In this document: positions 1 through 64,000 of the stretch, piece by piece
Layout of the letters: each line of letters begins with the position of its first letter
Numbering within the stretch: the stretch's first letter is position 1
Source of the DNA: Rubripirellula reticaptiva
GTDB taxonomy: Bacteria > Planctomycetota > Planctomycetia > Pirellulales > Pirellulaceae
Length of the DNA stretch: 64,000 bases
Assembly (NCBI RefSeq): GCF_007860175.1
Contig: NZ_SJPX01000003.1
Span: 1 to 64,000, forward strand
Direction: 5' to 3'
Notes under the pieces: generated by a model
What the model saw: only the letters and a program-made list of their open reading frames with translations
What the model was told of the DNA's origin: nothing
Databases searched by the model: none
Made by a program: the position numbers and the translations under genes

Positions 1-65
<65 letters not shown>

Positions 66-816
66 TGTATTGATTCACCAGCGAGCAAGCTCGCCGGGAG
101 AAAGCAAAGTTAAAACCGATAGCTGATCTGGTCTGGAGCCTCGGTAAAGACTCCAGCGATTCGCCATTTTTTCATTCATCCGAACCAAACCACTCCGAAA
201 AGCAACTTGATCCAGAATCACGAGAAATGACCTCGCAAATCTAAACTCAACAGAAGTTTCATCACCAAATTGTCAAAGATCAATGTGTCTGGTCGCCCTC
301 GATGTCGTCGCTGACCCGGAGGTCGCTGAGACAAAAAGTTGTGTGCCAAACGCGAGGGCGAATCATTACCCGTAGATCGTTCGTCGTCAATGCGTTGTCG
401 CAGTGTTTCTTAAGATTTGGCACATTTTTTGCCATCTTTAGACGTGTGTGCTCCGCTCATTGCCTAAATCCTCGCCAATTCACGCAACAGTACAGCCTGG
501 AATGATCACCATTTTTTGTTTTTGACTCATCGTTTCGAATTCGTCGCACTGAAGATGTCGCACTGAAGATGATGTCGGTCAGCAGATCTGCCGCGTGCCT
601 TCGATTGGTTGGCATTCCGAGGTTTGGATTGCAATAGGCGAATGACGAGACCCTGGGAACGCTTCCCGGCTGTGGGGGGACGAAGCTGAGGGGACGACGT
701 GGGCTGGTCGCCTGTACTTTGATTTTGCTTTATGATCCCAGACCATTAAGCCTTTGCCAAAATAGACCATCACCAAAAACGTTCCTCACCAAATACGTTT
801 TCCAGGAAACGATTGA
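66..816. other. 16S leader and intergenic region without a convincing gene
   Basis: About 750 bases separate the 16S gene from metY. Toward the 16S gene there are two perfect hairpins: arms at 81-86/89-94 (GCGAGC, two-base loop) and at 133-138/151-156 (CTGGAG). Both lie in what should be the transcribed leader and may take part in processing or antitermination. A perfect 14-bp tandem repeat (GTCGCACTGAAGAT) sits at 543-570. Short open frames at 302-505 (plus) and 579-776 (minus) have no recognisable protein features and look like chance frames. No riboswitch was recognised before metY. Confidence 0.6.
362..390 (-). promoter_or_regulatory. candidate promoter for the 16S gene
   Basis: On the minus strand TTGACG (385-390) is followed after 17 bases by AATGAT (362-367), a sigma-70-like pair with 5/6 and 4/6 matches. 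It would give a leader of roughly 290 nucleotides. A second perfect TTGACA on the same strand at 271-276 lacks a good -10 partner. The assignment rests on sequence match alone. Confidence 0.25.
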
Positions 817-2139
817 ATGACTGATTCGAAGCAAGCATCACCACAGAGAATGGCCACCATGGCCCTGCACGCCGGGCAAGTCGTTGACCCGACCACCAAC
901 AGTCGTGCTGTTCCGATCTATGCGACGACCAGCTTCACGTTCAATGACACCGATCATGCGGCAGCTCTATTCGGGCTGACTGAGTTTGGCAATATCTACA
1001 GCCGATTGATGAATCCAACCGTCGATGTCCTTGAAAAACGGTTGGCGGCGATGGAAGGCGGAGTCACGGGACTCTGTTTTGCGTCCGGGCAAGCTGCGAT
1101 CACGGCGGCTGTTCTTACGCTGGCTCATAGCGGCCAAAACATCGTCAGCAGCACGTCGCTGTACGGAGGGACGTGGACGCTGTTCACGCAAACGTTGAAG
1201 CAAATGGGCATCGAAGTCCGATTCTTCAATCCGGACCATCCCGAGGAAATTCACAAACTGGTCGACGAGAACACGCGACTGGTTTACATGGAAAGCATCG
1301 GCAATCCCAAGAACGATGTGCCGGACTTCAGGGCAATCGCCGATGCCGCGCACACGGCGCCCCACGGTGCATTGCCGGTGCTTTGCGACAACACCACGAT
1401 GACACCGATGTTGTTGAAGCCATTCGAGCATGGCATCGACATCGTGATCTACAGCACCACGAAGTTTCTGGGCGGTCACGGCGTTCATATCGGCGGTGCG
1501 ATCGTCGACAGCGGTAACTTCAAGTGGGCCGATCAGCCTGAGAAATGGCCTGAGTTCTGCGCTCCGTCACCTTCTTATCACGGTGCGATTTTCGAAGAGC
1601 ACCTTCGACCGATGGGCAACATCGCCTACTTGCTGCACATCCGAACGCACTGGCTGCGAGACACCGGTGCGGCGATGAGTCCGTTTGCTGCGTTCTTGTT
1701 CTTAATGGGAATCGAGACCCTGCATTTGCGTATGCCGCGACACTGTGAGAACGCGATGGCAGTTGCGACGTTCCTGGAGAATCACGATTCGGTCGAATGG
1801 GTGAACTTCCCTGGACTGAAGTCGCACAAGGATTACGCACGTGGTCAGAAGTATCTGCCCAACGGCCAAGGTGCGATCATGGGTTTTGGAATCAAAGGCG
1901 GAGTCGAAGCGGGTAAGAAGTTCATCAACGCCTGTAAGCTGTGTTCGCACTTGGCAAACATCGGTGACGCGAAGACCTTGGTCATTCATCCCGCCAGCAC
2001 GACGCACCAGCAATTGAGCGGCGAAGAGCAAGCTAAGACTGGCGTACGTCCCGAGTACATTCGTGTTTCAGTCGGTATCGAAGATGTTCAAGACATCATC
2101 GATGACTTGAGCCAAGCTTTGGCTGTCGCGACCGCATGA
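817..2139 (+). CDS. metY: O-acetylhomoserine sulfhydrylase (aminocarboxypropyltransferase)
   Basis: This is a 440-residue Cys/Met-metabolism PLP enzyme of fold type I. It should convert O-acetyl-L-homoserine and sulfide to L-homocysteine and acetate in the cytoplasm. The family start is clear: early LHAG motif, YATTSF, the YSRLMNPT substrate-binding segment near residues 61-68, the FASGQAA cofactor loop near 88-94, and the PLP lysine K216 in YSTTKFLGGHG. Length is normal for MetY and longer than MetB/MetC enzymes. Its last codons overlap the start of metX-metW by 4 bp (ATGA), so the two are translationally coupled; the neighbour makes its substrate. ATG at 817 precedes the conserved N-terminus directly. 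A cystathionine gamma-synthase role is less likely because of length and the MetX partner. Confidence 0.95.
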   Translation: MTDSKQASPQRMATMALHAGQVVDPTTNSRAVPIYATTSFTFNDTDHAAALFGLTEFGNIYSRLMNPTVDVLEKRLAAMEGGVTGLCFASGQAAITAAVLTLAHSGQNIVSSTSLYGGTWTLFTQTLKQMGIEVRFFNPDHPEEIHKLVDENTRLVYMESIGNPKNDVPDFRAIADAAHTAPHGALPVLCDNTTMTPMLLKPFEHGIDIVIYSTTKFLGGHGVHIGGAIVDSGNFKWADQPEKWPEFCAPSPSYHGAIFEEHLRPMGNIAYLLHIRTHWLRDTGAAMSPFAAFLFLMGIETLHLRMPRHCENAMAVATFLENHDSVEWVNFPGLKSHKDYARGQKYLPNGQGAIMGFGIKGGVEAGKKFINACKLCSHLANIGDAKTLVIHPASTTHQQLSGEEQAKTGVRPEYIRVSVGIEDVQDIIDDLSQALAVATA

Positions 2140-3914
2140 CCGAGAATTCGGCCAATCTGCGAGGTGCCGAGAGCACCGATGATGTCCGTTCGGCTGCGCC
2201 CCTGAAGCACGTTCAGACGATCGACTTTGTTGGTCCGATCGTGCTTGAACTTGGCATTTCGCTTCCTCGCGTGACGTGCGCATACGAAACATGGGGCCAG
2301 CTGAATGGCGACGCGTCGAACGCGGTGTTGGTGTGTCATGCGATCACGGGTGACTCGCACGCTACGCGTCATGATGAAAATGATGACGCCGGTTGGTGGG
2401 AGCAATTGATCGGGCCCGGAAAGGCGATCGATACTGATCGTTTCTTTGTGGTCTGCCCAAATGTTCTCGGTGGCTGCCGGGGTACGACGGGGCCATCGGA
2501 TATTGATCCTCTTTCGAATCCGCCCAAACCCTACGGAGCTAGCTTTCCGCGAATCACGATCGCCGACATGGTTGGCGTTCAAAAACGGTTGGCTGATCAT
2601 TTGGGGGTCAAGCGTTGGCGATCCATCGTCGGCGGTTCGCTGGGTGGGCACCAAGCGATGACCTGGGTGACTCGTTATCCCGGATCGGCCGATTCCTGTG
2701 TGATCATTGCGTCCTCGCCACGTTTGAGCAGCCAATCCCTTGGCTTCGATATCATCGCTCGCAATGCAATTCAATCGGATCCAAACTTCGCTGGCGGTCA
2801 GTACTACGACAAACCACAACGACCTGATACGGGGTTGGCGATCGCAAGAATGCTCGGTCACATCACTTATCTCTCGAGTGAAGCGATGGCCGACAAGTTT
2901 GATCCTGATCGTCATGATCCGCGTCAGATCGCGTCTGGTTTCGAACAACAGTTCAGCGTCGGTTCGTATCTGGCACACCAGGGCGAGAAGTTCACGACTC
3001 GATTTGATGCAAACAGTTACGTCACGTTATCGATGGCACTCGACTTGTTCGATCTTGGGTCGACGCGTTTGCAGTTGATGGAAGCTTTTGACGAAGCGGA
3101 CAGTAGTTTTCTAGTGATTAGCTTCAGCAGCGACTGGTTGTTTCCGCCGAGTCAGTCTCGTGACATAGTCGCGGCGCTTGCGGCGCTAGATAAACAAGTC
3201 ACCTACACCGAAGTCACTTCGACTGCGGGGCACGATTCCTTTTTGGTCGACCGCGAAATTGGCCAATACGCGCCGATCATCGAAGCGCGGCTGGGGAAGG
3301 TGGACCGGTCGCCGCTGACATTAACGCGATTGGAAGAGTTCATTCTGTCATGTATTCCAAGCGGCCTTTCGGTGCTTGACCTCGGCTGTGGCGACGGCAA
3401 TCTGATGGCGGCGTTGCGAGAACGGGGACATGAGAAATTGGTCGGTGTTGAAGTTGCCCAGGACAACATTTTGAAGGCTGCATCGCGCGGTTTGAATGTC
3501 ATCGACTATGACCTGAATACTGGGTTGCCCGCATTCATCGACAACCAGTTCGACTTCATTGTGTTGAGTTCGACGCTGCAGGCGGTCGCCAATGTGGCCG
3601 AGCTGTTTGACGAAATGTTGCGAGTAGGAAAGCGGGTGGTCGTTAGCTTTCCAAATTTTGCTTACCGGACACTTCGCGAAGACTATGTCGTGCGAGGTCG
3701 TTCGCCGCGAGCACCGGGCGAATTCAATTACTGTTGGTATGACACGCCCAATCGCCGTTTTCCAAGCATCGCCGACGTGATGGATCTTTGTCGTGAGAAA
3801 AACGTGACTGTCGAGCAGGAGATCTACTTTGATTCTGCGACGCAGACGCAAATCTGGCCCGATGATGACCCGAATTTGAATGCCGAGACAGCGATCTTAG
3901 TACTTTCTCGCTAA
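2136..3914 (+). CDS. metXW: MetX-MetW fusion: homoserine O-acetyltransferase with C-terminal MetW domain
   Basis: One 592-residue frame joins two proteins that are usually separate. Residues ~25-390 are an alpha/beta-hydrolase homoserine O-acetyltransferase, with nucleophile Ser168 in GGSLGGHQA, Asp333 in SSDWLFPP and His366 in TAGHDSF. The expected catalytic triad is therefore complete. Residues ~395-592 are MetW, a class I methyltransferase-fold protein with glycine-rich loop VLDLGCGDG at 413-421 and the family segment SFPNFAYR. MetX makes O-acetylhomoserine; MetW is genetically linked to MetX in many proteobacteria, but its reaction is not firmly known. No stop or shift is visible at the junction. 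The start ATG at 2136 overlaps the metY stop. O-succinylation instead of acetylation cannot be excluded from sequence, but the MetY partner favours acetyl. Confidence 0.93.
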   Translation: MTENSANLRGAESTDDVRSAAPLKHVQTIDFVGPIVLELGISLPRVTCAYETWGQLNGDASNAVLVCHAITGDSHATRHDENDDAGWWEQLIGPGKAIDTDRFFVVCPNVLGGCRGTTGPSDIDPLSNPPKPYGASFPRITIADMVGVQKRLADHLGVKRWRSIVGGSLGGHQAMTWVTRYPGSADSCVIIASSPRLSSQSLGFDIIARNAIQSDPNFAGGQYYDKPQRPDTGLAIARMLGHITYLSSEAMADKFDPDRHDPRQIASGFEQQFSVGSYLAHQGEKFTTRFDANSYVTLSMALDLFDLGSTRLQLMEAFDEADSSFLVISFSSDWLFPPSQSRDIVAALAALDKQVTYTEVTSTAGHDSFLVDREIGQYAPIIEARLGKVDRSPLTLTRLEEFILSCIPSGLSVLDLGCGDGNLMAALRERGHEKLVGVEVAQDNILKAASRGLNVIDYDLNTGLPAFIDNQFDFIVLSSTLQAVANVAELFDEMLRVGKRVVVSFPNFAYRTLREDYVVRGRSPRAPGEFNYCWYDTPNRRFPSIADVMDLCREKNVTVEQEIYFDSATQTQIWPDDDPNLNAETAILVLSR

Positions 3915-3999
3915 GACGCTGTTACGATAGATCGTCGCGGTGCACCGATTTTGGGGCATCGTGTTCCCCATTTCTTCGTGTTCAAAGTGGTGCTGCGTT

Positions 4000-5403
4000 A
4001 TGAAGTCGATTGCAGTTTTGGCGGCTCTTTGTTGGTCGTTTGGTTCGCTGGCGTCGTGCTTGGCGGCTGATCAACCTAACTTCATCATCATTTTCACGGA
4101 CGACCAGGGCTACAACGACTTGGGGTGTTTTGGGTCAAAGAAGATCGAGACGCCGAACATCGATCGTCTGGCTCGCGAAGGCCGCAAGTACACCAGCTTC
4201 TATACGGCCTGTTCCGTATGTTCGCCTTCCCGCGCGGCACTGTTGACGGGCAGCTATCCCAAGCGTGTTGGCATGCACAAGCACGTACTGTTTCCGCAAA
4301 GCGATTACGGCCTGAACCCGGCCGAGTACACGATCGCTGACCATTTGAAATCCCAAGGTTATGCGACCGCTTGTGTTGGGAAGTGGCACCTCGGGCATCA
4401 TCCCGAAACGTTGCCGCGTGCCAATGGTTTCGATTCGTACTACGGAATTCCGTATTCCAATGACATGAATCATCCCGACAACAAAGGCAAGCCCCGTTTG
4501 CCGTCGGATGAATTGTGGGCGAATCAAGCTTCGGCGATCGAGATCTGGAACACACCACTGTTCGAAAACGAAGAGATCATCGAATTGCCCGTGGACCAGC
4601 GCACGATTACTCGGCGCTATACCGACCGGGCCATCGATTTTGTGAAGTCGAATCAGGACAAGCCGTTCTTCTTGTACCTCCCTCATTCGATGCCACACAT
4701 TCCGCTGTATGTTCCTGATGATTCGTACGATCCCAATCCGGCGAATGCGTATACGTGTGTGATCGAACACATTGATGCGGAAGTTGGCCGCTTGGCCGAT
4801 ACAGTGCGAGATCTTGGGTTATCCGAAAAAACGTACATCATCTATACCACCGACAATGGACCTTGGCTGCAATTCAAGAATCATGGTGGCAGCGCTGATC
4901 CACTGCGGGCTGGGAAGGGGACAACGTTTGAGGGCGGCCAACGTGTACCCTGTGTCATGTGGGCGCCAGGTCGAATTCCCGCAGGCACGACGACCGATGC
5001 TTTTGTAACCACCATGGATCTGCTGCCAACGATTGCGTCGATCACAGGTTCGCAGTTGCCATCCGAAAAGAAGATCGATGGCGTCGATATCTCGTCTACC
5101 TTTGAAACTGATCATTCACCACGGAACGAATTGATTTTCTATTCAGCACAGGGAGTCCTGGAAGGGATTCGGATGGGCGACTGGAAATATCTTTCCAAGG
5201 TAAAGACCAAGGGCAAGAACAAGCCGGCTGGTCGCGAACGATTTTTGTTCAATCTCGCTAAGGACATTGGCGAACAAGAGAATTTGATTGAAAACGAATC
5301 AGCGATTGCAGCCAAGTTGGACGCTCGAATGGTGGCCGCGGATGAAGAGATCACCGGGGCAGCTCGTCTCGTTTGGAAACGCGAAGCGGTACCCGCGAAC
5401 TGA
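4000..5403 (+). CDS. secreted arylsulfatase-type sulfatase
   Basis: A 467-residue formylglycine-dependent sulfatase of family S1, predicted to hydrolyse sulfate esters, probably of algal polysaccharides, outside the cytoplasm. Visible features: N-terminal signal peptide (hydrophobic AVLAALCWSFGSLASCLA) and the metal-binding FTDDQGYNDLG. The CSPSRAALLTG sulfatase signature follows, whose cysteine is converted to formylglycine. GKWHLGHHP and TTDNGPW complete the active site. An in-frame GTG lies 60 bp upstream at 3940, but the ATG at 4000 places the signal peptide correctly. The gene begins 85 bp after metXW and ends 40 bp before a phosphoesterase. Planctomycetes carry many paralogues, so the substrate cannot be assigned. 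Confidence 0.92.
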   Translation: MKSIAVLAALCWSFGSLASCLAADQPNFIIIFTDDQGYNDLGCFGSKKIETPNIDRLAREGRKYTSFYTACSVCSPSRAALLTGSYPKRVGMHKHVLFPQSDYGLNPAEYTIADHLKSQGYATACVGKWHLGHHPETLPRANGFDSYYGIPYSNDMNHPDNKGKPRLPSDELWANQASAIEIWNTPLFENEEIIELPVDQRTITRRYTDRAIDFVKSNQDKPFFLYLPHSMPHIPLYVPDDSYDPNPANAYTCVIEHIDAEVGRLADTVRDLGLSEKTYIIYTTDNGPWLQFKNHGGSADPLRAGKGTTFEGGQRVPCVMWAPGRIPAGTTTDAFVTTMDLLPTIASITGSQLPSEKKIDGVDISSTFETDHSPRNELIFYSAQGVLEGIRMGDWKYLSKVKTKGKNKPAGRERFLFNLAKDIGEQENLIENESAIAAKLDARMVAADEEITGAARLVWKREAVPAN

Positions 5404-5443
5404 TTGATCGACGTTCTATTTTTAGACGCGTGCCACTTTCGAC

Positions 5444-6322
5444 ATGAAACCGCAATCATCATTTATTCGAAGACCCGTTCTTACGCGACGCCATTTTCTT
5501 GGTGGCGTCATCGGTGGTGTGTCGATTGCCGGTGGAATGTATGGATGGGCCACTCGTGTCGAACCGCATTGGTTGCAGATCACTCGGCACACGCTTGCGA
5601 TTCGTGATCTTCCGGAAAGCTTGCGAGGGAAATCGCTGGTTCAGATCTCGGATTTTCATATCGGTGTGGCTGACGAGAACTATCTGAGCTGGGCGGTGGA
5701 GCAGGCTAATGAGCTAAGCCCCGATATTGTTGCGGTGACCGGCGACATCATCGATCACGGCTTTGAAGGTTCAGCGGACGCAGTCCAACGAGTCTTTTCG
5801 AGACTCGAAGGCGGATCGCTGGCAACGCTGGGCTGCCTGGGCAACCATGACTACGGAAATCGCTGGTCTGATACGAACATTGCTGATCGTATTACCGAAA
5901 CGCTGAGCGATGTTGGTGTGCAGATGCTTCGTGACGAGCACGTCACGGTTGAAGGGTTAAGCGTATTTGGGCTCAATGACTATTGGACGCCTCATTTTAA
6001 TGCGAACCAGGTGCTGCGCGAGGCAGACCAGGGGCGCGACGGACTTTGCCTGTGCCACAATCCGGACGTCTGCGACGAGCACGTGTGGAACGGTTTTCGC
6101 GGTACGATTTTGGCGGGACATACGCACGGTGGGCAATGCAAACCGCCGTTCATGCCGCCACCACGGCTGCCAATCAAGAACCGCCGGTATGTCAGCGGTT
6201 TTTATGACGTAGGTGAAGACCGGACTCTGTTCGTTAACCGCGGTGTCGGTTACGGGTTCAAGGCACGGTTCAATTGCCGACCGGAAATCACTCATTTCAC
6301 GCTGCAGCGTTCGTTGAGCTAG
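5444..6322 (+). CDS. Tat-exported metallophosphoesterase (YaeI-like)
   Basis: A 292-residue calcineurin-like phosphoesterase. The N-terminus has a twin-arginine motif (TRRHFLGG) followed by a glycine-rich hydrophobic stretch, so export in folded, metal-loaded form is expected. The dinuclear metal motifs are all present in order: SDFHIG, GDIIDHG, GNHDYG, a CHNPD segment and GHTHGGQ. The closest described group is the YaeI/YkuE family, which acts on lipid-linked or UDP-sugar phosphates; substrate specificity cannot be read from sequence. It follows the sulfatase by 40 bp on the same strand and may be co-transcribed. Confidence 0.88.
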   Translation: MKPQSSFIRRPVLTRRHFLGGVIGGVSIAGGMYGWATRVEPHWLQITRHTLAIRDLPESLRGKSLVQISDFHIGVADENYLSWAVEQANELSPDIVAVTGDIIDHGFEGSADAVQRVFSRLEGGSLATLGCLGNHDYGNRWSDTNIADRITETLSDVGVQMLRDEHVTVEGLSVFGLNDYWTPHFNANQVLREADQGRDGLCLCHNPDVCDEHVWNGFRGTILAGHTHGGQCKPPFMPPPRLPIKNRRYVSGFYDVGEDRTLFVNRGVGYGFKARFNCRPEITHFTLQRSLS

Positions 6323-6613
6323 GTGCTGAATTGAGCGGGCACAGGCGCGGGGGAAAAAGCAGAACTCGCGTCGATCGGCAAGGGCTTCCCGGTGAAAAAT
6401 GCTTCAGCAAAAAATAGGGTGGCGTTGTAGTCGCTACGACCGTCACGGCTGATCGGTTTTTGTTGCATTACGGCATCAATTGGCGTTGCCTTCGTGCCTC
6501 ATTGTGCAAAAACGCGTGCTAGGGTTCTTCGGGCAAACTCTGCCCGCTTTGTTTCCCTTTACCAATCCGTTCGTCTGACTTTGCTTGGACGTTACGGTAC
6601 CCATAGCACGCCG

Positions 6614-9439
6614 ATGAATCACTCTGCACGGACGACCGATTCGCTCGCCACATCAAAACTGCCTACGTACCGGTTGTTCTTGATAGCGATCGCGTTGTTG
6701 GTTGCCCTTAGCAGCGGCTGCAGTCAATTGCGTTTACCGGCAATCGACCCATCCGGGGCCTGCCTGTTTTCGCCACTTCCGACGACCACCTCCATTGCCT
6801 TGCCCGGTTCGGGTGGCGAGGGATGTGGATGCTTTAGTTGCTTGGCTGGACTCAAGTCTTGCGTCACTAACCATCTGCGAAGCAAGCCAGGGATTGGGTT
6901 TCCGACACCTGCCTTCGTCGATCCGGTTGATCCACCGGCCTGTCCGACGCCTGGAACGCAGTCCATTGCGGCCGGGCAAAGCAATGAACCTTGCGTGCCG
7001 AGCGCTCCTTGCGCCGGATCGTGCGCGACTGGTCCTCGCGCTGTATTGTTGGGCGCTGAAACAGACCCGAACTGCAAGTGTTCGCTTCCCGACCGAGGAA
7101 AGCGCGGCTGCATCTTGTTGTCGCCCATGAAGATCGTTGCACCGGTCGGCGGTGAAGTCGTCTTGTTGTCGGGCGTTTGCGGTAATGACGGTTACCTGCA
7201 GATGAACGAGAAGCTGGAATGGATGCTGACGCCCGACAGCGTCGGTACGTTCATTCAAGTTGGCGATGACGAGCCTGGCGTGATCGGTCGATTGGCCGGT
7301 TCAAGCGTTCGTCCCGAGAAGAAAGATCCGTCGTACGCGATCGGAATCACCAGCACCAAAAAAACACTGATCACACGCGGTAACACCAACCCCAACGACG
7401 ACGTGCGGTTAGAGAAAGGTCAGACCTGGATCACGCTTTCCAGCCCGAGTGAAGGAGTCAGCCACGTCACGGTGCTTGCGCCCGAGAGTGAATGCTGGGA
7501 CCAACGCAAATCGACGGCGACGATTTACTGGGTCGATGCTACCGCACAATTTCCTGGTGCGCAAATCGTGCCCGCCGGGACCACGGTTGACCTGACCACT
7601 CGCGTCACGCGATCAGAAAAGACATTGCCGGCAAGCGGATGGAAAGTTCGCTACGAAATCCTGCAACCTGAACTGGCAACGTTTGCCGGAACCGGTGGAT
7701 CGGCGGTTACCGAAGTCATCGTTGACGATTCGGGCAACGCAACTGCTCAACTGGTTCCCGTGCCGGGCACCAGCGGCACGACCGCCGTGAACATGCAAGT
7801 GATTCGGCCGGGCGGCAAGACTGATAACATGCCAACTCTGCCGCTTGGTAATGGTCAGACCTTTGTGACTTGGAGTTCACCGAAGCTTGAGCTTCGCGCC
7901 GGCGCGCCCGCGGTTGCATCGTATGATGTTCCCTATCAAGTTGTCGCCAACGTGCGAAATCCAGGCAACCAGCCTGCCACGAATGTCCGCGTCGACTTGC
8001 AGACTCCGCCAGGCACGAAGATCATTCGCGCTGACTCGTTCGCTCGCGTGGTACCCAACGGCGTAACCTGGGACCTTGGCATTCTGCCACCGCAGACTCA
8101 ATTGGACCTGTTCGTTGAATTGGCTTCACAGTCACCCGTGGAGCTGAGCTTTCAGGCTCGCGGCGATGGGCTTGCCAGCGAAGACTCGGTGCGTGTCGAC
8201 GTTTTCCGGCGATCGTTGGGGTTGGCCGTCGCGGCTGTTGAGGATCGCGTCGAAGCCGGTCAAGCGGTGACCTTCAATATCGATGTCACCAACAACGGCG
8301 ATCGTCCGATGACAAACGCTTATGTGACGGCAACCGGTGATTCGTCCATCATCCACGAAAGCGGTGGTGTGATGGTTCGCGACAATAAAGACGGTCCACT
8401 GCAACCGGGTGAAACTTGGCGCAAGAAGGTCGTCTTCACACCGACTCAGTCCGGTCGTCGCTGCGTCAGGGTCGAAGCGTTCGCCGACGGAGGCCAGCGG
8501 GCTGCTCAAGAAGCCTGTGCACTTGTCATTAACCCCATCCCACTGACACCCAACTTAACCGCAACGATTGACGGCAAGTCGCAAGTCGCTACTGGTGACC
8601 CTACTCTGATTCGCGCTCAAATCGTTAACGAAGGTCGTGGCGAAGCTCGCAATGTCACCTTCAACATGGTGTTCGATCCGCAGTTGCAACTGATCGCCGC
8701 AACCGAAGGTGCCAACGAACGAGCCATTGGTCAACGCATCATCACGTGGAACGTTCCATCGATCGCGCCGGGACAACAGGTTTTGTTGGAAGGTCAGTTC
8801 ACAACAATTTCGCCAAGTCCTCGATCACGAGTTTCCATCAGCGCCGAGAGTGCCGAGGGCGCTCGCGCGAACGATGAGTTTGTTTTCGAAATCATTGGCC
8901 CCGGACAAACGGTACAGCCGCCACGCGGTCCAAGCTTGCCACCGGTCGGAACGTCGCCTGAAATCCCCGGCGGGGCGGCTCCCGAGCCGCTTCGCGGTAA
9001 CCCTGATCTTCGCCGAACCGATCCACTGCCGTCGCAACCTGGTCCGTCCCCTGAAACAGCACGAACGGGTCGGCTGGTGACTTCGGTGTTCGGTCGTGAC
9101 AACCCGGTGCGAGTGAATGCTCCGATCCGTTACTCGATTCGAGTCACCAACGACTCCAATCAGCGGGATGGACAGGTTGGCATCCAGTTTGCATTGCCAA
9201 ACGGCGTGCGGATGGAACGATTGGTTCCGCAAACAAGCCCGGAACTGAGTGACTATCGCTTCGATTCCGGAGTTGTTTCGTTGCCCTACATTCCAAATCT
9301 GGAACCAGGCCAAAGCGAAGACTTTGAATTGGTGCTTAGCAGCAACCAGCCGCAAACGTTCGACTTGAACGTTGCCGTACGAAGTTTGAACACGCCCAAC
9401 GGATTCGTTACTACCGAAACGACTACCGTAACGCCTTAG
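6614..9439 (+). CDS. large DUF11-repeat surface lipoprotein
   Basis: About 941 residues from the ATG at 6614; an in-frame GTG exists at 6494 but would put 40 residues in front of the signal sequence. The signal peptide ends in a lipobox-like LSSGC, so membrane anchoring is likely. Next comes a cysteine-rich segment (residues ~35-165, several CxC and CxxC pairs). Then come Ig-like beta domains and at least three DUF11-type repeats of about 110-120 residues, seen as recurring pieces such as NPGNQPATNV, NNGDRPMTNAYV and NEGRGEARNV. A Pro-rich linker (GPSLPPVGTSPEIPGG) precedes a final repeat. Such proteins are cell-surface or wall components; no enzymatic motif is seen. A second protein of this kind lies at 48.2 kb. 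Confidence 0.8.
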   Translation: MNHSARTTDSLATSKLPTYRLFLIAIALLVALSSGCSQLRLPAIDPSGACLFSPLPTTTSIALPGSGGEGCGCFSCLAGLKSCVTNHLRSKPGIGFPTPAFVDPVDPPACPTPGTQSIAAGQSNEPCVPSAPCAGSCATGPRAVLLGAETDPNCKCSLPDRGKRGCILLSPMKIVAPVGGEVVLLSGVCGNDGYLQMNEKLEWMLTPDSVGTFIQVGDDEPGVIGRLAGSSVRPEKKDPSYAIGITSTKKTLITRGNTNPNDDVRLEKGQTWITLSSPSEGVSHVTVLAPESECWDQRKSTATIYWVDATAQFPGAQIVPAGTTVDLTTRVTRSEKTLPASGWKVRYEILQPELATFAGTGGSAVTEVIVDDSGNATAQLVPVPGTSGTTAVNMQVIRPGGKTDNMPTLPLGNGQTFVTWSSPKLELRAGAPAVASYDVPYQVVANVRNPGNQPATNVRVDLQTPPGTKIIRADSFARVVPNGVTWDLGILPPQTQLDLFVELASQSPVELSFQARGDGLASEDSVRVDVFRRSLGLAVAAVEDRVEAGQAVTFNIDVTNNGDRPMTNAYVTATGDSSIIHESGGVMVRDNKDGPLQPGETWRKKVVFTPTQSGRRCVRVEAFADGGQRAAQEACALVINPIPLTPNLTATIDGKSQVATGDPTLIRAQIVNEGRGEARNVTFNMVFDPQLQLIAATEGANERAIGQRIITWNVPSIAPGQQVLLEGQFTTISPSPRSRVSISAESAEGARANDEFVFEIIGPGQTVQPPRGPSLPPVGTSPEIPGGAAPEPLRGNPDLRRTDPLPSQPGPSPETARTGRLVTSVFGRDNPVRVNAPIRYSIRVTNDSNQRDGQVGIQFALPNGVRMERLVPQTSPELSDYRFDSGVVSLPYIPNLEPGQSEDFELVLSSNQPQTFDLNVAVRSLNTPNGFVTTETTTVTP

Positions 9440-9445
9440 GTTTCT

Positions 9446-12421
<2,976 letters not shown>

Positions 12422-12602
12422 CGTCGACGGTCCGGGGGTTGCCGAAAGGACAAGGGGTCAAAGTCGATCACTGACGACTCAATTGAACCCGTATCCTAAA
12501 GACGTTCCGGTCGAATTGTCACGGGGCGATTTGCCAAAAACGCTGGTCCCCGTGAAAACGTCGCCAAAGTCGCAGTGGGCGGCTTGATTTCGGCCCTACG
12601 GA

Positions 12603-13757
12603 CTAAGCGTTTGGCGAGACGGGCAGGTTGATCGTGGCCAGCGATGTGGGATCTTGAACCACAATCACAGGGCGTCCGCTTTGCCGTCTGACCCATTGTT
12701 TCAGCTCGAAACCGGTACACCAAGCCGCGTGACGAAGGCGTGGCATCAGCGTCGGAGCGACGGCTCGCATACGAAACAAGCGATGCGATTCAGTCGAGTA
12801 TCGTGATTTGTAGGTTTCATCGCCACGCATGAAATCGAGCCCCACAAAGCCTCGTTCGTATATCTCCAGCAGACCGTCAATGCACATCAGCCGTCCCGGC
12901 TCGAGTTCAGCAAAGTTGATGTCATAGCCGGCGCTATAGCTGTAAAGAACTTTGTTCCCGCCAATGAATTTTAATTCGCCAGCGATCGGCGTGCCCTCGT
13001 GTTTTAGCACGGCCAAGTAAAGCTGATCGCGACTGAGAAACTGCTTTGCCGTTTCAATCATGAAGCTACGAAACGACTCGTTTGCGAAACTACCCGCTTC
13101 GCCGGCAGCAACCCAACGGCGCTGGTGCATTTCGATCACAAATCCGAGCAGTTCGTCGACTTCTGCGTCGCTTGTTGCGACAACTTTTTCCATCGTCTTG
13201 AGTTGATCGGCCCAGCGTCGCATTTGTCGTCGCTGAGTTTTGCCGTGGCGTTTAAGATGTTCGTCCCAGGACGTGTCGGCAGCTCGGTACCAAACGCTCA
13301 TGCGGCTTTGGGCGTGTAGCGTCGCACCACCCTTTTTCAATCCGGATGCCAACGCGGACATCGGTTCGTCGCCCTCGACCACGCCGTCGATGTCGATGAC
13401 TTCCCAGCCCCAGTTCGCGTCCGAAGCCGACTTTGCTAAATGCATCCCCATTGCGAAACCAACCTCTGCCGCATCGGCCTCGTCGGCCAAAACCGAAACG
13501 TGGTCCGTACAGGCTTCGCCGTCGCCGATCATGGCAAGAACACCCGGACCGTATTGGTACAACGGCAGCAGGCCTCGCATGTTTCCGTCTGAATCACGAG
13601 CGACTAGCACGTAGGCTTGGCGCCCCCCGTTCATGGCTTCCCACCATGCACCCAGCCACGATGTTTCGCGGAATGGAACTCCTCGCGAAAGCCGGTTCCA
13701 CGCGTCAGCATTCGATAGGAGTTCTGCGATGTCGCTAGTGGTTTCAATCGTGAACAT
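12603..13757 (-). CDS. GNAT-fold acyltransferase, CelD/BcsL-like
   Basis: A 384-residue protein with the BioF2-like acetyltransferase domain (Acetyltransf_6 type) in its C-terminal half. The key region runs from RRQMRRWADQ near residue 175 to GLDFMRGDETYKSRY near 315. It includes the strand-helix segment LYLAVLKHEGTPIAGEL typical of the acyl-CoA-binding GNAT core. Members are found in exopolysaccharide and cell wall loci, where they are thought to transfer acyl or aminoacyl groups. Here the gene stands alone upstream of gcvP (181 bp), so its partner is unknown. No signal peptide is present, so it acts in the cytoplasm. Confidence 0.78.
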   Translation of the reverse strand: MFTIETTSDIAELLSNADAWNRLSRGVPFRETSWLGAWWEAMNGGRQAYVLVARDSDGNMRGLLPLYQYGPGVLAMIGDGEACTDHVSVLADEADAAEVGFAMGMHLAKSASDANWGWEVIDIDGVVEGDEPMSALASGLKKGGATLHAQSRMSVWYRAADTSWDEHLKRHGKTQRRQMRRWADQLKTMEKVVATSDAEVDELLGFVIEMHQRRWVAAGEAGSFANESFRSFMIETAKQFLSRDQLYLAVLKHEGTPIAGELKFIGGNKVLYSYSAGYDINFAELEPGRLMCIDGLLEIYERGFVGLDFMRGDETYKSRYSTESHRLFRMRAVAPTLMPRLRHAAWCTGFELKQWVRRQSGRPVIVVQDPTSLATINLPVSPNA

Positions 13758-13966
13758 TTGAGTGTCGTGGCGGTATGATGTGAGTGCGGGGCAGAATGAA
13801 AAAACCTACGCCGTGTCCATGAACTCAGGCGTGCGAAGTCGCTATTCCTATTACAATGCTGACCCTACCTGAGCGGGACGCCGATCCAGTCGTCAAAACC
13901 GCTAGGACCGCTTCCTGTTGATGCCCTCCCCGCATTCTCCCCTTCCCCAGTTTGAAGATCACTGTG

Positions 13967-15256
13967 ATGAAATCACTATGCTTGAATCGAGTCTTGCTGT
14001 CCGTGCTGATCGGCGCCGTGTCGCTTTGCGGCCGCCGAGCCCTGGCGGATTCTCCATCGCAGTGGAATCGGTTCCACGGTGACAACGGCCAGGGCTATGT
14101 TGCCGATGGAACATTGCCGGCGGCGTGGGACGCATCGGACTATACGTGGACACGGAAACTAGGCTCGCGAGACGTTTCGTCACCAATCGTGGTTGGCGAC
14201 AGCGTGATGTTGTTGGTGTCGCACCCCGAGAAGCAGAAGATTGCCGTCGAGGCGTTGGATTTGGCGTCCGGAAAATTGAAATGGTCCAAGTCGTTTGACC
14301 AAGTTCCGCATCACTTGCATACGCGAAACACATTGGCAGCCAGCACTCCGGCGGGCGACGACGAATTCATCTTTGCCGCTTGGTCGGACCCGATGCACAC
14401 GATTTTGAAGTGCTTTGATCACGATGGGAACGTCGTCTGGTCGCGAGACTTTGGCACGTGGCAGTCCCAGCATGGCTTCGGTACATCGCCCGTCATCATT
14501 GGTGACTTGGTCGTGCTGCTGAACTCACAACAGGCCGAACAGTTAAAAGAAGGTCAGCAGGCTGGCGTTTCTCGAATGATTGCTTTGGATCGCGAAAGCG
14601 GACAGACCGTTTGGGAGTCTCCATTGACAACGACTCGATCCTGTTACGGTGTGCCGGCAGTCTACGAAAAGGATGGCGAAGTCAATCAGATCATTGCGTC
14701 GAATTCCGGCAATGGGCTGTTTGCGATCGACCCGGCGAGCGGAAAAATGTTGTGGTCGATACCCGTATTCTCGCAACGTTCATGCAGCACGCCGATCGTG
14801 GTTGGCGATGTCGCGATTGGTTCTCACGGCAGCGGTGGTGGTGGCAATGAATTGGTGGCCGTGCGCATTCCGGCAACCAAAGATGCCCAACCCGAGGAAC
14901 TCTATCGGATTATTCGCAACGCACCTTACGTTCCAACGCCAGTTGTGAAAGGCGATCGATTGTTCATGGTCGATGACCGTGGGATCGCGCAATGTGTGAA
15001 AGCGGAAACAGGCGAGGTCGTTTGGTTCAAGCGAATCGGCGGCAATTTTGGTGCTTCGCCGATCATCATTGGCGACACGATGTTGATGATCAGCTTGGAG
15101 GGTAAAGCGACTTTGGTCGCGGCGGATGACGAATTCAAGAAGCTTGGTGAAGTCGATTTGGGTGGCCCTGTCGGCGCGACTCCAGCTTTTGTGGACGGGA
15201 ACCTGCTGCTGCGAGTCGATGACGAATTGCGATGCTTGGGCGCAAAGCGACTCTAA
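13967..15256 (+). CDS. secreted PQQ-like beta-propeller repeat protein
   Basis: About 429 residues from ATG 13967 (a TTG 15 bp earlier is less likely). The signal peptide (LLSVLIGAVSLCGRRALA) is followed by the WNRFHGDNGQG motif common at the start of planctomycete PQQ-repeat proteins. Blade motifs recur: LDLASGKLKWSK, LDRESGQTVWES, IDPASGKMLWSI, VKAETGEVVWFK. Each holds the AxDxxTGxxxW pattern of outer-membrane assembly (BamB) and quinoprotein propellers. The repeats form a propeller for protein or ligand binding; the residues needed to bind PQQ in true dehydrogenases are not evident. Periplasmic or surface location is inferred. Confidence 0.85.
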   Translation: MKSLCLNRVLLSVLIGAVSLCGRRALADSPSQWNRFHGDNGQGYVADGTLPAAWDASDYTWTRKLGSRDVSSPIVVGDSVMLLVSHPEKQKIAVEALDLASGKLKWSKSFDQVPHHLHTRNTLAASTPAGDDEFIFAAWSDPMHTILKCFDHDGNVVWSRDFGTWQSQHGFGTSPVIIGDLVVLLNSQQAEQLKEGQQAGVSRMIALDRESGQTVWESPLTTTRSCYGVPAVYEKDGEVNQIIASNSGNGLFAIDPASGKMLWSIPVFSQRSCSTPIVVGDVAIGSHGSGGGGNELVAVRIPATKDAQPEELYRIIRNAPYVPTPVVKGDRLFMVDDRGIAQCVKAETGEVVWFKRIGGNFGASPIIIGDTMLMISLEGKATLVAADDEFKKLGEVDLGGPVGATPAFVDGNLLLRVDDELRCLGAKRL

Positions 15257-15274
15257 TTCGTTTTCCCTAACAGA

Positions 15275-15544
15275 TCACGACTGGTTCATCAGATCTTCAA
15301 TTCTCACTGCCAAGTCGACGGGCGGATCGCTGATCTGGAATACTTTACGGCGGTTGGTTTGACCGCCGATAAGTTCGATTTGCGATGGCTTGATTGCCAT
15401 CGCTTTCGAAAGTGCCTTGGCGATCGCCTTGTTGGCTTTGCCTTTGTCCGCCACGGCGGTCACCGAAACTCGAAGCGCATCATCATGGCATCCACCGACG
15501 TGGTTTTGTCTGGCTGATGCTGTCGCGTGAATCGAGATTCGCAT
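15275..15544 (-). CDS. DUF167 / YggU family protein
   Basis: An 89-residue protein of the UPF0235 family, recognised from the segments LRVSVTAVADKGKANKAIA and IELIGGQTNRRKVFQI. The family is small and widespread and its function is not established. It lies 6 bp downstream of the YggS-type gene, matching the yggS-yggT-yggU arrangement of other bacteria, though yggT is missing. Length is normal. The gene converges on the PQQ-repeat gene, 18 bp away. Confidence 0.88.
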   Translation of the reverse strand: MRISIHATASARQNHVGGCHDDALRVSVTAVADKGKANKAIAKALSKAMAIKPSQIELIGGQTNRRKVFQISDPPVDLAVRIEDLMNQS

Positions 15545-15550
15545 GTCCGG

Positions 15551-16267
15551 CTATCCGTGACCGATGTCGGTGACGCCTTCGAATAATCGCGACCCGATTC
15601 GCACCATGGTGGCGCCTTCGGCAATCGCTTCGGCGAAGTCGCCGCTCATTCCCATTGAAAGATGCGGCAATTCCAGCCCAAATTCAGTGGCTAGCGTGTC
15701 GCGAAGTTCACGGGTTTCGGAGAACTGGGACTGAGCGGCTGACGAGTCGGTGTCCCAGCCGGCCATGGCCATGATGCCGATTACTCGCACACTGTCGCTG
15801 GGCATCGTGCCAAGGACCACGCGGAGTTCGTCGGGGGTCATGCCGGTTTTCGATTCGTCGCCGCTCGCGTTGACTTCAAGCAGCACGTCGGTCGTGATCC
15901 CTGCGGCCGACGATTCCTGGGCGATCGTGGTAAGTAGCTTCTCGCTGTCGACTGAATGGATCACTGGCCGATGACGCAGCGTCCGACGTGTTTTGTTGCG
16001 TTGCAGGTTGCCGATTACGTGCCACTGCACTGAATCGTCCAGCGACAAAATCTCGGCTTTTTGCCAGAGCACTTGGGGGCGGTTTTCACCGAGGTTGTCA
16101 CAGCCCGCGTCGACTAACATCGCCGTGATCTCAGCGTCGACGTACTTGGTCACGCCAATCACGGTGACTGAATTCGGGTCACGTCCCGCATCGGTCGCTG
16201 CTTGGTGAACGTCACTTAATACCGCGTTCCAGTTTTCGTTTAGGCGGTTTTGCGAATCGTCGTCCAT
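15551..16267 (-). CDS. YggS family pyridoxal phosphate homeostasis protein (PLPBP)
   Basis: A 238-residue alanine-racemase-fold, single-domain PLP-binding protein. The PLP lysine is in VIGVTKYV. Other family marks are LGENRPQVL, WHVIGNLQRNK, the VNASGDESKTG loop and LSMGMSGDF with MVRIGSRLFEG at the end. The family has no confirmed catalytic reaction; loss in E. coli disturbs PLP and amino acid balance. ATG at 16267 is preferred over a TTG one codon earlier. It pairs with the DUF167 gene downstream, consistent with a yggS-yggU operon. Confidence 0.93.
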   Translation of the reverse strand: MDDDSQNRLNENWNAVLSDVHQAATDAGRDPNSVTVIGVTKYVDAEITAMLVDAGCDNLGENRPQVLWQKAEILSLDDSVQWHVIGNLQRNKTRRTLRHRPVIHSVDSEKLLTTIAQESSAAGITTDVLLEVNASGDESKTGMTPDELRVVLGTMPSDSVRVIGIMAMAGWDTDSSAAQSQFSETRELRDTLATEFGLELPHLSMGMSGDFAEAIAEGATMVRIGSRLFEGVTDIGHG

Positions 16268-16314
16268 CAAATCTCTGTTCTCATTGAATTCAGTTTCATC
16301 CGGATCTGTTTATA

Positions 16315-18171
16315 TCAATCTTCGCCTGGTTCGCTATCGTCCACTGTTACGATTGCGTCGTGGTCGCCGTAGGTCGGGTCAAACCGTGATGCAAAGAAGT
16401 CGGCGATCAAGTGTTTGCCAAGCACGCTTCGTGTTTTGGGTTCACCCAGAGTGCGGTAAATCATCCACTGCTCCGATCCGACTTGAATGCGATAGCCGAC
16501 CGCTTCGTCGTTTCGGCACAGACGCAAGTTGTCGACGACCGTCAATTGACGCCAGGTGCGTTTGCGTTTGAAACGGCGCTGTGAGCAGTCGATCCATAGC
16601 GGGCAATACAGACGCCCCTTTCCTTCGGACGCGAAAACCAGATGCCCATCTTCGGACGTCTTTAGCGTCGCTGCCGTCGGCCCGACTCGCCATTCGCCGG
16701 CCGAGATTGGCAGCACCATGGCGGATCGCCGGCCGTCGTTCAGGAACACTTCGCGAGTTTCGGGCTCCGGATCGGCTTCAATGTTTTCGGCCATGGGAAT
16801 GCGCGACATGTAGCGAATGCTGCGAAAATCGTCGGTTCCCACGCCGGTGTTGTCCAGAGCAGCGCTGTCCGGGGCAGCATGATCAGGATCTGGCACGATC
16901 GCATCCGCTAAGTGGATACAGCGATCTTCGCGAACGTGCATCACTTGGCGTTGCAACAGGATGCCGCCGGTCCACGGTTGTTCAAGTTCGATGTAGTGAA
17001 CGTCGTCGTCAGTGTATTCACAGATTTCTGACCAAGTTCCAGTTGGCCGTTGTTCTTCGCCGTCGATTTCGATCGTCGAATGCCAAGCACCATCGATGAC
17101 TTTGTTTCGACCGGCAAAGATTTCGATCAAGACGTGTTCACCGGAGTAGTCGATGTGCGTGCGACTCTTTTGAACGTCCCATTCGGGCAACATGATTGCA
17201 AGTTTTGAATCGGAATCGTGCCACATCGTTTCCGGCAGTGACACTTCCCAGGCCAATCGGCCACCGGTTTGTGTCTGCCCTAGCGCGGCAGCGATCGCAG
17301 GTTCAAGCGACTCGATGTCCATGGCAACGGCATGATCTAGAAGTCCACCCTCGGCGATGTCGTCAGCCACGTCTTCGCGCGTCGCCGAACTGAGTGCGGA
17401 ACCGCCTTTTCGCACGGTCATCGCGGCAACCCAGGTTGCCAATAAGTCGGCCGCTTTGGTGTGAACTTTTTTGATTTTATGATTTGACGTGCACCGAAGG
17501 AGCGTCAGGCTACGGGTAAGTGACGCAAAGACTGCCCGAGTATCGACGGCGCCCGCGATGGCCTCGGCGATTGCGATGTCGAATTGGTCACACCAGTCGG
17601 TGATCGCGGCGATCGACTGTTTTTGTAATCGCAGACAAGATGGCACGTCTGCCATTCGCCAAGCCAGCGTTAGCCCAAGTTCGCCGCCCAGAATCAAATG
17701 AGTGGTTGAATAGGTCTGGTTTTTTGAAATGACCGCTTCATGCAGTTGGCGTAGCGAGGTCATCAGTTGCCAGCTAAATCTCGGTTCAAGTTCGCGGCAA
17801 AGGGCCGGCAGCGCTGCGGCCCAAGCGACGGCTTGGTTGGCTTCGACGACGGAGATCGCGGACGCGGTTTCGATGGAAAGGATGAAATCCTCGACTGCGC
17901 CGACCAGGTCAAAGGATTCATGCTTTTTGCCGATCGTTCCACCGCAGGCGAGACGGCTAAGCAGTTCGAATTGTTCACTACATTCCGTCCCGGTGGCGAC
18001 TGCGATTCCCCATCGATAGACTGCCCCGGACTTGCCGGCTTTGCCGAAAATGGATGCGGCTGGTGTCGACTTGCTGGTGGCGATTGCCTTCAATCGCAGG
18101 GCTTCCCATTGTTTGAGTGAATCCATTGAACTGGATTTCGATTCACGATTTTGGGTTGTGTCGATAGACAT
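16315..18171 (-). CDS. hypothetical protein, ~620 residues, planctomycete type
   Basis: I do not recognise this protein by name. The frame is open to 18279, but ATG at 18171 (MSIDTTQN) or 18126 (MDSLKQWE) are more natural starts; no clear ribosome binding site decides between them. The N-terminal ~300 residues are rich in Ala and Leu helices (for example AVAWAAALPALCREL). The C-terminal ~300 are beta-rich with many Trp, Glu and Asp residues (WHSTIEIDGEEQRPTG, RIPMAENIEADPEPET). This helical-then-beta order resembles heparinase II/III-type proteins, but no signal peptide and no catalytic Tyr/His motif were found. A function is therefore not assigned. The C-terminus is very acidic. Confidence 0.7.
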   Translation of the reverse strand: MSIDTTQNRESKSSSMDSLKQWEALRLKAIATSKSTPAASIFGKAGKSGAVYRWGIAVATGTECSEQFELLSRLACGGTIGKKHESFDLVGAVEDFILSIETASAISVVEANQAVAWAAALPALCRELEPRFSWQLMTSLRQLHEAVISKNQTYSTTHLILGGELGLTLAWRMADVPSCLRLQKQSIAAITDWCDQFDIAIAEAIAGAVDTRAVFASLTRSLTLLRCTSNHKIKKVHTKAADLLATWVAAMTVRKGGSALSSATREDVADDIAEGGLLDHAVAMDIESLEPAIAAALGQTQTGGRLAWEVSLPETMWHDSDSKLAIMLPEWDVQKSRTHIDYSGEHVLIEIFAGRNKVIDGAWHSTIEIDGEEQRPTGTWSEICEYTDDDVHYIELEQPWTGGILLQRQVMHVREDRCIHLADAIVPDPDHAAPDSAALDNTGVGTDDFRSIRYMSRIPMAENIEADPEPETREVFLNDGRRSAMVLPISAGEWRVGPTAATLKTSEDGHLVFASEGKGRLYCPLWIDCSQRRFKRKRTWRQLTVVDNLRLCRNDEAVGYRIQVGSEQWMIYRTLGEPKTRSVLGKHLIADFFASRFDPTYGDHDAIVTVDDSEPGED

Positions 18172-18449
18172 AAAGAGATGCGCAGCAATAGCGGGGACGT
18201 CAATTGTGAAGATTTTCAGTTGGCCAGCGGCCGCAATCTGAACAGGATCGGACGATACCATAGCTGTTAAATTGGGCAACGCCAGATAGTTTGGAAGGGT
18301 TGAGAGAGTTTTGACCAGGGCCGGTCTGGGCGTATCCTTGACCTACTGATTGGTCGACAATCGGGCCGTAGCCGGATCTTTAAGTCTGCGATTGAGTCTC
18401 GGTTGGCTGCGAAGCCACTCCATTCGTGAAAATTAAACAGGAAGCATCG

Positions 18450-19346
18450 ATGTTCGTTAGGTCGATTGGACAATTCATCTGGATACTCACCATTGGTTTC
18501 GGCTGCCAAGGTCTGGGACTTGCCCAGGAAACGAAGCAAGCCGCAAATCCGGACGCGGAAACCGAGAAAGAGATTCGGATGCTGCCGTCCATCGACGATC
18601 CGTCGGACGACGAGAAAGAGCAGACACCGGTCGACGAGATGGTCACTCGAGACCAAGTGGCAGCCAAAGCGTTTGGTCCGCCGCCCGGGGCAAAGTCGAT
18701 CAGTCCGCGGAATCTTTGGATCGATGCGAAAAAGTCATTTGTCATTCTGGACGGTTACGTTGCCATGAATGACGGGCCGCTGGAAATGTTCGCCTGTCCT
18801 GCCGGAACCAAAGAACACGAATCAGTGGTGGCAACGATCGCCAAGTCATCCGAAGTTCATGCGGCTTTGTTGGCGGTCAACGCTCAGTCTGGCACGACGG
18901 TTCGATTCTTGCCTCGCTATGTGCCGGCCACCGGACAGCGGATTCGTGTCTGGGTCTGCTACCGAGATAAAGACGGCAAGTTCCACGCGGTCGACGGCCG
19001 AAAGTGGGTTCAGCGGGCCGAGTCCGGAAAGTCGATGGAAGTCGATTGGGTTTTCGCGGGCAGCGGGTTCTGGACTGATCCGTCCGACAATCACGAATAT
19101 TACCGAGCCGACTCCGGTGACATGATTTGTGTTTCGAACTTCAGCACGGCCATGATGGACATACCCGTCGCAAGCAGTGCCGACGCTAGTCAATTGGACT
19201 ATACGCCAATGACCAAAATCATTCCCCAGCGGGGAACGCCGGTACGGATGGTGCTGGTTCCGATTCCAGTTCCAACCGACACGGACGATGAAAAAGCCAA
19301 GGAAATCAAACCGCCAACCGAAGACATTTTGCCTGCGGTCCGCTAA
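18450..19346 (+). CDS. YdjY domain-containing exported protein
   Basis: About 298 residues from ATG 18450, which has AGGA at 18440-18443 upstream; an in-frame GTG at 18426 is less suitable. A signal peptide (IWILTIGFGCQGLGLAQ) is followed by an acidic linker (residues ~25-60). The YdjY domain begins near NLWIDAKKSFVILDGYV. It includes EMFACPAGTKEHES, RVWVCYRD and the AGSGFWTDP segment. YdjY domains occur mainly in exported proteins of planctomycetes and some proteobacteria; the function is unknown. The C-terminus is Pro- and Lys/Glu-rich. The gene is divergent from the 620-residue unknown and ends 20 bp before the stop of spoVG on the other strand. Confidence 0.82.
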   Translation: MFVRSIGQFIWILTIGFGCQGLGLAQETKQAANPDAETEKEIRMLPSIDDPSDDEKEQTPVDEMVTRDQVAAKAFGPPPGAKSISPRNLWIDAKKSFVILDGYVAMNDGPLEMFACPAGTKEHESVVATIAKSSEVHAALLAVNAQSGTTVRFLPRYVPATGQRIRVWVCYRDKDGKFHAVDGRKWVQRAESGKSMEVDWVFAGSGFWTDPSDNHEYYRADSGDMICVSNFSTAMMDIPVASSADASQLDYTPMTKIIPQRGTPVRMVLVPIPVPTDTDDEKAKEIKPPTEDILPAVR

Positions 19347-19365
19347 GCGATTGGAACGTCACGCA

Positions 19366-19944
19366 CTAGCCGCTGAAGATTCCTGCGCCGAATGAATCGT
19401 CATCATTGGAATCGACGCTGGCGGATTCGCGTCCGCCCGATGGTGGATCGATGAAGTGTGGTCGTGGCGGTGCCGGTTTGTGTTGCGGCTTGGGCGAATC
19501 GATAATCGCCTGCGGTGCGTCGGAGTCGACGTCCGCAAAGTCATCGTCGTAGCGTGATCGGTAACCGGGTTGTTGACATCGGCTCAATTCAGCTTCGAAT
19601 TCAGTGATGACGGCGTTTTGGATCAGCTCGCGACACTCGCTGTTGATCGGGTGGGCAACGTCGGCGTACAACTTTTGTGGTTGGTCGTGATTGTCGTGCG
19701 AATCGTTTTGGATTTTTGTCCCACATTGATTGCAGTACGACGCTCGTAAGTGATTCTTGTAGTTGCATCGGTTGCAATGCCCGCTCAACTTTCGACTGGG
19801 CATTGCTACGAATGGACCGCTGGTTCCATCGATGATTTTCAGATCACGGACCACAAATGCGTTGTCAATTGTGATCGAACAGAATGCACGAAGGCGGTCT
19901 TCGGAGCCTTCCATCAACTTGATTCGAATCTCGGTGATTTCCAT
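19366..19944 (-). CDS. spoVG: SpoVG family RNA-binding regulator with inserted zinc ribbon
   Basis: A 192-residue protein beginning with the SpoVG signature MEITEIRIKLMEGSEDRLRA and DLKIIDGTSGPFVAMPSRK, so ATG at 19944 is chosen over the frame opening at 19977. In Bacillus-type SpoVG the sequence runs straight from VAMPS into DITHPINS. Here a CxxC-x10-CxxC zinc ribbon (Cys57, Cys60, Cys71, Cys74) is inserted, and the family then resumes with DVAHPINSECRELIQNAV. A ~75-residue acidic, Pro-rich disordered tail follows. SpoVG proteins bind nucleic acid and regulate many processes in Firmicutes. The gene is last in lpxD-lpxI-ispE-spoVG, 67 bp after ispE. Confidence 0.92.
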   Translation of the reverse strand: MEITEIRIKLMEGSEDRLRAFCSITIDNAFVVRDLKIIDGTSGPFVAMPSRKLSGHCNRCNYKNHLRASYCNQCGTKIQNDSHDNHDQPQKLYADVAHPINSECRELIQNAVITEFEAELSRCQQPGYRSRYDDDFADVDSDAPQAIIDSPKPQHKPAPPRPHFIDPPSGGRESASVDSNDDDSFGAGIFSG

Positions 19945-20011
19945 CTTCCGACCTTCCCTAACCGGCGAACCAATCACAATCCATTGCGACTCGTCTGCAA
20001 GTCCGTGTAGT

Positions 20012-21070
20012 TTAGTGGATACTTACAATTGCTGGAACTCGCGTGGTGCGAGTCGCGGCAACGATCGCACCGCCTCCCGGGTGCGCGGTTTCCCGAAGTG
20101 AAGCCCGCAGCTTTTTTGCCAACCGACGAGCTTCAACGGGTGAGCGAACCAGCGCGAAGCACGCCGAACCACTGCCTGTCAATTGACACGTTCTGCAGCC
20201 CGCCCGCCACACCGATTCTATGATTTCGTCAATTTGCGGTGCAAGTATTCTGGCAGGATGGGATAATCGATTCATCATCGACTCTTCAATGGCTTCATGA
20301 TTCGCATTGGCAAGCGACAAAACAAGATCCGCTGCGTTGCGGGGATCCGCGGGAACTTGGGAAGCTGCGTAAACTTTTGCGGTTGAAAGACTGACACTTG
20401 GGTAGATGACCACGAAATCCAGTCGTCCACCCATGGCCACCGGCGCGAGGTTTTCACCTCGCCCCGTGGCTCGGATCGCTGACATCGGCTCGCTGCCGAG
20501 TCCCAAGAAAAACGGCACGTCACTACCAATTTCCGCTGCGACCTCGATCAATGCTGGGTGTCGCGGCGAAACTGAGATCAGTTTTGCGGCGCATGCGATT
20601 GCGGACGCAGCATCACTGCTGGCGCCGCCCATGCCAGCGCCGGCGGGAATGGTCTTCAACAGTTTGCAATCGAAACCCGTTTCAAGTTCAAAGACTTCGG
20701 CGACCCGCATCAGGGCTCGCGTGACAAGGTTCGTTTTGTCGGTTGGAATCGACAACATCGATGCTTCGCGCTGAGGATCGTTTTCGATTTGCAACCGTTG
20801 AGCGACGATTTCACGTGATGGCAGCCAATCGAGCGACAATCGAACCCCTGGATCCACTGATCTTGTAACCTGCAGTTGGTCACACCAATCGATCGGAACC
20901 ATCACGGTGTCAATGTTGTGAAAACCATCGTCGCGGCGATTGACTAATTCTAAAAACAGATTCAGTTTCGCTGGCGCGCGAGTCCGAGCAATCGCATCGA
21001 TCGGCAATAGTTGGGGCGATCCGTTGGTTGATATAACTGGCGATTCACGGGGGCGGGTGTCGTCGATCAT
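20012..21070 (-). CDS. ispE: 4-diphosphocytidyl-2-C-methyl-D-erythritol kinase
   Basis: A 352-residue GHMP kinase that phosphorylates CDP-methylerythritol in the MEP isoprenoid pathway. Family marks: APAKLNLFLEL near the N-terminus, the DGFHNIDTVM segment, and the ATP-binding loop IPAGAGMGGASSDAA. GSDVPFFLG and the C-terminal LTGSGSACFAL follow. ATG at 21070 gives an ATGA overlap with the stop of lpxI and is preferred to an in-frame ATG at 21082. The protein has a ~20-residue N-terminal extension compared with E. coli. Its place between lpxI and spoVG suggests co-expression of isoprenoid and lipid A synthesis. Confidence 0.95.
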   Translation of the reverse strand: MIDDTRPRESPVISTNGSPQLLPIDAIARTRAPAKLNLFLELVNRRDDGFHNIDTVMVPIDWCDQLQVTRSVDPGVRLSLDWLPSREIVAQRLQIENDPQREASMLSIPTDKTNLVTRALMRVAEVFELETGFDCKLLKTIPAGAGMGGASSDAASAIACAAKLISVSPRHPALIEVAAEIGSDVPFFLGLGSEPMSAIRATGRGENLAPVAMGGRLDFVVIYPSVSLSTAKVYAASQVPADPRNAADLVLSLANANHEAIEESMMNRLSHPARILAPQIDEIIESVWRAGCRTCQLTGSGSACFALVRSPVEARRLAKKLRASLRETAHPGGGAIVAATRTTRVPAIVSIH

Positions 21071-21999
21071 GCGGCTTGCCAAGCAGCGGGGTCGCTGCTC
21101 CGGTGCAGTTGGCTGTTTTCGATCGCAATCATCGTGATCCCAGCAGCCCGCGCATCGGCGATCGTCTTTTCGCGTTCGACAACAATTGTTTTATCTGCTT
21201 CGATCACGATCGCAGTGCCGCCCGCTGCGCGAACTTTTTCGATCGTTTGCGGGCCGATCGTTGGCACGTCGAAACGCATGTCTTGATTGGGTTTGCTGAC
21301 TTTTACCAGTGTCCATCCGCCCTTTCGGCACAGTTTCCCAGTGCGTTCGATGCAGGCATCGGTGCCTTCGATGGCTTCGACCGCGATGACGGTTCCGTCT
21401 TTGATCGTGATCGTTTGTCCGATGTCCATGCCGCCCATTTGTTTGGCGACTGCCCAGCCCGCGTCGATATCGTTTTGCAGTTGAGCGCTGGGGGCTTTGC
21501 CCGTCAATATTCCGCTTTTCACTAGAAGCTCCGGTGCAAAATCAGTGGCGGCGCAGATCTCGATGCCGCTTCGAATGTAAGTCTTGGTGACGGCCAGCAG
21601 CAAACTGTCGTCCCGGGCGTCACGTTTGCGACCAAGCAGCGCTGGGCCAAAGGTTCGCAGGCAGGTGAGGTCGGGGAAGTGTTGCAACCAGATCGAACCG
21701 CTGTAAAGCAGGTCGGCTTTGAACAGTTTACCCGCCATCGTGACGTGCCGAATGCCGCTGCGGCGGAAATATCGCAGGTGTTTGCCAACCTTGCCCACGC
21801 CCGACCATAAGACGTCGTCGCAGATAGATTCAAGCGCCGTGCTGGCGTGACCCTTGATAGCGATGCAGGAAACCGAGTGGCCGCTGCGGACCAGTGCCAG
21901 GGCGACTTCGACGGGAAAGTTGCCCCAGCCCGCGACGATACCGATCGGCGGAAGTGAAGATTCAGATGGCTGGAGGGTCATGATATCGCTTGATCGCAT
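21067..21999 (-). CDS. lpxI: UDP-2,3-diacylglucosamine pyrophosphatase LpxI
   Basis: A 310-residue protein of the LpxI (formerly DUF1009) family, which cleaves UDP-2,3-diacylglucosamine to lipid X in bacteria lacking LpxH. Recognised by PIGIVAGWGNFPVEVA near the N-terminus, GKVGKHLRYFRRSGI, the MAGKLFK segment, RDDSLLLAV and QTITIKDGTVIAVEAIEGTD. It starts 24 bp after lpxD and overlaps ispE by 4 bp. Together with lpxD it shows that this organism makes, or has genes to make, lipid A, in line with a Gram-negative outer membrane in planctomycetes. A second possible start lies at 21981. Confidence 0.94.
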   Translation of the reverse strand: MRSSDIMTLQPSESSLPPIGIVAGWGNFPVEVALALVRSGHSVSCIAIKGHASTALESICDDVLWSGVGKVGKHLRYFRRSGIRHVTMAGKLFKADLLYSGSIWLQHFPDLTCLRTFGPALLGRKRDARDDSLLLAVTKTYIRSGIEICAATDFAPELLVKSGILTGKAPSAQLQNDIDAGWAVAKQMGGMDIGQTITIKDGTVIAVEAIEGTDACIERTGKLCRKGGWTLVKVSKPNQDMRFDVPTIGPQTIEKVRAAGGTAIVIEADKTIVVEREKTIADARAAGITMIAIENSQLHRSSDPAAWQAA

Positions 22000-22022
22000 C
22001 GGATTGTTTCCGTATCGGTCAC

Positions 22023-23117
22023 TTATGCGGCGTTTCGATTCGGTTCGGCATCACCACCAGCTTTCGATTCGCCGGATTTTGATTGTTCGATGCTTGCAAT
22101 CAGAGCGTCAAAGTCACGCCGCAGTTTCTTGACTTCGCGTCGCATCTCGGGAAGCTTGCGTTCAACCGCCATGATTTGCATCTGTTCGCGCTGAGGCGTC
22201 GCAGGCGATCCAAGGTAAACTTGGTTGCCCGGACAATCGTCCATCACACCAGCTTGGGCGCCGACGATCGCGTGATCGCCCAGCGAGATGTGATCTTTCA
22301 GTCCAACTTGGCCCGCCAGGATGACGTAGTCGCCGGTTCGTGAACTGCCAGCGATCCCCACTTGGCTGCACAGCAGATTGTGGCGTCCGATTTGACAGTT
22401 GTGGGCGATCATGACTTGGTTGTCGATTTTGGTGCCTTCGCCGATTCGTGTTGCGCCGTACGTACCACGGTCGATCGTGACACTGGCGCCAATTTCGACG
22501 TCCGATTCGATCGCGACATAGCCGAGCTGGGCGGTTGGAACGTGGCGGCCATTTTGCTGGCGATAGCCAAAACCATGGGCGCCAATCACCGTGCCTGCGT
22601 GGATGACGACTCGGTCGCCCAGCGAGGTGTATTCGTAGAGTGTGACGTTCGCATACAGGACACAGTCTTCACCGATCGTGCAGCGTGGCATCACCACGAC
22701 GCCCGGCGCGATTCGCGTGCGAGCACCAATCGAAGCGCCCGCACCGATGATTGCGCTAGGGTGAATCGATGCCGTCGGATCAATTTGGGCCGTCGGGTCG
22801 ATTCGGTCGGCCAACATCGACTGATCGACTGGCGGCCGATAATGGGCCACGACGGTCGCGAAAGCAGTATGAGGGTTATCGACGACGATTTGAGCACACG
22901 GGAAGTTGTCGGCTTCCGTGGACGTCATGATCGCGATCACGCCCGAATCCGCGATCAAGCCTGCAACCGTTTCGGCCCGTTTGGGATCGTCTAGCATCGT
23001 GATTTCACCCGTCCCGGCTTGGTCGGGCGGATTGGTGCCGACGCAGATGGCGTCTAGATTGGATGAGTCGCAGACGAGGCGACCGTCCACCATCGCGGCG
23101 ATTTGTTCTAGCTGCAT
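22023..23117 (-). CDS. lpxD: UDP-3-O-acylglucosamine N-acyltransferase
   Basis: A 364-residue lipid A acyltransferase. The N-terminal uridine-binding domain (MQLEQIAAMVDGRLV start) is followed by a left-handed beta-helix of hexapeptide repeats (for example IDPTAQIDPTASIHPSAIIG). The GAHGFGYRQQNG motif near the active site is present, with the catalytic His expected in it. A C-terminal helix (AVERKLPEMRREVKKLRRDF) and a charged tail close the protein. ATG at 23117 fits the family; the frame extends upstream to 23222 without family match. First gene of lpxD-lpxI-ispE-spoVG. It transfers an R-3-hydroxyacyl chain from ACP to UDP-3-O-acyl-glucosamine in the cytoplasm. Confidence 0.95.
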   Translation of the reverse strand: MQLEQIAAMVDGRLVCDSSNLDAICVGTNPPDQAGTGEITMLDDPKRAETVAGLIADSGVIAIMTSTEADNFPCAQIVVDNPHTAFATVVAHYRPPVDQSMLADRIDPTAQIDPTASIHPSAIIGAGASIGARTRIAPGVVVMPRCTIGEDCVLYANVTLYEYTSLGDRVVIHAGTVIGAHGFGYRQQNGRHVPTAQLGYVAIESDVEIGASVTIDRGTYGATRIGEGTKIDNQVMIAHNCQIGRHNLLCSQVGIAGSSRTGDYVILAGQVGLKDHISLGDHAIVGAQAGVMDDCPGNQVYLGSPATPQREQMQIMAVERKLPEMRREVKKLRRDFDALIASIEQSKSGESKAGGDAEPNRNAA

Positions 23118-23360
23118 CGTATTCCCCGCGGGCGGCTGTGTCTGGATCGCTGTATTCAGATTGCTGTATTTTGAATCGGCACTTCGAACCTTCGTATACA
23201 AACAAGGTGCGGGTCGCATCAAGGTTGAAAGTCATGCGTTTCACGATTTCAGTTTTGGCAGACCGGCCAAGTCGACCGAGAGTTGTGGCGACCGAGAGTG
23301 GTTAAGCACAGCTGGCTCGATCGATCGGTGCGTTGTTTCATTTCATTCAGGTCCGTGGTT

Positions 23361-24017
23361 ATGTTGGAATCGATCGTTGTTCCCGCCAACTTGTTGACTT
23401 TTCCGTTGTCGCCGGATGCGGTGCGGTTGCTTCGCGATGCGGACGAACGAATTTCGGACTTCACGCGTCGCCAGCGGCCCTGGGTCGAGAATTTTGCAGT
23501 TTGCGACTTTCGGCTCGTGGATGCGGCGCTGGCGTGGATCGGCGAGGCTGACTTAGCACGCGGAGAGCGGTTTTGCGAATGGGGCAGCGGATTTGGGGTA
23601 GTTGCGATGCTGGCGGCTTTGCGTGGCTGGGATTCGTTTGGCATTGAAGTCGAGCCGGTCCTGGTCGACGAGGCTCAGTCGTTGGCCGAAGATCACGAAA
23701 TCGAAGTCATCTTTGCCGCCGGCAGTTTCATTCCCGAAGGCGGTGAAGATTCATTGCAGATCGTTGACGATATTTCGCACATCGACATGGATTGCCCGAG
23801 CGGATACGACGATCTTGATGCGGACGTGGCTGACTTTGATTTGTTTTTCGCCTTTCCATGGCCAGGCGAACATGCTTACTGGGAAGCGGTCTTCGATCGC
23901 TATGCGGCGGAGGGTGCGTTGTTGTTGACGTACCACGGAATCGAAAGTCGTGAAGTCGACAGCTTGAAATTGCAACGTAAGGTTGGACAAATTGACCGGA
24001 TTGATGAAACGAATTGA
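23361..24017 (+). CDS. class I methyltransferase-fold protein
   Basis: A 218-residue protein starting at ATG 23361. It has a Rossmann-like motif (FCEWGSGFGVVAMLAALRG) and an acidic residue after the second strand (GIEVEPVLVDEA), as in SAM-dependent methyltransferases. The region corresponding to motif IV is DLFFAFPWPGEHAYW. The substrate is unknown. The gene overlaps the following M24 peptidase gene by 14 bp, so the two are probably co-translated. It diverges from lpxD with a ~240-bp gap. Confidence 0.75.
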   Translation: MLESIVVPANLLTFPLSPDAVRLLRDADERISDFTRRQRPWVENFAVCDFRLVDAALAWIGEADLARGERFCEWGSGFGVVAMLAALRGWDSFGIEVEPVLVDEAQSLAEDHEIEVIFAAGSFIPEGGEDSLQIVDDISHIDMDCPSGYDDLDADVADFDLFFAFPWPGEHAYWEAVFDRYAAEGALLLTYHGIESREVDSLKLQRKVGQIDRIDETN

Positions 24018-25086
24018 TGCATTGGCGTCGAAGCTGGACGAACTAAACGTTGACGCGATGCTGGTGTCGGACGAGCAAAACGTTCGTTACTTGTCCGGCT
24101 TCACTGGCGACAGTTCGTCGCTGTTGGTGACAAGCAGCGAAACGATCGTGCTGAGCGACGGTCGTTACGAGACACAGCTTGCCGATGAGTGCCCGTCGCT
24201 ATCCACCGTGATCCGTCCACCAGAACAAACTTTGGCGGAATTGACGGCCGAGGTCTTGGCGTCTTCATCGCACAAGCGTGTCGGTATCGAGGCCAACGCG
24301 TGGCCGCTTGCAGCGTTTCGAAAGCTTTGCGATACCTGCCAATCTGTTCAGTGGGTCGAGACGACGTCGGTGGTCGAAAACCAACGGATGATCAAGGACG
24401 CCGACGAGATCGAGACGACCCGCACGGCCGTTCAGATTGCTCAGCGGGCCTACCAGTCGCTGTTGCCGATGCTGTCGGGGCGTTGGACCGAGTGTGAGGT
24501 CGCCCATGAACTAGAAGCGAAGATGCGATTCTTGGGCGCCGAAGGATGCAGTTTCTCGCCCATCGTGGCGGCCGGTCCGGGCGGTGCGCTGCCGCACTAT
24601 CATCCGACCGATCGGCGACTGGGCGACGACGCGACGCTCTTGATTGATTGGGGAGCCAAGTATCGAGGATACGCCAGCGATTTGACTCGGACGATTCACC
24701 GCCCGCACGCCAGCGATCGGTTTCGTCGGGCTTACGAAGCGGTATTGGAGGCTCAGTTGGCATCGATTGACGCGATTGGTCCCGGCGTGAAAGCTGCCGC
24801 TATTGATGCGATCGCGCGAGAAGTCCTGAGTCGTCACGGCATGGCCGAAGCGTTCAAGCACGGACTAGGACATGGCACAGGGCTGCAAATCCACGAATCG
24901 CCGCGAATGTCAGCCAGCAGCACCGAAACGCTGGAAGCCGGTATGATTATCACCGTAGAGCCCGGTGTTTATTTTGCGGGAGAGTTCGGAATTCGCATCG
25001 AAGACGACATTTTGGTGACTGAGTCGGGGCACGAGGTGCTCAGCGACCTGCCAAAGGGCCTCGAAGAGTCCGCCTGGTTGCTGTAA
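24004..25086 (+). CDS. M24 family metallopeptidase (Xaa-Pro aminopeptidase-like)
   Basis: A 360-residue aminopeptidase P/prolidase-type protein. The N-terminal creatinase-like domain (SDEQNVRYLSGFTG) is followed by the pita-bread catalytic domain. The five metal ligands of the family are visible: two Asp in LIDWGAKYRGYASDLTRTIH, His in GLGHGTGLQIHE, Glu in TVEPGVYF and Glu in IRIEDDILVT. It should remove N-terminal residues preceding proline in the cytoplasm. ATG at 24004 is preferred over a TTG at 23983. In many bacteria this gene precedes efp and accBC, an arrangement partly kept here. Confidence 0.9.
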   Translation: MKRIDALASKLDELNVDAMLVSDEQNVRYLSGFTGDSSSLLVTSSETIVLSDGRYETQLADECPSLSTVIRPPEQTLAELTAEVLASSSHKRVGIEANAWPLAAFRKLCDTCQSVQWVETTSVVENQRMIKDADEIETTRTAVQIAQRAYQSLLPMLSGRWTECEVAHELEAKMRFLGAEGCSFSPIVAAGPGGALPHYHPTDRRLGDDATLLIDWGAKYRGYASDLTRTIHRPHASDRFRRAYEAVLEAQLASIDAIGPGVKAAAIDAIAREVLSRHGMAEAFKHGLGHGTGLQIHESPRMSASSTETLEAGMIITVEPGVYFAGEFGIRIEDDILVTESGHEVLSDLPKGLEESAWLL

Positions 25087-25166
25087 AACTTGCTTCGAAG
25101 AACCGTTCACGATCTCCACCAGGGGTCAGTCCAATCAATCCAAATCAACCCGACCGCGAGTCAAGC

Positions 25167-25640
25167 ATGAGCAAAGGCGGAAAGCCAAAGGATGTATTCG
25201 ACGTCGAACGCATCCGTCAGATCATTGAATTGATGGAAGAACACGACTTGTCGGAAGTCGATCTGCAGCAAGGCGACGAGAAAATCAAGCTTGGCCGTGG
25301 CTCGACGGCACCCGTCTACGCTGCTCAGCCGATGGCGGCGGCACCTGCGGCTGCGGCTCCTGCCGGTGGTAGCGGCGAAGCCAACGAAAATGCGGGCACG
25401 ATCACGATCAACGCTCCGATGGTTGGCACCTTTTACAGTAAGGCCAACCCTGAATCGCCTGCGTTTGTCAAAGTCGGCGACCGCGTTGGCCCCGATACGG
25501 TGGTCTGTATCGTTGAAGCCATGAAGGTTTTCAATGAGATCCCGGCTGAGTGCAGCGGAACGATCGTGGCCATTTTGGCGACCGATCAAAAGCCCGTTGA
25601 TTTTGGAATGCCAATGTTCCGCGTGAAGCCGGACGCCTAA
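25167..25640 (+). CDS. accB: biotin carboxyl carrier protein of acetyl-CoA carboxylase
   Basis: A 157-residue BCCP. The N-terminal helix (ERIRQIIELMEEHDLSEVDL) is followed by an Ala/Pro-rich mobile linker (residues ~50-72) and a C-terminal biotinyl domain. Lys120 in VEAMKVF is the biotinylation site, and the thumb region (APMVGTFYSKANPE) is present. It carries biotin between AccC and the carboxyltransferase in the first step of fatty acid synthesis. Length is typical. accC begins 3 bp after its stop. Confidence 0.96.
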   Translation: MSKGGKPKDVFDVERIRQIIELMEEHDLSEVDLQQGDEKIKLGRGSTAPVYAAQPMAAAPAAAAPAGGSGEANENAGTITINAPMVGTFYSKANPESPAFVKVGDRVGPDTVVCIVEAMKVFNEIPAECSGTIVAILATDQKPVDFGMPMFRVKPDA

Positions 25641-25643
25641 ACC

Positions 25644-26987
25644 TTGTTTCAAAAAATTCTGATCGCCAATCGTGGCGAAATTGCGTTGCGAATCATCCGT
25701 GCTTGTCGTGAGATGGGCATTGGGTCGGTGGCCGTTTACAGCCAAGCCGATGCCGATTCGATGCACGTTCGACTAGCCGACGAAGCGTATTGCATCGGCC
25801 CGGCTCGCAGCAGCGACAGCTACTTGAAGATTGATCAAATCATTGCCGCGGCGGAAGTCTCAGGTGCTGATGCAATCCACCCGGGCTATGGCTTCTTGGC
25901 CGAGAACGCCCACTTCAACGAAGTTTGTCGATCCAGCGGTTTTGAATTCATCGGTCCCAGTCCGACCGCGATGGAAAAACTTGGCGATAAGAATACCGCA
26001 CGTTCGATGGCGATCGCCAGCAAGGTGCCGGTTGTTCCTGGTAGCGACGGCCTGATCGAAGACGGTGCCAAGGCGCTCGAGATCGCCAAGAAAATTGGTT
26101 TTCCCGTGCTGATCAAAGCTACTGCCGGTGGCGGCGGCAAAGGCATGCGAGTGGCCGAGACCGAAGACACATTGGTGAAAGCGGTCGAGCAAGCACGCAC
26201 CGAAGCTCAAGCAGCGTTCGGCAATGGCGGCGTTTATTTAGAACGATATGTCGGTTGCCCTCGGCACATCGAAGTTCAAGTCATCGCTGACTCGCACGGC
26301 AATGTTTGCCACCTGTTTGAACGCGACTGCAGTGTCCAGCGCCGTCATCAAAAACTCATCGAAGAAGCGCCCAGTCCAAACCTGCCCGAAGCACGCCGTC
26401 AAGAAATTTGTGACGCTGCTGTTCGCATGATCCGCGGTGCCGATTACAGCAACGCGGGTACGGTCGAGTTCATCGTTGATCAAGACGACAATTTCTACTT
26501 CATCGAAGTCAATGCGCGGATCCAAGTCGAGCACCCGGTATCGGAAATGATCACCGGCGTCGATTTGATCAAGGAACAGATTCGCGTTGCGGCAGGCGAG
26601 CCCTTGTCGTTCAAGCAAGAAGACTTGGTCGTGACCGGTCACGCGCTAGAGTGCCGCATCAATGCGGAAAATCCAGACAAGAATTTTCAGCCGAACCCGG
26701 GAAAGATCACGTCGATGTTCGCGCCAGGCGGATTGGGCGTGCGTTTTGATTCGCACGTCTACAGTGGATACAGCGTGCCGCCGCACTATGATTCGATGAT
26801 CGGCAAACTGATCATCCATCGGCCGACCCGCGAGGAAGCGATTGCAACGATGCGACGCGCACTGGCTGAGTTGCAAGTCGAGGGGATCAGCACGACCGCT
26901 TCGTTCCATGACAAGGTTTTGCAGCATCCCGAGTTTGTCGCGGGGACGCACGATACGAAATTTGTCGAGCGTGAGTTTTTAAGCTAA
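25644..26987 (+). CDS. accC: biotin carboxylase subunit of acetyl-CoA carboxylase
   Basis: A 447-residue ATP-grasp enzyme that carboxylates biotin on AccB. It begins [20 protein letters not shown], the exact family start, so the TTG at 25644 is taken as the true initiation codon, 3 bp after accB. ATP-binding glycine loop [13 protein letters not shown], biotin/bicarbonate motifs ([15 protein letters not shown]) and CRINAEN are present. The non-ATG start close to the accB stop may keep expression coupled to accB. Carboxyltransferase genes are not in the window. Confidence 0.97.
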
Positions 26988-27018
26988 GTCCCGAATCAGG
27001 TCAGCGAACTAGGTCACT

Positions 27019-27687
27019 GTGTTTCCGTCCCCAGATCCATTCACGATCTTGCTCGCGATGGTGCCCTTGATCGGGTATTTGTTGCTGATCAGTTTCGTCC
27101 GGCTATCCGGGCGAGGGATGGTCACGACTGGTGCTCGTGATATTGCGGCGCTTGCCATTGCAATCGCTGGGATGTTGGCCGTCGGGCCAGCCGAGTTGTT
27201 TTTTCCAGCCACGGCGGCGACCGTCTTTGGCCCGATCGTTTGGTTGGCTCTGATTGCGTTTTACACGTTGGTTGTCGCGTTGATCGCGCTGACCAGCACA
27301 CCCAAGTTGGTCGTCATAGGACGATCGCCGGACCAAGTCTACGCGCCCCTGCTGCGTGCGGCGACGCGAATGGACGAGGCTGCCATTGGTGATGCAAATT
27401 TGATGCAAATCCGGATGCCAACGCTTGGTGTTCAGCTTCGTGTTGATGGTCCGCGTGGCATCGATCACTCGCGAGTGCTTTCGTTCGAGCCGATCGGATC
27501 GCCGATGTTTTGGCAGTCGCTGTTGGGTAATTTACGTCACGAGGTTCGCCAGGAACCCGTGCCGATCCCTCGCCGCGGCTTTGCGATGTTGGCGTTCGCA
27601 GCAATGTTTGCCTGCGTTTTGTTGTGGCAGGGCATAGGGAATCAAGAATTGGTGGTCGAGGGCTTCCGCGAATGGCTCTGGCGATAG
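27019..27687 (+). CDS. hypothetical membrane protein
   Basis: A 222-residue protein from a GTG start. Two or three N-terminal membrane segments (ILLAMVPLIGYLLLISFV; IAALAIAIAGMLAVGPAELFF; IVWLALIAFYTLVVALIAL) are followed by a ~90-residue soluble region. A last hydrophobic helix (GFAMLAFAAMFACVLLW) precedes a short tail. I do not recognise the family. It sits 31 bp after accC and 49 bp before the EF-P-like gene on the same strand, so it probably belongs to the accBC operon. Confidence 0.65.
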   Translation: MFPSPDPFTILLAMVPLIGYLLLISFVRLSGRGMVTTGARDIAALAIAIAGMLAVGPAELFFPATAATVFGPIVWLALIAFYTLVVALIALTSTPKLVVIGRSPDQVYAPLLRAATRMDEAAIGDANLMQIRMPTLGVQLRVDGPRGIDHSRVLSFEPIGSPMFWQSLLGNLRHEVRQEPVPIPRRGFAMLAFAAMFACVLLWQGIGNQELVVEGFREWLWR

Positions 27688-27736
27688 AGAATTTCGCCCG
27701 CTCGATTCATCTTCTTCCTTCGTCGGATACCCTGCG

Positions 27737-28300
27737 ATGCTCGCAAAAGACATTAAGACCGGAACGGTTGTCGTTCACGATGGCAATCCAGTGATCATTC
27801 AAGGCATTCATGTCCAGTCGCCTTCGGCTCGGGGCGCGGCGACGCTATATAAATTCCGTGCTCGCAATGTTTTGACCAAGAACAAGATCGACATCACGTT
27901 CAAGGGGACGGACAATCTAACCGAAGCGGACTTTTCGCGACGTGACGTGCAAGTGACCTACACGGACACGACGCACATTCATTTGATGGATAAAGAAGAC
28001 TTTCAGGACTACGACCTGTTGCTCGAAGAAGTCGAAAACGAGCTGCCGTTCATGGCCGAAGGCTTGGAAGGGATCCGGGCGCTGATTTATAACGACGCAT
28101 GCGTTGGTATCGAATTGCCAGCGACGGTCGAGTTGACGATCACTCAGTGCGATCCCGGCGTCAAAGGCAACTCGGCGACTTCGCGAAACAAACCGGCCAC
28201 GATGGAAACTGGATTGATTGTCCAAGTGCCTGAGCACATCAAAGAAGGCGAACGATTGAAAATAGATACGCGAACAGGGCTGTTTCTGTCTCGCGCGTAG
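27737..28300 (+). CDS. elongation factor P-like protein, YeiP/EfpL type
   Basis: A 187-residue three-domain EF-P family protein. The loop that contacts the peptidyl-transferase centre reads SPSARGAATLYK, with Arg32 at the tip. This matches YeiP (SPTARGAATLYK in E. coli) and not canonical EF-P, where the tip residue is usually a modified Lys or an Arg in another context. The middle domain (YVD-like TDTTHIHLMDKEDFQDY) and the C-terminal SARNKPAT-like segment (TSRNKPATMETGLIVQVPE) also match YeiP. It should bind ribosomes stalled on difficult peptide bonds such as proline stretches. No modification enzyme gene is nearby. It follows the accBC group. Confidence 0.9.
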   Translation: MLAKDIKTGTVVVHDGNPVIIQGIHVQSPSARGAATLYKFRARNVLTKNKIDITFKGTDNLTEADFSRRDVQVTYTDTTHIHLMDKEDFQDYDLLLEEVENELPFMAEGLEGIRALIYNDACVGIELPATVELTITQCDPGVKGNSATSRNKPATMETGLIVQVPEHIKEGERLKIDTRTGLFLSRA

Positions 28301-28324
28301 TCCTGCCGCATGTTCAGAATGTTG

Positions 28325-29323
28325 CTATCGCGGAACTTCGTTCACACTCAGTTCAGCCCACAGCGGGAATTCGGTTGCGATTCCTGCTAGCGGCATTGTT
28401 TCCAATTGCCCCGATTTGCCGCCGTATTCAGATGTGAATCGTGGGTCAAGCAAGATATGCTGGCTGGTTCCTTCGCCGCCGGCGATCGATTGGATACCGG
28501 CGATTTGTCCGAGCTCGCCTAGTCGCAAGCGTTCGACGCCAAGATTGCCAACCAAGATGCAGTCTTCCTCCCCCGTCGTTTCGTAGCCGTAGTTGCGAAC
28601 GCTCGTGAAGACATCATCGAGCACCGCAATGTCGCCTGCTGGATTGATGTTGCTTGGTGGCATCGCATAGGCGTTGATAAGCGTGAATCTTAGTGGACTG
28701 CGGCCATCGGTCAAACCGACCCGAGACTCGAAGGATCCGTACATCGGTTCGAACAGCATTCGATCGGATCGGTCCTCAACCACACCGATCGAACCGGGCG
28801 GCGAGATGATGCGAGTGTCGTCCCAAATCATTGCATAGGCTTGGAAGTGGCCCGCTCGGCCGACTGGGTTGCTGACATTGGCGACGTAATTAGCGCCTGA
28901 TCGCCGGAGGCTTTCGACGGCCAACCGTATGGGGCTCGAATCAGCCGGGTCGATACCTTGCAAAGCAAGTACATCAAATTGCGAAATGATGTTAGCGAGC
29001 GCAGCAACTTGGGGCGGCGTGACCTGGGACGCATTGGCAAAGCCGTCTAGGCACAGGGTTCCAATACGAATTGTGTCTGCTGATTTTTCAAGCGGCTTAT
29101 CCAGCGAAACTGGTGTCGACGTGATGAGTGAGCCTTCGGTGTCGTTGCCAAAGCGATCGAGAGCGGAAAGGTTAATCTGGCCGGAAAGCACCATTCCGCA
29201 GATCACAAAGAATGCCACCACAGTCGTGACGGGACCGATCCAACGCAGCAACGGCACGTCCAGATTGACGCTGGTTTCGCGGCTACGGCGAGTGCGACGG
29301 CTGTTGCCGAAAATGTTGATCAT
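28325..29323 (-). CDS. membrane-anchored, degenerate EEP-fold (nuclease/phosphatase-like) protein
   Basis: About 332 residues from ATG 29323. A basic N-terminus (NSRRTRRSRE) is followed by one membrane helix (WIGPVTTVVAFFVICGMVL) and an extracytoplasmic domain resembling the endonuclease/exonuclease/phosphatase fold. The usual active-site motifs are present only in altered form. LALQGIDPAD stands where LQEV is expected, VGNLGVERL where GDFN is expected, and the end reads ATEFPLWAEL where SDH(R/Y)P is expected. Most metal and catalytic residues are missing, so it is probably a non-enzymatic binding protein. Family assignment is from motif order only. Confidence 0.6.
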   Translation of the reverse strand: MINIFGNSRRTRRSRETSVNLDVPLLRWIGPVTTVVAFFVICGMVLSGQINLSALDRFGNDTEGSLITSTPVSLDKPLEKSADTIRIGTLCLDGFANASQVTPPQVAALANIISQFDVLALQGIDPADSSPIRLAVESLRRSGANYVANVSNPVGRAGHFQAYAMIWDDTRIISPPGSIGVVEDRSDRMLFEPMYGSFESRVGLTDGRSPLRFTLINAYAMPPSNINPAGDIAVLDDVFTSVRNYGYETTGEEDCILVGNLGVERLRLGELGQIAGIQSIAGGEGTSQHILLDPRFTSEYGGKSGQLETMPLAGIATEFPLWAELSVNEVPR

Positions 29324-29474
29324 TTCGACTCCGCTTGAAGGCTTCGAGTGTTCCATCGCTGTTTGGTGTCAGCTAGCAAAACTCAACAAGAGTTTCTTTG
29401 TGCCCAAGATCGCCAGGAAATTCCTGGAGTTGTTCGCTGTGAATTTTTCCGACAGTGCGAGTCGCGGATGAGCG

Positions 29475-29987
29475 TTAGGCCGCTTCGCCTATCATTTCCA
29501 GTGCCTCTTCGACCAACCGTTGCAGTCGCGGTGGCGCGTCTTCGGCGGTTCGGCGCAAGGTGATCGCAGCCGATGCTGCCGATGGTCCGATCTGGCTGAG
29601 AGCCCATGCGGAGCGTTCGCGTGCAGGCAGGTACATCGAATCGCCGAGACAGATTTCCAGCGAGTCGACTGCCAACTTGGTCCGTGGACCAACGTTCGGA
29701 CCCAGGCGGCCAAGCATCGTCGCTGCCCAATAGCAGGTCTCGCCTTCATCAATGCAAGCTAGCAGGTCGGAAATCGCTTCGACTTCGTCTGGGGTGGGAG
29801 TGATCGATGATTCGAGTGCCGCCGTTGCCCATTTTCGCACCTCAACATTCTGGCTGTTTGCCAATTTAATCACTGCGGCAGTGCAACCGCGGATGTCGGC
29901 CGACTCGGCCATTTGTCTCAAAATACTGCCCTGGTCCTTGGTTTCAGCGGCTAACTTTTCTGACCAAAGGATCGATTCGGCGGTCAT
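29475..29987 (-). CDS. HEAT-repeat protein
   Basis: A 170-residue all-helical protein with about four HEAT-like helical pairs. Visible repeat cores include AVIKLANSQNVEVRKWATAA, CYWAATMLGRLGPNVG and RSAWALSQIGPSAASA, each with the conserved Ala/Leu and Pro/Gly turn pattern. Such repeats mediate protein contacts; no catalytic residues are seen. It has no signal peptide. The gene precedes the EEP-like gene on the same strand by ~150 bp. Confidence 0.75.
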   Translation of the reverse strand: MTAESILWSEKLAAETKDQGSILRQMAESADIRGCTAAVIKLANSQNVEVRKWATAALESSITPTPDEVEAISDLLACIDEGETCYWAATMLGRLGPNVGPRTKLAVDSLEICLGDSMYLPARERSAWALSQIGPSAASAAITLRRTAEDAPPRLQRLVEEALEMIGEAA

Positions 29988-30137
29988 AAGGTGTTCTCTA
30001 TTGCTTTTTCTCGCACTCGGACGAGTGCGGGTGGTAGGGCGATTGCATTATCGTGCTAACACGAATCGCTGGTGACGACTACAATCGAATGGAGTTAGTG
30101 GTACCGAAAACGAAGCGTTTCCTACAAGAGCTTTTTG

Positions 30138-30974
30138 ATGCAGCCGACAAACGATTTTGCGATCATTCCCGATCGAGCCTCGATTGGATCGGTAGAACGA
30201 GAAATCCGTTTTTTTCCGACCCATAACGATGCACCTCGGGTACTTAGTGCTAGCGATATCGAAGCTTGGAACCGCGACGGATATTTAGGGCCGTTGGAAG
30301 TCTATGAAGCCGCTGAGATCGCTGAGATTCGCACTTATTTCGACCAACTACTGGCTCAGGCGATTTCCGAAGGTCGCGACAGCTACTCGATCAGCAGTGC
30401 CCATCTGAAGCACGGCGGAGTCTGGGATATGCTGACCAATCCCAGGATCGTTGGATACGTCAGCGACTTGCTGGGGCAAGACGTGGTTGGTTGGGGAGCA
30501 CACTTTTTCTGCAAAATGCCTGGTGACGGCAAGAGCGTCGACTGGCACCAAGATTGCAGCTATTGGCCGCTGACACCGACCAAAGCCGTCACCGTTTGGC
30601 TTGCCATTGACGATTCGACGCTCGAAAACGGTTGTATGGAAGTCTACAACGGGTCCCATCAGTTCGGATTGATCGATTTTGAAACCAGCGACTCCGAAGC
30701 TGGAAACGTGTTGGATCAGTCCGTTAAACATCCAGAAAAGTACGGTACCCTGCAGCAGACGCCAATTCGTGCTGGACAGATTTCGATCCACAGCGATTTG
30801 CTCGTTCACGGTTCGGCACCGAATCGAAGCAAAAACCGGCGATGTGGTCTGACCTTACGTTATTGTCCCGCCGATGTGACGGCTTATTTAGGATGGAACG
30901 CGAAAGGTGTCGTCGTTCGCGGAGCGGCAGATGCATTGGATTGGCCCGGGGCGCCGCGCCCGATGGCTGATTAG
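30138..30974 (+). CDS. phytanoyl-CoA dioxygenase family (PhyH) oxygenase
   Basis: A 278-residue Fe(II)/2-oxoglutarate dioxygenase. The iron-binding His and Asp are in DWHQDCSYW, and the distal His is in SDLLVHGSAPNRSKNRR, whose Arg should bind 2-oxoglutarate. The N-terminal NRDGYLGPL segment is also typical. It hydroxylates an unknown small molecule; this family is strongly expanded in planctomycetes. ATG at 30138 is preferred to the TTG one codon earlier. metF follows by 48 bp, which may be a shared transcript without obvious biochemical link. Confidence 0.88.
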   Translation: MQPTNDFAIIPDRASIGSVEREIRFFPTHNDAPRVLSASDIEAWNRDGYLGPLEVYEAAEIAEIRTYFDQLLAQAISEGRDSYSISSAHLKHGGVWDMLTNPRIVGYVSDLLGQDVVGWGAHFFCKMPGDGKSVDWHQDCSYWPLTPTKAVTVWLAIDDSTLENGCMEVYNGSHQFGLIDFETSDSEAGNVLDQSVKHPEKYGTLQQTPIRAGQISIHSDLLVHGSAPNRSKNRRCGLTLRYCPADVTAYLGWNAKGVVVRGAADALDWPGAPRPMAD

Positions 30975-31022
30975 TCGATAATCATTTCAACCATTTATTT
31001 GAATTTATAATAGGCAGTGAAG

Positions 31023-31892
31023 ATGAGTTTGATTTCCCACTACGAAGGCGCCAGTTGTGCAATCTCGTTCGAACTTTTTCCACCCAAAACCGAAGAGGGG
31101 ATGGAAGCAATGGCCGACAATGTGCGGCGGTTGTGCGAGTTCAACCCGAGCTACTTTACCTGCACCTACGGGGCGGGCGGTTCAACTCGTGGCACCACGT
31201 TGTCGGTGCTAAAGAAAGTTCGCGAAATCACAAACTTACCCGTCGCTTCTCACCTGACTTGTGTCGGATCGACGGTCGCTGAATTGGATTCATACTTGAA
31301 CGAAGCCACCGAGCAGGGTGTCGACTACATCGTTGCTCTTCGTGGCGATCCGCCAAAAGGCACCGACAAGTTCGTTCCTGTCGAAGGCGGTTTGCGATAC
31401 GCCAACGAGTTGGTCGAGGTCATCAACGCTAAGTTCTCTAAGTTGGGGATCGCCGTTGCTGGCTACCCCGAAGTTCACCAAGAGTCGCCGGATGCCAAAA
31501 CCGATTTGGAAAACTTAAAGCGCAAAGTCGACGCCGGCGCCGACATCATCATCACGCAGTTGTTCTACGATAATATCGACTATTTCCGATTTCGTGATCG
31601 TTGCGTGGCGGCGGGGATTAACGTGCCGATCGTTCCGGGGATCTTGCCGGTCACGAATTTCAAGCAAGCTCAACGGATCGCGGCGATGTGCAAAGCCAGC
31701 ATCCCTTACGAACTTGAACAATCAATGAACAGTCACGATGATGCCGGTGACCAGTTCCGCATTGGCGTTGACCATGCTCGCAAGCAAACCATCAACTTGA
31801 TGGAGCATGGCGTGCCCGGCATCCACTACTACGTGCTGAACAAGAGCGACGCAGCAACCGCATTGTTGGATGGCCTACAGATGGTCAGTTAG
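31023..31892 (+). CDS. metF: 5,10-methylenetetrahydrofolate reductase
   Basis: A 289-residue FAD-dependent TIM-barrel enzyme that reduces methylene-THF to methyl-THF, the methyl donor for methionine synthesis. Family marks: SFELFPPKTEEG near the N-terminus, FTCTYGAGGSTR, and SHLTCVGSTVAELDSYL. VALRGDPPKGT, a GYPEVHQESPD segment and ADIIITQLFYDN follow. ATG at 31023 has a purine-rich site about 10 bases upstream; a GTG at 31017 is also possible. It complements metY and metXW at the left of the window. It also draws on the same C1 units as glycine cleavage and the mch-linked pathway. Confidence 0.96.
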   Translation: MSLISHYEGASCAISFELFPPKTEEGMEAMADNVRRLCEFNPSYFTCTYGAGGSTRGTTLSVLKKVREITNLPVASHLTCVGSTVAELDSYLNEATEQGVDYIVALRGDPPKGTDKFVPVEGGLRYANELVEVINAKFSKLGIAVAGYPEVHQESPDAKTDLENLKRKVDAGADIIITQLFYDNIDYFRFRDRCVAAGINVPIVPGILPVTNFKQAQRIAAMCKASIPYELEQSMNSHDDAGDQFRIGVDHARKQTINLMEHGVPGIHYYVLNKSDAATALLDGLQMVS

Positions 31893-32013
31893 ACCGCAGG
31901 CCTATCCCGAATCAATCAAGTTCATGCGTCCACCAATCTTTGACAGCGGACGATTCGCAAACTGCCAGTCACGCTAGCCAGAGCTTTCTCGTTGCCGTGA
32001 CGCGGCTCTGTGC

Positions 32014-33438
32014 CTATGCCTGGGGTTCAGTCATGGTCCAAGGGTCGAGAGCTTCCTTGAGAGTTTCCTCCGGCAGGATGCCTTTATCGCGGCATAGTTC
32101 GCGGATGGTTTGTCCTGACGCGAATGCTTCCTTCGCTAGCTTGGCCGCTTGGTCGTAGCCAATCAACGCATTCAAGCTGGTGCACATCGACAGGCTTTTT
32201 TCGACTGACGCTTCGCATGCTTCTTCGTTGGCTTCCAACCCGTCCAAGCAGAATTCGACGAAAGCTTCGGTGCCTTGCGAAAGTAAATGGACGGATTCAA
32301 GGATCGTGTCCGCCATCACTGGCATCATGATGTTTAATTGGAAGTTACCGCCGCTCGCCCCGCTAACAGTAATGCAGGTGTCATTGCCCATCACGCGTGC
32401 GGCCAACTGCATCATCGATTCGCACATGACCGGATTCACTTTGCCCGGCATGATGGAACTGCCCGGTTGTCGCGACGGCAGGATGACTTCGAAGAATCCA
32501 CAGCGCGGACCGCTGCCCAGCCAACGAATGTTGTTCGCCACGTTGAATAGTGTTTGTGCGATGCACTTCAGCTCGCCATGCGAGTGGACCACTGCATCGC
32601 GTTGGGCATTGGCTTCGAAGTGGTTGGCGGCTTCGACGAAAGCGATTCCGGTTTTTTCAGCCAGAACCGAGGCAACGCGAGATCCGAATTCGGGATGTGT
32701 GTTGATTCCGCTGCCGACGGCTGTGCCGCCAACGGGCAGTTCTAGGACTGCGTCCCGAGCAGCTTCGGCGCGTGCGATCGACAATTCAAGCTGTCGGGCA
32801 AAGCCGCCAAACTCTTGTCCCAATCGCAGCGGCGTCGCGTCCATCAAGTGAGTCCGGCCGATCTTGATGATCTTGTCCCACTTTTTTGCTTTGTCTGCCA
32901 GCGCGGCATGCATGCGACGAAGCGCCGGAAGCAGTTTGGTTTCGATTTGGATGGCCGCCGCGACATGGATCGCGGTTGGGAACGTATCGTTTGTGCTCTG
33001 CCCCATGTTCACGTGGTCGTTGGGGTGGATCGGTTTTTCAGTTGCCAGTCGATCGCCACCAACGATCTCGATCGCACGATTGCTGATCACTTCGTTGATG
33101 TTCATATTGCTGCTTGTGCCACTTCCGGTCTGAAAGACGTCGATTGGAAACTGGTCGCTTAACTTGCCGTCGGCGATTTCCATGGCCGCTTGCAACATGG
33201 CGTCGACTTGGCCATCGAGCATTGGATTCTTGCCAGAACCGGTTAGTTTGCCTAAATCTCGGTTGGCGACGCCGCAGGCGTATTTGACCAATCCCATTGC
33301 CGAAACCATCGCCGGTGGAAGTCGCCATCCACTGATCGGGAAGTTCTCAACCGCTCGCTGGGTCTGGGCCCCGTAAAAAGCGTCTGCAGGAACGCGAACT
33401 TCGCCCATCGAATCGCGTTCAGTTCGGAAATCAGTCAT
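32014..33438 (-). CDS. fumC: class II fumarate hydratase
   Basis: A 474-residue fumarase/aspartase superfamily enzyme catalysing fumarate to L-malate in the TCA cycle without an iron-sulfur cluster. The family signature GSSIMPGKVNPVMCE is present, as are SGTSSNMNINEV near the N-terminal third and GRTHLMDATPLRLGQEF. Start ATG 33438 leads directly into the RTERDSMGEVRVP family start. Aspartase has a very similar sequence, but the overall match to FumC is closer. A ~370-bp gap separates it from the divergent HD-GYP gene. Confidence 0.95.
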   Translation of the reverse strand: MTDFRTERDSMGEVRVPADAFYGAQTQRAVENFPISGWRLPPAMVSAMGLVKYACGVANRDLGKLTGSGKNPMLDGQVDAMLQAAMEIADGKLSDQFPIDVFQTGSGTSSNMNINEVISNRAIEIVGGDRLATEKPIHPNDHVNMGQSTNDTFPTAIHVAAAIQIETKLLPALRRMHAALADKAKKWDKIIKIGRTHLMDATPLRLGQEFGGFARQLELSIARAEAARDAVLELPVGGTAVGSGINTHPEFGSRVASVLAEKTGIAFVEAANHFEANAQRDAVVHSHGELKCIAQTLFNVANNIRWLGSGPRCGFFEVILPSRQPGSSIMPGKVNPVMCESMMQLAARVMGNDTCITVSGASGGNFQLNIMMPVMADTILESVHLLSQGTEAFVEFCLDGLEANEEACEASVEKSLSMCTSLNALIGYDQAAKLAKEAFASGQTIRELCRDKGILPEETLKEALDPWTMTEPQA

Positions 33439-33811
33439 GGCTCAGGGGGCTCTGGTTTCAAGTGGGAAAGCGGGATGTTCTGTCGTCACAAATTGCGAGT
33501 CCGCGACACTGGGCATGATACGTTGATTGCGACTTTGCTGGGAGACGGCTCCGTTTGGCGAGTTTTTCAGCAGCGATTTTGGCTTTATCTGCCTAGCAAG
33601 TCGTCGTCACAATTCGGACGATCGTTAAACCCGTAATCTCGCAGGCACGGCTCTACTGGTTCCGCTTTCGAGCGATGGATTCAACCAAAGCTCTCCCTTG
33701 TTACCGGGCTAACTTTTCAAGTGCTTCATCCCCTGTTTGGTTTCTACCGAATCACACTGCATCGACGTGTGCGTCAAACCGCTGCCCTGCACTCCTGTTC
33801 AAGAATAAGTC
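33439..33811. other. divergent intergenic region, no gene seen
   Basis: This 373-bp stretch lies between the starts of fumC (leftward) and the HD-GYP gene (rightward), so it should contain promoters for both. I could not pick out a convincing -35/-10 pair, hairpin, tRNA or riboswitch. Only short frames without features are present. Confidence 0.5.
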
Positions 33812-35032
33812 ATGTCCAATTCTGGTGACCTAACCGCCGTCTCAGCTTCGCGCGTTCAAGCCTGCGACGTCGTTGCGGGTGAAGAGGTGGACCAATTGTC
33901 GGAAGCTCTGGCGATGAAATTCGAAGAATTGGCTTTGATTCATCAGCTCAGCGAAAAGCTAAAACTCGAAGAAGATCCTGGGGTCTTGTGCGACTCGTTG
34001 CTGGAGCAACTGTCGCCTTGTGTCTCGGCAACGGCTCTAGTCATCGATTTGAATAGTGATGAAGAGAATGGAATCAATGCCGAGCATTTCATTGTGGGTG
34101 ATGGGTACGGCATCGAGCTTGTGCGGGCAATCGCCAAGGAAGCCTTTGCCTCACGCGGAAGCCTGACGCACGACGCCATCGTCGACAATCACATCGTGCT
34201 GGATGCTCAGCAGTTTCGGGATGATTTGATCGGCGACCAGTCCTCCAATTCGTTTGAAACGTTGCCGAGCAGTTTGATTCACCGCGTTGTGGTGGTACCA
34301 ATCCAGCAGCAGTCGCAAGTCTTGGGCAATATGATTGCGATTCGCGAATCTTGCGATGATGAATTTGGCACTGTTGAAGCTGATCTGATGAAATCAACGT
34401 CAATGTTGATGGGCGTGCACTTGGTAAATCAGCGTCAATATCACGCAATGCAGCAATTATTCGAGGGCATGATTGGATCACTCGCGTCGGCGCTCGATGC
34501 GAAAGACAAGTACACATCGGGGCACAGCAGTCGAGTTGCCGATTTGTCGGTCGAACTTGCCAAGCGATTGAATTTTGATGAGGCGGGGATTCGCCGAATT
34601 CGGATGGCGGGGATTCTGCATGACATCGGGAAGATTGGGGTCAAGGATTCAGTACTGTGCAAGCCAGGGAAACTCACCGACGACGAATTCGAACAGATCA
34701 AGCAGCATCCGGTTTTGGGTTTTGAGATTCTGCGAGGCATTCGACCGTTCAGAATGATTCTGCCCGCAGTTCGGCATCACCACGAATCGTGGGATGGGGC
34801 CGGCTACCCAGACGGTTTGAAAGGCGAAGCAATTCCTCGCGACGCCCAAGTGCTGGCCGTTGCCGATGCGTTTGACGCTATGACGAGCGATCGGCCCTAT
34901 CGAGCAGGAATGCCGCTTGAACGTGTGATCGAGATCTTTCGGGCAGGAAGGGGCGTCCAATGGGCTGCCGACGTCGTCGACGTGCTATTGGCCTGTCCCG
35001 ATGTGATGCAGGTGTATTCCAATCACAATTAG
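33812..35032 (+). CDS. GAF-HD-GYP domain protein, predicted cyclic di-GMP phosphodiesterase
   Basis: A 406-residue cytoplasmic protein. Residues ~35-210 form a GAF-like sensor domain of alternating strands and helices. The C-terminal HD-GYP domain starts at TSGHSSRVADLSVELAKRL. It has the metal-binding HD pair in LHDIGKIG (residues 270-271), the HHESWDGAGYP motif (323-333) and AVADAFDAMTSDRPYR. All are canonical, so cyclic di-GMP hydrolysis is likely. There is no receiver domain or membrane segment. The ligand of the GAF domain is unknown. It ends 50 bp before the NHL-repeat gene on the same strand. Confidence 0.9.
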   Translation: MSNSGDLTAVSASRVQACDVVAGEEVDQLSEALAMKFEELALIHQLSEKLKLEEDPGVLCDSLLEQLSPCVSATALVIDLNSDEENGINAEHFIVGDGYGIELVRAIAKEAFASRGSLTHDAIVDNHIVLDAQQFRDDLIGDQSSNSFETLPSSLIHRVVVVPIQQQSQVLGNMIAIRESCDDEFGTVEADLMKSTSMLMGVHLVNQRQYHAMQQLFEGMIGSLASALDAKDKYTSGHSSRVADLSVELAKRLNFDEAGIRRIRMAGILHDIGKIGVKDSVLCKPGKLTDDEFEQIKQHPVLGFEILRGIRPFRMILPAVRHHHESWDGAGYPDGLKGEAIPRDAQVLAVADAFDAMTSDRPYRAGMPLERVIEIFRAGRGVQWAADVVDVLLACPDVMQVYSNHN

Positions 35033-35082
35033 CAGACGCCATACTTGAAGGCCCTCACCACTCGATTCGGAGTAGCCTCGTG

Positions 35083-36093
35083 ATGCGTCTTGTTCCTGTT
35101 TGCTCGGTCTTTGTCGCCGTCGCCGTCTCGTTGATTTCTAGCGCTAGTGAGCCGGTTGAGCTTTTTCAAGAAATCAAGTTGGGCAATCCGTTTGGCATCG
35201 AAATCAACGGTGACCAGATTTGGGTTACTACGGTTGACGACCAATGTGTGTATCGAGGAATGCTCGATTCGCCGTCGCTCGTCCGTGTCGCGGGAAACGG
35301 AAAACTTGGCTATAGCGGCGACGGTGGTCCAGCAACCGACGCGACCATGAATTGGCCGCACGAAGTTCGGCGTGATGAAGCGGGAAACCTGTTCATTGCC
35401 GATACTCGGAATCATGTGATCCGGCGAGTTGACGCCGAAACGTTGGTGATCACAACGGTCGCCGGCGATGGCGTTGCTGGATTTGCTGGCGATGGAATGT
35501 CAAAAACAAAGGTTCGCTTCAATCAACCTCACAGTGTGGTGCTTGACGGCGAAGGCGGCTTGCTTGTGGCCGATACGGTCAACCATCGGCTCCGACGCAT
35601 CGATTTGCAAACCGGCATTGTCGACACGATTAGTGGCAATGGAAAGAAAATGCTGCCGACTGACGGTGCTCTGGCAGTTGAGTCGCCACTGCACGGTCCT
35701 CGTTCCTTGGCGGTGGATAAAGCGTCAATTTGGATCGCACTTCGTGAAGGCAACAGCGTTTGGCGGATCGATCGCGAAGCAGGGACGATTCACCATGTCG
35801 CAGGAACCGGAAAAAAAGGCTACAGCGGTGACGGTGGGGCATCTAAGGATGCGACCTTTAGTGGTCCGAAAGGCTTGGCAATCGATGGTGCAGGTCGGTT
35901 GTTGGTTGTCGATACCGAAAACCATGCGGTCCGGCGAATTGACCTTACTGGCGGAAACATCGAAACAGTGTTGGGCGGCAACAATGTCTCGGCCGGCACC
36001 AAGCTAAAGCGACCGCACGGCATCAACGTCACCGGCGAAACCGGCTTTGTCGTGGCTGACTCGGAAAACAATCGAGTCCTTCGCGGCGAGTGA
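35083..36093 (+). CDS. secreted NHL-repeat beta-propeller protein
   Basis: A 336-residue protein from ATG 35083, where a signal peptide (LVPVCSVFVAVAVSLISSASE) begins; the frame continues upstream into the HD-GYP gene but without family match. About five NHL blades are visible, with repeated pieces such as GNLFIADTRNHVIRRVD, GGLLVADTVNHRLRRID and GRLLVVDTENHAVRRID. GYSGDGG motifs (GNGKLGYSGDGGPA, GTGKKGYSGDGGAS) separate them. This type is common among exported planctomycete proteins and is thought to bind protein or polysaccharide. No catalytic residues are recognised. Confidence 0.88.
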   Translation: MRLVPVCSVFVAVAVSLISSASEPVELFQEIKLGNPFGIEINGDQIWVTTVDDQCVYRGMLDSPSLVRVAGNGKLGYSGDGGPATDATMNWPHEVRRDEAGNLFIADTRNHVIRRVDAETLVITTVAGDGVAGFAGDGMSKTKVRFNQPHSVVLDGEGGLLVADTVNHRLRRIDLQTGIVDTISGNGKKMLPTDGALAVESPLHGPRSLAVDKASIWIALREGNSVWRIDREAGTIHHVAGTGKKGYSGDGGASKDATFSGPKGLAIDGAGRLLVVDTENHAVRRIDLTGGNIETVLGGNNVSAGTKLKRPHGINVTGETGFVVADSENNRVLRGE

Positions 36094-36163
36094 AAAACAT
36101 CGCTGCGGATGCGCATCGCTCGTCCGCTGGACAGGGTTTGGAATGGGTTTGATTTGCAATCGC

Positions 36164-37342
36164 CTACGTTTTCGGGATGTTGCGCGCGATAAGAGTCAGT
36201 GCGTCTTGCCATGCTTGGTGGTTTGCAAACATCTCGGACTTCAAATGCAACCACTGTGAATCATCTGTGCGTCCAAGCGTGATGTGATGATCAGTCTGTT
36301 GGATGATTTCGTAACCCTTCCACTTGACTGATTCATTGACGACATCCAAGTCAGTCACGATGCTTTCGGATGATAGGTGACCAGCGAGATGATGCAGCAG
36401 TCGGGGACGTCGTTTGTGATGGGAACGGTACTTCAAGAACCAGAAAATGCCCACAACCGCGTATCCGATCACGATGACCTTTACCGTATCAGAAGACGGC
36501 CACACCATTCGGATCATTTCGTAAACGAGTCCACCGATCGAAACGATGAGCGAGATTCGAATTGCATGAGCGCGCCACGGACGACCTCGGCGAAATTTCC
36601 GAGAATCTACGTTCATGCGATCCTGAGTGGTCAAAGGTCCGGAAAAGGACACCGCGTCAGCGGGTAGTGGAACAGTCCGCGCGCGATTCGGGCTGCGCAT
36701 CGTGGACCGGACCTTGATCCAACGATCGCCCGTTCCATCTTTCGCATAGCAGCTTTGCCAGAGCAAAATCGTTTTTTCTAGTTGGTGCCATCCGTCCAAG
36801 TGTTTCAACATAGACGGGTTGAACATTACTGTCTTGTAGTTGGGCATCGCCAATCGAACGACAACCAGTTCCGGAACGGCAATGCACTCTAGCAATCCAT
36901 TCCAGCGAAAAGTCGTGGTCGCATTGTCGCTATGCAGGGTTAGTCCGTGGCGGTGGAATTGGCCACGGATGGGGGCTTGCCAATTTGGTTGGTTGTTTCG
37001 GAATACCGATCGGCGATACGCCGGCGTTGAGACCGTGATCAGAATTCCGAGCAGCAACGACGCGTACAAGCCGATCGGAATCCACTGGTTGCCGCCAATT
37101 CCGATGGTGACCAGCATGAACAGGGCTAAGGACACGATCATTGCGATGGGAAAGACATATCCGATGTCGCCGTCTTTTTTCAAGAACCGTCGCAAGTCGT
37201 CAGCATCCGCAGCACCGGAAAAGTCGATTGGTTTATCACCGAGCAGTTCGTCTAGCGACGAACTGAAAGCCGCGGAATCAGTGTCCCCACGCCTCTCTAA
37301 TGGGTTGCTGGCTGCGGGCGGCTGATAGGGATTGATTGGCAT
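36164..37342 (-). CDS. YcxB-like membrane protein, hypothetical
   Basis: A 392-residue protein starting MPINPYQPP, an N-terminal motif repeated in many Rhodopirellula-type membrane proteins. Two pairs of membrane helices (VFPIAMIVSLALFMLVTIGI with IPIGLYASLLLGILITV; AIRISLIVSIGGLVYEMI with VIVIGYAVVGIFWFL) are each followed by a soluble beta region. Those regions contain the PH-like pattern of YcxB proteins (GLTLHSDNATTTFRWNGL). This looks like an internal duplication of helix pair plus soluble domain. No enzymatic motif is seen and the function is unknown. Confidence 0.7.
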   Translation of the reverse strand: MPINPYQPPAASNPLERRGDTDSAAFSSSLDELLGDKPIDFSGAADADDLRRFLKKDGDIGYVFPIAMIVSLALFMLVTIGIGGNQWIPIGLYASLLLGILITVSTPAYRRSVFRNNQPNWQAPIRGQFHRHGLTLHSDNATTTFRWNGLLECIAVPELVVVRLAMPNYKTVMFNPSMLKHLDGWHQLEKTILLWQSCYAKDGTGDRWIKVRSTMRSPNRARTVPLPADAVSFSGPLTTQDRMNVDSRKFRRGRPWRAHAIRISLIVSIGGLVYEMIRMVWPSSDTVKVIVIGYAVVGIFWFLKYRSHHKRRPRLLHHLAGHLSSESIVTDLDVVNESVKWKGYEIIQQTDHHITLGRTDDSQWLHLKSEMFANHQAWQDALTLIARNIPKT

Positions 37343-37720
37343 TGAGTCATCTTACCACCCGCTAGGTAGCCTCCAAGTCACCGTAGTCGGATCGACTAGG
37401 CCCGGTGTAATCCGAATGACCCCTACGCGCATCAGAAATGCTGCGACCGCAGTCGCAAATCATCGTCTTATTGAAATTGGAAATGGTTCGGTGCGACTTG
37501 TAGGTAAGACTCGTCGATAGTTAGCAATGAACACAACTGAGATATCACGAGTGTTCAAGGCGTGTCGCCATCAGGTGATCGGGCCGTGAACTAAATTGAA
37601 TTCAAACCTTCGCCCACGTCTGGGATGAGTTCGAGTTGATGTTCACACAATTCCGGTTGCATCCTAAGCGACTCTGCCTCGCTGAACCTTCCCAAAAAAA
37701 TACTCCATGGAGATAACACG
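37343..37720. other. intergenic region upstream of the cysteine-rich gene
   Basis: This 378-bp stretch lies between two divergently transcribed genes. A clear ribosome binding site (GGAG at 37706-37709) precedes the cysteine-rich gene. No convincing promoter pair was found: TTGAAA near 37472 and TTGATG near 37635 lack good -10 partners. No RNA gene or repeat was recognised. Confidence 0.5.
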
Positions 37721-38269
37721 ATGCGTCGTGCTTTTGTACCTGCTTTGCTTGCGGTCGCTTTGGTCGCTTGTAGCTCGGTCAACGCCAGTGCGTTTGGCCT
37801 CTTTGACAAACTTTGTGGCAACAGCTGTGATAGCTGCTGCGACGTTGAACCTGCTTGCGGTTGTGAAATCGCTGCTCCAGCTTGTGGTTGCGAAGTTCTC
37901 GATCCTTGCTGTGACACCGGATGCGCACCAAAGATGGGCCTGCTGAAGAAATTGTTCAGCAAGCACAACGGTTGCGGATGCGACAGCGGCTGCGCTGTCG
38001 AGCCAGCTTGCGGTTGTGAAGTTGCAGCTCCTTGCGGATGTGCAGCACCGACTTGCGGTTGCGAGATTGTTGATCCTTGCTGTGACTCGCGTCCAGCTTG
38101 TGGAACGAAGATCAAGAGCTTGTTCTCGCGAATTTTCCACCGCAGCAGCAGCTGCTGTGACAGCGGTTGCTCGATCGAGCCAGCTTGTGGTTGCGAAATT
38201 GCAGCTCCTTGCGGTTGCTCGGCTGAGCCAGCCTGTGGTGCAGAACCAAGCTGTGGCTGTGGCTTCTAG
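37721..38269 (+). CDS. exported cysteine-rich modular protein
   Basis: A 182-residue protein with a typical export signal that contains both a lipobox-like LVAC (Cys17) and an ASA cleavage-like site before FGLFDK. It could thus be a lipoprotein or a released protein. The mature part has about 33 cysteines. Three cysteine modules share the core CDS(G/C)C..EPACGCE(I/V)AAP.CGC. Between them are short basic amphipathic segments (KMGLLKKLFSKH, TKIKSLFSRIFHR), and the related FGLFDKLCG precedes the first. Regular spacing and export suggest disulfide cross-linking or metal binding. A strong ribosome binding site and a terminator indicate a separately transcribed, possibly abundant protein. I do not recognise a named family. 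Confidence 0.85.
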   Translation: MRRAFVPALLAVALVACSSVNASAFGLFDKLCGNSCDSCCDVEPACGCEIAAPACGCEVLDPCCDTGCAPKMGLLKKLFSKHNGCGCDSGCAVEPACGCEVAAPCGCAAPTCGCEIVDPCCDSRPACGTKIKSLFSRIFHRSSSCCDSGCSIEPACGCEIAAPCGCSAEPACGAEPSCGCGF

Positions 38270-38345
38270 TTTGATTGGTTCAAGGCTGACGCCGAATTGA
38301 GTTGCTGAAAGCGACAGTCACGAGCCATCAAAATCAAAATCAGAG

Positions 38346-38380
38346 ATCCTCGGTACCGGAAACGTTGCCGAGGATTTTTT
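38346..38380 (+). terminator. rho-independent terminator of the cysteine-rich gene
   Basis: A perfect 8-bp stem ATCCTCGG/CCGAGGAT (38346-38353 with 38368-38375) with a 14-base loop is followed by a run of T residues. It begins 77 bp after the stop of the cysteine-rich gene. Confidence 0.85.
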
Positions 38381-38609
38381 ATGGACTGGCGTCGACTTCA
38401 GCGTCAACTTTGATGACTTGGTTGATGGTCATCTTCAATCCGACTTTCCCATACAGTCGATTGAACTGATCAATGAAGTCGTTTGACCGCACCGTTGGCA
38501 GCCGAACCGGACCAGTGCTACGGTCCTGATGTTGCAGTACCGCGTCACAAGCTCCCCCGCTGCGATTGCTGCTGCTGATCGAGTTGCTGCCAATCGGTTG
38601 CTTGGTCAA
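38379..38609 (-). CDS. doubtful small protein downstream of the dehydrogenase gene
   Basis: A 76-residue frame whose TTG start overlaps the stop of the D-2-hydroxyacid dehydrogenase gene by 4 bp (TTGA). The product has no recognised domain: a Ser/Asn-rich N-terminal half and a mixed C-terminal half (DFIDQFNRLYGKVGLKMTIN). The overlap is the only argument for translation; composition is neutral and the stop lies against the terminator of the convergent gene. It could be a chance frame. Confidence 0.3.
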   Translation of the reverse strand: MTKQPIGSNSISSSNRSGGACDAVLQHQDRSTGPVRLPTVRSNDFIDQFNRLYGKVGLKMTINQVIKVDAEVDASP

Positions 38610-39589
38610 GTGGACTCACCTCGGTAGGCGACCGATGGATGAGGGAACCCGAGTACCTTGTCGACGCGGTTGTAGGGTGGTTTGCCCGACAAGTAGCGAC
38701 GCAAGTTCAAGCAAGCCAAATCGGTGGTGTCGTCGACTCGCCGCGCCGATTGCGCACCCACGTGCGGCGTGATGATCACTCGCGGGTCGTCCCAAAGTGC
38801 ACTGGAGGGGGCAAGCGGTTCGACTTCGGTCACATCCAATCCGGCGCCCGCCAAATGGCCTGAAGCAAGCGCGTCGGTAAGCGCCGATTCGACGACGACG
38901 GATCCGCGAGCGACGTTGATAAAGTAACTGCCCTTTTGCATTCTGGAAAAACGATCGGCATCGAATAGTCCAAGCGTCGCCGAGTACAGCGGCAACGCCA
39001 GGATCACGATCTCACTTTGCTGAAGCAGTCGATCGAGCTGATCGGCGGGCCAGAGCTGGTCGACTTCGGGCGGTTGGTCGACGGGGTAGTAATCGGTCGC
39101 GATGATTCGAACATCCCATGGGGCCAGCATCTTGGCCAACATCCGGCCGTTGCCTCCCATGCCAACGATTCCTACGGTTTTTCCCCGTAGGTCATCCGTT
39201 GGCAGACGAACGAACTCGCGTTTGGCTTCGGCTTGAAAGAACAGTGGCAGCCGACGCAAAACGCCCAACAGCAAAGCAAACGTTTGTTCGGCAACCTGTG
39301 GGGCGAACAGTCCCGATGCACTGCTGACCACGATGTCAGAATCGATCACACCGGGCACCAAACAGTGGTCGAGACCGGCAGCCGACGACTGTATCCAGCG
39401 GAGTTTGCCGGCCGCCAAGACTCGGTCCCAGTCGACTGGAACCTTTGCGTGACCAATAAAGATGTCTGCGGTTGGCAACAGTTCATCGACTCGCTCTTGC
39501 CCGGCGTCAACGATTTCAGCTTCGGGAGCCGCCGCCTGGATCTGAGCGATGTGCTTTTCGTTGACGGGGTAACAAAGAACGATACGCAT
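38606..39589 (-). CDS. D-isomer-specific 2-hydroxyacid dehydrogenase
   Basis: A 327-residue NAD-dependent dehydrogenase that would reduce a 2-oxoacid to a D-2-hydroxyacid. The nucleotide loop is VGIVGMGGNGRMLAKML. Catalytic residues of the family are visible: Arg in INVARGSVV, Glu in LDVTEVEPLAPSSALW and His in ITPHVGAQSA. The N-terminal substrate domain is typical in size. Substrate (glyoxylate, hydroxypyruvate, phosphoglycerate or other) cannot be fixed; the gene is not linked to serine genes. A hydroxypyruvate isomerase-like gene lies at 58.1 kb but is not close. Confidence 0.9.
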   Translation of the reverse strand: MRIVLCYPVNEKHIAQIQAAAPEAEIVDAGQERVDELLPTADIFIGHAKVPVDWDRVLAAGKLRWIQSSAAGLDHCLVPGVIDSDIVVSSASGLFAPQVAEQTFALLLGVLRRLPLFFQAEAKREFVRLPTDDLRGKTVGIVGMGGNGRMLAKMLAPWDVRIIATDYYPVDQPPEVDQLWPADQLDRLLQQSEIVILALPLYSATLGLFDADRFSRMQKGSYFINVARGSVVVESALTDALASGHLAGAGLDVTEVEPLAPSSALWDDPRVIITPHVGAQSARRVDDTTDLACLNLRRYLSGKPPYNRVDKVLGFPHPSVAYRGEST

Positions 39590-39752
39590 GGCGGCCGTCC
39601 GCTAAACTGGAAGGAGGACAAATGGAAACGGATTGCAACGAGTTTTCAATGTGAACACTGTAACTTGCTGCTTACTAATCGCGAAGGCAGTCATGGCCGA
39701 GCTTGGTTCTAAGGGAGCGTTTGATGGTCACTATACCAATGAGAATGGCATT

Positions 39753-40625
39753 ATGAAGTGTTTATCAATTGTCATCGTCACGATCATCGTTGGCGTCGCG
39801 TTGGCTGCTCCGCTGCCGGCTCAGACGTTCGAATTCTCTGCAGACGATATCGTGGCAGCCATTGGCGTGGCCAGCGATGGCTACAGCACAGACGAAATTT
39901 TGATTCGCGACGAATTGCGAAGTCGGTTTGTGGATCATCTTTCGGCGAGTCTTGGTCGCCCGCTCGCACGTGACGAGGAACGCGGTGCTGTGCTCGAAAT
40001 GTTGAAACTGCGGAAAGCTGGCAAGTTAAATTCGTTCGCGACTCGTCGCGGACGACCCGTGAACGATTCAGTCGCACCGATCGCCGAAATAGCCGCCCGA
40101 GTCGTGGGCGATCGGCATCGCGTAAGTACGGATACGTTGCTGGCTGATCCGACACTGCGTGAAGAATTGCAATCCGAAGCGGAATTGCTTCGGCCCGGAA
40201 TCGATGCCTATGCCGTGCGTAAATCCGTTCTAGGACTTCGCAAAAAACGTGCTTTGAAGCCTGAGTTGGTTCTGCAAGTTGCCGATTGGGATCGGACGAT
40301 CGAAACACAAACGATCGAACAACTGCGAGATCGGCTTGATGGAGCTAGTGTCTCTACGGGACCGGGAGTCTATCTGTTTCGCAGCGGCGACGGATATCTG
40401 TATGTCGGTGAGGCATCAAATTTGTCGGCGCGGTTGACCGAACATTTGGGCGGCAGTGATCGGATTTCATTGGCCGAATATCTGGCCGGCGAAAACGCAG
40501 CAGGCGTTTCGGTCGAAATGCACATCTTTCCTGCCGACTCGCCTGTGAAACGAGTCACGGTACGACGAGCGTATGAAAGCGAATTGATTCGCAGTCGCGA
40601 TCCGAAATTCAACGTGCGACCGTAA
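39753..40625 (+). CDS. exported GIY-YIG domain protein
   Basis: A 290-residue protein from ATG 39753 with a clear signal peptide (IVIVTIIVGVALAAPLPAQT); upstream codons of the frame are not needed. A helical region of ~180 residues precedes a C-terminal GIY-YIG domain. It begins GVYLFRSGDGYLYVGE (GVY at 205-207, YVG at 217-219), with Arg227, Glu277 and Asn287 in the family positions. The catalytic set looks intact, so DNA cleavage is plausible, but the signal peptide places it outside the cytoplasm. Known GIY-YIG enzymes are mainly cytoplasmic repair, restriction or homing nucleases. Roles in DNA uptake or extracellular DNA processing are possible but unproven. Confidence 0.82.
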   Translation: MKCLSIVIVTIIVGVALAAPLPAQTFEFSADDIVAAIGVASDGYSTDEILIRDELRSRFVDHLSASLGRPLARDEERGAVLEMLKLRKAGKLNSFATRRGRPVNDSVAPIAEIAARVVGDRHRVSTDTLLADPTLREELQSEAELLRPGIDAYAVRKSVLGLRKKRALKPELVLQVADWDRTIETQTIEQLRDRLDGASVSTGPGVYLFRSGDGYLYVGEASNLSARLTEHLGGSDRISLAEYLAGENAAGVSVEMHIFPADSPVKRVTVRRAYESELIRSRDPKFNVRP

Positions 40626-40660
40626 ACAACGATATCGACTACGATCGTGTTGCTCCTTGC

Positions 40661-42340
40661 TTAGCTCCGCAGTTCCTCGGCGAGACGTTCGCGGAAGATT
40701 TTACTGTTGTGTCGGATGTCGACTGGCAGTGGTTGGTCGCGGATGATGATTTCCCCGATGCGGCGCGTCAGCGGATTTCGAGACCCTAGTTCTCGAAGCT
40801 CAGCTTCTAGTGCGGATTGCTCCGATGCATTGGCTGGCATGGATTCCGCGTGCGGTTCAATCATGACCACGGGAGTTTGGTGAGGACGTTGTCCGCGACC
40901 CACCAGTGCCGATCTGTAAACAGACGGATGCGCGTTGAAGATGGCTTCGCACTGGATCGTATACATATTTCGTTTGCCGACCGTGACTCGGTGAGCTTTG
41001 CGACCACAGAACCAGAAGCGGTCGCGGTCATCGAGATACCCAACATCACCCATGCGGTGCCAAGTTCGGTCGCCGTCGGCGACTTTATGCAGCGCGTTTT
41101 GGTCGGCTCGAACCACGTATTCGGTCGTTACCATCGGGCCGCTGACCATCAGTTCGCCAATTTTTCCGCGTGCGACCTCAATCGCCTGTGAAATGTCTGT
41201 GATCGGGCCGTCGTTGATTTCAATCACCCGCCACGCGACGCCTTCGAACCGAGTGCCGACGCAAACGCCTCTTCCTTTCGCAGCGGCGGGGCCGGTTTCC
41301 GAAAGGATCTCGCGTGATTCAATCGATGCGATCGGTAACGCTTCGGTCGCGCCATAGGGCGTGACAATCATGGCTTCGGGATCGATCAGCGACCGCAACT
41401 TCAGCAGCGTTGCGGCGGGAACGGGAGCGCCGGCAGAGAGGATTCGCCGCAGCGTTGGAAACGGTCGTTCGATTTGGTTTGCTTCAGCCCACCGGACCAC
41501 CGTGTTCCAAAGTGCGGGCGAACCGAACGCCTGATCAATCTCCCACTGGTTCGCCGCTTGAACCAAGCGTTCGGGGTCGACATCCGCCGGACGCGTCGGG
41601 TCCATGTCGGGGATGATCGTAGTGACACCCATCACAGCATCGAACAATCCAAACAGTGGGAAGCAAGCCAAGTCACGCGAACCGCGATGGATGTCGTAAC
41701 GTTCGCGAATTCGATCGATTTGGGCGTGGAAGGTACCGTGCGTGTAAAGAACGCCCTTTGGTGGGCCCGTGCTGCCGGTGGTGAAGATGACCGCGGCTTG
41801 GTCGGTGCGCTCAATCGTGGGCAAATTGTCGGAGTTGCGGACCGCTTCTCCAATTGACTTGATCTGATCGAGTGTTCTGCCGCCCCAGAAGTACCGTCGT
41901 CCAACAGTGACATTCCATTTGGCGTTTGGGAATTTCTTTCTCAGCAGCGTTCGGACCGCTTGCGCCTTGGGGATCCCGAGAAAGCCGTCCGGTTTGGCTT
42001 CTTCAAGGCATTTGATCAGGTGTTTTCGGCCCATTCCAGGGTCAACCAAAATGACCACAATGCCCGCTTTTAGCAGGGCAAACGTTAGCTCGATGAATGA
42101 CGCACCAAAGGGAACCAGCATGGCGACTCGCATGCCCGGTTTCAGCCCCCACGCATGAAGGCCTCTCGCGATCGTCTCGCTGCTAGTGTCAAGACTGCCG
42201 AACGTGGTTAGTGCATAGGATCGGGCATTTCCTGGATGAGGCGGCCCATCAGGTTGGGCGATTGCGATCGCGCCAGGCATCAGCGATGCCACGATACGCA
42301 GTCGGGCCGCAACATTTCCATCGCTCGGTTGACTTGCCAT
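40661..42340 (-). CDS. OleC-like AMP-dependent ligase / fatty acid CoA ligase family
   Basis: A 559-residue ANL-superfamily enzyme from ATG 42340. That start overlaps the last base of the ATP-grasp stop (TAATG) and gives the normal family N-terminus. The ATP loop is VIFTTGSTGPPKGVLYTHG. The central region carries marks of OleC: DLACFPLFGLFDAVMG, IIPDMDPTRPADVDPERL, FGSPALW, LRRILSAGAPVPAA, TPYGATEALPI and HRMGDVGYLDDRDRFWFCGRKAHRV. OleC makes beta-lactones from beta-hydroxy acids in olefin synthesis, but the oleA, oleB and oleD genes are not in this window. It is the third gene of an operon with mch, so a carboxylic acid-activating role in that pathway is an alternative. Confidence 0.88.
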   Translation of the reverse strand: MASQPSDGNVAARLRIVASLMPGAIAIAQPDGPPHPGNARSYALTTFGSLDTSSETIARGLHAWGLKPGMRVAMLVPFGASFIELTFALLKAGIVVILVDPGMGRKHLIKCLEEAKPDGFLGIPKAQAVRTLLRKKFPNAKWNVTVGRRYFWGGRTLDQIKSIGEAVRNSDNLPTIERTDQAAVIFTTGSTGPPKGVLYTHGTFHAQIDRIRERYDIHRGSRDLACFPLFGLFDAVMGVTTIIPDMDPTRPADVDPERLVQAANQWEIDQAFGSPALWNTVVRWAEANQIERPFPTLRRILSAGAPVPAATLLKLRSLIDPEAMIVTPYGATEALPIASIESREILSETGPAAAKGRGVCVGTRFEGVAWRVIEINDGPITDISQAIEVARGKIGELMVSGPMVTTEYVVRADQNALHKVADGDRTWHRMGDVGYLDDRDRFWFCGRKAHRVTVGKRNMYTIQCEAIFNAHPSVYRSALVGRGQRPHQTPVVMIEPHAESMPANASEQSALEAELRELGSRNPLTRRIGEIIIRDQPLPVDIRHNSKIFRERLAEELRS

Positions 42341-43257
42341 TACATTGCGGCCTGTGACATCGCGGATGCTTCGCGGCAAAGGAGTCCGACGATTCGGTCG
42401 GCAATGTTGACTTCGCTCACTTGTTGGGCACCTTTCCAGCCTGGGATTCCGTTGACCTCGACCACGCACGGCGATTCGTCGTCGCGATCAAGTAAGTCCA
42501 CCGACGCAAACTTCAATCCGATTTGTCGACAGACATTTATCGCAAGTTCAACTTGTTCGTGTTTCAACGCGATGGCTTGGCATTGTCCGCCGCCGGCAAC
42601 ATTGGTGCGAAAATCGCTGTCGCTAGTGCGCCGGAAACCAAAGACTTCGTCACCAATGACCAACAACCGAGTGTCTCGCCCGCCGGGTGCGACGAACGCT
42701 TGAACGTAGGCGACGGCGCCGATCGATTCCAGGGCGCCAAACGCCGTCCAAGCCAATTCGCGATCACGGATCCGCATCACACCACGACCTTCACCGCCAA
42801 AAATTGGCTTCACCACACAGTCTTGCCCGAGTGCATCGAATGCGTCCAAGGCCTCGCGGCGAGATTGCACAACATGAGTTGCCGGTACGGGGTAACCAAG
42901 CGATGAAACAACGGCTAGGGTCGCAAACTTATCAATCGCAATTTCCAGTGGTCGAGGCGGGTTGACCATCGCAGTCACTGCGTCACTTTTATTCAGGCTG
43001 TGCAGCACGGCCAATCGAAACGTGATCGTTTCGAGTGTCCCCATCGGCATTGTGCGCATCAGTATCGAATCAAAATCAGCCAGTGGTCCAGCATCGCACC
43101 GAGTGACCAGTCGGCCATCGTGATCGATCGACGCAGCAAGCGATGGGTAAGTTCCCTGCGACACATCGCAATCATGGTGTACCGCGGCGCATCGAATTTG
43201 GTCGGCATGCCAACCTTCGCCGCCGCCGAGGGTCAACAGTCGCATGCGACCAGTCAT
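42340..43257 (-). CDS. ATP-grasp ligase, RimK/glutathione synthetase-like
   Basis: A 305-residue ATP-grasp enzyme that would join a carboxylate to an amine with ATP, forming a peptide-like bond. The central ATP-binding part reads DCVVKPIFGGEGRGVMRI, followed by AYVQAFVAPGGRDTRLLVIGDEVFGF, and the metal-binding end VDLLDRDDESPCVVEVNGIPGW. The N-terminal domain is typical of the RimK group. A related gene lies beside mch in methylotrophic bacteria that use tetrahydromethanopterin, where it is thought to serve cofactor synthesis. Here its start overlaps the mch stop by 4 bp (ATGA) and its stop overlaps the AMP ligase start. A glutamylation role is inference. Confidence 0.9.
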   Translation of the reverse strand: MTGRMRLLTLGGGEGWHADQIRCAAVHHDCDVSQGTYPSLAASIDHDGRLVTRCDAGPLADFDSILMRTMPMGTLETITFRLAVLHSLNKSDAVTAMVNPPRPLEIAIDKFATLAVVSSLGYPVPATHVVQSRREALDAFDALGQDCVVKPIFGGEGRGVMRIRDRELAWTAFGALESIGAVAYVQAFVAPGGRDTRLLVIGDEVFGFRRTSDSDFRTNVAGGGQCQAIALKHEQVELAINVCRQIGLKFASVDLLDRDDESPCVVEVNGIPGWKGAQQVSEVNIADRIVGLLCREASAMSQAAM

Positions 43258-44216
43258 GACAAGAACGACCGTCGTAACACGTCGGTTTGAATTTCACCGT
43301 GTGACCAAGTTCGTCCCGATTGCAAATTGTGAATCGTCACCACCGCCGGGCTGAACAGCATCGGGTCAACCTTATAGAAATCGTATTCGTAATCCTTGAA
43401 GATGTTCGCGAACGGGCGACCGTGGTCTTTCGATGAACTGCTCGGTACGTTTGCGGCTACAGCCTCGATCGCTGTGTCATCCGCATCGACCCACAGGACG
43501 ACTTCGGCGCCGTACAGCATGGCGTCGTTGGTACGTCCGATGCCACCGACCATATCGCCCGGTTTAGCGGGCGGTGGCAGCGGCGCGTTGCCGGTCGCGG
43601 ACACAATCGAAGTCACGTCGAACTTCAGTTCATGCAGTTTGTGCATCGCCGTTTCGATGCTGCGCGCGACCACTTGGATGGAACCGGCAATCGAGGTGCT
43701 GGGTGCGACCGCTAAGTGGATCCCGGAGGGAGCGACACCACACTGCTCGGCGATCAATGCGATGGCCGATTCGGTGGGCAGCTTATCGGACTCTAAAACG
43801 CCGACGACTTGGCTGCCCGTTTCGGAAAGATTCAATTCCTTCAGAGTTGCTTCGCGGCCACGGAACATCCGCATCGGCCCGCTTCCCATTGCAAAGAAGT
43901 CGTCCGTCTGCACCGGCCAGCCCGCGTACTGGGCGCCCAAGCAGGCTGCCAACGGATGATCGGTTTGTACATGGATCGAATTGCAAACGGCAAACCGAGC
44001 AGCATCGGCCGGATGCAGCGACACATTAGCTCGGTCGCCAAGGCACAAGCGAGCCATCATCAGGCCTGCGGTGATCGATCCGGGGGTGTCGATACCCGCA
44101 TCGATCAGATTGGCGCCGCCGACCGAAGCGACTTTGCAGTTCAAAACTGCCGCTTTTTCTGCGGATTGCAAAAAGAGACTGCGGGCGAGTTCGTTCAGGG
44201 TTTGGTCATTTTTCAT
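43254..44216 (-). CDS. mch: methenyltetrahydromethanopterin cyclohydrolase
   Basis: A 320-residue Mch, interconverting methenyl- and formyl-tetrahydromethanopterin in the archaeal-type C1 pathway that also occurs in methylotrophs and planctomycetes. Recognised by the N-terminal GGANLIDAGIDTPGSITAGL, VSLHPADAARFAV and YAGWPVQTDDFFAMGSGPMR. AVAPSTSIAGSIQVVARSIETAMHKL and VGGIGRTNDAMLYGAEVVLWVD follow. Length matches the family. It is the first gene of mch, ATP-grasp, OleC-like. No fae, mtd or ftr genes are in the window, so the rest of the pathway must lie elsewhere. Formaldehyde detoxification is the usual role in non-methylotrophic planctomycetes, by inference. Confidence 0.95.
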   Translation of the reverse strand: MKNDQTLNELARSLFLQSAEKAAVLNCKVASVGGANLIDAGIDTPGSITAGLMMARLCLGDRANVSLHPADAARFAVCNSIHVQTDHPLAACLGAQYAGWPVQTDDFFAMGSGPMRMFRGREATLKELNLSETGSQVVGVLESDKLPTESAIALIAEQCGVAPSGIHLAVAPSTSIAGSIQVVARSIETAMHKLHELKFDVTSIVSATGNAPLPPPAKPGDMVGGIGRTNDAMLYGAEVVLWVDADDTAIEAVAANVPSSSSKDHGRPFANIFKDYEYDFYKVDPMLFSPAVVTIHNLQSGRTWSHGEIQTDVLRRSFLS

Positions 44217-44374
44217 GGTCCGTAAATGGTCGTGGAAACGGTCGATTGTGTCTAGAACGGGTCCGCCGAAGCCTGAGCTGACGAATCTGTGGCGGGTCTG
44301 TGGCTACCCAACCGCGGCTCGATCGATCATTCTAGGCCTTCGCCCGTCCGTTTTCCGCGTCCCGTCCAACGATC

Positions 44375-44959
44375 ATGCAGCTGAGCATCATTCCCTACCC
44401 GCACCCGACGCTGCGGATTCGCAGTAAACCGATCGTCCGGGTCGACAAGCAATTACGTCAGATCGTCGACCAGATGCTCGATCTGATGTACGAAGCCAAC
44501 GGGGTTGGATTGGCGGCCAATCAGGTGAATTTGCCGATCCGAGTGTTTGTCGCTAATCCATCGGGCGAACGTGGCGAAGGCGAAGAACTTGTGCTGATCA
44601 ACCCTGAGCTGCAGCGTCCCAAGGGCAACGAGACTTCGCAAGAAGGATGTTTGAGTTTGCCGGGTTTGTACGGTCAAGTAAAACGGCCGAAGTCGGTTAG
44701 ATTGAGCGCGTTCGATTTGCAGGGCAATCCAATCGAGCGGAATGTTGACGGTTTTTTAGCTCGGATTTTGCAACATGAAAACGATCACCTCGACGGAGTG
44801 CTGTTCTTTGACCGTATGTCCGAAGAAGCTCGTCGCGATTTGGATGATGGTCTGATCGAACTGGAAACTGATTTTCGTTCCAAGCAAACCTCCGGTGGCA
44901 TCCCTTCGGACGACGAGTTGGTTGGAAATTTGTCGACCTGGTACACAAAGTACACGTAG
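44375..44959 (+). CDS. def: peptide deformylase
   Basis: A 194-residue metal-dependent enzyme that removes the formyl group from nascent N-terminal methionine. The three family motifs are intact: GVGLAANQ (43-50), EGCLS with metal ligand Cys92, and QHENDHLDG with His134, Glu135 and His138. The C-terminus is about 25 residues longer than in E. coli. Its start is divergent from mch with a ~160-bp gap, and fmt follows 70 bp later on the same strand, the common def-fmt pairing. Confidence 0.97.
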   Translation: MQLSIIPYPHPTLRIRSKPIVRVDKQLRQIVDQMLDLMYEANGVGLAANQVNLPIRVFVANPSGERGEGEELVLINPELQRPKGNETSQEGCLSLPGLYGQVKRPKSVRLSAFDLQGNPIERNVDGFLARILQHENDHLDGVLFFDRMSEEARRDLDDGLIELETDFRSKQTSGGIPSDDELVGNLSTWYTKYT

Positions 44960-45029
44960 TTCATGGTTTTCCCTGACGTATTCACTCACTGCCAGGAATA
45001 AGTCCTGGCCAACAATTGCGAAGCGAATT

Positions 45030-46028
45030 GTGTCTAAATCAAAGCGTCTGGTATTGATGGGCACTGGCCCTTTTGCGGTTCCTGCTTTCGAAGCTTTACG
45101 CGGCGAGCATGAAATTGTCTTGGTGGTGACCAAGCCAATGCCGCCAGTGAAAAGTCGAAAAGGCCCACCGCCGTCGCCGGTTCGTTCGTGGGCCGATACG
45201 CACGGCTTGCCGATATTTGATCCGTCAACGATCAACGATCCGCAAGCGATTGCTCGCGTGGGCGAACTTGATCCCTGGTTGCTGGTCGTATGTGATTATG
45301 GGCACATTCTGAAACCGGCCGCACTTGCGACCGCCGCGATCGGTGGCATCAACTTGCATGGTTCATTGTTGCCCGCTTACCGCGGCGCTGCGCCGGTTCA
45401 GTGGTCGATGCTCAACGGCGATGCGGTAACCGGAGTCTCGGTCATTCACATGACGCCTCGCTTGGACGGCGGGCCGATCATTGCAAAAGAAGAAACCTTC
45501 ATCGGCGATCACGAAACCGCTGGCGAACTGGAAGATCGATTGTCGCAAATCGGCGTTGCCGCTGTGCTTCACGCGGTCGAAAAGCTACGAGCGTGGGACG
45601 GCAATTCGGAAATCGGCGAAATGCAGGACGCATCGAAAGTGACCAAGGCTCCGCGGCTTGCAAAGACGAACGGAGACATCGACTGGGGCCGTTCGGCTCG
45701 TGAAATCGATTGTCACGTGCGCGGCATGCAGCCTTGGCCGGTCGCTTTCACTCACATTCGCGTAGACGCTGGCAAGCTTCCGATCCGTCTGGCGATCAAA
45801 GAAGTTGTGATCACAGACATCGATACCTCCGATCGGTCCCCGGGGGAAATCCTTAATGCCGAAAGTATTGCAGGCGAGAACTCTGGTGCCGATGGTTTTC
45901 TAGTGGCGACGGCCGACCACGCGATCGAGATCAAACGACTGCAACCCGCTGGCAAGCGAGAAATGCTTGCGACTGATTTTCTGCGCGGGCATTCGCCGCC
46001 GGAAGGGTCCAGATTGTTCTCGCCGTGA
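45030..46028 (+). CDS. fmt: methionyl-tRNA formyltransferase
   Basis: A 332-residue enzyme that formylates initiator Met-tRNA with formyl-THF. GTG at 45030 is chosen because it gives the family start LVLMGTGPFAVPAFEAL; the frame is open further upstream but overlaps def in another frame. The formyl-THF site (NLHGSLLPAYRGAAPVQW) with the catalytic Asn/His and the following Asp region (GVSVIHMTPRLDGGPI) are present. The C-terminal tRNA-binding domain (RGMQPWPVAFTHI) is also seen. The N-terminal part is a little divergent (VTKPMPPVKSRKGPP), but the length is normal. Confidence 0.95.
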   Translation: MSKSKRLVLMGTGPFAVPAFEALRGEHEIVLVVTKPMPPVKSRKGPPPSPVRSWADTHGLPIFDPSTINDPQAIARVGELDPWLLVVCDYGHILKPAALATAAIGGINLHGSLLPAYRGAAPVQWSMLNGDAVTGVSVIHMTPRLDGGPIIAKEETFIGDHETAGELEDRLSQIGVAAVLHAVEKLRAWDGNSEIGEMQDASKVTKAPRLAKTNGDIDWGRSAREIDCHVRGMQPWPVAFTHIRVDAGKLPIRLAIKEVVITDIDTSDRSPGEILNAESIAGENSGADGFLVATADHAIEIKRLQPAGKREMLATDFLRGHSPPEGSRLFSP

Positions 46029-46099
46029 ACGCCTGAAATTGATAAGAGCTTGGTGAACCGGTGTGCGTCTTGATTCACTATGCGAATTTCAAAATCACG

Positions 46100-46372
46100 A
46101 TGAGCCAATCTCAATTTGATTCTAGCAGCGACCCTGACCAGAAATCGACAAAGTCAGGATCAAGTCAGTCTGATTCACAAGCGTTCGGTTCTCTGCCTCG
46201 CGAGGTAAGGCCGTTTTTGGGGATCCAATTCAAGTGCTGTCGAACGTACGGCCGGATCTATCGCAACAACAGCCGCAATGCCTACGTTGGCAACTGCCCG
46301 ATGTGCGCCGCGCGGGTTAACGTCCCCATCGGCGGTGGCGGATCGAGTTCGCGTTTCTTTTCGGCCAGCTAG
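46100..46372 (+). CDS. small planctomycete protein with zinc-ribbon-like cysteines
   Basis: A 90-residue protein from ATG 46100. A Ser/Asp-rich N-terminal part of ~40 residues is followed by FKCCRTYGRIYRN and, after a short loop, YVGNCPMCAARVNVPIG. The two cysteine pairs (CC and CxxC) are placed like a one-zinc ribbon. I recall similar short proteins in other planctomycetes, but the function is unknown. It starts 72 bp after fmt on the same strand. The low-complexity C-terminus (GGGGSSSRFF) ends the protein. Confidence 0.68.
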   Translation: MSQSQFDSSSDPDQKSTKSGSSQSDSQAFGSLPREVRPFLGIQFKCCRTYGRIYRNNSRNAYVGNCPMCAARVNVPIGGGGSSSRFFSAS

Positions 46373-46540
46373 GTTACCCCCGTGCCACCTGCACTGGGAA
46401 ATTGTCTGCACAGTCAGGGTTTTCAGCGGAATCTTGCTGATGCCTAGCATCTTTGGGAAGCCGGACTTTCGCGGTGCCCGACTGTTTTGTTAGTGTAAAA
46501 TTTACTGACTGGCCGAGTTGCGTTTCACGCTGGAAGTTTC

Positions 46541-47068
46541 ATGATTGGTGAATACAAATTCAACCGCCCGACTCGCCAGTGCTATGCACTGAAGCGACCG
46601 TTGCGCGAAGGTGAATGGTATTTTTCGGTCATTCATGAAGCGGGAGACGACTTTGTTCGTCACGACTATTCGGCCGAGGCGTGGACCGGTCCACCCGACG
46701 ACGCAGTTGGATGGTGGAAAAAACGTATGCCAATGTCGGATCAGCGAAAGTTGGTGTTGGCTCCGCCCGAAGTGCTGATTGACTTGCTTCGGCAAATGGA
46801 TCAATTTCCGGACAAGGCCAAGAGTCGCTATTTATTGGCGTTGATGTTGATGCGACGACGATTGGTGAGGCCCGGTGAAGCGACCGAAGCCGAGCCGATT
46901 GCTGAAAACCAATTTCGCGTCGAAGTGATTGCCGATGGCAGCACGATTGACGTCGAAACCTGTGAAATCTCGCGAAGTGAGTCCGAGTCGCTGCGAGATG
47001 AACTGAACGAACTGCTTTACTGCGAAGTCACTCCGGACGATGACACTGCGGATGAAGACGCTGCCTAG
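46541..47068 (+). CDS. conserved planctomycete protein of unknown function
   Basis: A 175-residue cytoplasmic protein. The N-terminus reads NRPTRQCYALKRPLREGEWYFS, followed by RHDYSAEAWTGPPDDAVGWWK, a Trp- and acid-rich pattern I associate with a conserved unknown family in planctomycetes. The middle has a helical LAPPEVLIDLLRQMDQF and SRYLLALMLMRRRLV; the C-terminus is acidic. No catalytic residues can be named. It follows the small zinc-ribbon protein by 168 bp and precedes the next exported protein by 69 bp on the same strand. Confidence 0.7.
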   Translation: MIGEYKFNRPTRQCYALKRPLREGEWYFSVIHEAGDDFVRHDYSAEAWTGPPDDAVGWWKKRMPMSDQRKLVLAPPEVLIDLLRQMDQFPDKAKSRYLLALMLMRRRLVRPGEATEAEPIAENQFRVEVIADGSTIDVETCEISRSESESLRDELNELLYCEVTPDDDTADEDAA

Positions 47069-47137
47069 TATTGCACCAGCCAGGGGATGTCCTGGCTCAC
47101 CACCCATCACTAATTTGACGCAACAGGGATCGCACGG

Positions 47138-48112
47138 ATGCGAGCTTTCGGCACCATCGCTATGGGATTCGTCCTGTTCGTTTCCGGTGGAGCGACGTGT
47201 GCGCGGCGGCCCGCGCCGCTGCCCTTCCCCCCTGCGCCGGTCGTGTTCAACGAAACGCCGACCTTGCAGGAGGTCGCTAGCGTTGTCAATCGAACGGCAA
47301 GCGTCCAACAGCTGTCGACCAATTCAGCGTCGGTTGAAATGCTTAGCATGCCCAGCCTGCCGCGATTGAGTAGCGCGACAATGAACCTGCAGCGAGATCG
47401 AAATTTACGCCTGCGCGCGAGTATCCCGATTCTGTTGGGAATGGGGTTGGACATGGGCAGCAACGATGAAGTGTTTTGGTTCGAAGTGCCCGAGGACATG
47501 AGCAAGAAGCTGTATTACGCCAACCATCAGCAGTACAAGCAGCAGCTCGATCGCGCCATTTTGCCCGTCGATCCGACTTGGATCATGGACGCTCTTGGCT
47601 TGGCCCAAATCGATCCGGCCACCGTCATCGCTGGGCCAATAGCGTTGCCCGATGGCAAGCTACAAGTTCGCAGTACGATCCCGTCGCCGAGCGGAAACTA
47701 CCAGCGAGATTTGTTCATTCACCCCAAGGCCGGGTACATCACTGACCAATTTCTGTACAACCCGCTAGGCCGATTGGTGGCTCAAAGTCAAGCGAGTAAC
47801 CACAAGTACTACGACGCCCAGCAGTGTGCCCTGCCGCATCGTGTTGATATCAATTTGGTGCCCACGGTGGGGCCGCCTTTGACGATGCGAATCGAGGTCA
47901 GCGACTACACCGTCAACCAATTGTTGAGTGGCGATCCGAACTTGTTCACGATGCCGACCTCGGCGTCACGTTCGGTTGATTTGACGACCCTGTCGGCAGC
48001 ATCGCCTGGTTCGCTCGGCATGGCGAGTCCTTCGGCGAACTACTCTGCCGGGCCAAGCGAATACTCCGCCGAAGCGCCAACCGCGTATCCGATCCGCGGC
48101 ACATTTCGCTAA
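47138..48112 (+). CDS. exported protein, possibly LolA/LppX-like fold
   Basis: A 324-residue protein with a signal peptide (FGTIAMGFVLFVSGGATCAR; Cys22 is not in a perfect lipobox). The mature part has a Ser/Val-rich N-terminal segment containing LQEVASVVNRTASVQQL. The central region (RLRASIPILLGMGLDMGSNDEVFWFEVPE, KLYYANHQQYKQQ) resembles the pattern of LolA-like outer-membrane lipoprotein carrier folds. The C-terminal ~60 residues are Ser/Ala/Tyr-rich and disordered. Lipoprotein carrier function is only a suggestion. It is 99 bp upstream of the second DUF11 gene. Confidence 0.65.
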   Translation: MRAFGTIAMGFVLFVSGGATCARRPAPLPFPPAPVVFNETPTLQEVASVVNRTASVQQLSTNSASVEMLSMPSLPRLSSATMNLQRDRNLRLRASIPILLGMGLDMGSNDEVFWFEVPEDMSKKLYYANHQQYKQQLDRAILPVDPTWIMDALGLAQIDPATVIAGPIALPDGKLQVRSTIPSPSGNYQRDLFIHPKAGYITDQFLYNPLGRLVAQSQASNHKYYDAQQCALPHRVDINLVPTVGPPLTMRIEVSDYTVNQLLSGDPNLFTMPTSASRSVDLTTLSAASPGSLGMASPSANYSAGPSEYSAEAPTAYPIRGTFR

Positions 48113-48211
48113 CTGTTTCACACGATTGCTCTTTCGGTGACGTCGGTGGATTTGGTAACCCACGCGTAAGGCAAAGGAATTGCCTCAATTTTTTGCGAAG
48201 GAATGCGACCC

Positions 48212-50638
48212 ATGAAATCGTTTGGCGTTCGACTCGGCGCAGGTCTGGTCACCATCATCTTCGGCGCTTATGCCGCAGCTCTGGCTCAAAAAGACAAACA
48301 AAACGGCAATAGCACTTGGTCCGGCGAGGCTCCGTCACTGGGCCAGCCAGCTGCACCAATAGCCGATTTCGCGGGTGCCGATTCAGGCGGCGACTCCTGG
48401 TCGCGCGGCGCTGAAGCCGCCGCTGCTTTGGTGAATCATCGAGAGTCGCACGACGACGTGTTCAGCCAAGGCGGGGTCGCGTTGGTTGATCACACCGAAG
48501 AAATAACGCACGGGAATGCATCGGGGGGCTTTGCGTCCCCTGTGTTTTCGCCACCCGTGGATGGGCAAGCTTCTGCCATTGAAGCACCTGCGTCGCTGGG
48601 CACTCCTGATCCCGTCGCGGGCGATATGGAATGGGCGATGCCGCCAGCGGTCGATCAGTCGGCTGGCTACGAAGCTGAAAATGTACAGGGCGAGCGTTCG
48701 CTTTCGATGACGTTCCCGTCCGAAGCTCCGGCCGGCCAGGCTGCACCACCCGCCGGAGCAGCTTCCGCAACCAACATGCCCGCCTTCAGCATGACTGCGA
48801 TGCCGGACGTCGAGTACTTCGATGAAGGACAGGCGCCCGTTGCCCAAGAATATCCGGCCGATAACGATGCGCCGGAAAGCTACCCCGCGGACAACCTCGC
48901 CGCAGCTCAAGGCAACATGCTTCGGGATTCCGGGGACACTAATCAGTTGCGTGGTGATGTGCCGCCGCAGCCGCCCGTCGAAACGTACGCAGCACCTATG
49001 CCGATGAACACACCCGCGCCGCGTACGATGTCGATGGCAGCCGCACCGCCGGCGTACGAAAGTGCTCCGGCCGCGCGCGATCAGTATGCTGATCAGCTCG
49101 CCGCTCAGGCTCCCCCTGCTCGTATGGCCAGCTTGCCAAGTGGATATGACACCGCGCCGACTGGATATGCCCAGCCTGAAACCGGGTATCAACCGCAAGC
49201 CTTTGCTCAACCAGCAGGCGCCATCGCAATCGATCCAAATTCGGTTGTTGATTCGCCTGGCGATCGTCGCCTTGATGGTGTGCAGACTCCAAGCGTTGTG
49301 ATTCACAAGCGTGCTCCGTCGCAGGTTACCGTTGGTAAGCCTGCTTCGTTCGTCATTCAGGTTCAAAATGTTGGTGCGGTTGAAGCGCTCGACGTCAATG
49401 TTCACGATCGTATTCCAGCCGGAATGCGTTTGGTCGACGCATCGCCCGCGCCGGTACAACAAGGAAGCTTGTTGATGTGGCAGTTAGGGGCGATGCCTGC
49501 TGGTGACGAGCGAACCCTGACGATGCAGTTGATCGCCGAAACCGAAGGTGAACTTGGCAGCACGGCTCGCGTATCGTTCGAGGCGGCCGCTTCGGTTCGT
49601 ACCATCAGCACTCGGCCCGAGCTAAAGATCGTGCAACGAGCACCCGACAAAGTTTTGATTGGCCAGCAGCTAGAAATCGAACTTGAATTTTCTAATCCAG
49701 GCACAGGGCCAGCCGCCAACGTTTCGCTGCAGGAAGACGTGCCCAGTGGACTCGAGCATCCTAAGGGACGCCAACTCGACAACTTGATCGGTACGTTGGC
49801 GCCCGGCGAAACACGGTCTCAGATTTTGCGACTCAAGGCGGTCTCGCCAGGCATGATTCAAAACGTTATTCGCTTGGTTTCCGAAGACGGCTTGACGGCC
49901 GAGCACGCCATCAATGTCGAAGTCGTCGCACCGCAACTTGCCATTCAAATGACGGGACCCAGCCGTCGCTACCTCGAACGTCAGGCAACTTATCAGCTTG
50001 AAGTCGCGAACACCGGAACCGCCGACGCGACCAACGTTGAAATCGCCGTGCAGCTGGACCGTGGGTTCACGTTCGTTAGCACCGATTACGAGGGGCACTA
50101 TGATCCTTCGCGTCACTCGGTGATCTGGTCGTTGGCGATGCTGCAGGCCGGCAAGAGTGGTTCGGTTCCGTTGACATTGTTGCCTGTCGAAGTGGGGGAG
50201 CGTGCAATCACGATCGACGCTCGAGCCGACTTGGGCGTGGTTGCCAAGAGCGAACGTGCGGTGTCGGTCGAAGGGATCGCAGAGCTGAGTTTCCAAATTG
50301 TGAACCCAGGCGGCCCGATCGAACTAGGTGCCGAGAGCAGCTATGAAATCACGGTCGTCAACAGCGGATCGATGGCGGACGAGAACGTGCGAGTCGAATT
50401 GCACCTGCCAGCTGGTCTGGAATTGATTGCCGCCGATGGCGATGCCGGGACCGACGGTCGCGGATTGGTTGCCTTTCAGCCACGTGCCCAGTTGTTGCCG
50501 GGCGCCGAAATGAAGCACCGCGTGCGAGTTCGCGGCGTCGCGCCAGGAACTCACTTGGTCAAGGCTGTCGTGGTCAGCAACCACGCCAATAAACCGGTGT
50601 CCAAGGAAGAAAGCACGCTGGTTTACGCAGACCAGTAA
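48212..50638 (+). CDS. large DUF11-repeat exported protein
   Basis: About 808 residues from ATG 48212, which has AAGGA nine bases upstream (another ATG is at 48203). A signal peptide (FGVRLGAGLVTIIFGAYAAALA) is followed by ~310 residues of low-complexity Pro/Ala/Met/Tyr-rich sequence, probably wall-spanning. Then come four DUF11-type repeats; their starts contain VIHKRAPSQVTVGKPASFVI, LKIVQRAPDKVLIGQQLEIE, LAIQMTGPSRRYLERQATYQ and LSFQIVNPGGPIELGAESSY. Repeat ends show LPAGLELIAADGDA-type segments. It is similar in build to the protein at 6.6 kb but lacks the cysteine-rich part. A structural surface role is likely. Confidence 0.82.
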   Translation: MKSFGVRLGAGLVTIIFGAYAAALAQKDKQNGNSTWSGEAPSLGQPAAPIADFAGADSGGDSWSRGAEAAAALVNHRESHDDVFSQGGVALVDHTEEITHGNASGGFASPVFSPPVDGQASAIEAPASLGTPDPVAGDMEWAMPPAVDQSAGYEAENVQGERSLSMTFPSEAPAGQAAPPAGAASATNMPAFSMTAMPDVEYFDEGQAPVAQEYPADNDAPESYPADNLAAAQGNMLRDSGDTNQLRGDVPPQPPVETYAAPMPMNTPAPRTMSMAAAPPAYESAPAARDQYADQLAAQAPPARMASLPSGYDTAPTGYAQPETGYQPQAFAQPAGAIAIDPNSVVDSPGDRRLDGVQTPSVVIHKRAPSQVTVGKPASFVIQVQNVGAVEALDVNVHDRIPAGMRLVDASPAPVQQGSLLMWQLGAMPAGDERTLTMQLIAETEGELGSTARVSFEAAASVRTISTRPELKIVQRAPDKVLIGQQLEIELEFSNPGTGPAANVSLQEDVPSGLEHPKGRQLDNLIGTLAPGETRSQILRLKAVSPGMIQNVIRLVSEDGLTAEHAINVEVVAPQLAIQMTGPSRRYLERQATYQLEVANTGTADATNVEIAVQLDRGFTFVSTDYEGHYDPSRHSVIWSLAMLQAGKSGSVPLTLLPVEVGERAITIDARADLGVVAKSERAVSVEGIAELSFQIVNPGGPIELGAESSYEITVVNSGSMADENVRVELHLPAGLELIAADGDAGTDGRGLVAFQPRAQLLPGAEMKHRVRVRGVAPGTHLVKAVVVSNHANKPVSKEESTLVYADQ

Positions 50639-50672
50639 TCCGGTAGGGCTAAAATCAAGCTGCCACAGGCGG

Positions 50673-51713
50673 CTAACTGCATTCGCGAATGCTCACGCAT
50701 CGTTCGCGTGCGACGATGATGTGGTCCAGCACGTTGATGCCCAGGATTTTCCCCGACTCGGTCAGCCGATCGGTCACCTGGTGATCTTCGCGACTTGGCG
50801 TAGGATCGCCGCTGGGGTGATTGTGGACTAACAGGATCGCGGACGAGCTATCACGGATGGCCGCACGGAACACTTCGCGAGGATGCACAAGGCTGGCGTC
50901 CAGCGTTCCGATGGTGATGCAGTGCGACTGGATCGGCTTGTGTTTCGTGTCCAGCGTCACAATGTGAAATTCTTCTTGCACCGCATCGGTTGCCAATCTC
51001 GCAAACGCTCTTTGGCAATACTCAAGTGCTTCTTTTGTGCTGGTGATCTTCGTTGCGATCGGGGCGCGGTTGGATTCGACCGCTGCAATTCGTCGACCCA
51101 GTTCGATACCAGCCATGATTTGGCAGTAACTGTCGGATTTGACCGAAGGCGAAATTGATTTTAGGTCCTTCGGCGTGCATCGCGGTAAATCTTCCAGTCG
51201 ATCCGAAAATCGATTGGCAACCTTTTGGCCGCCGACAACGGCGGACTCTTTCACGACGCCAACGCGAATCAGAATGGCGAGCAGTTCGGCCCTGGTCAGC
51301 GCGGCCGCGCCGAGGCGAAGCAGACGTTCCCGAGGTCGCTCTTCGGTCGGAGTCTCTTTGACTTGAGTGCCATGGATTTGCGCGTCGATCCAACGATCAG
51401 GCTCAAACGTTTGCCGGTCGGCAAACCACTGGTAGCGAAATTGGCCATCGACTTCGCAGCGTTTCAAAATACCATCGCTAACCAACTGACCGATTGTGCG
51501 AGTGACATAGCCAGGATGGGATTCCGAGCAAGTGTCTTTGGCTTGTTCGGATGAAAAGTTATCCAGCTCTACCAGTGATTCAACGACCGCGGATAGTCGT
51601 TGGCGTCGTTCGGAACTCACGCAATTTGCCCCCGTAGATAATGGCTGAAGAGCCACTGTTTTAACGGTTCTGGAGGCGTGTTTGTGAATTGCAGGCTCGC
51701 TGCCCTGCAACAA
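50673..51713 (-). CDS. radC: RadC family JAB-domain protein with N-terminal winged-helix region
   Basis: Up to 346 residues; the frame opens with TTG at 51713, but GTG at 51620 (MSSERRQRL) is a more natural start. The C-terminal half is RadC: the helix-hairpin-helix region (LGAAALTRAELLAILI) is followed by the JAB metalloprotease-like domain. That domain carries EEFHIVTLDTKHKPI and the metal motif LVHNHPSGDPTPSREDHQVT. The N-terminal ~100 residues look like a winged helix (GYVTRTIGQLVSDGILKR) and are an addition to the usual ~220-residue RadC. The historic repair role of RadC is doubtful; the JAB motif suggests a peptidase or nuclease-linked activity. It is convergent with the DUF11 gene, 34 bp apart. 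Confidence 0.88.
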   Translation of the reverse strand: MLQGSEPAIHKHASRTVKTVALQPLSTGANCVSSERRQRLSAVVESLVELDNFSSEQAKDTCSESHPGYVTRTIGQLVSDGILKRCEVDGQFRYQWFADRQTFEPDRWIDAQIHGTQVKETPTEERPRERLLRLGAAALTRAELLAILIRVGVVKESAVVGGQKVANRFSDRLEDLPRCTPKDLKSISPSVKSDSYCQIMAGIELGRRIAAVESNRAPIATKITSTKEALEYCQRAFARLATDAVQEEFHIVTLDTKHKPIQSHCITIGTLDASLVHPREVFRAAIRDSSSAILLVHNHPSGDPTPSREDHQVTDRLTESGKILGINVLDHIIVARERCVSIRECS

Positions 51714-51730
51714 TCCGTCTGTCAGTTTGG

Positions 51731-52270
51731 CTAACGCGTGCCGGGAATATACTGGCTGGCGTGAGGATTTCCAAAGTAGTGACTGCCGGGCGACTGAGAT
51801 GGTGGCGTGCCGCGAGTGATTGAGCCGTGTCCATAACCTAGACCAAAGCCGTAGATCGGATAGCCGTACCCGCCGTAGCTATTGCCGTACCCGTAAACGT
51901 TTCCGTAGCCGCTGTGGTAACCGTATTCGTACGGCGGGATGCTGAAGCCAGGATTGCCAATGGTGTACCCGTACGGATAAACGCCGCCGTAGGGATAGAC
52001 TGGCTGAACCGGGAACCCAGGTTGCATCGAATGCCCTGTGCCGTGCCCATGCTGGACATGCGAGTGATCGACAATGACGCCGTTGTCTCGTTGAACGGAA
52101 TTCTCCGTTTGCCGTTGTCGTCGCTGCAGATTGGCGCCGATCGACTTTGGTCGCATTACCGATTTTCGCGTCTCGCCGATTTGCGCCGATGCGGTGGATG
52201 AAAACGAAAGAACAAAGACTAGGCCAAGGCTAAGTTTGGTAACGGATCGAATCAGCATGGCAATGTCCAT
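51731..52270 (-). CDS. exported Gly/Tyr/Pro-rich protein
   Basis: A 179-residue protein with signal peptide (LSLGLVFVLSFSSTASAQ). A short basic/Gln-rich region (NLQRRQRQTENSVQRD) and a His-rich stretch (HSHVQHGHGTGH) precede ~90 residues dominated by Gly, Tyr and Pro. These include YPYGGVYPYGY, YEYGYHSGYGNVYGYGNSYG and FGLGYGHGS. There is no globular fold signal. Such compositions are found in adhesive, wall or cross-linked proteins. ATG 52270 is chosen, with a further ATG at 52258. Function unknown. Confidence 0.72.
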   Translation of the reverse strand: MDIAMLIRSVTKLSLGLVFVLSFSSTASAQIGETRKSVMRPKSIGANLQRRQRQTENSVQRDNGVIVDHSHVQHGHGTGHSMQPGFPVQPVYPYGGVYPYGYTIGNPGFSIPPYEYGYHSGYGNVYGYGNSYGGYGYPIYGFGLGYGHGSITRGTPPSQSPGSHYFGNPHASQYIPGTR

Positions 52271-52428
52271 CAAACGCGAAAAGAGGCTTTCAACATCATG
52301 AAGCCTAAAGCTTTGCGGTCGCCGGTCAATGAACTTTCGTCGCTCGGCGACAAGAATCTGGCCAAATCACGGCCGAGGATTGAATGTACTGCGGCCCATG
52401 AGTTCGCTATTCGGGACGAACGCCGAGT

Positions 52429-52707
52429 CTAGCTGTAGAAGCACAGATAGGCGGTTGTTTCGGCCACCTTCACGCCGAATTTGACGTTTGCAGCAACGCG
52501 AAACTCGGTCCCCGTTTTATAGGAAGTGAAGGCTGTGTCGCCCGGCAATTTGACATGCAGCTCACCAGAGACGACTTTCATCAGTTCCTTTTCGCTGGTT
52601 CCAAATTCGTATTCGCCAGCCAACATCACGCCGGCGGTGGCGCGGCCTTCGCTGTTTTCGAAACCGATGGATGTGACGTTCCCGTCGAAATACTCGTTGA
52701 CTTTCAT
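52429..52707 (-). CDS. ppnP: pyrimidine/purine nucleoside phosphorylase PpnP
   Basis: A 92-residue cupin of the PpnP (YaiE, DUF1255) family, which phosphorolyses several nucleosides to base and ribose 1-phosphate. The full family pattern is visible: [47 protein letters not shown] and the C-terminal [15 protein letters not shown]. Length is exactly as expected. It stands alone on the minus strand between the PHP phosphatase and the Gly/Tyr-rich gene. Confidence 0.93.
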
Positions 52708-52755
52708 GCTTGCTCGAAACGGACTGGCTAAGGGTTCAGGGGCGGAAATTCTTGG

Positions 52756-53607
52756 CTAACTAATCGCCGCCGGCTTGGTCAGCGATGCTTTCGCGTCGCT
52801 GATTCGCACCTGATGCGCGTTTCGGTCCAAGAAAAAGTTGACGTGGTTGTATCCGCAATCGGCCAATAACTCTAGCGCCGTCTCGTATCCGTCCGCCACC
52901 CGGTGTGGCTGGTGGGCGTCGGCACCAAGGGTAACCGGGATGCCACGCACTTGCATTTCTCGCAGCATGTCTGGGAACGGGTTCATTTGCTGAACCGTTT
53001 TGTTAATCCCGGACGTGTTCAGCTCCATCGCGATTCCCGTCTTGGCGATCTCGTCGAGTGATCGGCGGATGTCGTCAAATACCAGGTTGGGGGCCCACGA
53101 ATCGGCAAACAGGTTCTTGATCAGATCGGGGTGCGCGAGTGAATCAAACAGGCCAGACTGAGCCGCTTTTACGAGCAGACGGAAGTAGGTGCGTTGGACT
53201 TCACTTGGATCGTCTGACCAATATTTTTCGCGAAACTCGTCGATTTGCGGGTGAACTGATCCCAACACAAAGTGGAACTCTTGCGATGCAAGTTGCTTTT
53301 CCAGGTACGATTCGTATCCCTCGAAGTAGTCCGCCTCTAACCCAAGCCGAACGTCGACGCACCCTTCCCATTCCTGACGTGTTTGGGCGACCAAATCAAC
53401 GTACTGGGGCAATTCGTCTTCTCGCATTCGCACGCGAGCTGAAAACCCGTTGGGCATCGGGTTGTGGCAGGTCACGATCAGGCCTCGCAGCCCACGCTGC
53501 TGTGCGATGGCAGCGTACTCGGTGGGTTGACCGACCGCGTGATTGCAAAGCGGAGTGTGAGAGTGCGATTCGAACAGAAGGGGGGCTGGGATGGACGGGT
53601 TTGTCAC
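52756..53607 (-). CDS. PHP-domain phosphatase, histidinol-phosphatase-like
   Basis: A 283-residue PHP protein from a GTG start. Metal-binding motifs: ESHSHTPLCNHAVG near residue 13, GLIVTCHNP, LGLEADYFEGYE, FVLGSVHP, SLAHPDL, and the C-terminal LGADAHQPHRV. These match HisK/HisJ-type histidinol phosphatases. No other his genes are close, so another phosphoester substrate is possible. It lies between ppnP and the long coiled-coil gene on the same strand. Confidence 0.85.
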   Translation of the reverse strand: MTNPSIPAPLLFESHSHTPLCNHAVGQPTEYAAIAQQRGLRGLIVTCHNPMPNGFSARVRMREDELPQYVDLVAQTRQEWEGCVDVRLGLEADYFEGYESYLEKQLASQEFHFVLGSVHPQIDEFREKYWSDDPSEVQRTYFRLLVKAAQSGLFDSLAHPDLIKNLFADSWAPNLVFDDIRRSLDEIAKTGIAMELNTSGINKTVQQMNPFPDMLREMQVRGIPVTLGADAHQPHRVADGYETALELLADCGYNHVNFFLDRNAHQVRISDAKASLTKPAAIS

Positions 53608-53751
53608 GCGGCGAAGTTCCTTCAGGCGGTCAAAGACAACAGTCGGGGACCAAACTGGTCTGCCTATACCGTACGCAGCAGAGCGAAGATCGACGAGCCC
53701 AAGTTTTAACGACCAGGTGCGAATTCAATGGCATCCGCAGCTTTCCCGTCT

Positions 53752-56487
53752 TTACGCCGCTCGTCGTGATTGGGACGAACGCAGTTCCTCGATTTCTCGC
53801 TGACAGCGATCGAGTTGTTCGCCAGCGGCTTTCAATCGGCGTCGGTAGTGTTCGATCAGCAATTTGCCGCGAGCCGTTCCGGCGCTCAGTCGAGCACGCA
53901 ATCTTGCCGTTTCACTTCGAGATGCATCTGCATCGGCGGCCGCGACTCTCAGTTGTTCAAGATCGGCTTGTTGGATATCGCTGTGTTCGCGAAGCAAGCG
54001 AATCTGCTCAATCAAATCGTCGCGTTGCTCGTGCAGAAACGCTGCCCGATGGTCTTGTTCTTGCTGCAGACGCTGTGCCTCTTGTTCCGCCTTCACGCGG
54101 TGCTCACGCTCGTCTTCTAGTGTCATCGTTAGCTCTTCGGCGGCAACTTGCAGCTCGTCGATTCGTGTTTGGAACGATGCAAACTCTGAGTTCTGGATCT
54201 CGATCAAGCGGCGTTCTTGGTCCTGCATCTTCGCAAGTGTGGATTCCTGACGCTGCAGTTGATCCGTCGCAGACTGAGACAGTTTCCACGCTTGGGCGAG
54301 TTCGTCCTGTGTCTGTGTTAGTTCCGAATTGGTCGCCGAAGCTTCGTTCAGTAGCTTCACGCACTCGGCATGCTTGGCTTCCAATTCCGCTCGCGTGATG
54401 GACAGTTGGCCTTCCTTGGCACTTAGTTCCATGCGGCAAGTCGCAAGTGCGTTGGCGGTCGCGGCGAGGTCGGTTTGGCTAGCACCGGCGGCTCCGCGAA
54501 TGGCGTGCAAGTTGGCTTTCAACTGCTCCAGTTCGGTGGACTTTGCGTCCCGCTGGTTGATCGTGGTTTGGTGGTCCCGGCAAACTTGCGCAAGCTCTTG
54601 TCGGCATTGGTGCAGCGAAACTTCGAGGCGTCGAACTTGGTCAGCCGCTTCTCGCAGTCCGTCGCTAGCGGTTTCACGGGTCGATTCAAGTATTGTTTCA
54701 AATTCGTTGCGGCTGGCCTGCAGTTTGGTGTCGCTTTCGGCCAGGATTTCCTGCAGACCGCGAATTTCAAACTGACTCGCTTCGCATTCGCGCGATGCGA
54801 TTTCATCCAGGCTGGCGATGTCGATTGTCAGGCGATCAATTTCTTGGCTGCTGAAGTGTCGAATCGAGTTGAGGCGATAGGCCTCGGTTTCCCAGGATTG
54901 AGATTGATACTCAGCCAGCATCCATTTTGTGGTTAGTGTTTGTAGCTTTTCTTTCGTTTCCTGGTGAGCCAAGATCGATTCGGAAACTGAAGCTTCGGTT
55001 TTGGCCTGGGCTTCTTTGGACGCAGCAAGCGCCAACTGCGATTTGGAACACGCTGCGCGAGATGCTGCAAGTGCTGAACGGGCTTCGGCGCACTCGGTCT
55101 GAGACACCGCAAGTGCCGACTGGGATTCACAGCGGGCTGAATGCGAGGCAGCAAGGGCCGATTGTGAAATCGACAGCGACACGTCGCGGCTCGACAATTC
55201 GTATTGGGTTTGCTGCATCGCCCAGCGGTGTCGATATGCCTCGGCTTCGAAGCGGTCAAGCAAGTTCTGCGTTTGACCCAGTTCGTTTTTTAATTGGCGG
55301 TTTTCTCGTTCGTTCTTCAGTTTCGATTGCTCGATCTGCGATTCGATGCGAACCCTTTCGGCCACTGATTCGGCAAGTCGAGCGGTCAAGTCGCCGCATT
55401 TGCTTTTCGCAATGTCCAGTTGCGCATGCAACGAGTCGGTTGCGATCTTTAAATGCGACAAGTCCGCGCGGTGGTTGCGATCACTTGTAGCTAGTACGTC
55501 TATCGCATTGGCGAGTTCGCGTTGAGCAAGCCGAAGCTCCTCGGCGAGTTCGTCGCTTCGCTGGCGAGCGATTTCGGCTTGTTCATGCAACTCAAATTCT
55601 CGTTCGTCCCAGTCTCGGGCACAGTCGGCCCAGTACTGTTCGCGTTGGTCCCAGCGGTCGAGCTGTTGGGACCAGTGTTGTTGGCTCGCGGTCCAGGCAA
55701 GCTGGTGTCGCATCCACTTCTGTTGCTGAACTGCCCATTCTTTTTTGTCGGACGCGGCTTGGGCTCGCAAGGATTCGATCTCCGCAGCGAGCTTTGCCGT
55801 TTGTGCGGTGGATTGTGCTTTTTGCAACGTCTGTTCTTGCTGCATGCGGCGCATTTTGTCCGCCCAGGACGCTGCTGCCATCTCGGCGGCTTCGGTGTTA
55901 GCGCGGTTTCGTTTCAATTCGCAGGCGAGCTTGGATTCAGCATCAGCAACCTTCTGCTCGTAGTCCTCACGCAATCGTTCGAGCTGCGCTTCAAGTTTCT
56001 CTTGATCGTTTGTGCAAGCTGCAAGTTGTTTCTCGTATCCGACGACGTAGTGCCCCAACCGTTGGTTGTCGGCCGCGCGCAATTCAATCTGATCGAAGAC
56101 CTGCGAAACAGCGTGCTCGCGTTCGCCAGATACTCGCGCGAGTTGAGCGACCAGCCGTTCAATTTGCGTGGTCTTTTCGAGGACCGATTCTTCAAGACGG
56201 GCCAGGTCCGAATCTAGCTTTTTGATCTCGCTGTCGTGGACGTCGCTGGCCGCTTCAAGCAGCAGACCGTTGGCACGGTGCTGGTCGGATGTCAGGATGT
56301 CGACCAACTTTGCGCGTTTGTTTGGGGCATCAATTGGTCCAGCAATCGGCTGGCGAACCGGCATCTCGGTGCGTTCAACTGCTTCGGTGCGGTAATTGCG
56401 TCCCCGTCGAAACGGGGCAACCGACTCAGCAGCGATACTCTCGCCGCTTGATTGACTTTTCTTAGTGCTGTCGAGCCACCACATCAC
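53752..56487 (-). CDS. long coiled-coil protein with a seven-fold tryptophan heptad
   Basis: About 911 residues (GTG 56487, or ATG 56484), with no signal peptide or membrane segment. After a ~85-residue head (QPIAGPIDAPNKRAKLVD), almost the whole length is coiled coil rich in Gln, Glu, Ala, Leu and Arg. Two parts stand out. Residues 251-293 hold Trp at 251, 258, 265, 272, 279, 286 and 293, exact seven-residue spacing. Residues 441-510 are five copies of a 14-residue unit, for example SQSALAASHSARCE then SQSALAVSQTECAE. The C-terminus is basic (QSRRAA). It resembles SMC-like or cytoskeletal rods but lacks ATPase domains. A filament or scaffold role is inferred. Function unknown. Confidence 0.85.
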   Translation of the reverse strand: MMWWLDSTKKSQSSGESIAAESVAPFRRGRNYRTEAVERTEMPVRQPIAGPIDAPNKRAKLVDILTSDQHRANGLLLEAASDVHDSEIKKLDSDLARLEESVLEKTTQIERLVAQLARVSGEREHAVSQVFDQIELRAADNQRLGHYVVGYEKQLAACTNDQEKLEAQLERLREDYEQKVADAESKLACELKRNRANTEAAEMAAASWADKMRRMQQEQTLQKAQSTAQTAKLAAEIESLRAQAASDKKEWAVQQQKWMRHQLAWTASQQHWSQQLDRWDQREQYWADCARDWDEREFELHEQAEIARQRSDELAEELRLAQRELANAIDVLATSDRNHRADLSHLKIATDSLHAQLDIAKSKCGDLTARLAESVAERVRIESQIEQSKLKNERENRQLKNELGQTQNLLDRFEAEAYRHRWAMQQTQYELSSRDVSLSISQSALAASHSARCESQSALAVSQTECAEARSALAASRAACSKSQLALAASKEAQAKTEASVSESILAHQETKEKLQTLTTKWMLAEYQSQSWETEAYRLNSIRHFSSQEIDRLTIDIASLDEIASRECEASQFEIRGLQEILAESDTKLQASRNEFETILESTRETASDGLREAADQVRRLEVSLHQCRQELAQVCRDHQTTINQRDAKSTELEQLKANLHAIRGAAGASQTDLAATANALATCRMELSAKEGQLSITRAELEAKHAECVKLLNEASATNSELTQTQDELAQAWKLSQSATDQLQRQESTLAKMQDQERRLIEIQNSEFASFQTRIDELQVAAEELTMTLEDEREHRVKAEQEAQRLQQEQDHRAAFLHEQRDDLIEQIRLLREHSDIQQADLEQLRVAAADADASRSETARLRARLSAGTARGKLLIEHYRRRLKAAGEQLDRCQREIEELRSSQSRRAA

Positions 56488-56663
56488 GCGACCTCGTGTC
56501 TCGCATTCGTGCCGATTTGTCGGGATCCATCCAACGTCCGGCGAGAGATTACCTGATCACCCAGGATGGACGCAAACCCAAGTTTTTTCGGGGAAAACGC
56601 AAACGCCGAAAACACAACGCGTCTTGCGTTTCCAGGTGTTTATCCGCGCGATCCGGTCAACGA

Positions 56664-58112
56664 CTAGTCGGTCTTGGGAAATCTTCGGAACACGTTGATT
56701 GCGATCAGCACCGAAATGGCCGATAAAATCGACCCTGCCAGTAGCGGGGCTCCCGGTAGTTGGATGGGGGCTTGGTCGCTGATGAAGTAGCTGAACAGCA
56801 GCGTATTAAAGAATAATGGCGCGACGATGTTGGTCAGGCTGGTCAGCGATGTCAGAGCGCCTTGGATTCGCCCCTGCTCTTTCTCGCTGACCGACCCGGT
56901 CACCAGGCTCTGGATTGCCGGGCCTGCGACGCCGCCAAAGGCGCCAAAAACGATGATATATGGGATCATCCAACCCTCGCTAGCCAGACCGTAGCCGGCA
57001 AACGCGATCGCTGAAATGATCGTTCCCAAAATCACGGCGCCCCGTTCGCCAATCCGTTTGATCGTCGGCCGGACCATTCCGCCTTGAACAACGATCGCCA
57101 TGATGCCGACCAAACCAAGTGCCATTCCGTTTGTGCTTGCATCCCAGTCGAATTTGAAGCCCGTGTACAGCACCCAAACGTTTTCGAGTCCACGTTGTGC
57201 CAATGATTTGAATACGAAGACCGCCGCAAGCGCCGCCACGATTGGATAGGCGCCCAAACGTTTGATCGAATCCAGTGGGTTGGCGCCACGCAAAGTGAAC
57301 CCCGTTCGTTTGTCTTCGGCTAACGATTCGGGGACGACAAAATAGCCGTATAACCAATTCACTAGGGCGAGTCCGGCGGCCACAAAGAATGGTAGTCGCA
57401 AACTGTAGCCGCCCAACAGTCCGCCAAGAGCTGGACCGATCGTGAACCCCAGCCCAAACATGACTCCCACCAAACCAAAGTTTCGGGCTCGGTTGGCGTC
57501 AGTCGAGACGTCCGCGATGTAAGCGTTGCCAGTCGTCATACTGGCACCCATGATCCCCGCCAAAACACGGCCAACGAACAGCCAAACAATATTGGGCGCG
57601 AATCCTTGAATCAAAAAATCAATGCCCAGCCCAAACATCGAAACCAATAGCACTGGTCGCCGACCAAAGCGATCCGATAACGCACCGACGATCGGAGCAA
57701 ACAAGAACTGCATCAACGCGTAGGTCGCACCGATGACTCCGACATAACGTCCCGCCTTTGCAAAGCTCTTTGTTTCGCTAGCTGTCGAAATCTCGCTAGC
57801 AACGGTGGATTCGCTGGTCGCTGCCGAACTGCTGTTCGCGAAATTGTTCTCCGTCCCAGCATCGGTAACCATTGATACTGGATCTTCGCCCACCAGCTCG
57901 CGTACCAACTCGGGCAGAACCGGAATCACGATCCCGATCCCCAAGATGTCGATGAATAAGGTTAGCAGGATAAATGCGATTGCCGCTCGGCGAGGCTGTT
58001 TCGATCCATCACCACCGAGCTGCACGTCACCGGGCAACATTTTGTTCAGCTCGTTCAGCGTCACATCCTCGGACGCTGGCTCGTCAGGATTTTCGTTTGG
58101 CGTCTCGCTCAT
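56664..58112 (-). CDS. MFS transporter, TetA/drug-proton antiporter type
   Basis: A 482-residue major facilitator with 12 predicted helices. ATG at 58112 overlaps the stop of the upstream isomerase gene (ATGA), so this start is chosen over the frame opening at 58124. A ~40-residue cytoplasmic N-terminus precedes helix 1 (AFILLTLFIDILGIGIVIPVL). Between helices 1 and 2 an unusually long Ser/Thr-rich external loop (SSSAATSESTVASEISTASE) is inserted. The MFS motif A is GALSDRFGRRPVLL after helix 2, and motif C-like GPALGGLLGG follows in helix 5. The family exports drugs or sugars; coupling to a sugar-acid isomerase gene favours a metabolite substrate, by inference. Confidence 0.85.
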   Translation of the reverse strand: MSETPNENPDEPASEDVTLNELNKMLPGDVQLGGDGSKQPRRAAIAFILLTLFIDILGIGIVIPVLPELVRELVGEDPVSMVTDAGTENNFANSSSAATSESTVASEISTASETKSFAKAGRYVGVIGATYALMQFLFAPIVGALSDRFGRRPVLLVSMFGLGIDFLIQGFAPNIVWLFVGRVLAGIMGASMTTGNAYIADVSTDANRARNFGLVGVMFGLGFTIGPALGGLLGGYSLRLPFFVAAGLALVNWLYGYFVVPESLAEDKRTGFTLRGANPLDSIKRLGAYPIVAALAAVFVFKSLAQRGLENVWVLYTGFKFDWDASTNGMALGLVGIMAIVVQGGMVRPTIKRIGERGAVILGTIISAIAFAGYGLASEGWMIPYIIVFGAFGGVAGPAIQSLVTGSVSEKEQGRIQGALTSLTSLTNIVAPLFFNTLLFSYFISDQAPIQLPGAPLLAGSILSAISVLIAINVFRRFPKTD

Positions 58113-58888
58113 TGACCAAACCATCCCGCAACTTCGCGAAGTCCATTCACTGCGTCGCCGGTCGGCCAGTATTCAAGTCCAACGAAACCTTCGTACTTGG
58201 TATCAGCGATGGCATCGAAGATCTGAGGGTAGTTTAGTTCACCGATTGTCAGTTCGTTTCGGCCTGGATTTCCCGCTGCGTGAAAGTGGCCGATCTTGTC
58301 GATATTGTTCCGTAAGTTGGTGATCACCTGGCCTTCGCTGATCTGTTGATGGTAGATGTCGAAGACGACTTTCACATCTTCGCTTTCCACTTGATCGATC
58401 ACTTCGAAGGCTTCATCGCTCTTAACGAGATAATATCCCTGGTGGTCGACCAGTTCGTTCAGCGGTTCGATCACCAAAGTCACACCGCTGCCGGCCAACA
58501 ATTTTGCCGCCTGTTTGAGTCCGATCACCAGACAATCGTGCTGAGCTTTTCGGTTGGCGCCGGGGCGAAAGTCGCCGACTTGTGAAATCAGCGTGGGGCA
58601 CGAAAGTCGTCGGGCCGCCTCGATCGATTCGGCCAGGCCGGCCAGATAATCTTCCCGAGTGGCTGGGTCAACCAGCGAGATAAATTTGGTGCAGCACGCC
58701 GATATTTGCATCTCATGCTCGTCGCGAGCGGCTTCGATTGCGTCGAGATCTTTGTCCCACCACCCCCAAAATTCGATCGCCTGGATGCCCGCTGCGGCAA
58801 CTTGCTTGATCGCTGCGGCTGAATCCAGGGTCCCAAATACCGCGTCGATACAGACAGATGGGCGAAATTTCGGGGCATTCATCGACAT
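58109..58888 (-). CDS. hydroxypyruvate isomerase-like TIM-barrel protein
   Basis: A 259-residue xylose isomerase-like TIM barrel of the Hyi group. Family marks: AAAGIQAIEFWGWWDKD, GVTLVIEPLNELVDHQGYY with a metal-binding Glu, VKVVFDIYHQQ with Asp and His, and the C-terminal YEGFVGLEYWPTGD with the second Glu. It would interconvert hydroxypyruvate and tartronate semialdehyde or epimerise a related sugar. The stop overlaps the MFS start by 4 bp. The start is divergent from the DUF1080 gene, whose product acts on sugars; a linked role in sugar use is possible. Confidence 0.85.
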   Translation of the reverse strand: MSMNAPKFRPSVCIDAVFGTLDSAAAIKQVAAAGIQAIEFWGWWDKDLDAIEAARDEHEMQISACCTKFISLVDPATREDYLAGLAESIEAARRLSCPTLISQVGDFRPGANRKAQHDCLVIGLKQAAKLLAGSGVTLVIEPLNELVDHQGYYLVKSDEAFEVIDQVESEDVKVVFDIYHQQISEGQVITNLRNNIDKIGHFHAAGNPGRNELTIGELNYPQIFDAIADTKYEGFVGLEYWPTGDAVNGLREVAGWFGQ

Positions 58889-58984
58889 AGCTAGCTGTTT
58901 CCGTCGCAGTTGTGGCGTGTTGAGCGATGAATAATACTCTTGCTGTACGATTTACTCACCCCGCCTACTTTTGGATGCCAATCC

Positions 58985-60940
58985 ATGAAACAAGCTACAC
59001 GCTTTTTCACGACAACTTCTGCTTCGCTCGCGTTCCTTGCGTCGTTGTTCGTTGTCAATTCTGCTGTCCGCGCCGAAGCGCCCATCAATCAGTTGACTCA
59101 GTCGGAGCAACGCAGTGGCTGGAAACTGCTTTTCGACGGCAAAACGACTGACGGGTGGCGGAACTATAAAAAAGACTCCATTTCCGACGGATGGCAGATC
59201 ATCGACGGTGCTCTGGTCCGCGCTAAACGTGGCGGTGACATCATCACGAAAGATAAGTTCGATTCCTTTGAACTCTCGCTTGAATACAAAATCAGCAAGG
59301 GCGGCAATAGCGGCGTGATGTTCCACGTCGCTGAAACCGACGGTCCCCCTTGGCACACCGGTCCCGAAGTTCAGGTTCAAGACAACGTTGACGGGCATGA
59401 CCCGCAAAAAGCCGGTTGGCTTTACCAACTTCATGCTCCCGAGGCACCGAATTGGTCGCCTGACAAATCGATTACCGATGCGACTCGTCCGGCCGGCCAA
59501 TGGAACCAACTATACATTCGCATTGCCAAAAAAGACTGCGAAGTATGCATGAACGGAGTTCGCTACTTTCGGTTCGACATGACCAAGGCCGATTGGAAGG
59601 AACGAATCGCGAAGTCCAAGTTCGCGTCACTGCCGAATTTCGGAACGCTCGGTGAAGGTTATCTTTGCTTGCAAGATCACGGTGACGAAGTGGCCTACCG
59701 CAGCATCAAGCTGCGTGAAATTGCCGACGATGGCTCTGTTCCTCAACCGATTGACGGCAGTCTTAACCTGACCAGCAACTTGGCATTTCCAAATCTGCAG
59801 TGGGATCAGTGGGAAGCCGTCGATGATGCCGGCAAGATTCGGGATTTGCGTTTGATGGAATTAACCTACGCCAAAGACGGCAGCAATCGGCTCTACGCCG
59901 CGTCACAATATGGTGCGATCTGGTCGTTCGAAAACCGTTCCGATGTTGCTGAATCCAAAATGGTGCTGGACCTGCGCGGGAAAGTCAAAGACTGGAAAAG
60001 CCGGGGTGCCAACGAAGAAGGTCTGCTCGGTCTATCGATGCACCCGGATTTCAAGTCCAACGGTTACTTCTATGTCTATTACACGCACCCCACCGAAAAG
60101 AAGTCGGTGTTATCGCGTTTCACAATTCCACGCGACGGTTCGCTTGCAGCCGACCCAAGTTCCGAGCTTGTGATCATGGAAATTGACCAACCGTACTTGA
60201 ATCACAACGGTGGCAGCATGGAATTCGGCCCCGATGGGTTCCTGTACATCGGTATGGGCGACGGCGGCGACCGCAATGACCCCCACGGAAACGGTCAGAA
60301 CCTTGCGGTTCTGCTCGGGAAGATTCTGCGAATTGACGTCGACCATCCCGCCGCTGGCAAGAACTATGGCGTTCCGGCCGACAATCCGTTTGTCGACAAA
60401 GAAAACGCCGCTGGAGAAATTTTTGCCTACGGCGTGCGAAATCCTTGGCGAATTGCGTTTGACCCCAAGACCGGTGATCTGTGGGCAGGCGATGTCGGCC
60501 AGGAATTGTGGGAAGAGATCTTGGTCGTCAAGAAAGGCGGCAACTATGGCTGGAGCACTCGCGAAGGATCGCACGCGTTCGGCAACAAGGCTGCCGACGA
60601 TGGGGCTTCGCCTGCGATTGAACCAGTGTGGGAGTACGACCACCAAATCGGCAAGTCGATCACTGGCGGACGAGTTTGTCGCAGCGATCGGTTGCCGCAG
60701 ATCAATGGCAAGTACTTGTACGCCGACTATGTAACGGGCCGAGTTTGGGCGTTGACACGGTCTGCTGAAACAGGCCTCGCGACCCGCAACGAACAGGCCA
60801 TCCCTGACAGCGTTGCCGTATTGTCGTTCGGGCAAGACGAATCGGGCGAGGTCTACATTTTGACCAACAGTTCTCGTGGCGAGTGCATTTATCGGTTTGA
60901 CAAAGCAGTCGCCAAGACTGACGTTGCGAAGTCCGAATAG
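58985..60940 (+). CDS. exported fusion of DUF1080 (3-keto-disaccharide hydrolase) and soluble sugar dehydrogenase propeller
   Basis: A 651-residue protein from ATG 58985, where the signal peptide (FFTTTSASLAFLASLFVV) begins. Residues ~43-240 are a DUF1080 concanavalin-like domain (WKLLFDGKTTDGWRNY, KGGNSGVMFHVAE, GWLYQLHAPEAPNWSP). Residues ~270-645 match the six-bladed PQQ-dependent soluble aldose dehydrogenase fold: LLGLSMHPDFKSNGYFYVYYTH, YLNHNGGSMEFGPDGFLYIGMGDGG and FAYGVRNPWRIAFDPKTGDLWAGDVGQ. Both parts act on sugars, and DUF1080 proteins include 3-keto-glycoside hydrolases. Oxidation and cleavage by one exported chain is plausible. rex follows by 13 bp. Confidence 0.87.
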   Translation: MKQATRFFTTTSASLAFLASLFVVNSAVRAEAPINQLTQSEQRSGWKLLFDGKTTDGWRNYKKDSISDGWQIIDGALVRAKRGGDIITKDKFDSFELSLEYKISKGGNSGVMFHVAETDGPPWHTGPEVQVQDNVDGHDPQKAGWLYQLHAPEAPNWSPDKSITDATRPAGQWNQLYIRIAKKDCEVCMNGVRYFRFDMTKADWKERIAKSKFASLPNFGTLGEGYLCLQDHGDEVAYRSIKLREIADDGSVPQPIDGSLNLTSNLAFPNLQWDQWEAVDDAGKIRDLRLMELTYAKDGSNRLYAASQYGAIWSFENRSDVAESKMVLDLRGKVKDWKSRGANEEGLLGLSMHPDFKSNGYFYVYYTHPTEKKSVLSRFTIPRDGSLAADPSSELVIMEIDQPYLNHNGGSMEFGPDGFLYIGMGDGGDRNDPHGNGQNLAVLLGKILRIDVDHPAAGKNYGVPADNPFVDKENAAGEIFAYGVRNPWRIAFDPKTGDLWAGDVGQELWEEILVVKKGGNYGWSTREGSHAFGNKAADDGASPAIEPVWEYDHQIGKSITGGRVCRSDRLPQINGKYLYADYVTGRVWALTRSAETGLATRNEQAIPDSVAVLSFGQDESGEVYILTNSSRGECIYRFDKAVAKTDVAKSE

Positions 60941-60953
60941 CAAATGAGCTAAC

Positions 60954-61610
60954 GTGCCTGATCGATCAACGCCAAGTGATGATAAGCCGATCGACCTGCC
61001 GCAACCTGCGGTCGGTCGGCTAAGTCTGTATTACCGCGAATTGCACCGGCTGCTTGAAAGCCAGCAGGGCGGCGTCAACAGTCAACAGCTCGGCAAGTTG
61101 GTCAATGTTTCTCCGGCAGTCGTGCGTCGCGACCTCAGTGCGCTTGGCACGATCGGCCGGCGTGGTGTCGGCTACGACATTGCTCGGTTGATCGAACGGA
61201 TCGGCGACGTGCTGGGGTCGGGAATGCAGTGGAAGGTGGTTCTGGTTGGCGTTGGGTCGCTAGGCGATGCGTTGCTGCGGTATCGCGGCTTCGAACGACT
61301 TGGGTTCCAACTTAGTGCCGCCTTTGACAACGCAGCCAATCGAATTGGTTCCACGATTGCGGGCGTCCGGGTGCTCGATGCCGCCTTGATCGAAAGCTTT
61401 TTGGCTGCCGAACCAGCCGAGCTGGCGATCCTAGCCGTTCCAGCCGAGTTTGCGGCCGACATCGCTGACCGGTTGGTGGGATGCAAAATCAACGGGATTT
61501 TGAACTTTGCCCCCACTACTTTAAAGTTGCCACCGAAGGTCGCCGTCGTCAACGTCGACCTGGCCAGCGAGTTGCAGCGGCTAGCATTCGCCATTCAGAC
61601 GCAAAAATAG
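60954..61610 (+). CDS. rex: redox-sensing transcriptional repressor Rex
   Basis: A 218-residue Rex from a GTG start. The N-terminal winged helix (GRLSLYYRELHRLLES, VSPAVVRRDLSALGTIGRRGVGYDI) is followed by the NAD(H)-binding Rossmann domain. That domain has LVGVGSLGDALLRYRGF and the AFDNAANRIGSTIAGVRV segment. Rex binds DNA when NADH is low and releases it when NADH rises, adjusting respiratory and fermentative genes. It follows the sugar dehydrogenase gene by 13 bp and is probably on its transcript, which would tie its expression to sugar oxidation. Length and domain order are normal. Confidence 0.95.
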   Translation: MPDRSTPSDDKPIDLPQPAVGRLSLYYRELHRLLESQQGGVNSQQLGKLVNVSPAVVRRDLSALGTIGRRGVGYDIARLIERIGDVLGSGMQWKVVLVGVGSLGDALLRYRGFERLGFQLSAAFDNAANRIGSTIAGVRVLDAALIESFLAAEPAELAILAVPAEFAADIADRLVGCKINGILNFAPTTLKLPPKVAVVNVDLASELQRLAFAIQTQK

Positions 61611-61694
61611 CGAAAAGAACCCCACCAACCGCTCAAGTCGGAGCCAAATCGAGCCGAAAACAACCGAACCAAAGAATCCATGCAAATGTCCTCT

Positions 61695-61722
61695 TTGGCG
61701 TCAGCGAAAGTCATGCTAAACT
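61695..61722 (+). promoter_or_regulatory. candidate promoter of the tRNA-Gln gene
   Basis: TTGGCG (61695-61700), a 16-base spacer and TAAACT (61717-61722), each matching the sigma-70 consensus at 4/6 positions. Transcription would begin near 61729, about 14 bases before the tRNA. The integrase frame of the opposite strand ends inside this site (stop at 61711-61713). Confidence 0.45.
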
Positions 61723-63120
61723 TCGCCCAGACGACCCATCACTACCCCATGGTGTAATTGGCAACACATCTGATTTTGGTTCAGACATTCTAGGTTCAAG
61801 TCCTAGTGGGGTAGCTAAGTACTCAATCCCTCGTGTTCCCGGCACATCTGTAGCCGGAATCACGAGGTTTTTTTGTGCCGTGATTGGCGTAGATGCCCGT
61901 AGATTTGCACAGATGGGACCGCCGGTGGGACCGCCAAATGCGTTGTTGACGCTTTCTACCTCAATTGGGTCACCCGTCATCGTGCTTGCGCCCATGGACC
62001 AATGCTCGTCGGTAACCTGCAGGTAGTGCTTCTCAGCCGTCTTGCTGCTATGACCCAGCCACGCGTTGATGACGTGATCCTGCCGGTGCTCCTGAAGTTC
62101 GGTCCGCCGTGTCGCCCTCAAGTTCTGGAACGTCTTGGGCCAAGGCTCAACACCAGCAGATTCGATGATGCGGTTAAGCTGGGTGCCAAGGTTCGACAAT
62201 CGGTGATACCGACCTATGCAACGTTTCGTGCCATCGTCAGCCGCATCAAATGACGCATCCAGAAACGGTTTCAATTCGGGGAAAATCGGACAGAACCGCA
62301 GTCCGGTCTTGGGTGAGTTGATCCGCATCTTGCCAACATCCCAGAGGATGTCGCCCCAGTTCATCACCAGGATTTCGCATCGTCGAAGTCCCCCAAATCG
62401 AGCGAAAGCGAATACCAATCGCCAATCATGGTCGGGACACCCCGAAAGCACCTTCGCGGCTGTGGCTCGATTGATGTAGTGATCACGCTCGCGGTTCACT
62501 TCGGAACCCGTCCGAACACCAGAAAAGGGACTCTCGTTCAGCAATCGATCCTTCACGGCTTCCGCAAACATCGTTTTTGCTCGCTTGACGTGCTTAGAAA
62601 CCGTCGCGGGTGCCATTGTCTTTACGACATTGCCGTCTTCATCCAGCTTTACTGGCCGCGCCAATAGCCAACGTCGCCACCGCTCTGCTTCCGCAACCGT
62701 GATGGCCGATAAGAGATGTCGCTCGCCAAACCTTTCGACAAGCAAACGCCGGGCGTGCCCATAGTTGTCAATCGTTCCAGTTGCCAAATCCGATCGGCTT
62801 GCGATGTACGCATCACAAAACGGTCCCAAAAAACGCCCATTGTCGCCTAGCAAGCGATCTCGCTTGGAATCTACCAGCCCAAGATTCGCCAACGAATCAA
62901 AGAGCGGACCCTCAAGTTCCACTGACCATCGAATCGTATCGGGTTCCGGCGATGCGCCGGATTTTTTTGCCCGTACCAATTCATCGACATGCCGAGCCAC
63001 TGTTTCCGCCCTGCGCTTACTGGCGTCCGCCAGCCAAAGCGAACGCCGCTTCCGATTCAGGTAGAAACGTAACCGCCAACCAGATCGGCCTCGGTCCTTC
63101 TCTTGACGCAAACTTGCCAT
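61711..63120 (-). CDS. tyrosine recombinase/integrase with tail read from tRNA-Gln antisense
   Basis: A 469-residue site-specific integrase. An N-terminal basic AP2-like/arm-binding part (GWRLRFYLNRKRRSLWLA) and a SAM-like core-binding domain (residues ~95-200) precede the catalytic domain. Catalytic residues: Arg246 in GGLRRCEI, Arg335 in FQNLRATR (the preceding family His is Gln332), His357 in LGHSS and nucleophile Tyr366 in KHYLQV. The set is intact apart from that His. Beyond ~375 the sequence is no longer typical. Residues ~416-431 are antisense to a terminator, and residues 436-460 (ATPLGLEPRMSEPKSDVLPI and onward) are exactly antisense to tRNA-Gln. That tail is probably a by-product of integration. 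Confidence 0.92.
   Translation of the reverse strand: MASLRQEKDRGRSGWRLRFYLNRKRRSLWLADASKRRAETVARHVDELVRAKKSGASPEPDTIRWSVELEGPLFDSLANLGLVDSKRDRLLGDNGRFLGPFCDAYIASRSDLATGTIDNYGHARRLLVERFGERHLLSAITVAEAERWRRWLLARPVKLDEDGNVVKTMAPATVSKHVKRAKTMFAEAVKDRLLNESPFSGVRTGSEVNRERDHYINRATAAKVLSGCPDHDWRLVFAFARFGGLRRCEILVMNWGDILWDVGKMRINSPKTGLRFCPIFPELKPFLDASFDAADDGTKRCIGRYHRLSNLGTQLNRIIESAGVEPWPKTFQNLRATRRTELQEHRQDHVINAWLGHSSKTAEKHYLQVTDEHWSMGASTMTGDPIEVESVNNAFGGPTGGPICANLRASTPITAQKNLVIPATDVPGTRGIEYLATPLGLEPRMSEPKSDVLPITPWGSDGSSGRSLA
61743..61814 (+). tRNA. tRNA-Gln, anticodon UUG
   Basis: A complete 72-nt cloverleaf: acceptor stem TACCCCA/TGGGGTA (61743-61749, 61807-61813) and D stem GTGT/ACAC. The anticodon stem TCTGA/TCAGA has loop TTTTGGT, giving anticodon TTG. 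The T arm is CTAGG-TTCAAGT-CCTAG, and discriminator G is at 61814. CCA is not encoded. Its 3' end abuts the integrase region, marking it as the probable attachment site of the element to the right. Confidence 0.95.
61829..61874 (+). terminator. rho-independent terminator after tRNA-Gln
   Basis: CCTCGTG (61829-61835) pairs with CACGAGG (61861-61867), with a further inner stem CCGGC/GCCGG, followed by seven T residues. It ends tRNA transcription 15 bases beyond the 3' end. It lies antisense to the coding region of the integrase (its residues ~416-431). Confidence 0.88.
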
Positions 63121-63430
63121 CGCAAGACTTCCAGCGAATCACCCAATGAAATCGCTTCAGCTGGCATCGGGTGGATAATGCGTTTTGCCTAAGCGGGCTA
63201 GCCGTAAAACGCTAGCGCGAACAACTACCGACGGATGCGTCTGACAAACGCTCCCATGCCATCTGTCACCAGCTTCATCCAACTAACCCTTTCGAGACCG
63301 CTCGTCGATCAACTATGTCCGGTTGCTCAAAGTCGAAACCCAAGCGAACCACTTGTAAAAGGCATGTACTATTTGTTTGCACCGAAGTGCCCCAAGGCAA
63401 CCTGTTGCGAGCCGCCTTTGATGACTGCCG
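63121..63430. other. region upstream of the integrase with an inverted repeat
   Basis: About 310 bp between the integrase start and the end of the excisionase-like gene. It has an inverted repeat GCGTTTT/AAAACGC (63180-63186 and 63206-63212) enclosing a GGCTAGCC palindrome, a possible recombinase or Xis arm site. Small plus-strand frames here and beyond (63235-63462, 63315-63806) show no protein features and partly lie opposite the excisionase-like gene. Confidence 0.45.
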
Positions 63431-63703
63431 TCATTCCCGGCTCGCTGATTCCAATGCAGTGATCACCGCTGCGGGCCTAAACCGGCGGGCTCGACCGACC
63501 ATGATGCTGGGAATCAATCCAGATCGAACCGCGCGATCAATCGTAGGACGTGAGATGCCCGCCAGCCGCGCCATTTCATCGCCATCGACCAGCATCGGCA
63601 TGGCTTCGGAAGCGTTTTCCGACCGTAGCAGTTTAGCGACCGCTTCGGCTGTGTCTCGAATGAGCTCATCGCGGTTAGTGTCGCGGATCAACAAGTCAGC
63701 CAT
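63431..63703 (-). CDS. excisionase-like helix-turn-helix protein
   Basis: A 90-residue protein from ATG 63703; the frame is open to 63721. The C-terminal half is a MerR/excisionase-type helix-turn-helix: VDGDEMARLAGISRPTIDRA followed by RSGLIPSIMVGRARRFRPA, the pattern of DNA-binding domains in Xis proteins. The N-terminal half is a charged helix. Its place just upstream of the integrase on the same strand fits a recombination directionality factor or regulator of the element. Confidence 0.8.
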   Translation of the reverse strand: MADLLIRDTNRDELIRDTAEAVAKLLRSENASEAMPMLVDGDEMARLAGISRPTIDRAVRSGLIPSIMVGRARRFRPAAVITALESASRE

Positions 63704-63721
63704 GAGCGTCGTCCTTGGCAA

Positions 63722-64000
63722 GGTTGGTCGTCGGAATCAGAAGTTGAAGGAAACGCGACCTCTGCTAGCAGCGAATAAGACTGCACACCGCCATCCGCAG
63801 TTGTGACCCAGGCTAGCCGCCCGCCGGGCCTGAATATTGGGTTTCGCAAATAGCTTCTCATGTGTACTGCCTAACTCTGAATGAGCCGGTGTTTGATCTT
63901 TGCCTTCCCGTCGGCGTCCGGCGTCCGATTGGGGTCACTTGGTTATTGCATAGATTTCAAAATCACCAAGTTGTGTTCTTCGCTGCCAACAGGACCAAGA
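63722..64000. other. right end of window, no gene seen
   Basis: These ~280 bp hold no convincing gene, RNA or repeat. The sequence belongs to the inserted element, which continues beyond the window. Confidence 0.4.

Follow-up and report, generated by a model that had tools for sequence, protein, structure and literature searches.

A planctomycete integrase gene that very probably contains its own attP site and exchanges a conserved C-terminus for a host-encoded tail on integration

What does an integrase gain, or lose, when its reading frame runs antisense through the tRNA gene into which its element has integrated? The question arises from the window, a 64,000-nucleotide stretch of the genome of Rubripirellula reticaptiva. 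The integrase (Int), a tyrosine recombinase, is encoded in its integrated form from ATG to stop at 61711–63120 on the reverse strand (469 aa). The integration target is a tRNA-Gln gene with anticodon TTG, placed by ARAGORN at 61743–61815 on the forward strand and by Rfam at 61743–61814 (60.7 bits). These boundaries bear out the statement of an earlier note on this DNA that Int residues 436–460 are the antisense of the tRNA; the reading frame, described there as passing antisense through tRNA-Gln and its terminator, is real. The terminator (61829–61874, forward strand) is carried by the element and present on the tRNA strand only. It consists of a hairpin at 61829–61867 (−22.9 kcal/mol, z −5.6), spanning about Int residues 419–431, plus T7.

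Int contains the SAM-like core-binding and catalytic domains of tyrosine recombinases and matches the phrog_1 integrase at 1.8e-32. In a Pfam scan, the matches reach up to residue 373, with PF13102 above the cut-off and PF00589 just below it (7e-6). Residues R246, K271, R335 and Y366, assigned by inspection, are invariant among the aligned relatives, and H357 is found in many members. The position of the box-II histidine, assigned in the same way, is occupied by Q332 in the window Int and by Q, V or I in relatives; throughout much of the family, a Q, V or I stands ahead of NLR and the histidine has apparently been substituted. The AlphaFold model shows a mostly confident fold that ends near residue 390. 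In its N-terminal part, three strands form a sheet accompanied by a helix, which together are taken as arm-binding-like. Upstream of int lies a gene for an excisionase-like HTH protein (63431–63721, reverse strand; PF12728, TIGR01764). Of 60 homologous loci, no more than 16 have an xis-like gene detected within 3 kb upstream, and two or three of these detections are doubtful.

Some phages are known in which the 3′ end of int simply overlaps attP. The overlap in the window could be ordinary: int would merely end beside attL, with the frame open into the tRNA by chance and neither tail functional. Int residues 391–469 are indeed predicted to be unstructured (pLDDT about 30), and the motifs found there follow from the DNA, GGPTGGP from arm repeats lying inside the frame, KK from the T-tract of the terminator and GLE from the T-arm. 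Convergent int–tRNA pairs are also common (438 of 1273; PMC2951348). The overlap itself, however, recurs too regularly to be due to chance, since, of the top 29 homologous loci found in relatives, 26 have a tRNA that the int frame enters antisense, and so do 64 of the 80 loci in named genomes, where 11 tRNA specificities are involved. An ordinary overlap would explain the integrated tail. It would leave unexplained a conserved in-frame hairpin that appears to be under protein-level selection at the far end of many elements, as described below, and is considered unlikely.

Homologues of Int are present in 78 of the 99 genomes searched; those in named genomes belong, judging by title, nearly all to Planctomycetota. 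Among the named-genome loci, the int stop codon falls within the tRNA in 58, and 51 share the ‘GLE’ reading frame. At the sensitivity used, no homologue was found in IMG/VR or in plasmids.

The earlier note had suggested that the right-hand att repeat be located and the circular form rebuilt. The att core of the window, AAGTCCTAGTGGGGTAGCT (61798–61816, forward strand; 19 bp), covers the tRNA from the T-loop onwards and ends just beyond its 3′ terminus. A whole-genome search yielded one good copy in the right orientation, at C3:503366–503384, which represents attR, and rebuilding the circular form from it brings out a longer, element-encoded Int C-terminus. Repeats to the left of this core are identical to those beside int at 23 of 24 positions. 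In a close relative, G001, the DNA that comes after rex and tRNA-Gln is homologous to the right flank of the window's attR. This DNA forms the 3′ end of a different integrase in G001, which gives the locus the look of an accretion hotspot. The junction between rex and tRNA-Gln (window 60954–61815; loci L064–L076 in relatives) is a repeated integration site in the genus, and several relatives carry different integrases there.

In the scaffolded assembly, attL and attR of the window are 441 kb apart, although the long-range order of contig C3, including this distance, may be unreliable. Scaffold gaps of 100 N are located on the contig at 80452, 409388, 457370 and 507280. A single 441-kb mobile element between the two sites was rejected because the interval contains genus-conserved and ordinary chromosomal genes, tRNA-Met, tRNA-Val and scaffold gaps; what supports the pairing of attL with attR is thus the identity of cores and arms, and distance plays no part in it. 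Position C3:993079 was also rejected as attR, being the remnant of a related element at tRNA-Lys. At this place (L002; C3:992777–993190), the remnant of a related integrase, with 53% identity over residues 297–444, adjoins tRNA-Lys and a similar downstream terminator. A further tyrosine recombinase (L010:15752–16861; C3:75752–76861), which resembles an integron integrase, is encoded beyond the right end of the window. The DNA that follows it, at about 77.3–77.8 kb, recurs many times in G001 with about 70–80% identity, and is possibly an attC-like cassette array.

When the window core is joined to attR, the int frame runs on for 63 codons into the other end of the element (SNDAGERCFSHTHETAVPRAVPSTAILDDQTRELMRLWELLDEGGRADLLAIARRVAPTAKPV), and the reconstructed circular-form Int comprises 504 aa, compared with 469 aa in the integrated form. 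In the integrated copy, residues up to 441 come from the element or the shared core, and residues 442–469 with the stop (61711–61797, reverse strand) are host DNA, the antisense of the tRNA 5′ part and its upstream flank. The proposal that integration supplies int with its 3′ coding end and stop thus stands for these residues and the stop; it does not extend to the terminator and the tRNA 3′ end, which belong to the element or the core. A difference in the tail between integrated and circular forms, also expected earlier, emerges from the attL/attR pairing here and in 27 other elements. Paired cores in the latter are 16–26 bp long. As in the window, each is a block of identity running from the T-loop roughly to the 3′ end of the tRNA, the pattern of T-loop integration into tRNA genes. 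The int frame is open in 24 of these 27 elements; their tails have a median length of 8.5 codons when integrated versus 61.5 when circular, and the circular tail also exceeds in length what either of the other two frames gives at that junction (Wilcoxon p 9e-4 and 1e-4). Computation thus establishes the exchange of tails at the sequence level. The catalytic domain, including Tyr366, precedes the core in the gene and is left undivided at attL by integration. The earlier reading missed that the host tail apparently replaces a real, conserved, element-encoded protein segment of the circular form.

The extensions of the circular forms share a motif, roughly L..hW..L.e..R..hL.hA. Their similarity is frame-specific, with a mean local score of 48.9 versus 31.6 and 31.5 in the other frames, and codon-position identity is 0.39/0.49/0.32 (positions 1/2/3) versus 0.29/0.26/0.29 expected by composition. 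With leave-one-out profiles, 27 of 30 extensions outscore all 200 shuffles, in a set that omits five junctions without an obvious motif (G066a, G066c, G066d, G032 and G076b) and in which some elements owe their initial detection to a profile. When only the elements defined by their junctions, with no profile used, are considered, 16 of 23 beat all shuffles; the remaining seven have no clear motif, with L218 borderline, L227 failing and the five junctions named above counted as lacking it. Conservation of the lost segment at the protein level is thereby demonstrated computationally, as far as sequence comparison can do so. The extension matches no Pfam family above the cut-off; for a representative extension, taken from L240, structure prediction gives a confident two-helix hairpin. 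A profile built from six extensions finds further copies in other genomes, several of them on the strand of the integrase and 5–17 kb upstream of it, which is the placement expected of the element's other end. Most of the inspected right ends found by profile have a tRNA 3′-end fragment in frame before the hairpin segment, and some weaker matches have no adjoining recognisable tRNA fragment. One profile match, G031:C91:304090, was rejected as the junction of its element, the actual junction being elsewhere.

The segment at attR might instead be a separate small gene, expressed when the element is integrated and matching the int frame only incidentally. An in-frame ATG does precede the motif in 7 of 19 attR copies; it is absent from the other 12, and the window's own attR has no ATG, GTG or TTG ahead of the motif, which makes independent expression in the integrated state unlikely. 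Since, in addition, the frame of the motif is continuous with int through the core in the paired elements, a separate gene is highly improbable. The segment could also serve as a stability or degradation signal, integration altering the lifetime of Int rather than its activity. Editing of a C-terminus through attP at tRNA sites, involving ssrA-like tags, has a precedent (PMC9262239). The final residues of the circular tails, however, vary (KPV, QSN, PTT, TAR, VVG and others) with no consistent LAA-like end among them, and the conserved part is, according to the model, a two-helix hairpin; we regard a stability signal as rather unlikely.

The putative arm sites, too, lie within the int frame, on either side of the core. 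The P arm in the window consists of two direct repeats 12 bp apart, of the GGGACCGCC type (61911–61934, forward strand), at GGPTGGP within the Int frame, and the same pair occurs in the P′ arm by attR. The core is accordingly flanked on both sides by paired 12-bp direct repeats, the putative arm-type sites of an attP. In most elements, one and the same pair of repeats, spaced 12 bp apart, occurs in both the P and the P′ arm with its orientation unchanged. The repeats differ between elements and match within an element (mean score 17.4 for own pairs versus 8.4 for cross pairs), and in 20 of 28 elements the own score is above the 95th percentile of cross pairs.

A natural contiguous remnant is found on contig G017:C118, where the C-terminal half of int, arm, core, arm and hairpin follow one another in one open frame; the hairpin scores 27.5 bits against a profile built without it. 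This sole natural contiguous copy is 5′-truncated, the 5′ part of int having been lost. Contig L272 was rejected as a natural full-length copy, as its C-terminus gives just 2.3 bits with the hairpin profile, which is no match. The family integrase on this 10.9-kb contig (L272:4644–6287) is accompanied by phage-like genes and no tRNA; its frame passes a core-like sequence and ends in a different C-terminus. The contig is possibly an unintegrated phage form.

Taken at the level of sequence, it is very probable that a family of tRNA-targeting planctomycete elements carries attP within int and that integration swaps a conserved C-terminus for a host tail and stop, an architecture that the computational analysis establishes. 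The whole attP (P arm, tRNA terminator, T-loop core and P′ arm) would lie inside the int frame and be followed by the C-terminal helical hairpin. The circular form would encode full-length Int, 504 aa in the window element. Recombination at the tRNA would cut int at the core; the catalytic part would remain at attL, gaining a short tail and stop from the antisense of the tRNA, and the hairpin segment would remain at attR. Full-length Int may be the integration-competent form, with the hairpin supporting assembly or activity of the integrative complex. Truncated Int could then not re-integrate and would serve, at most, excision with Xis; integration would be self-limiting, and the Int protein would report its own state. 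On balance, an attP within int, loss of the hairpin on integration and self-limiting integration together probably form the best explanation. The swap may control the direction of recombination, a possibility that the earlier note also raised. Whether the swap has a regulatory role at all is evenly balanced. Speaking against such a role, integration leaves the catalytic domain whole, and the truncated enzyme may just be functional. The chances appear equally divided on the broader proposal that a bacterial Int family, widespread in planctomycetes, encodes the entire attP with its arm sites and terminator as a self-writing switch at the level of the protein, with integration on one side and maintenance or excision on the other.

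Under this interpretation, integrases across a bacterial phylum would lose a conserved segment on integration, and databases of chromosomal genomes would hold truncated Int with host-tRNA tails, not the full enzyme. The annotated Int, if expressed, may be the wrong form of the enzyme. The caution in the earlier note that such antisense peptides may mistakenly enter databases as a protein family seems reasonable. The swap would explain the recurring ‘GLEP...’ tails of this planctomycete family and offers a directly testable protein-level mechanism of directionality control.

Several known systems are comparable in part. In the mycobacteriophage Ms6, a 26-bp core encompasses the tRNA T-loop at the gene 3′ end (PMC1762012), as the planctomycete core covers the T-loop near the gene 3′ end; unlike the situation here, the available text of that report describes neither int coding across attP nor loss of an Int segment. 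In KplE1 intS (PMC2951348) and ICEKp1 (PMC13023037), transcription of int depends on the att junction, integrated versus excised. There, too, the junction alters the integrase between the two states, but on the promoter side of int, whereas the planctomycete change is in the protein, at the gene 3′ end. In the integration-dependent immunity of the mycobacteriophage BPs and its relatives, attP lies in the repressor gene and attB is a tRNA gene, and integration gives the repressor an altered C-terminus and a new stop, removing an ssrA-like tag (PMC9262239). The planctomycete elements share the attP within a coding gene, the tRNA attB, the altered C-terminus and the new stop; they differ in that attP is in int itself, not in a repressor, and no ssrA-like tag is evident. 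The ‘suicidal’ integrases of SSV1, pTN3 and pT26-2 carry attP within the gene that encodes them, in many cases at a tRNA gene. Integration breaks this gene in two, separating the N-terminal part from the catalytic C-terminal part and leaving two inactive pieces; according to a review, self-disrupting recombinases are exclusively archaeal (PMC8371274). The planctomycete attP would likewise lie inside the int coding sequence and the gene be split on integration, but the catalytic domain remains intact, with the C-terminal hairpin lost and a host-encoded tail gained. The archaeal family Phage_integr_3 (PF16795) is not matched by the window Int, only PF13102 and PF00589 being above noise in the Pfam scan. 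A literature search among papers free of subscription found no bacterial integrase reported to lose a conserved segment through its own integration. In the planctomycete elements, the gene that reaches across attP encodes a bacterial integrase; the self-disrupting integrases met in this search come from archaea, and their cut falls at another place in the protein.
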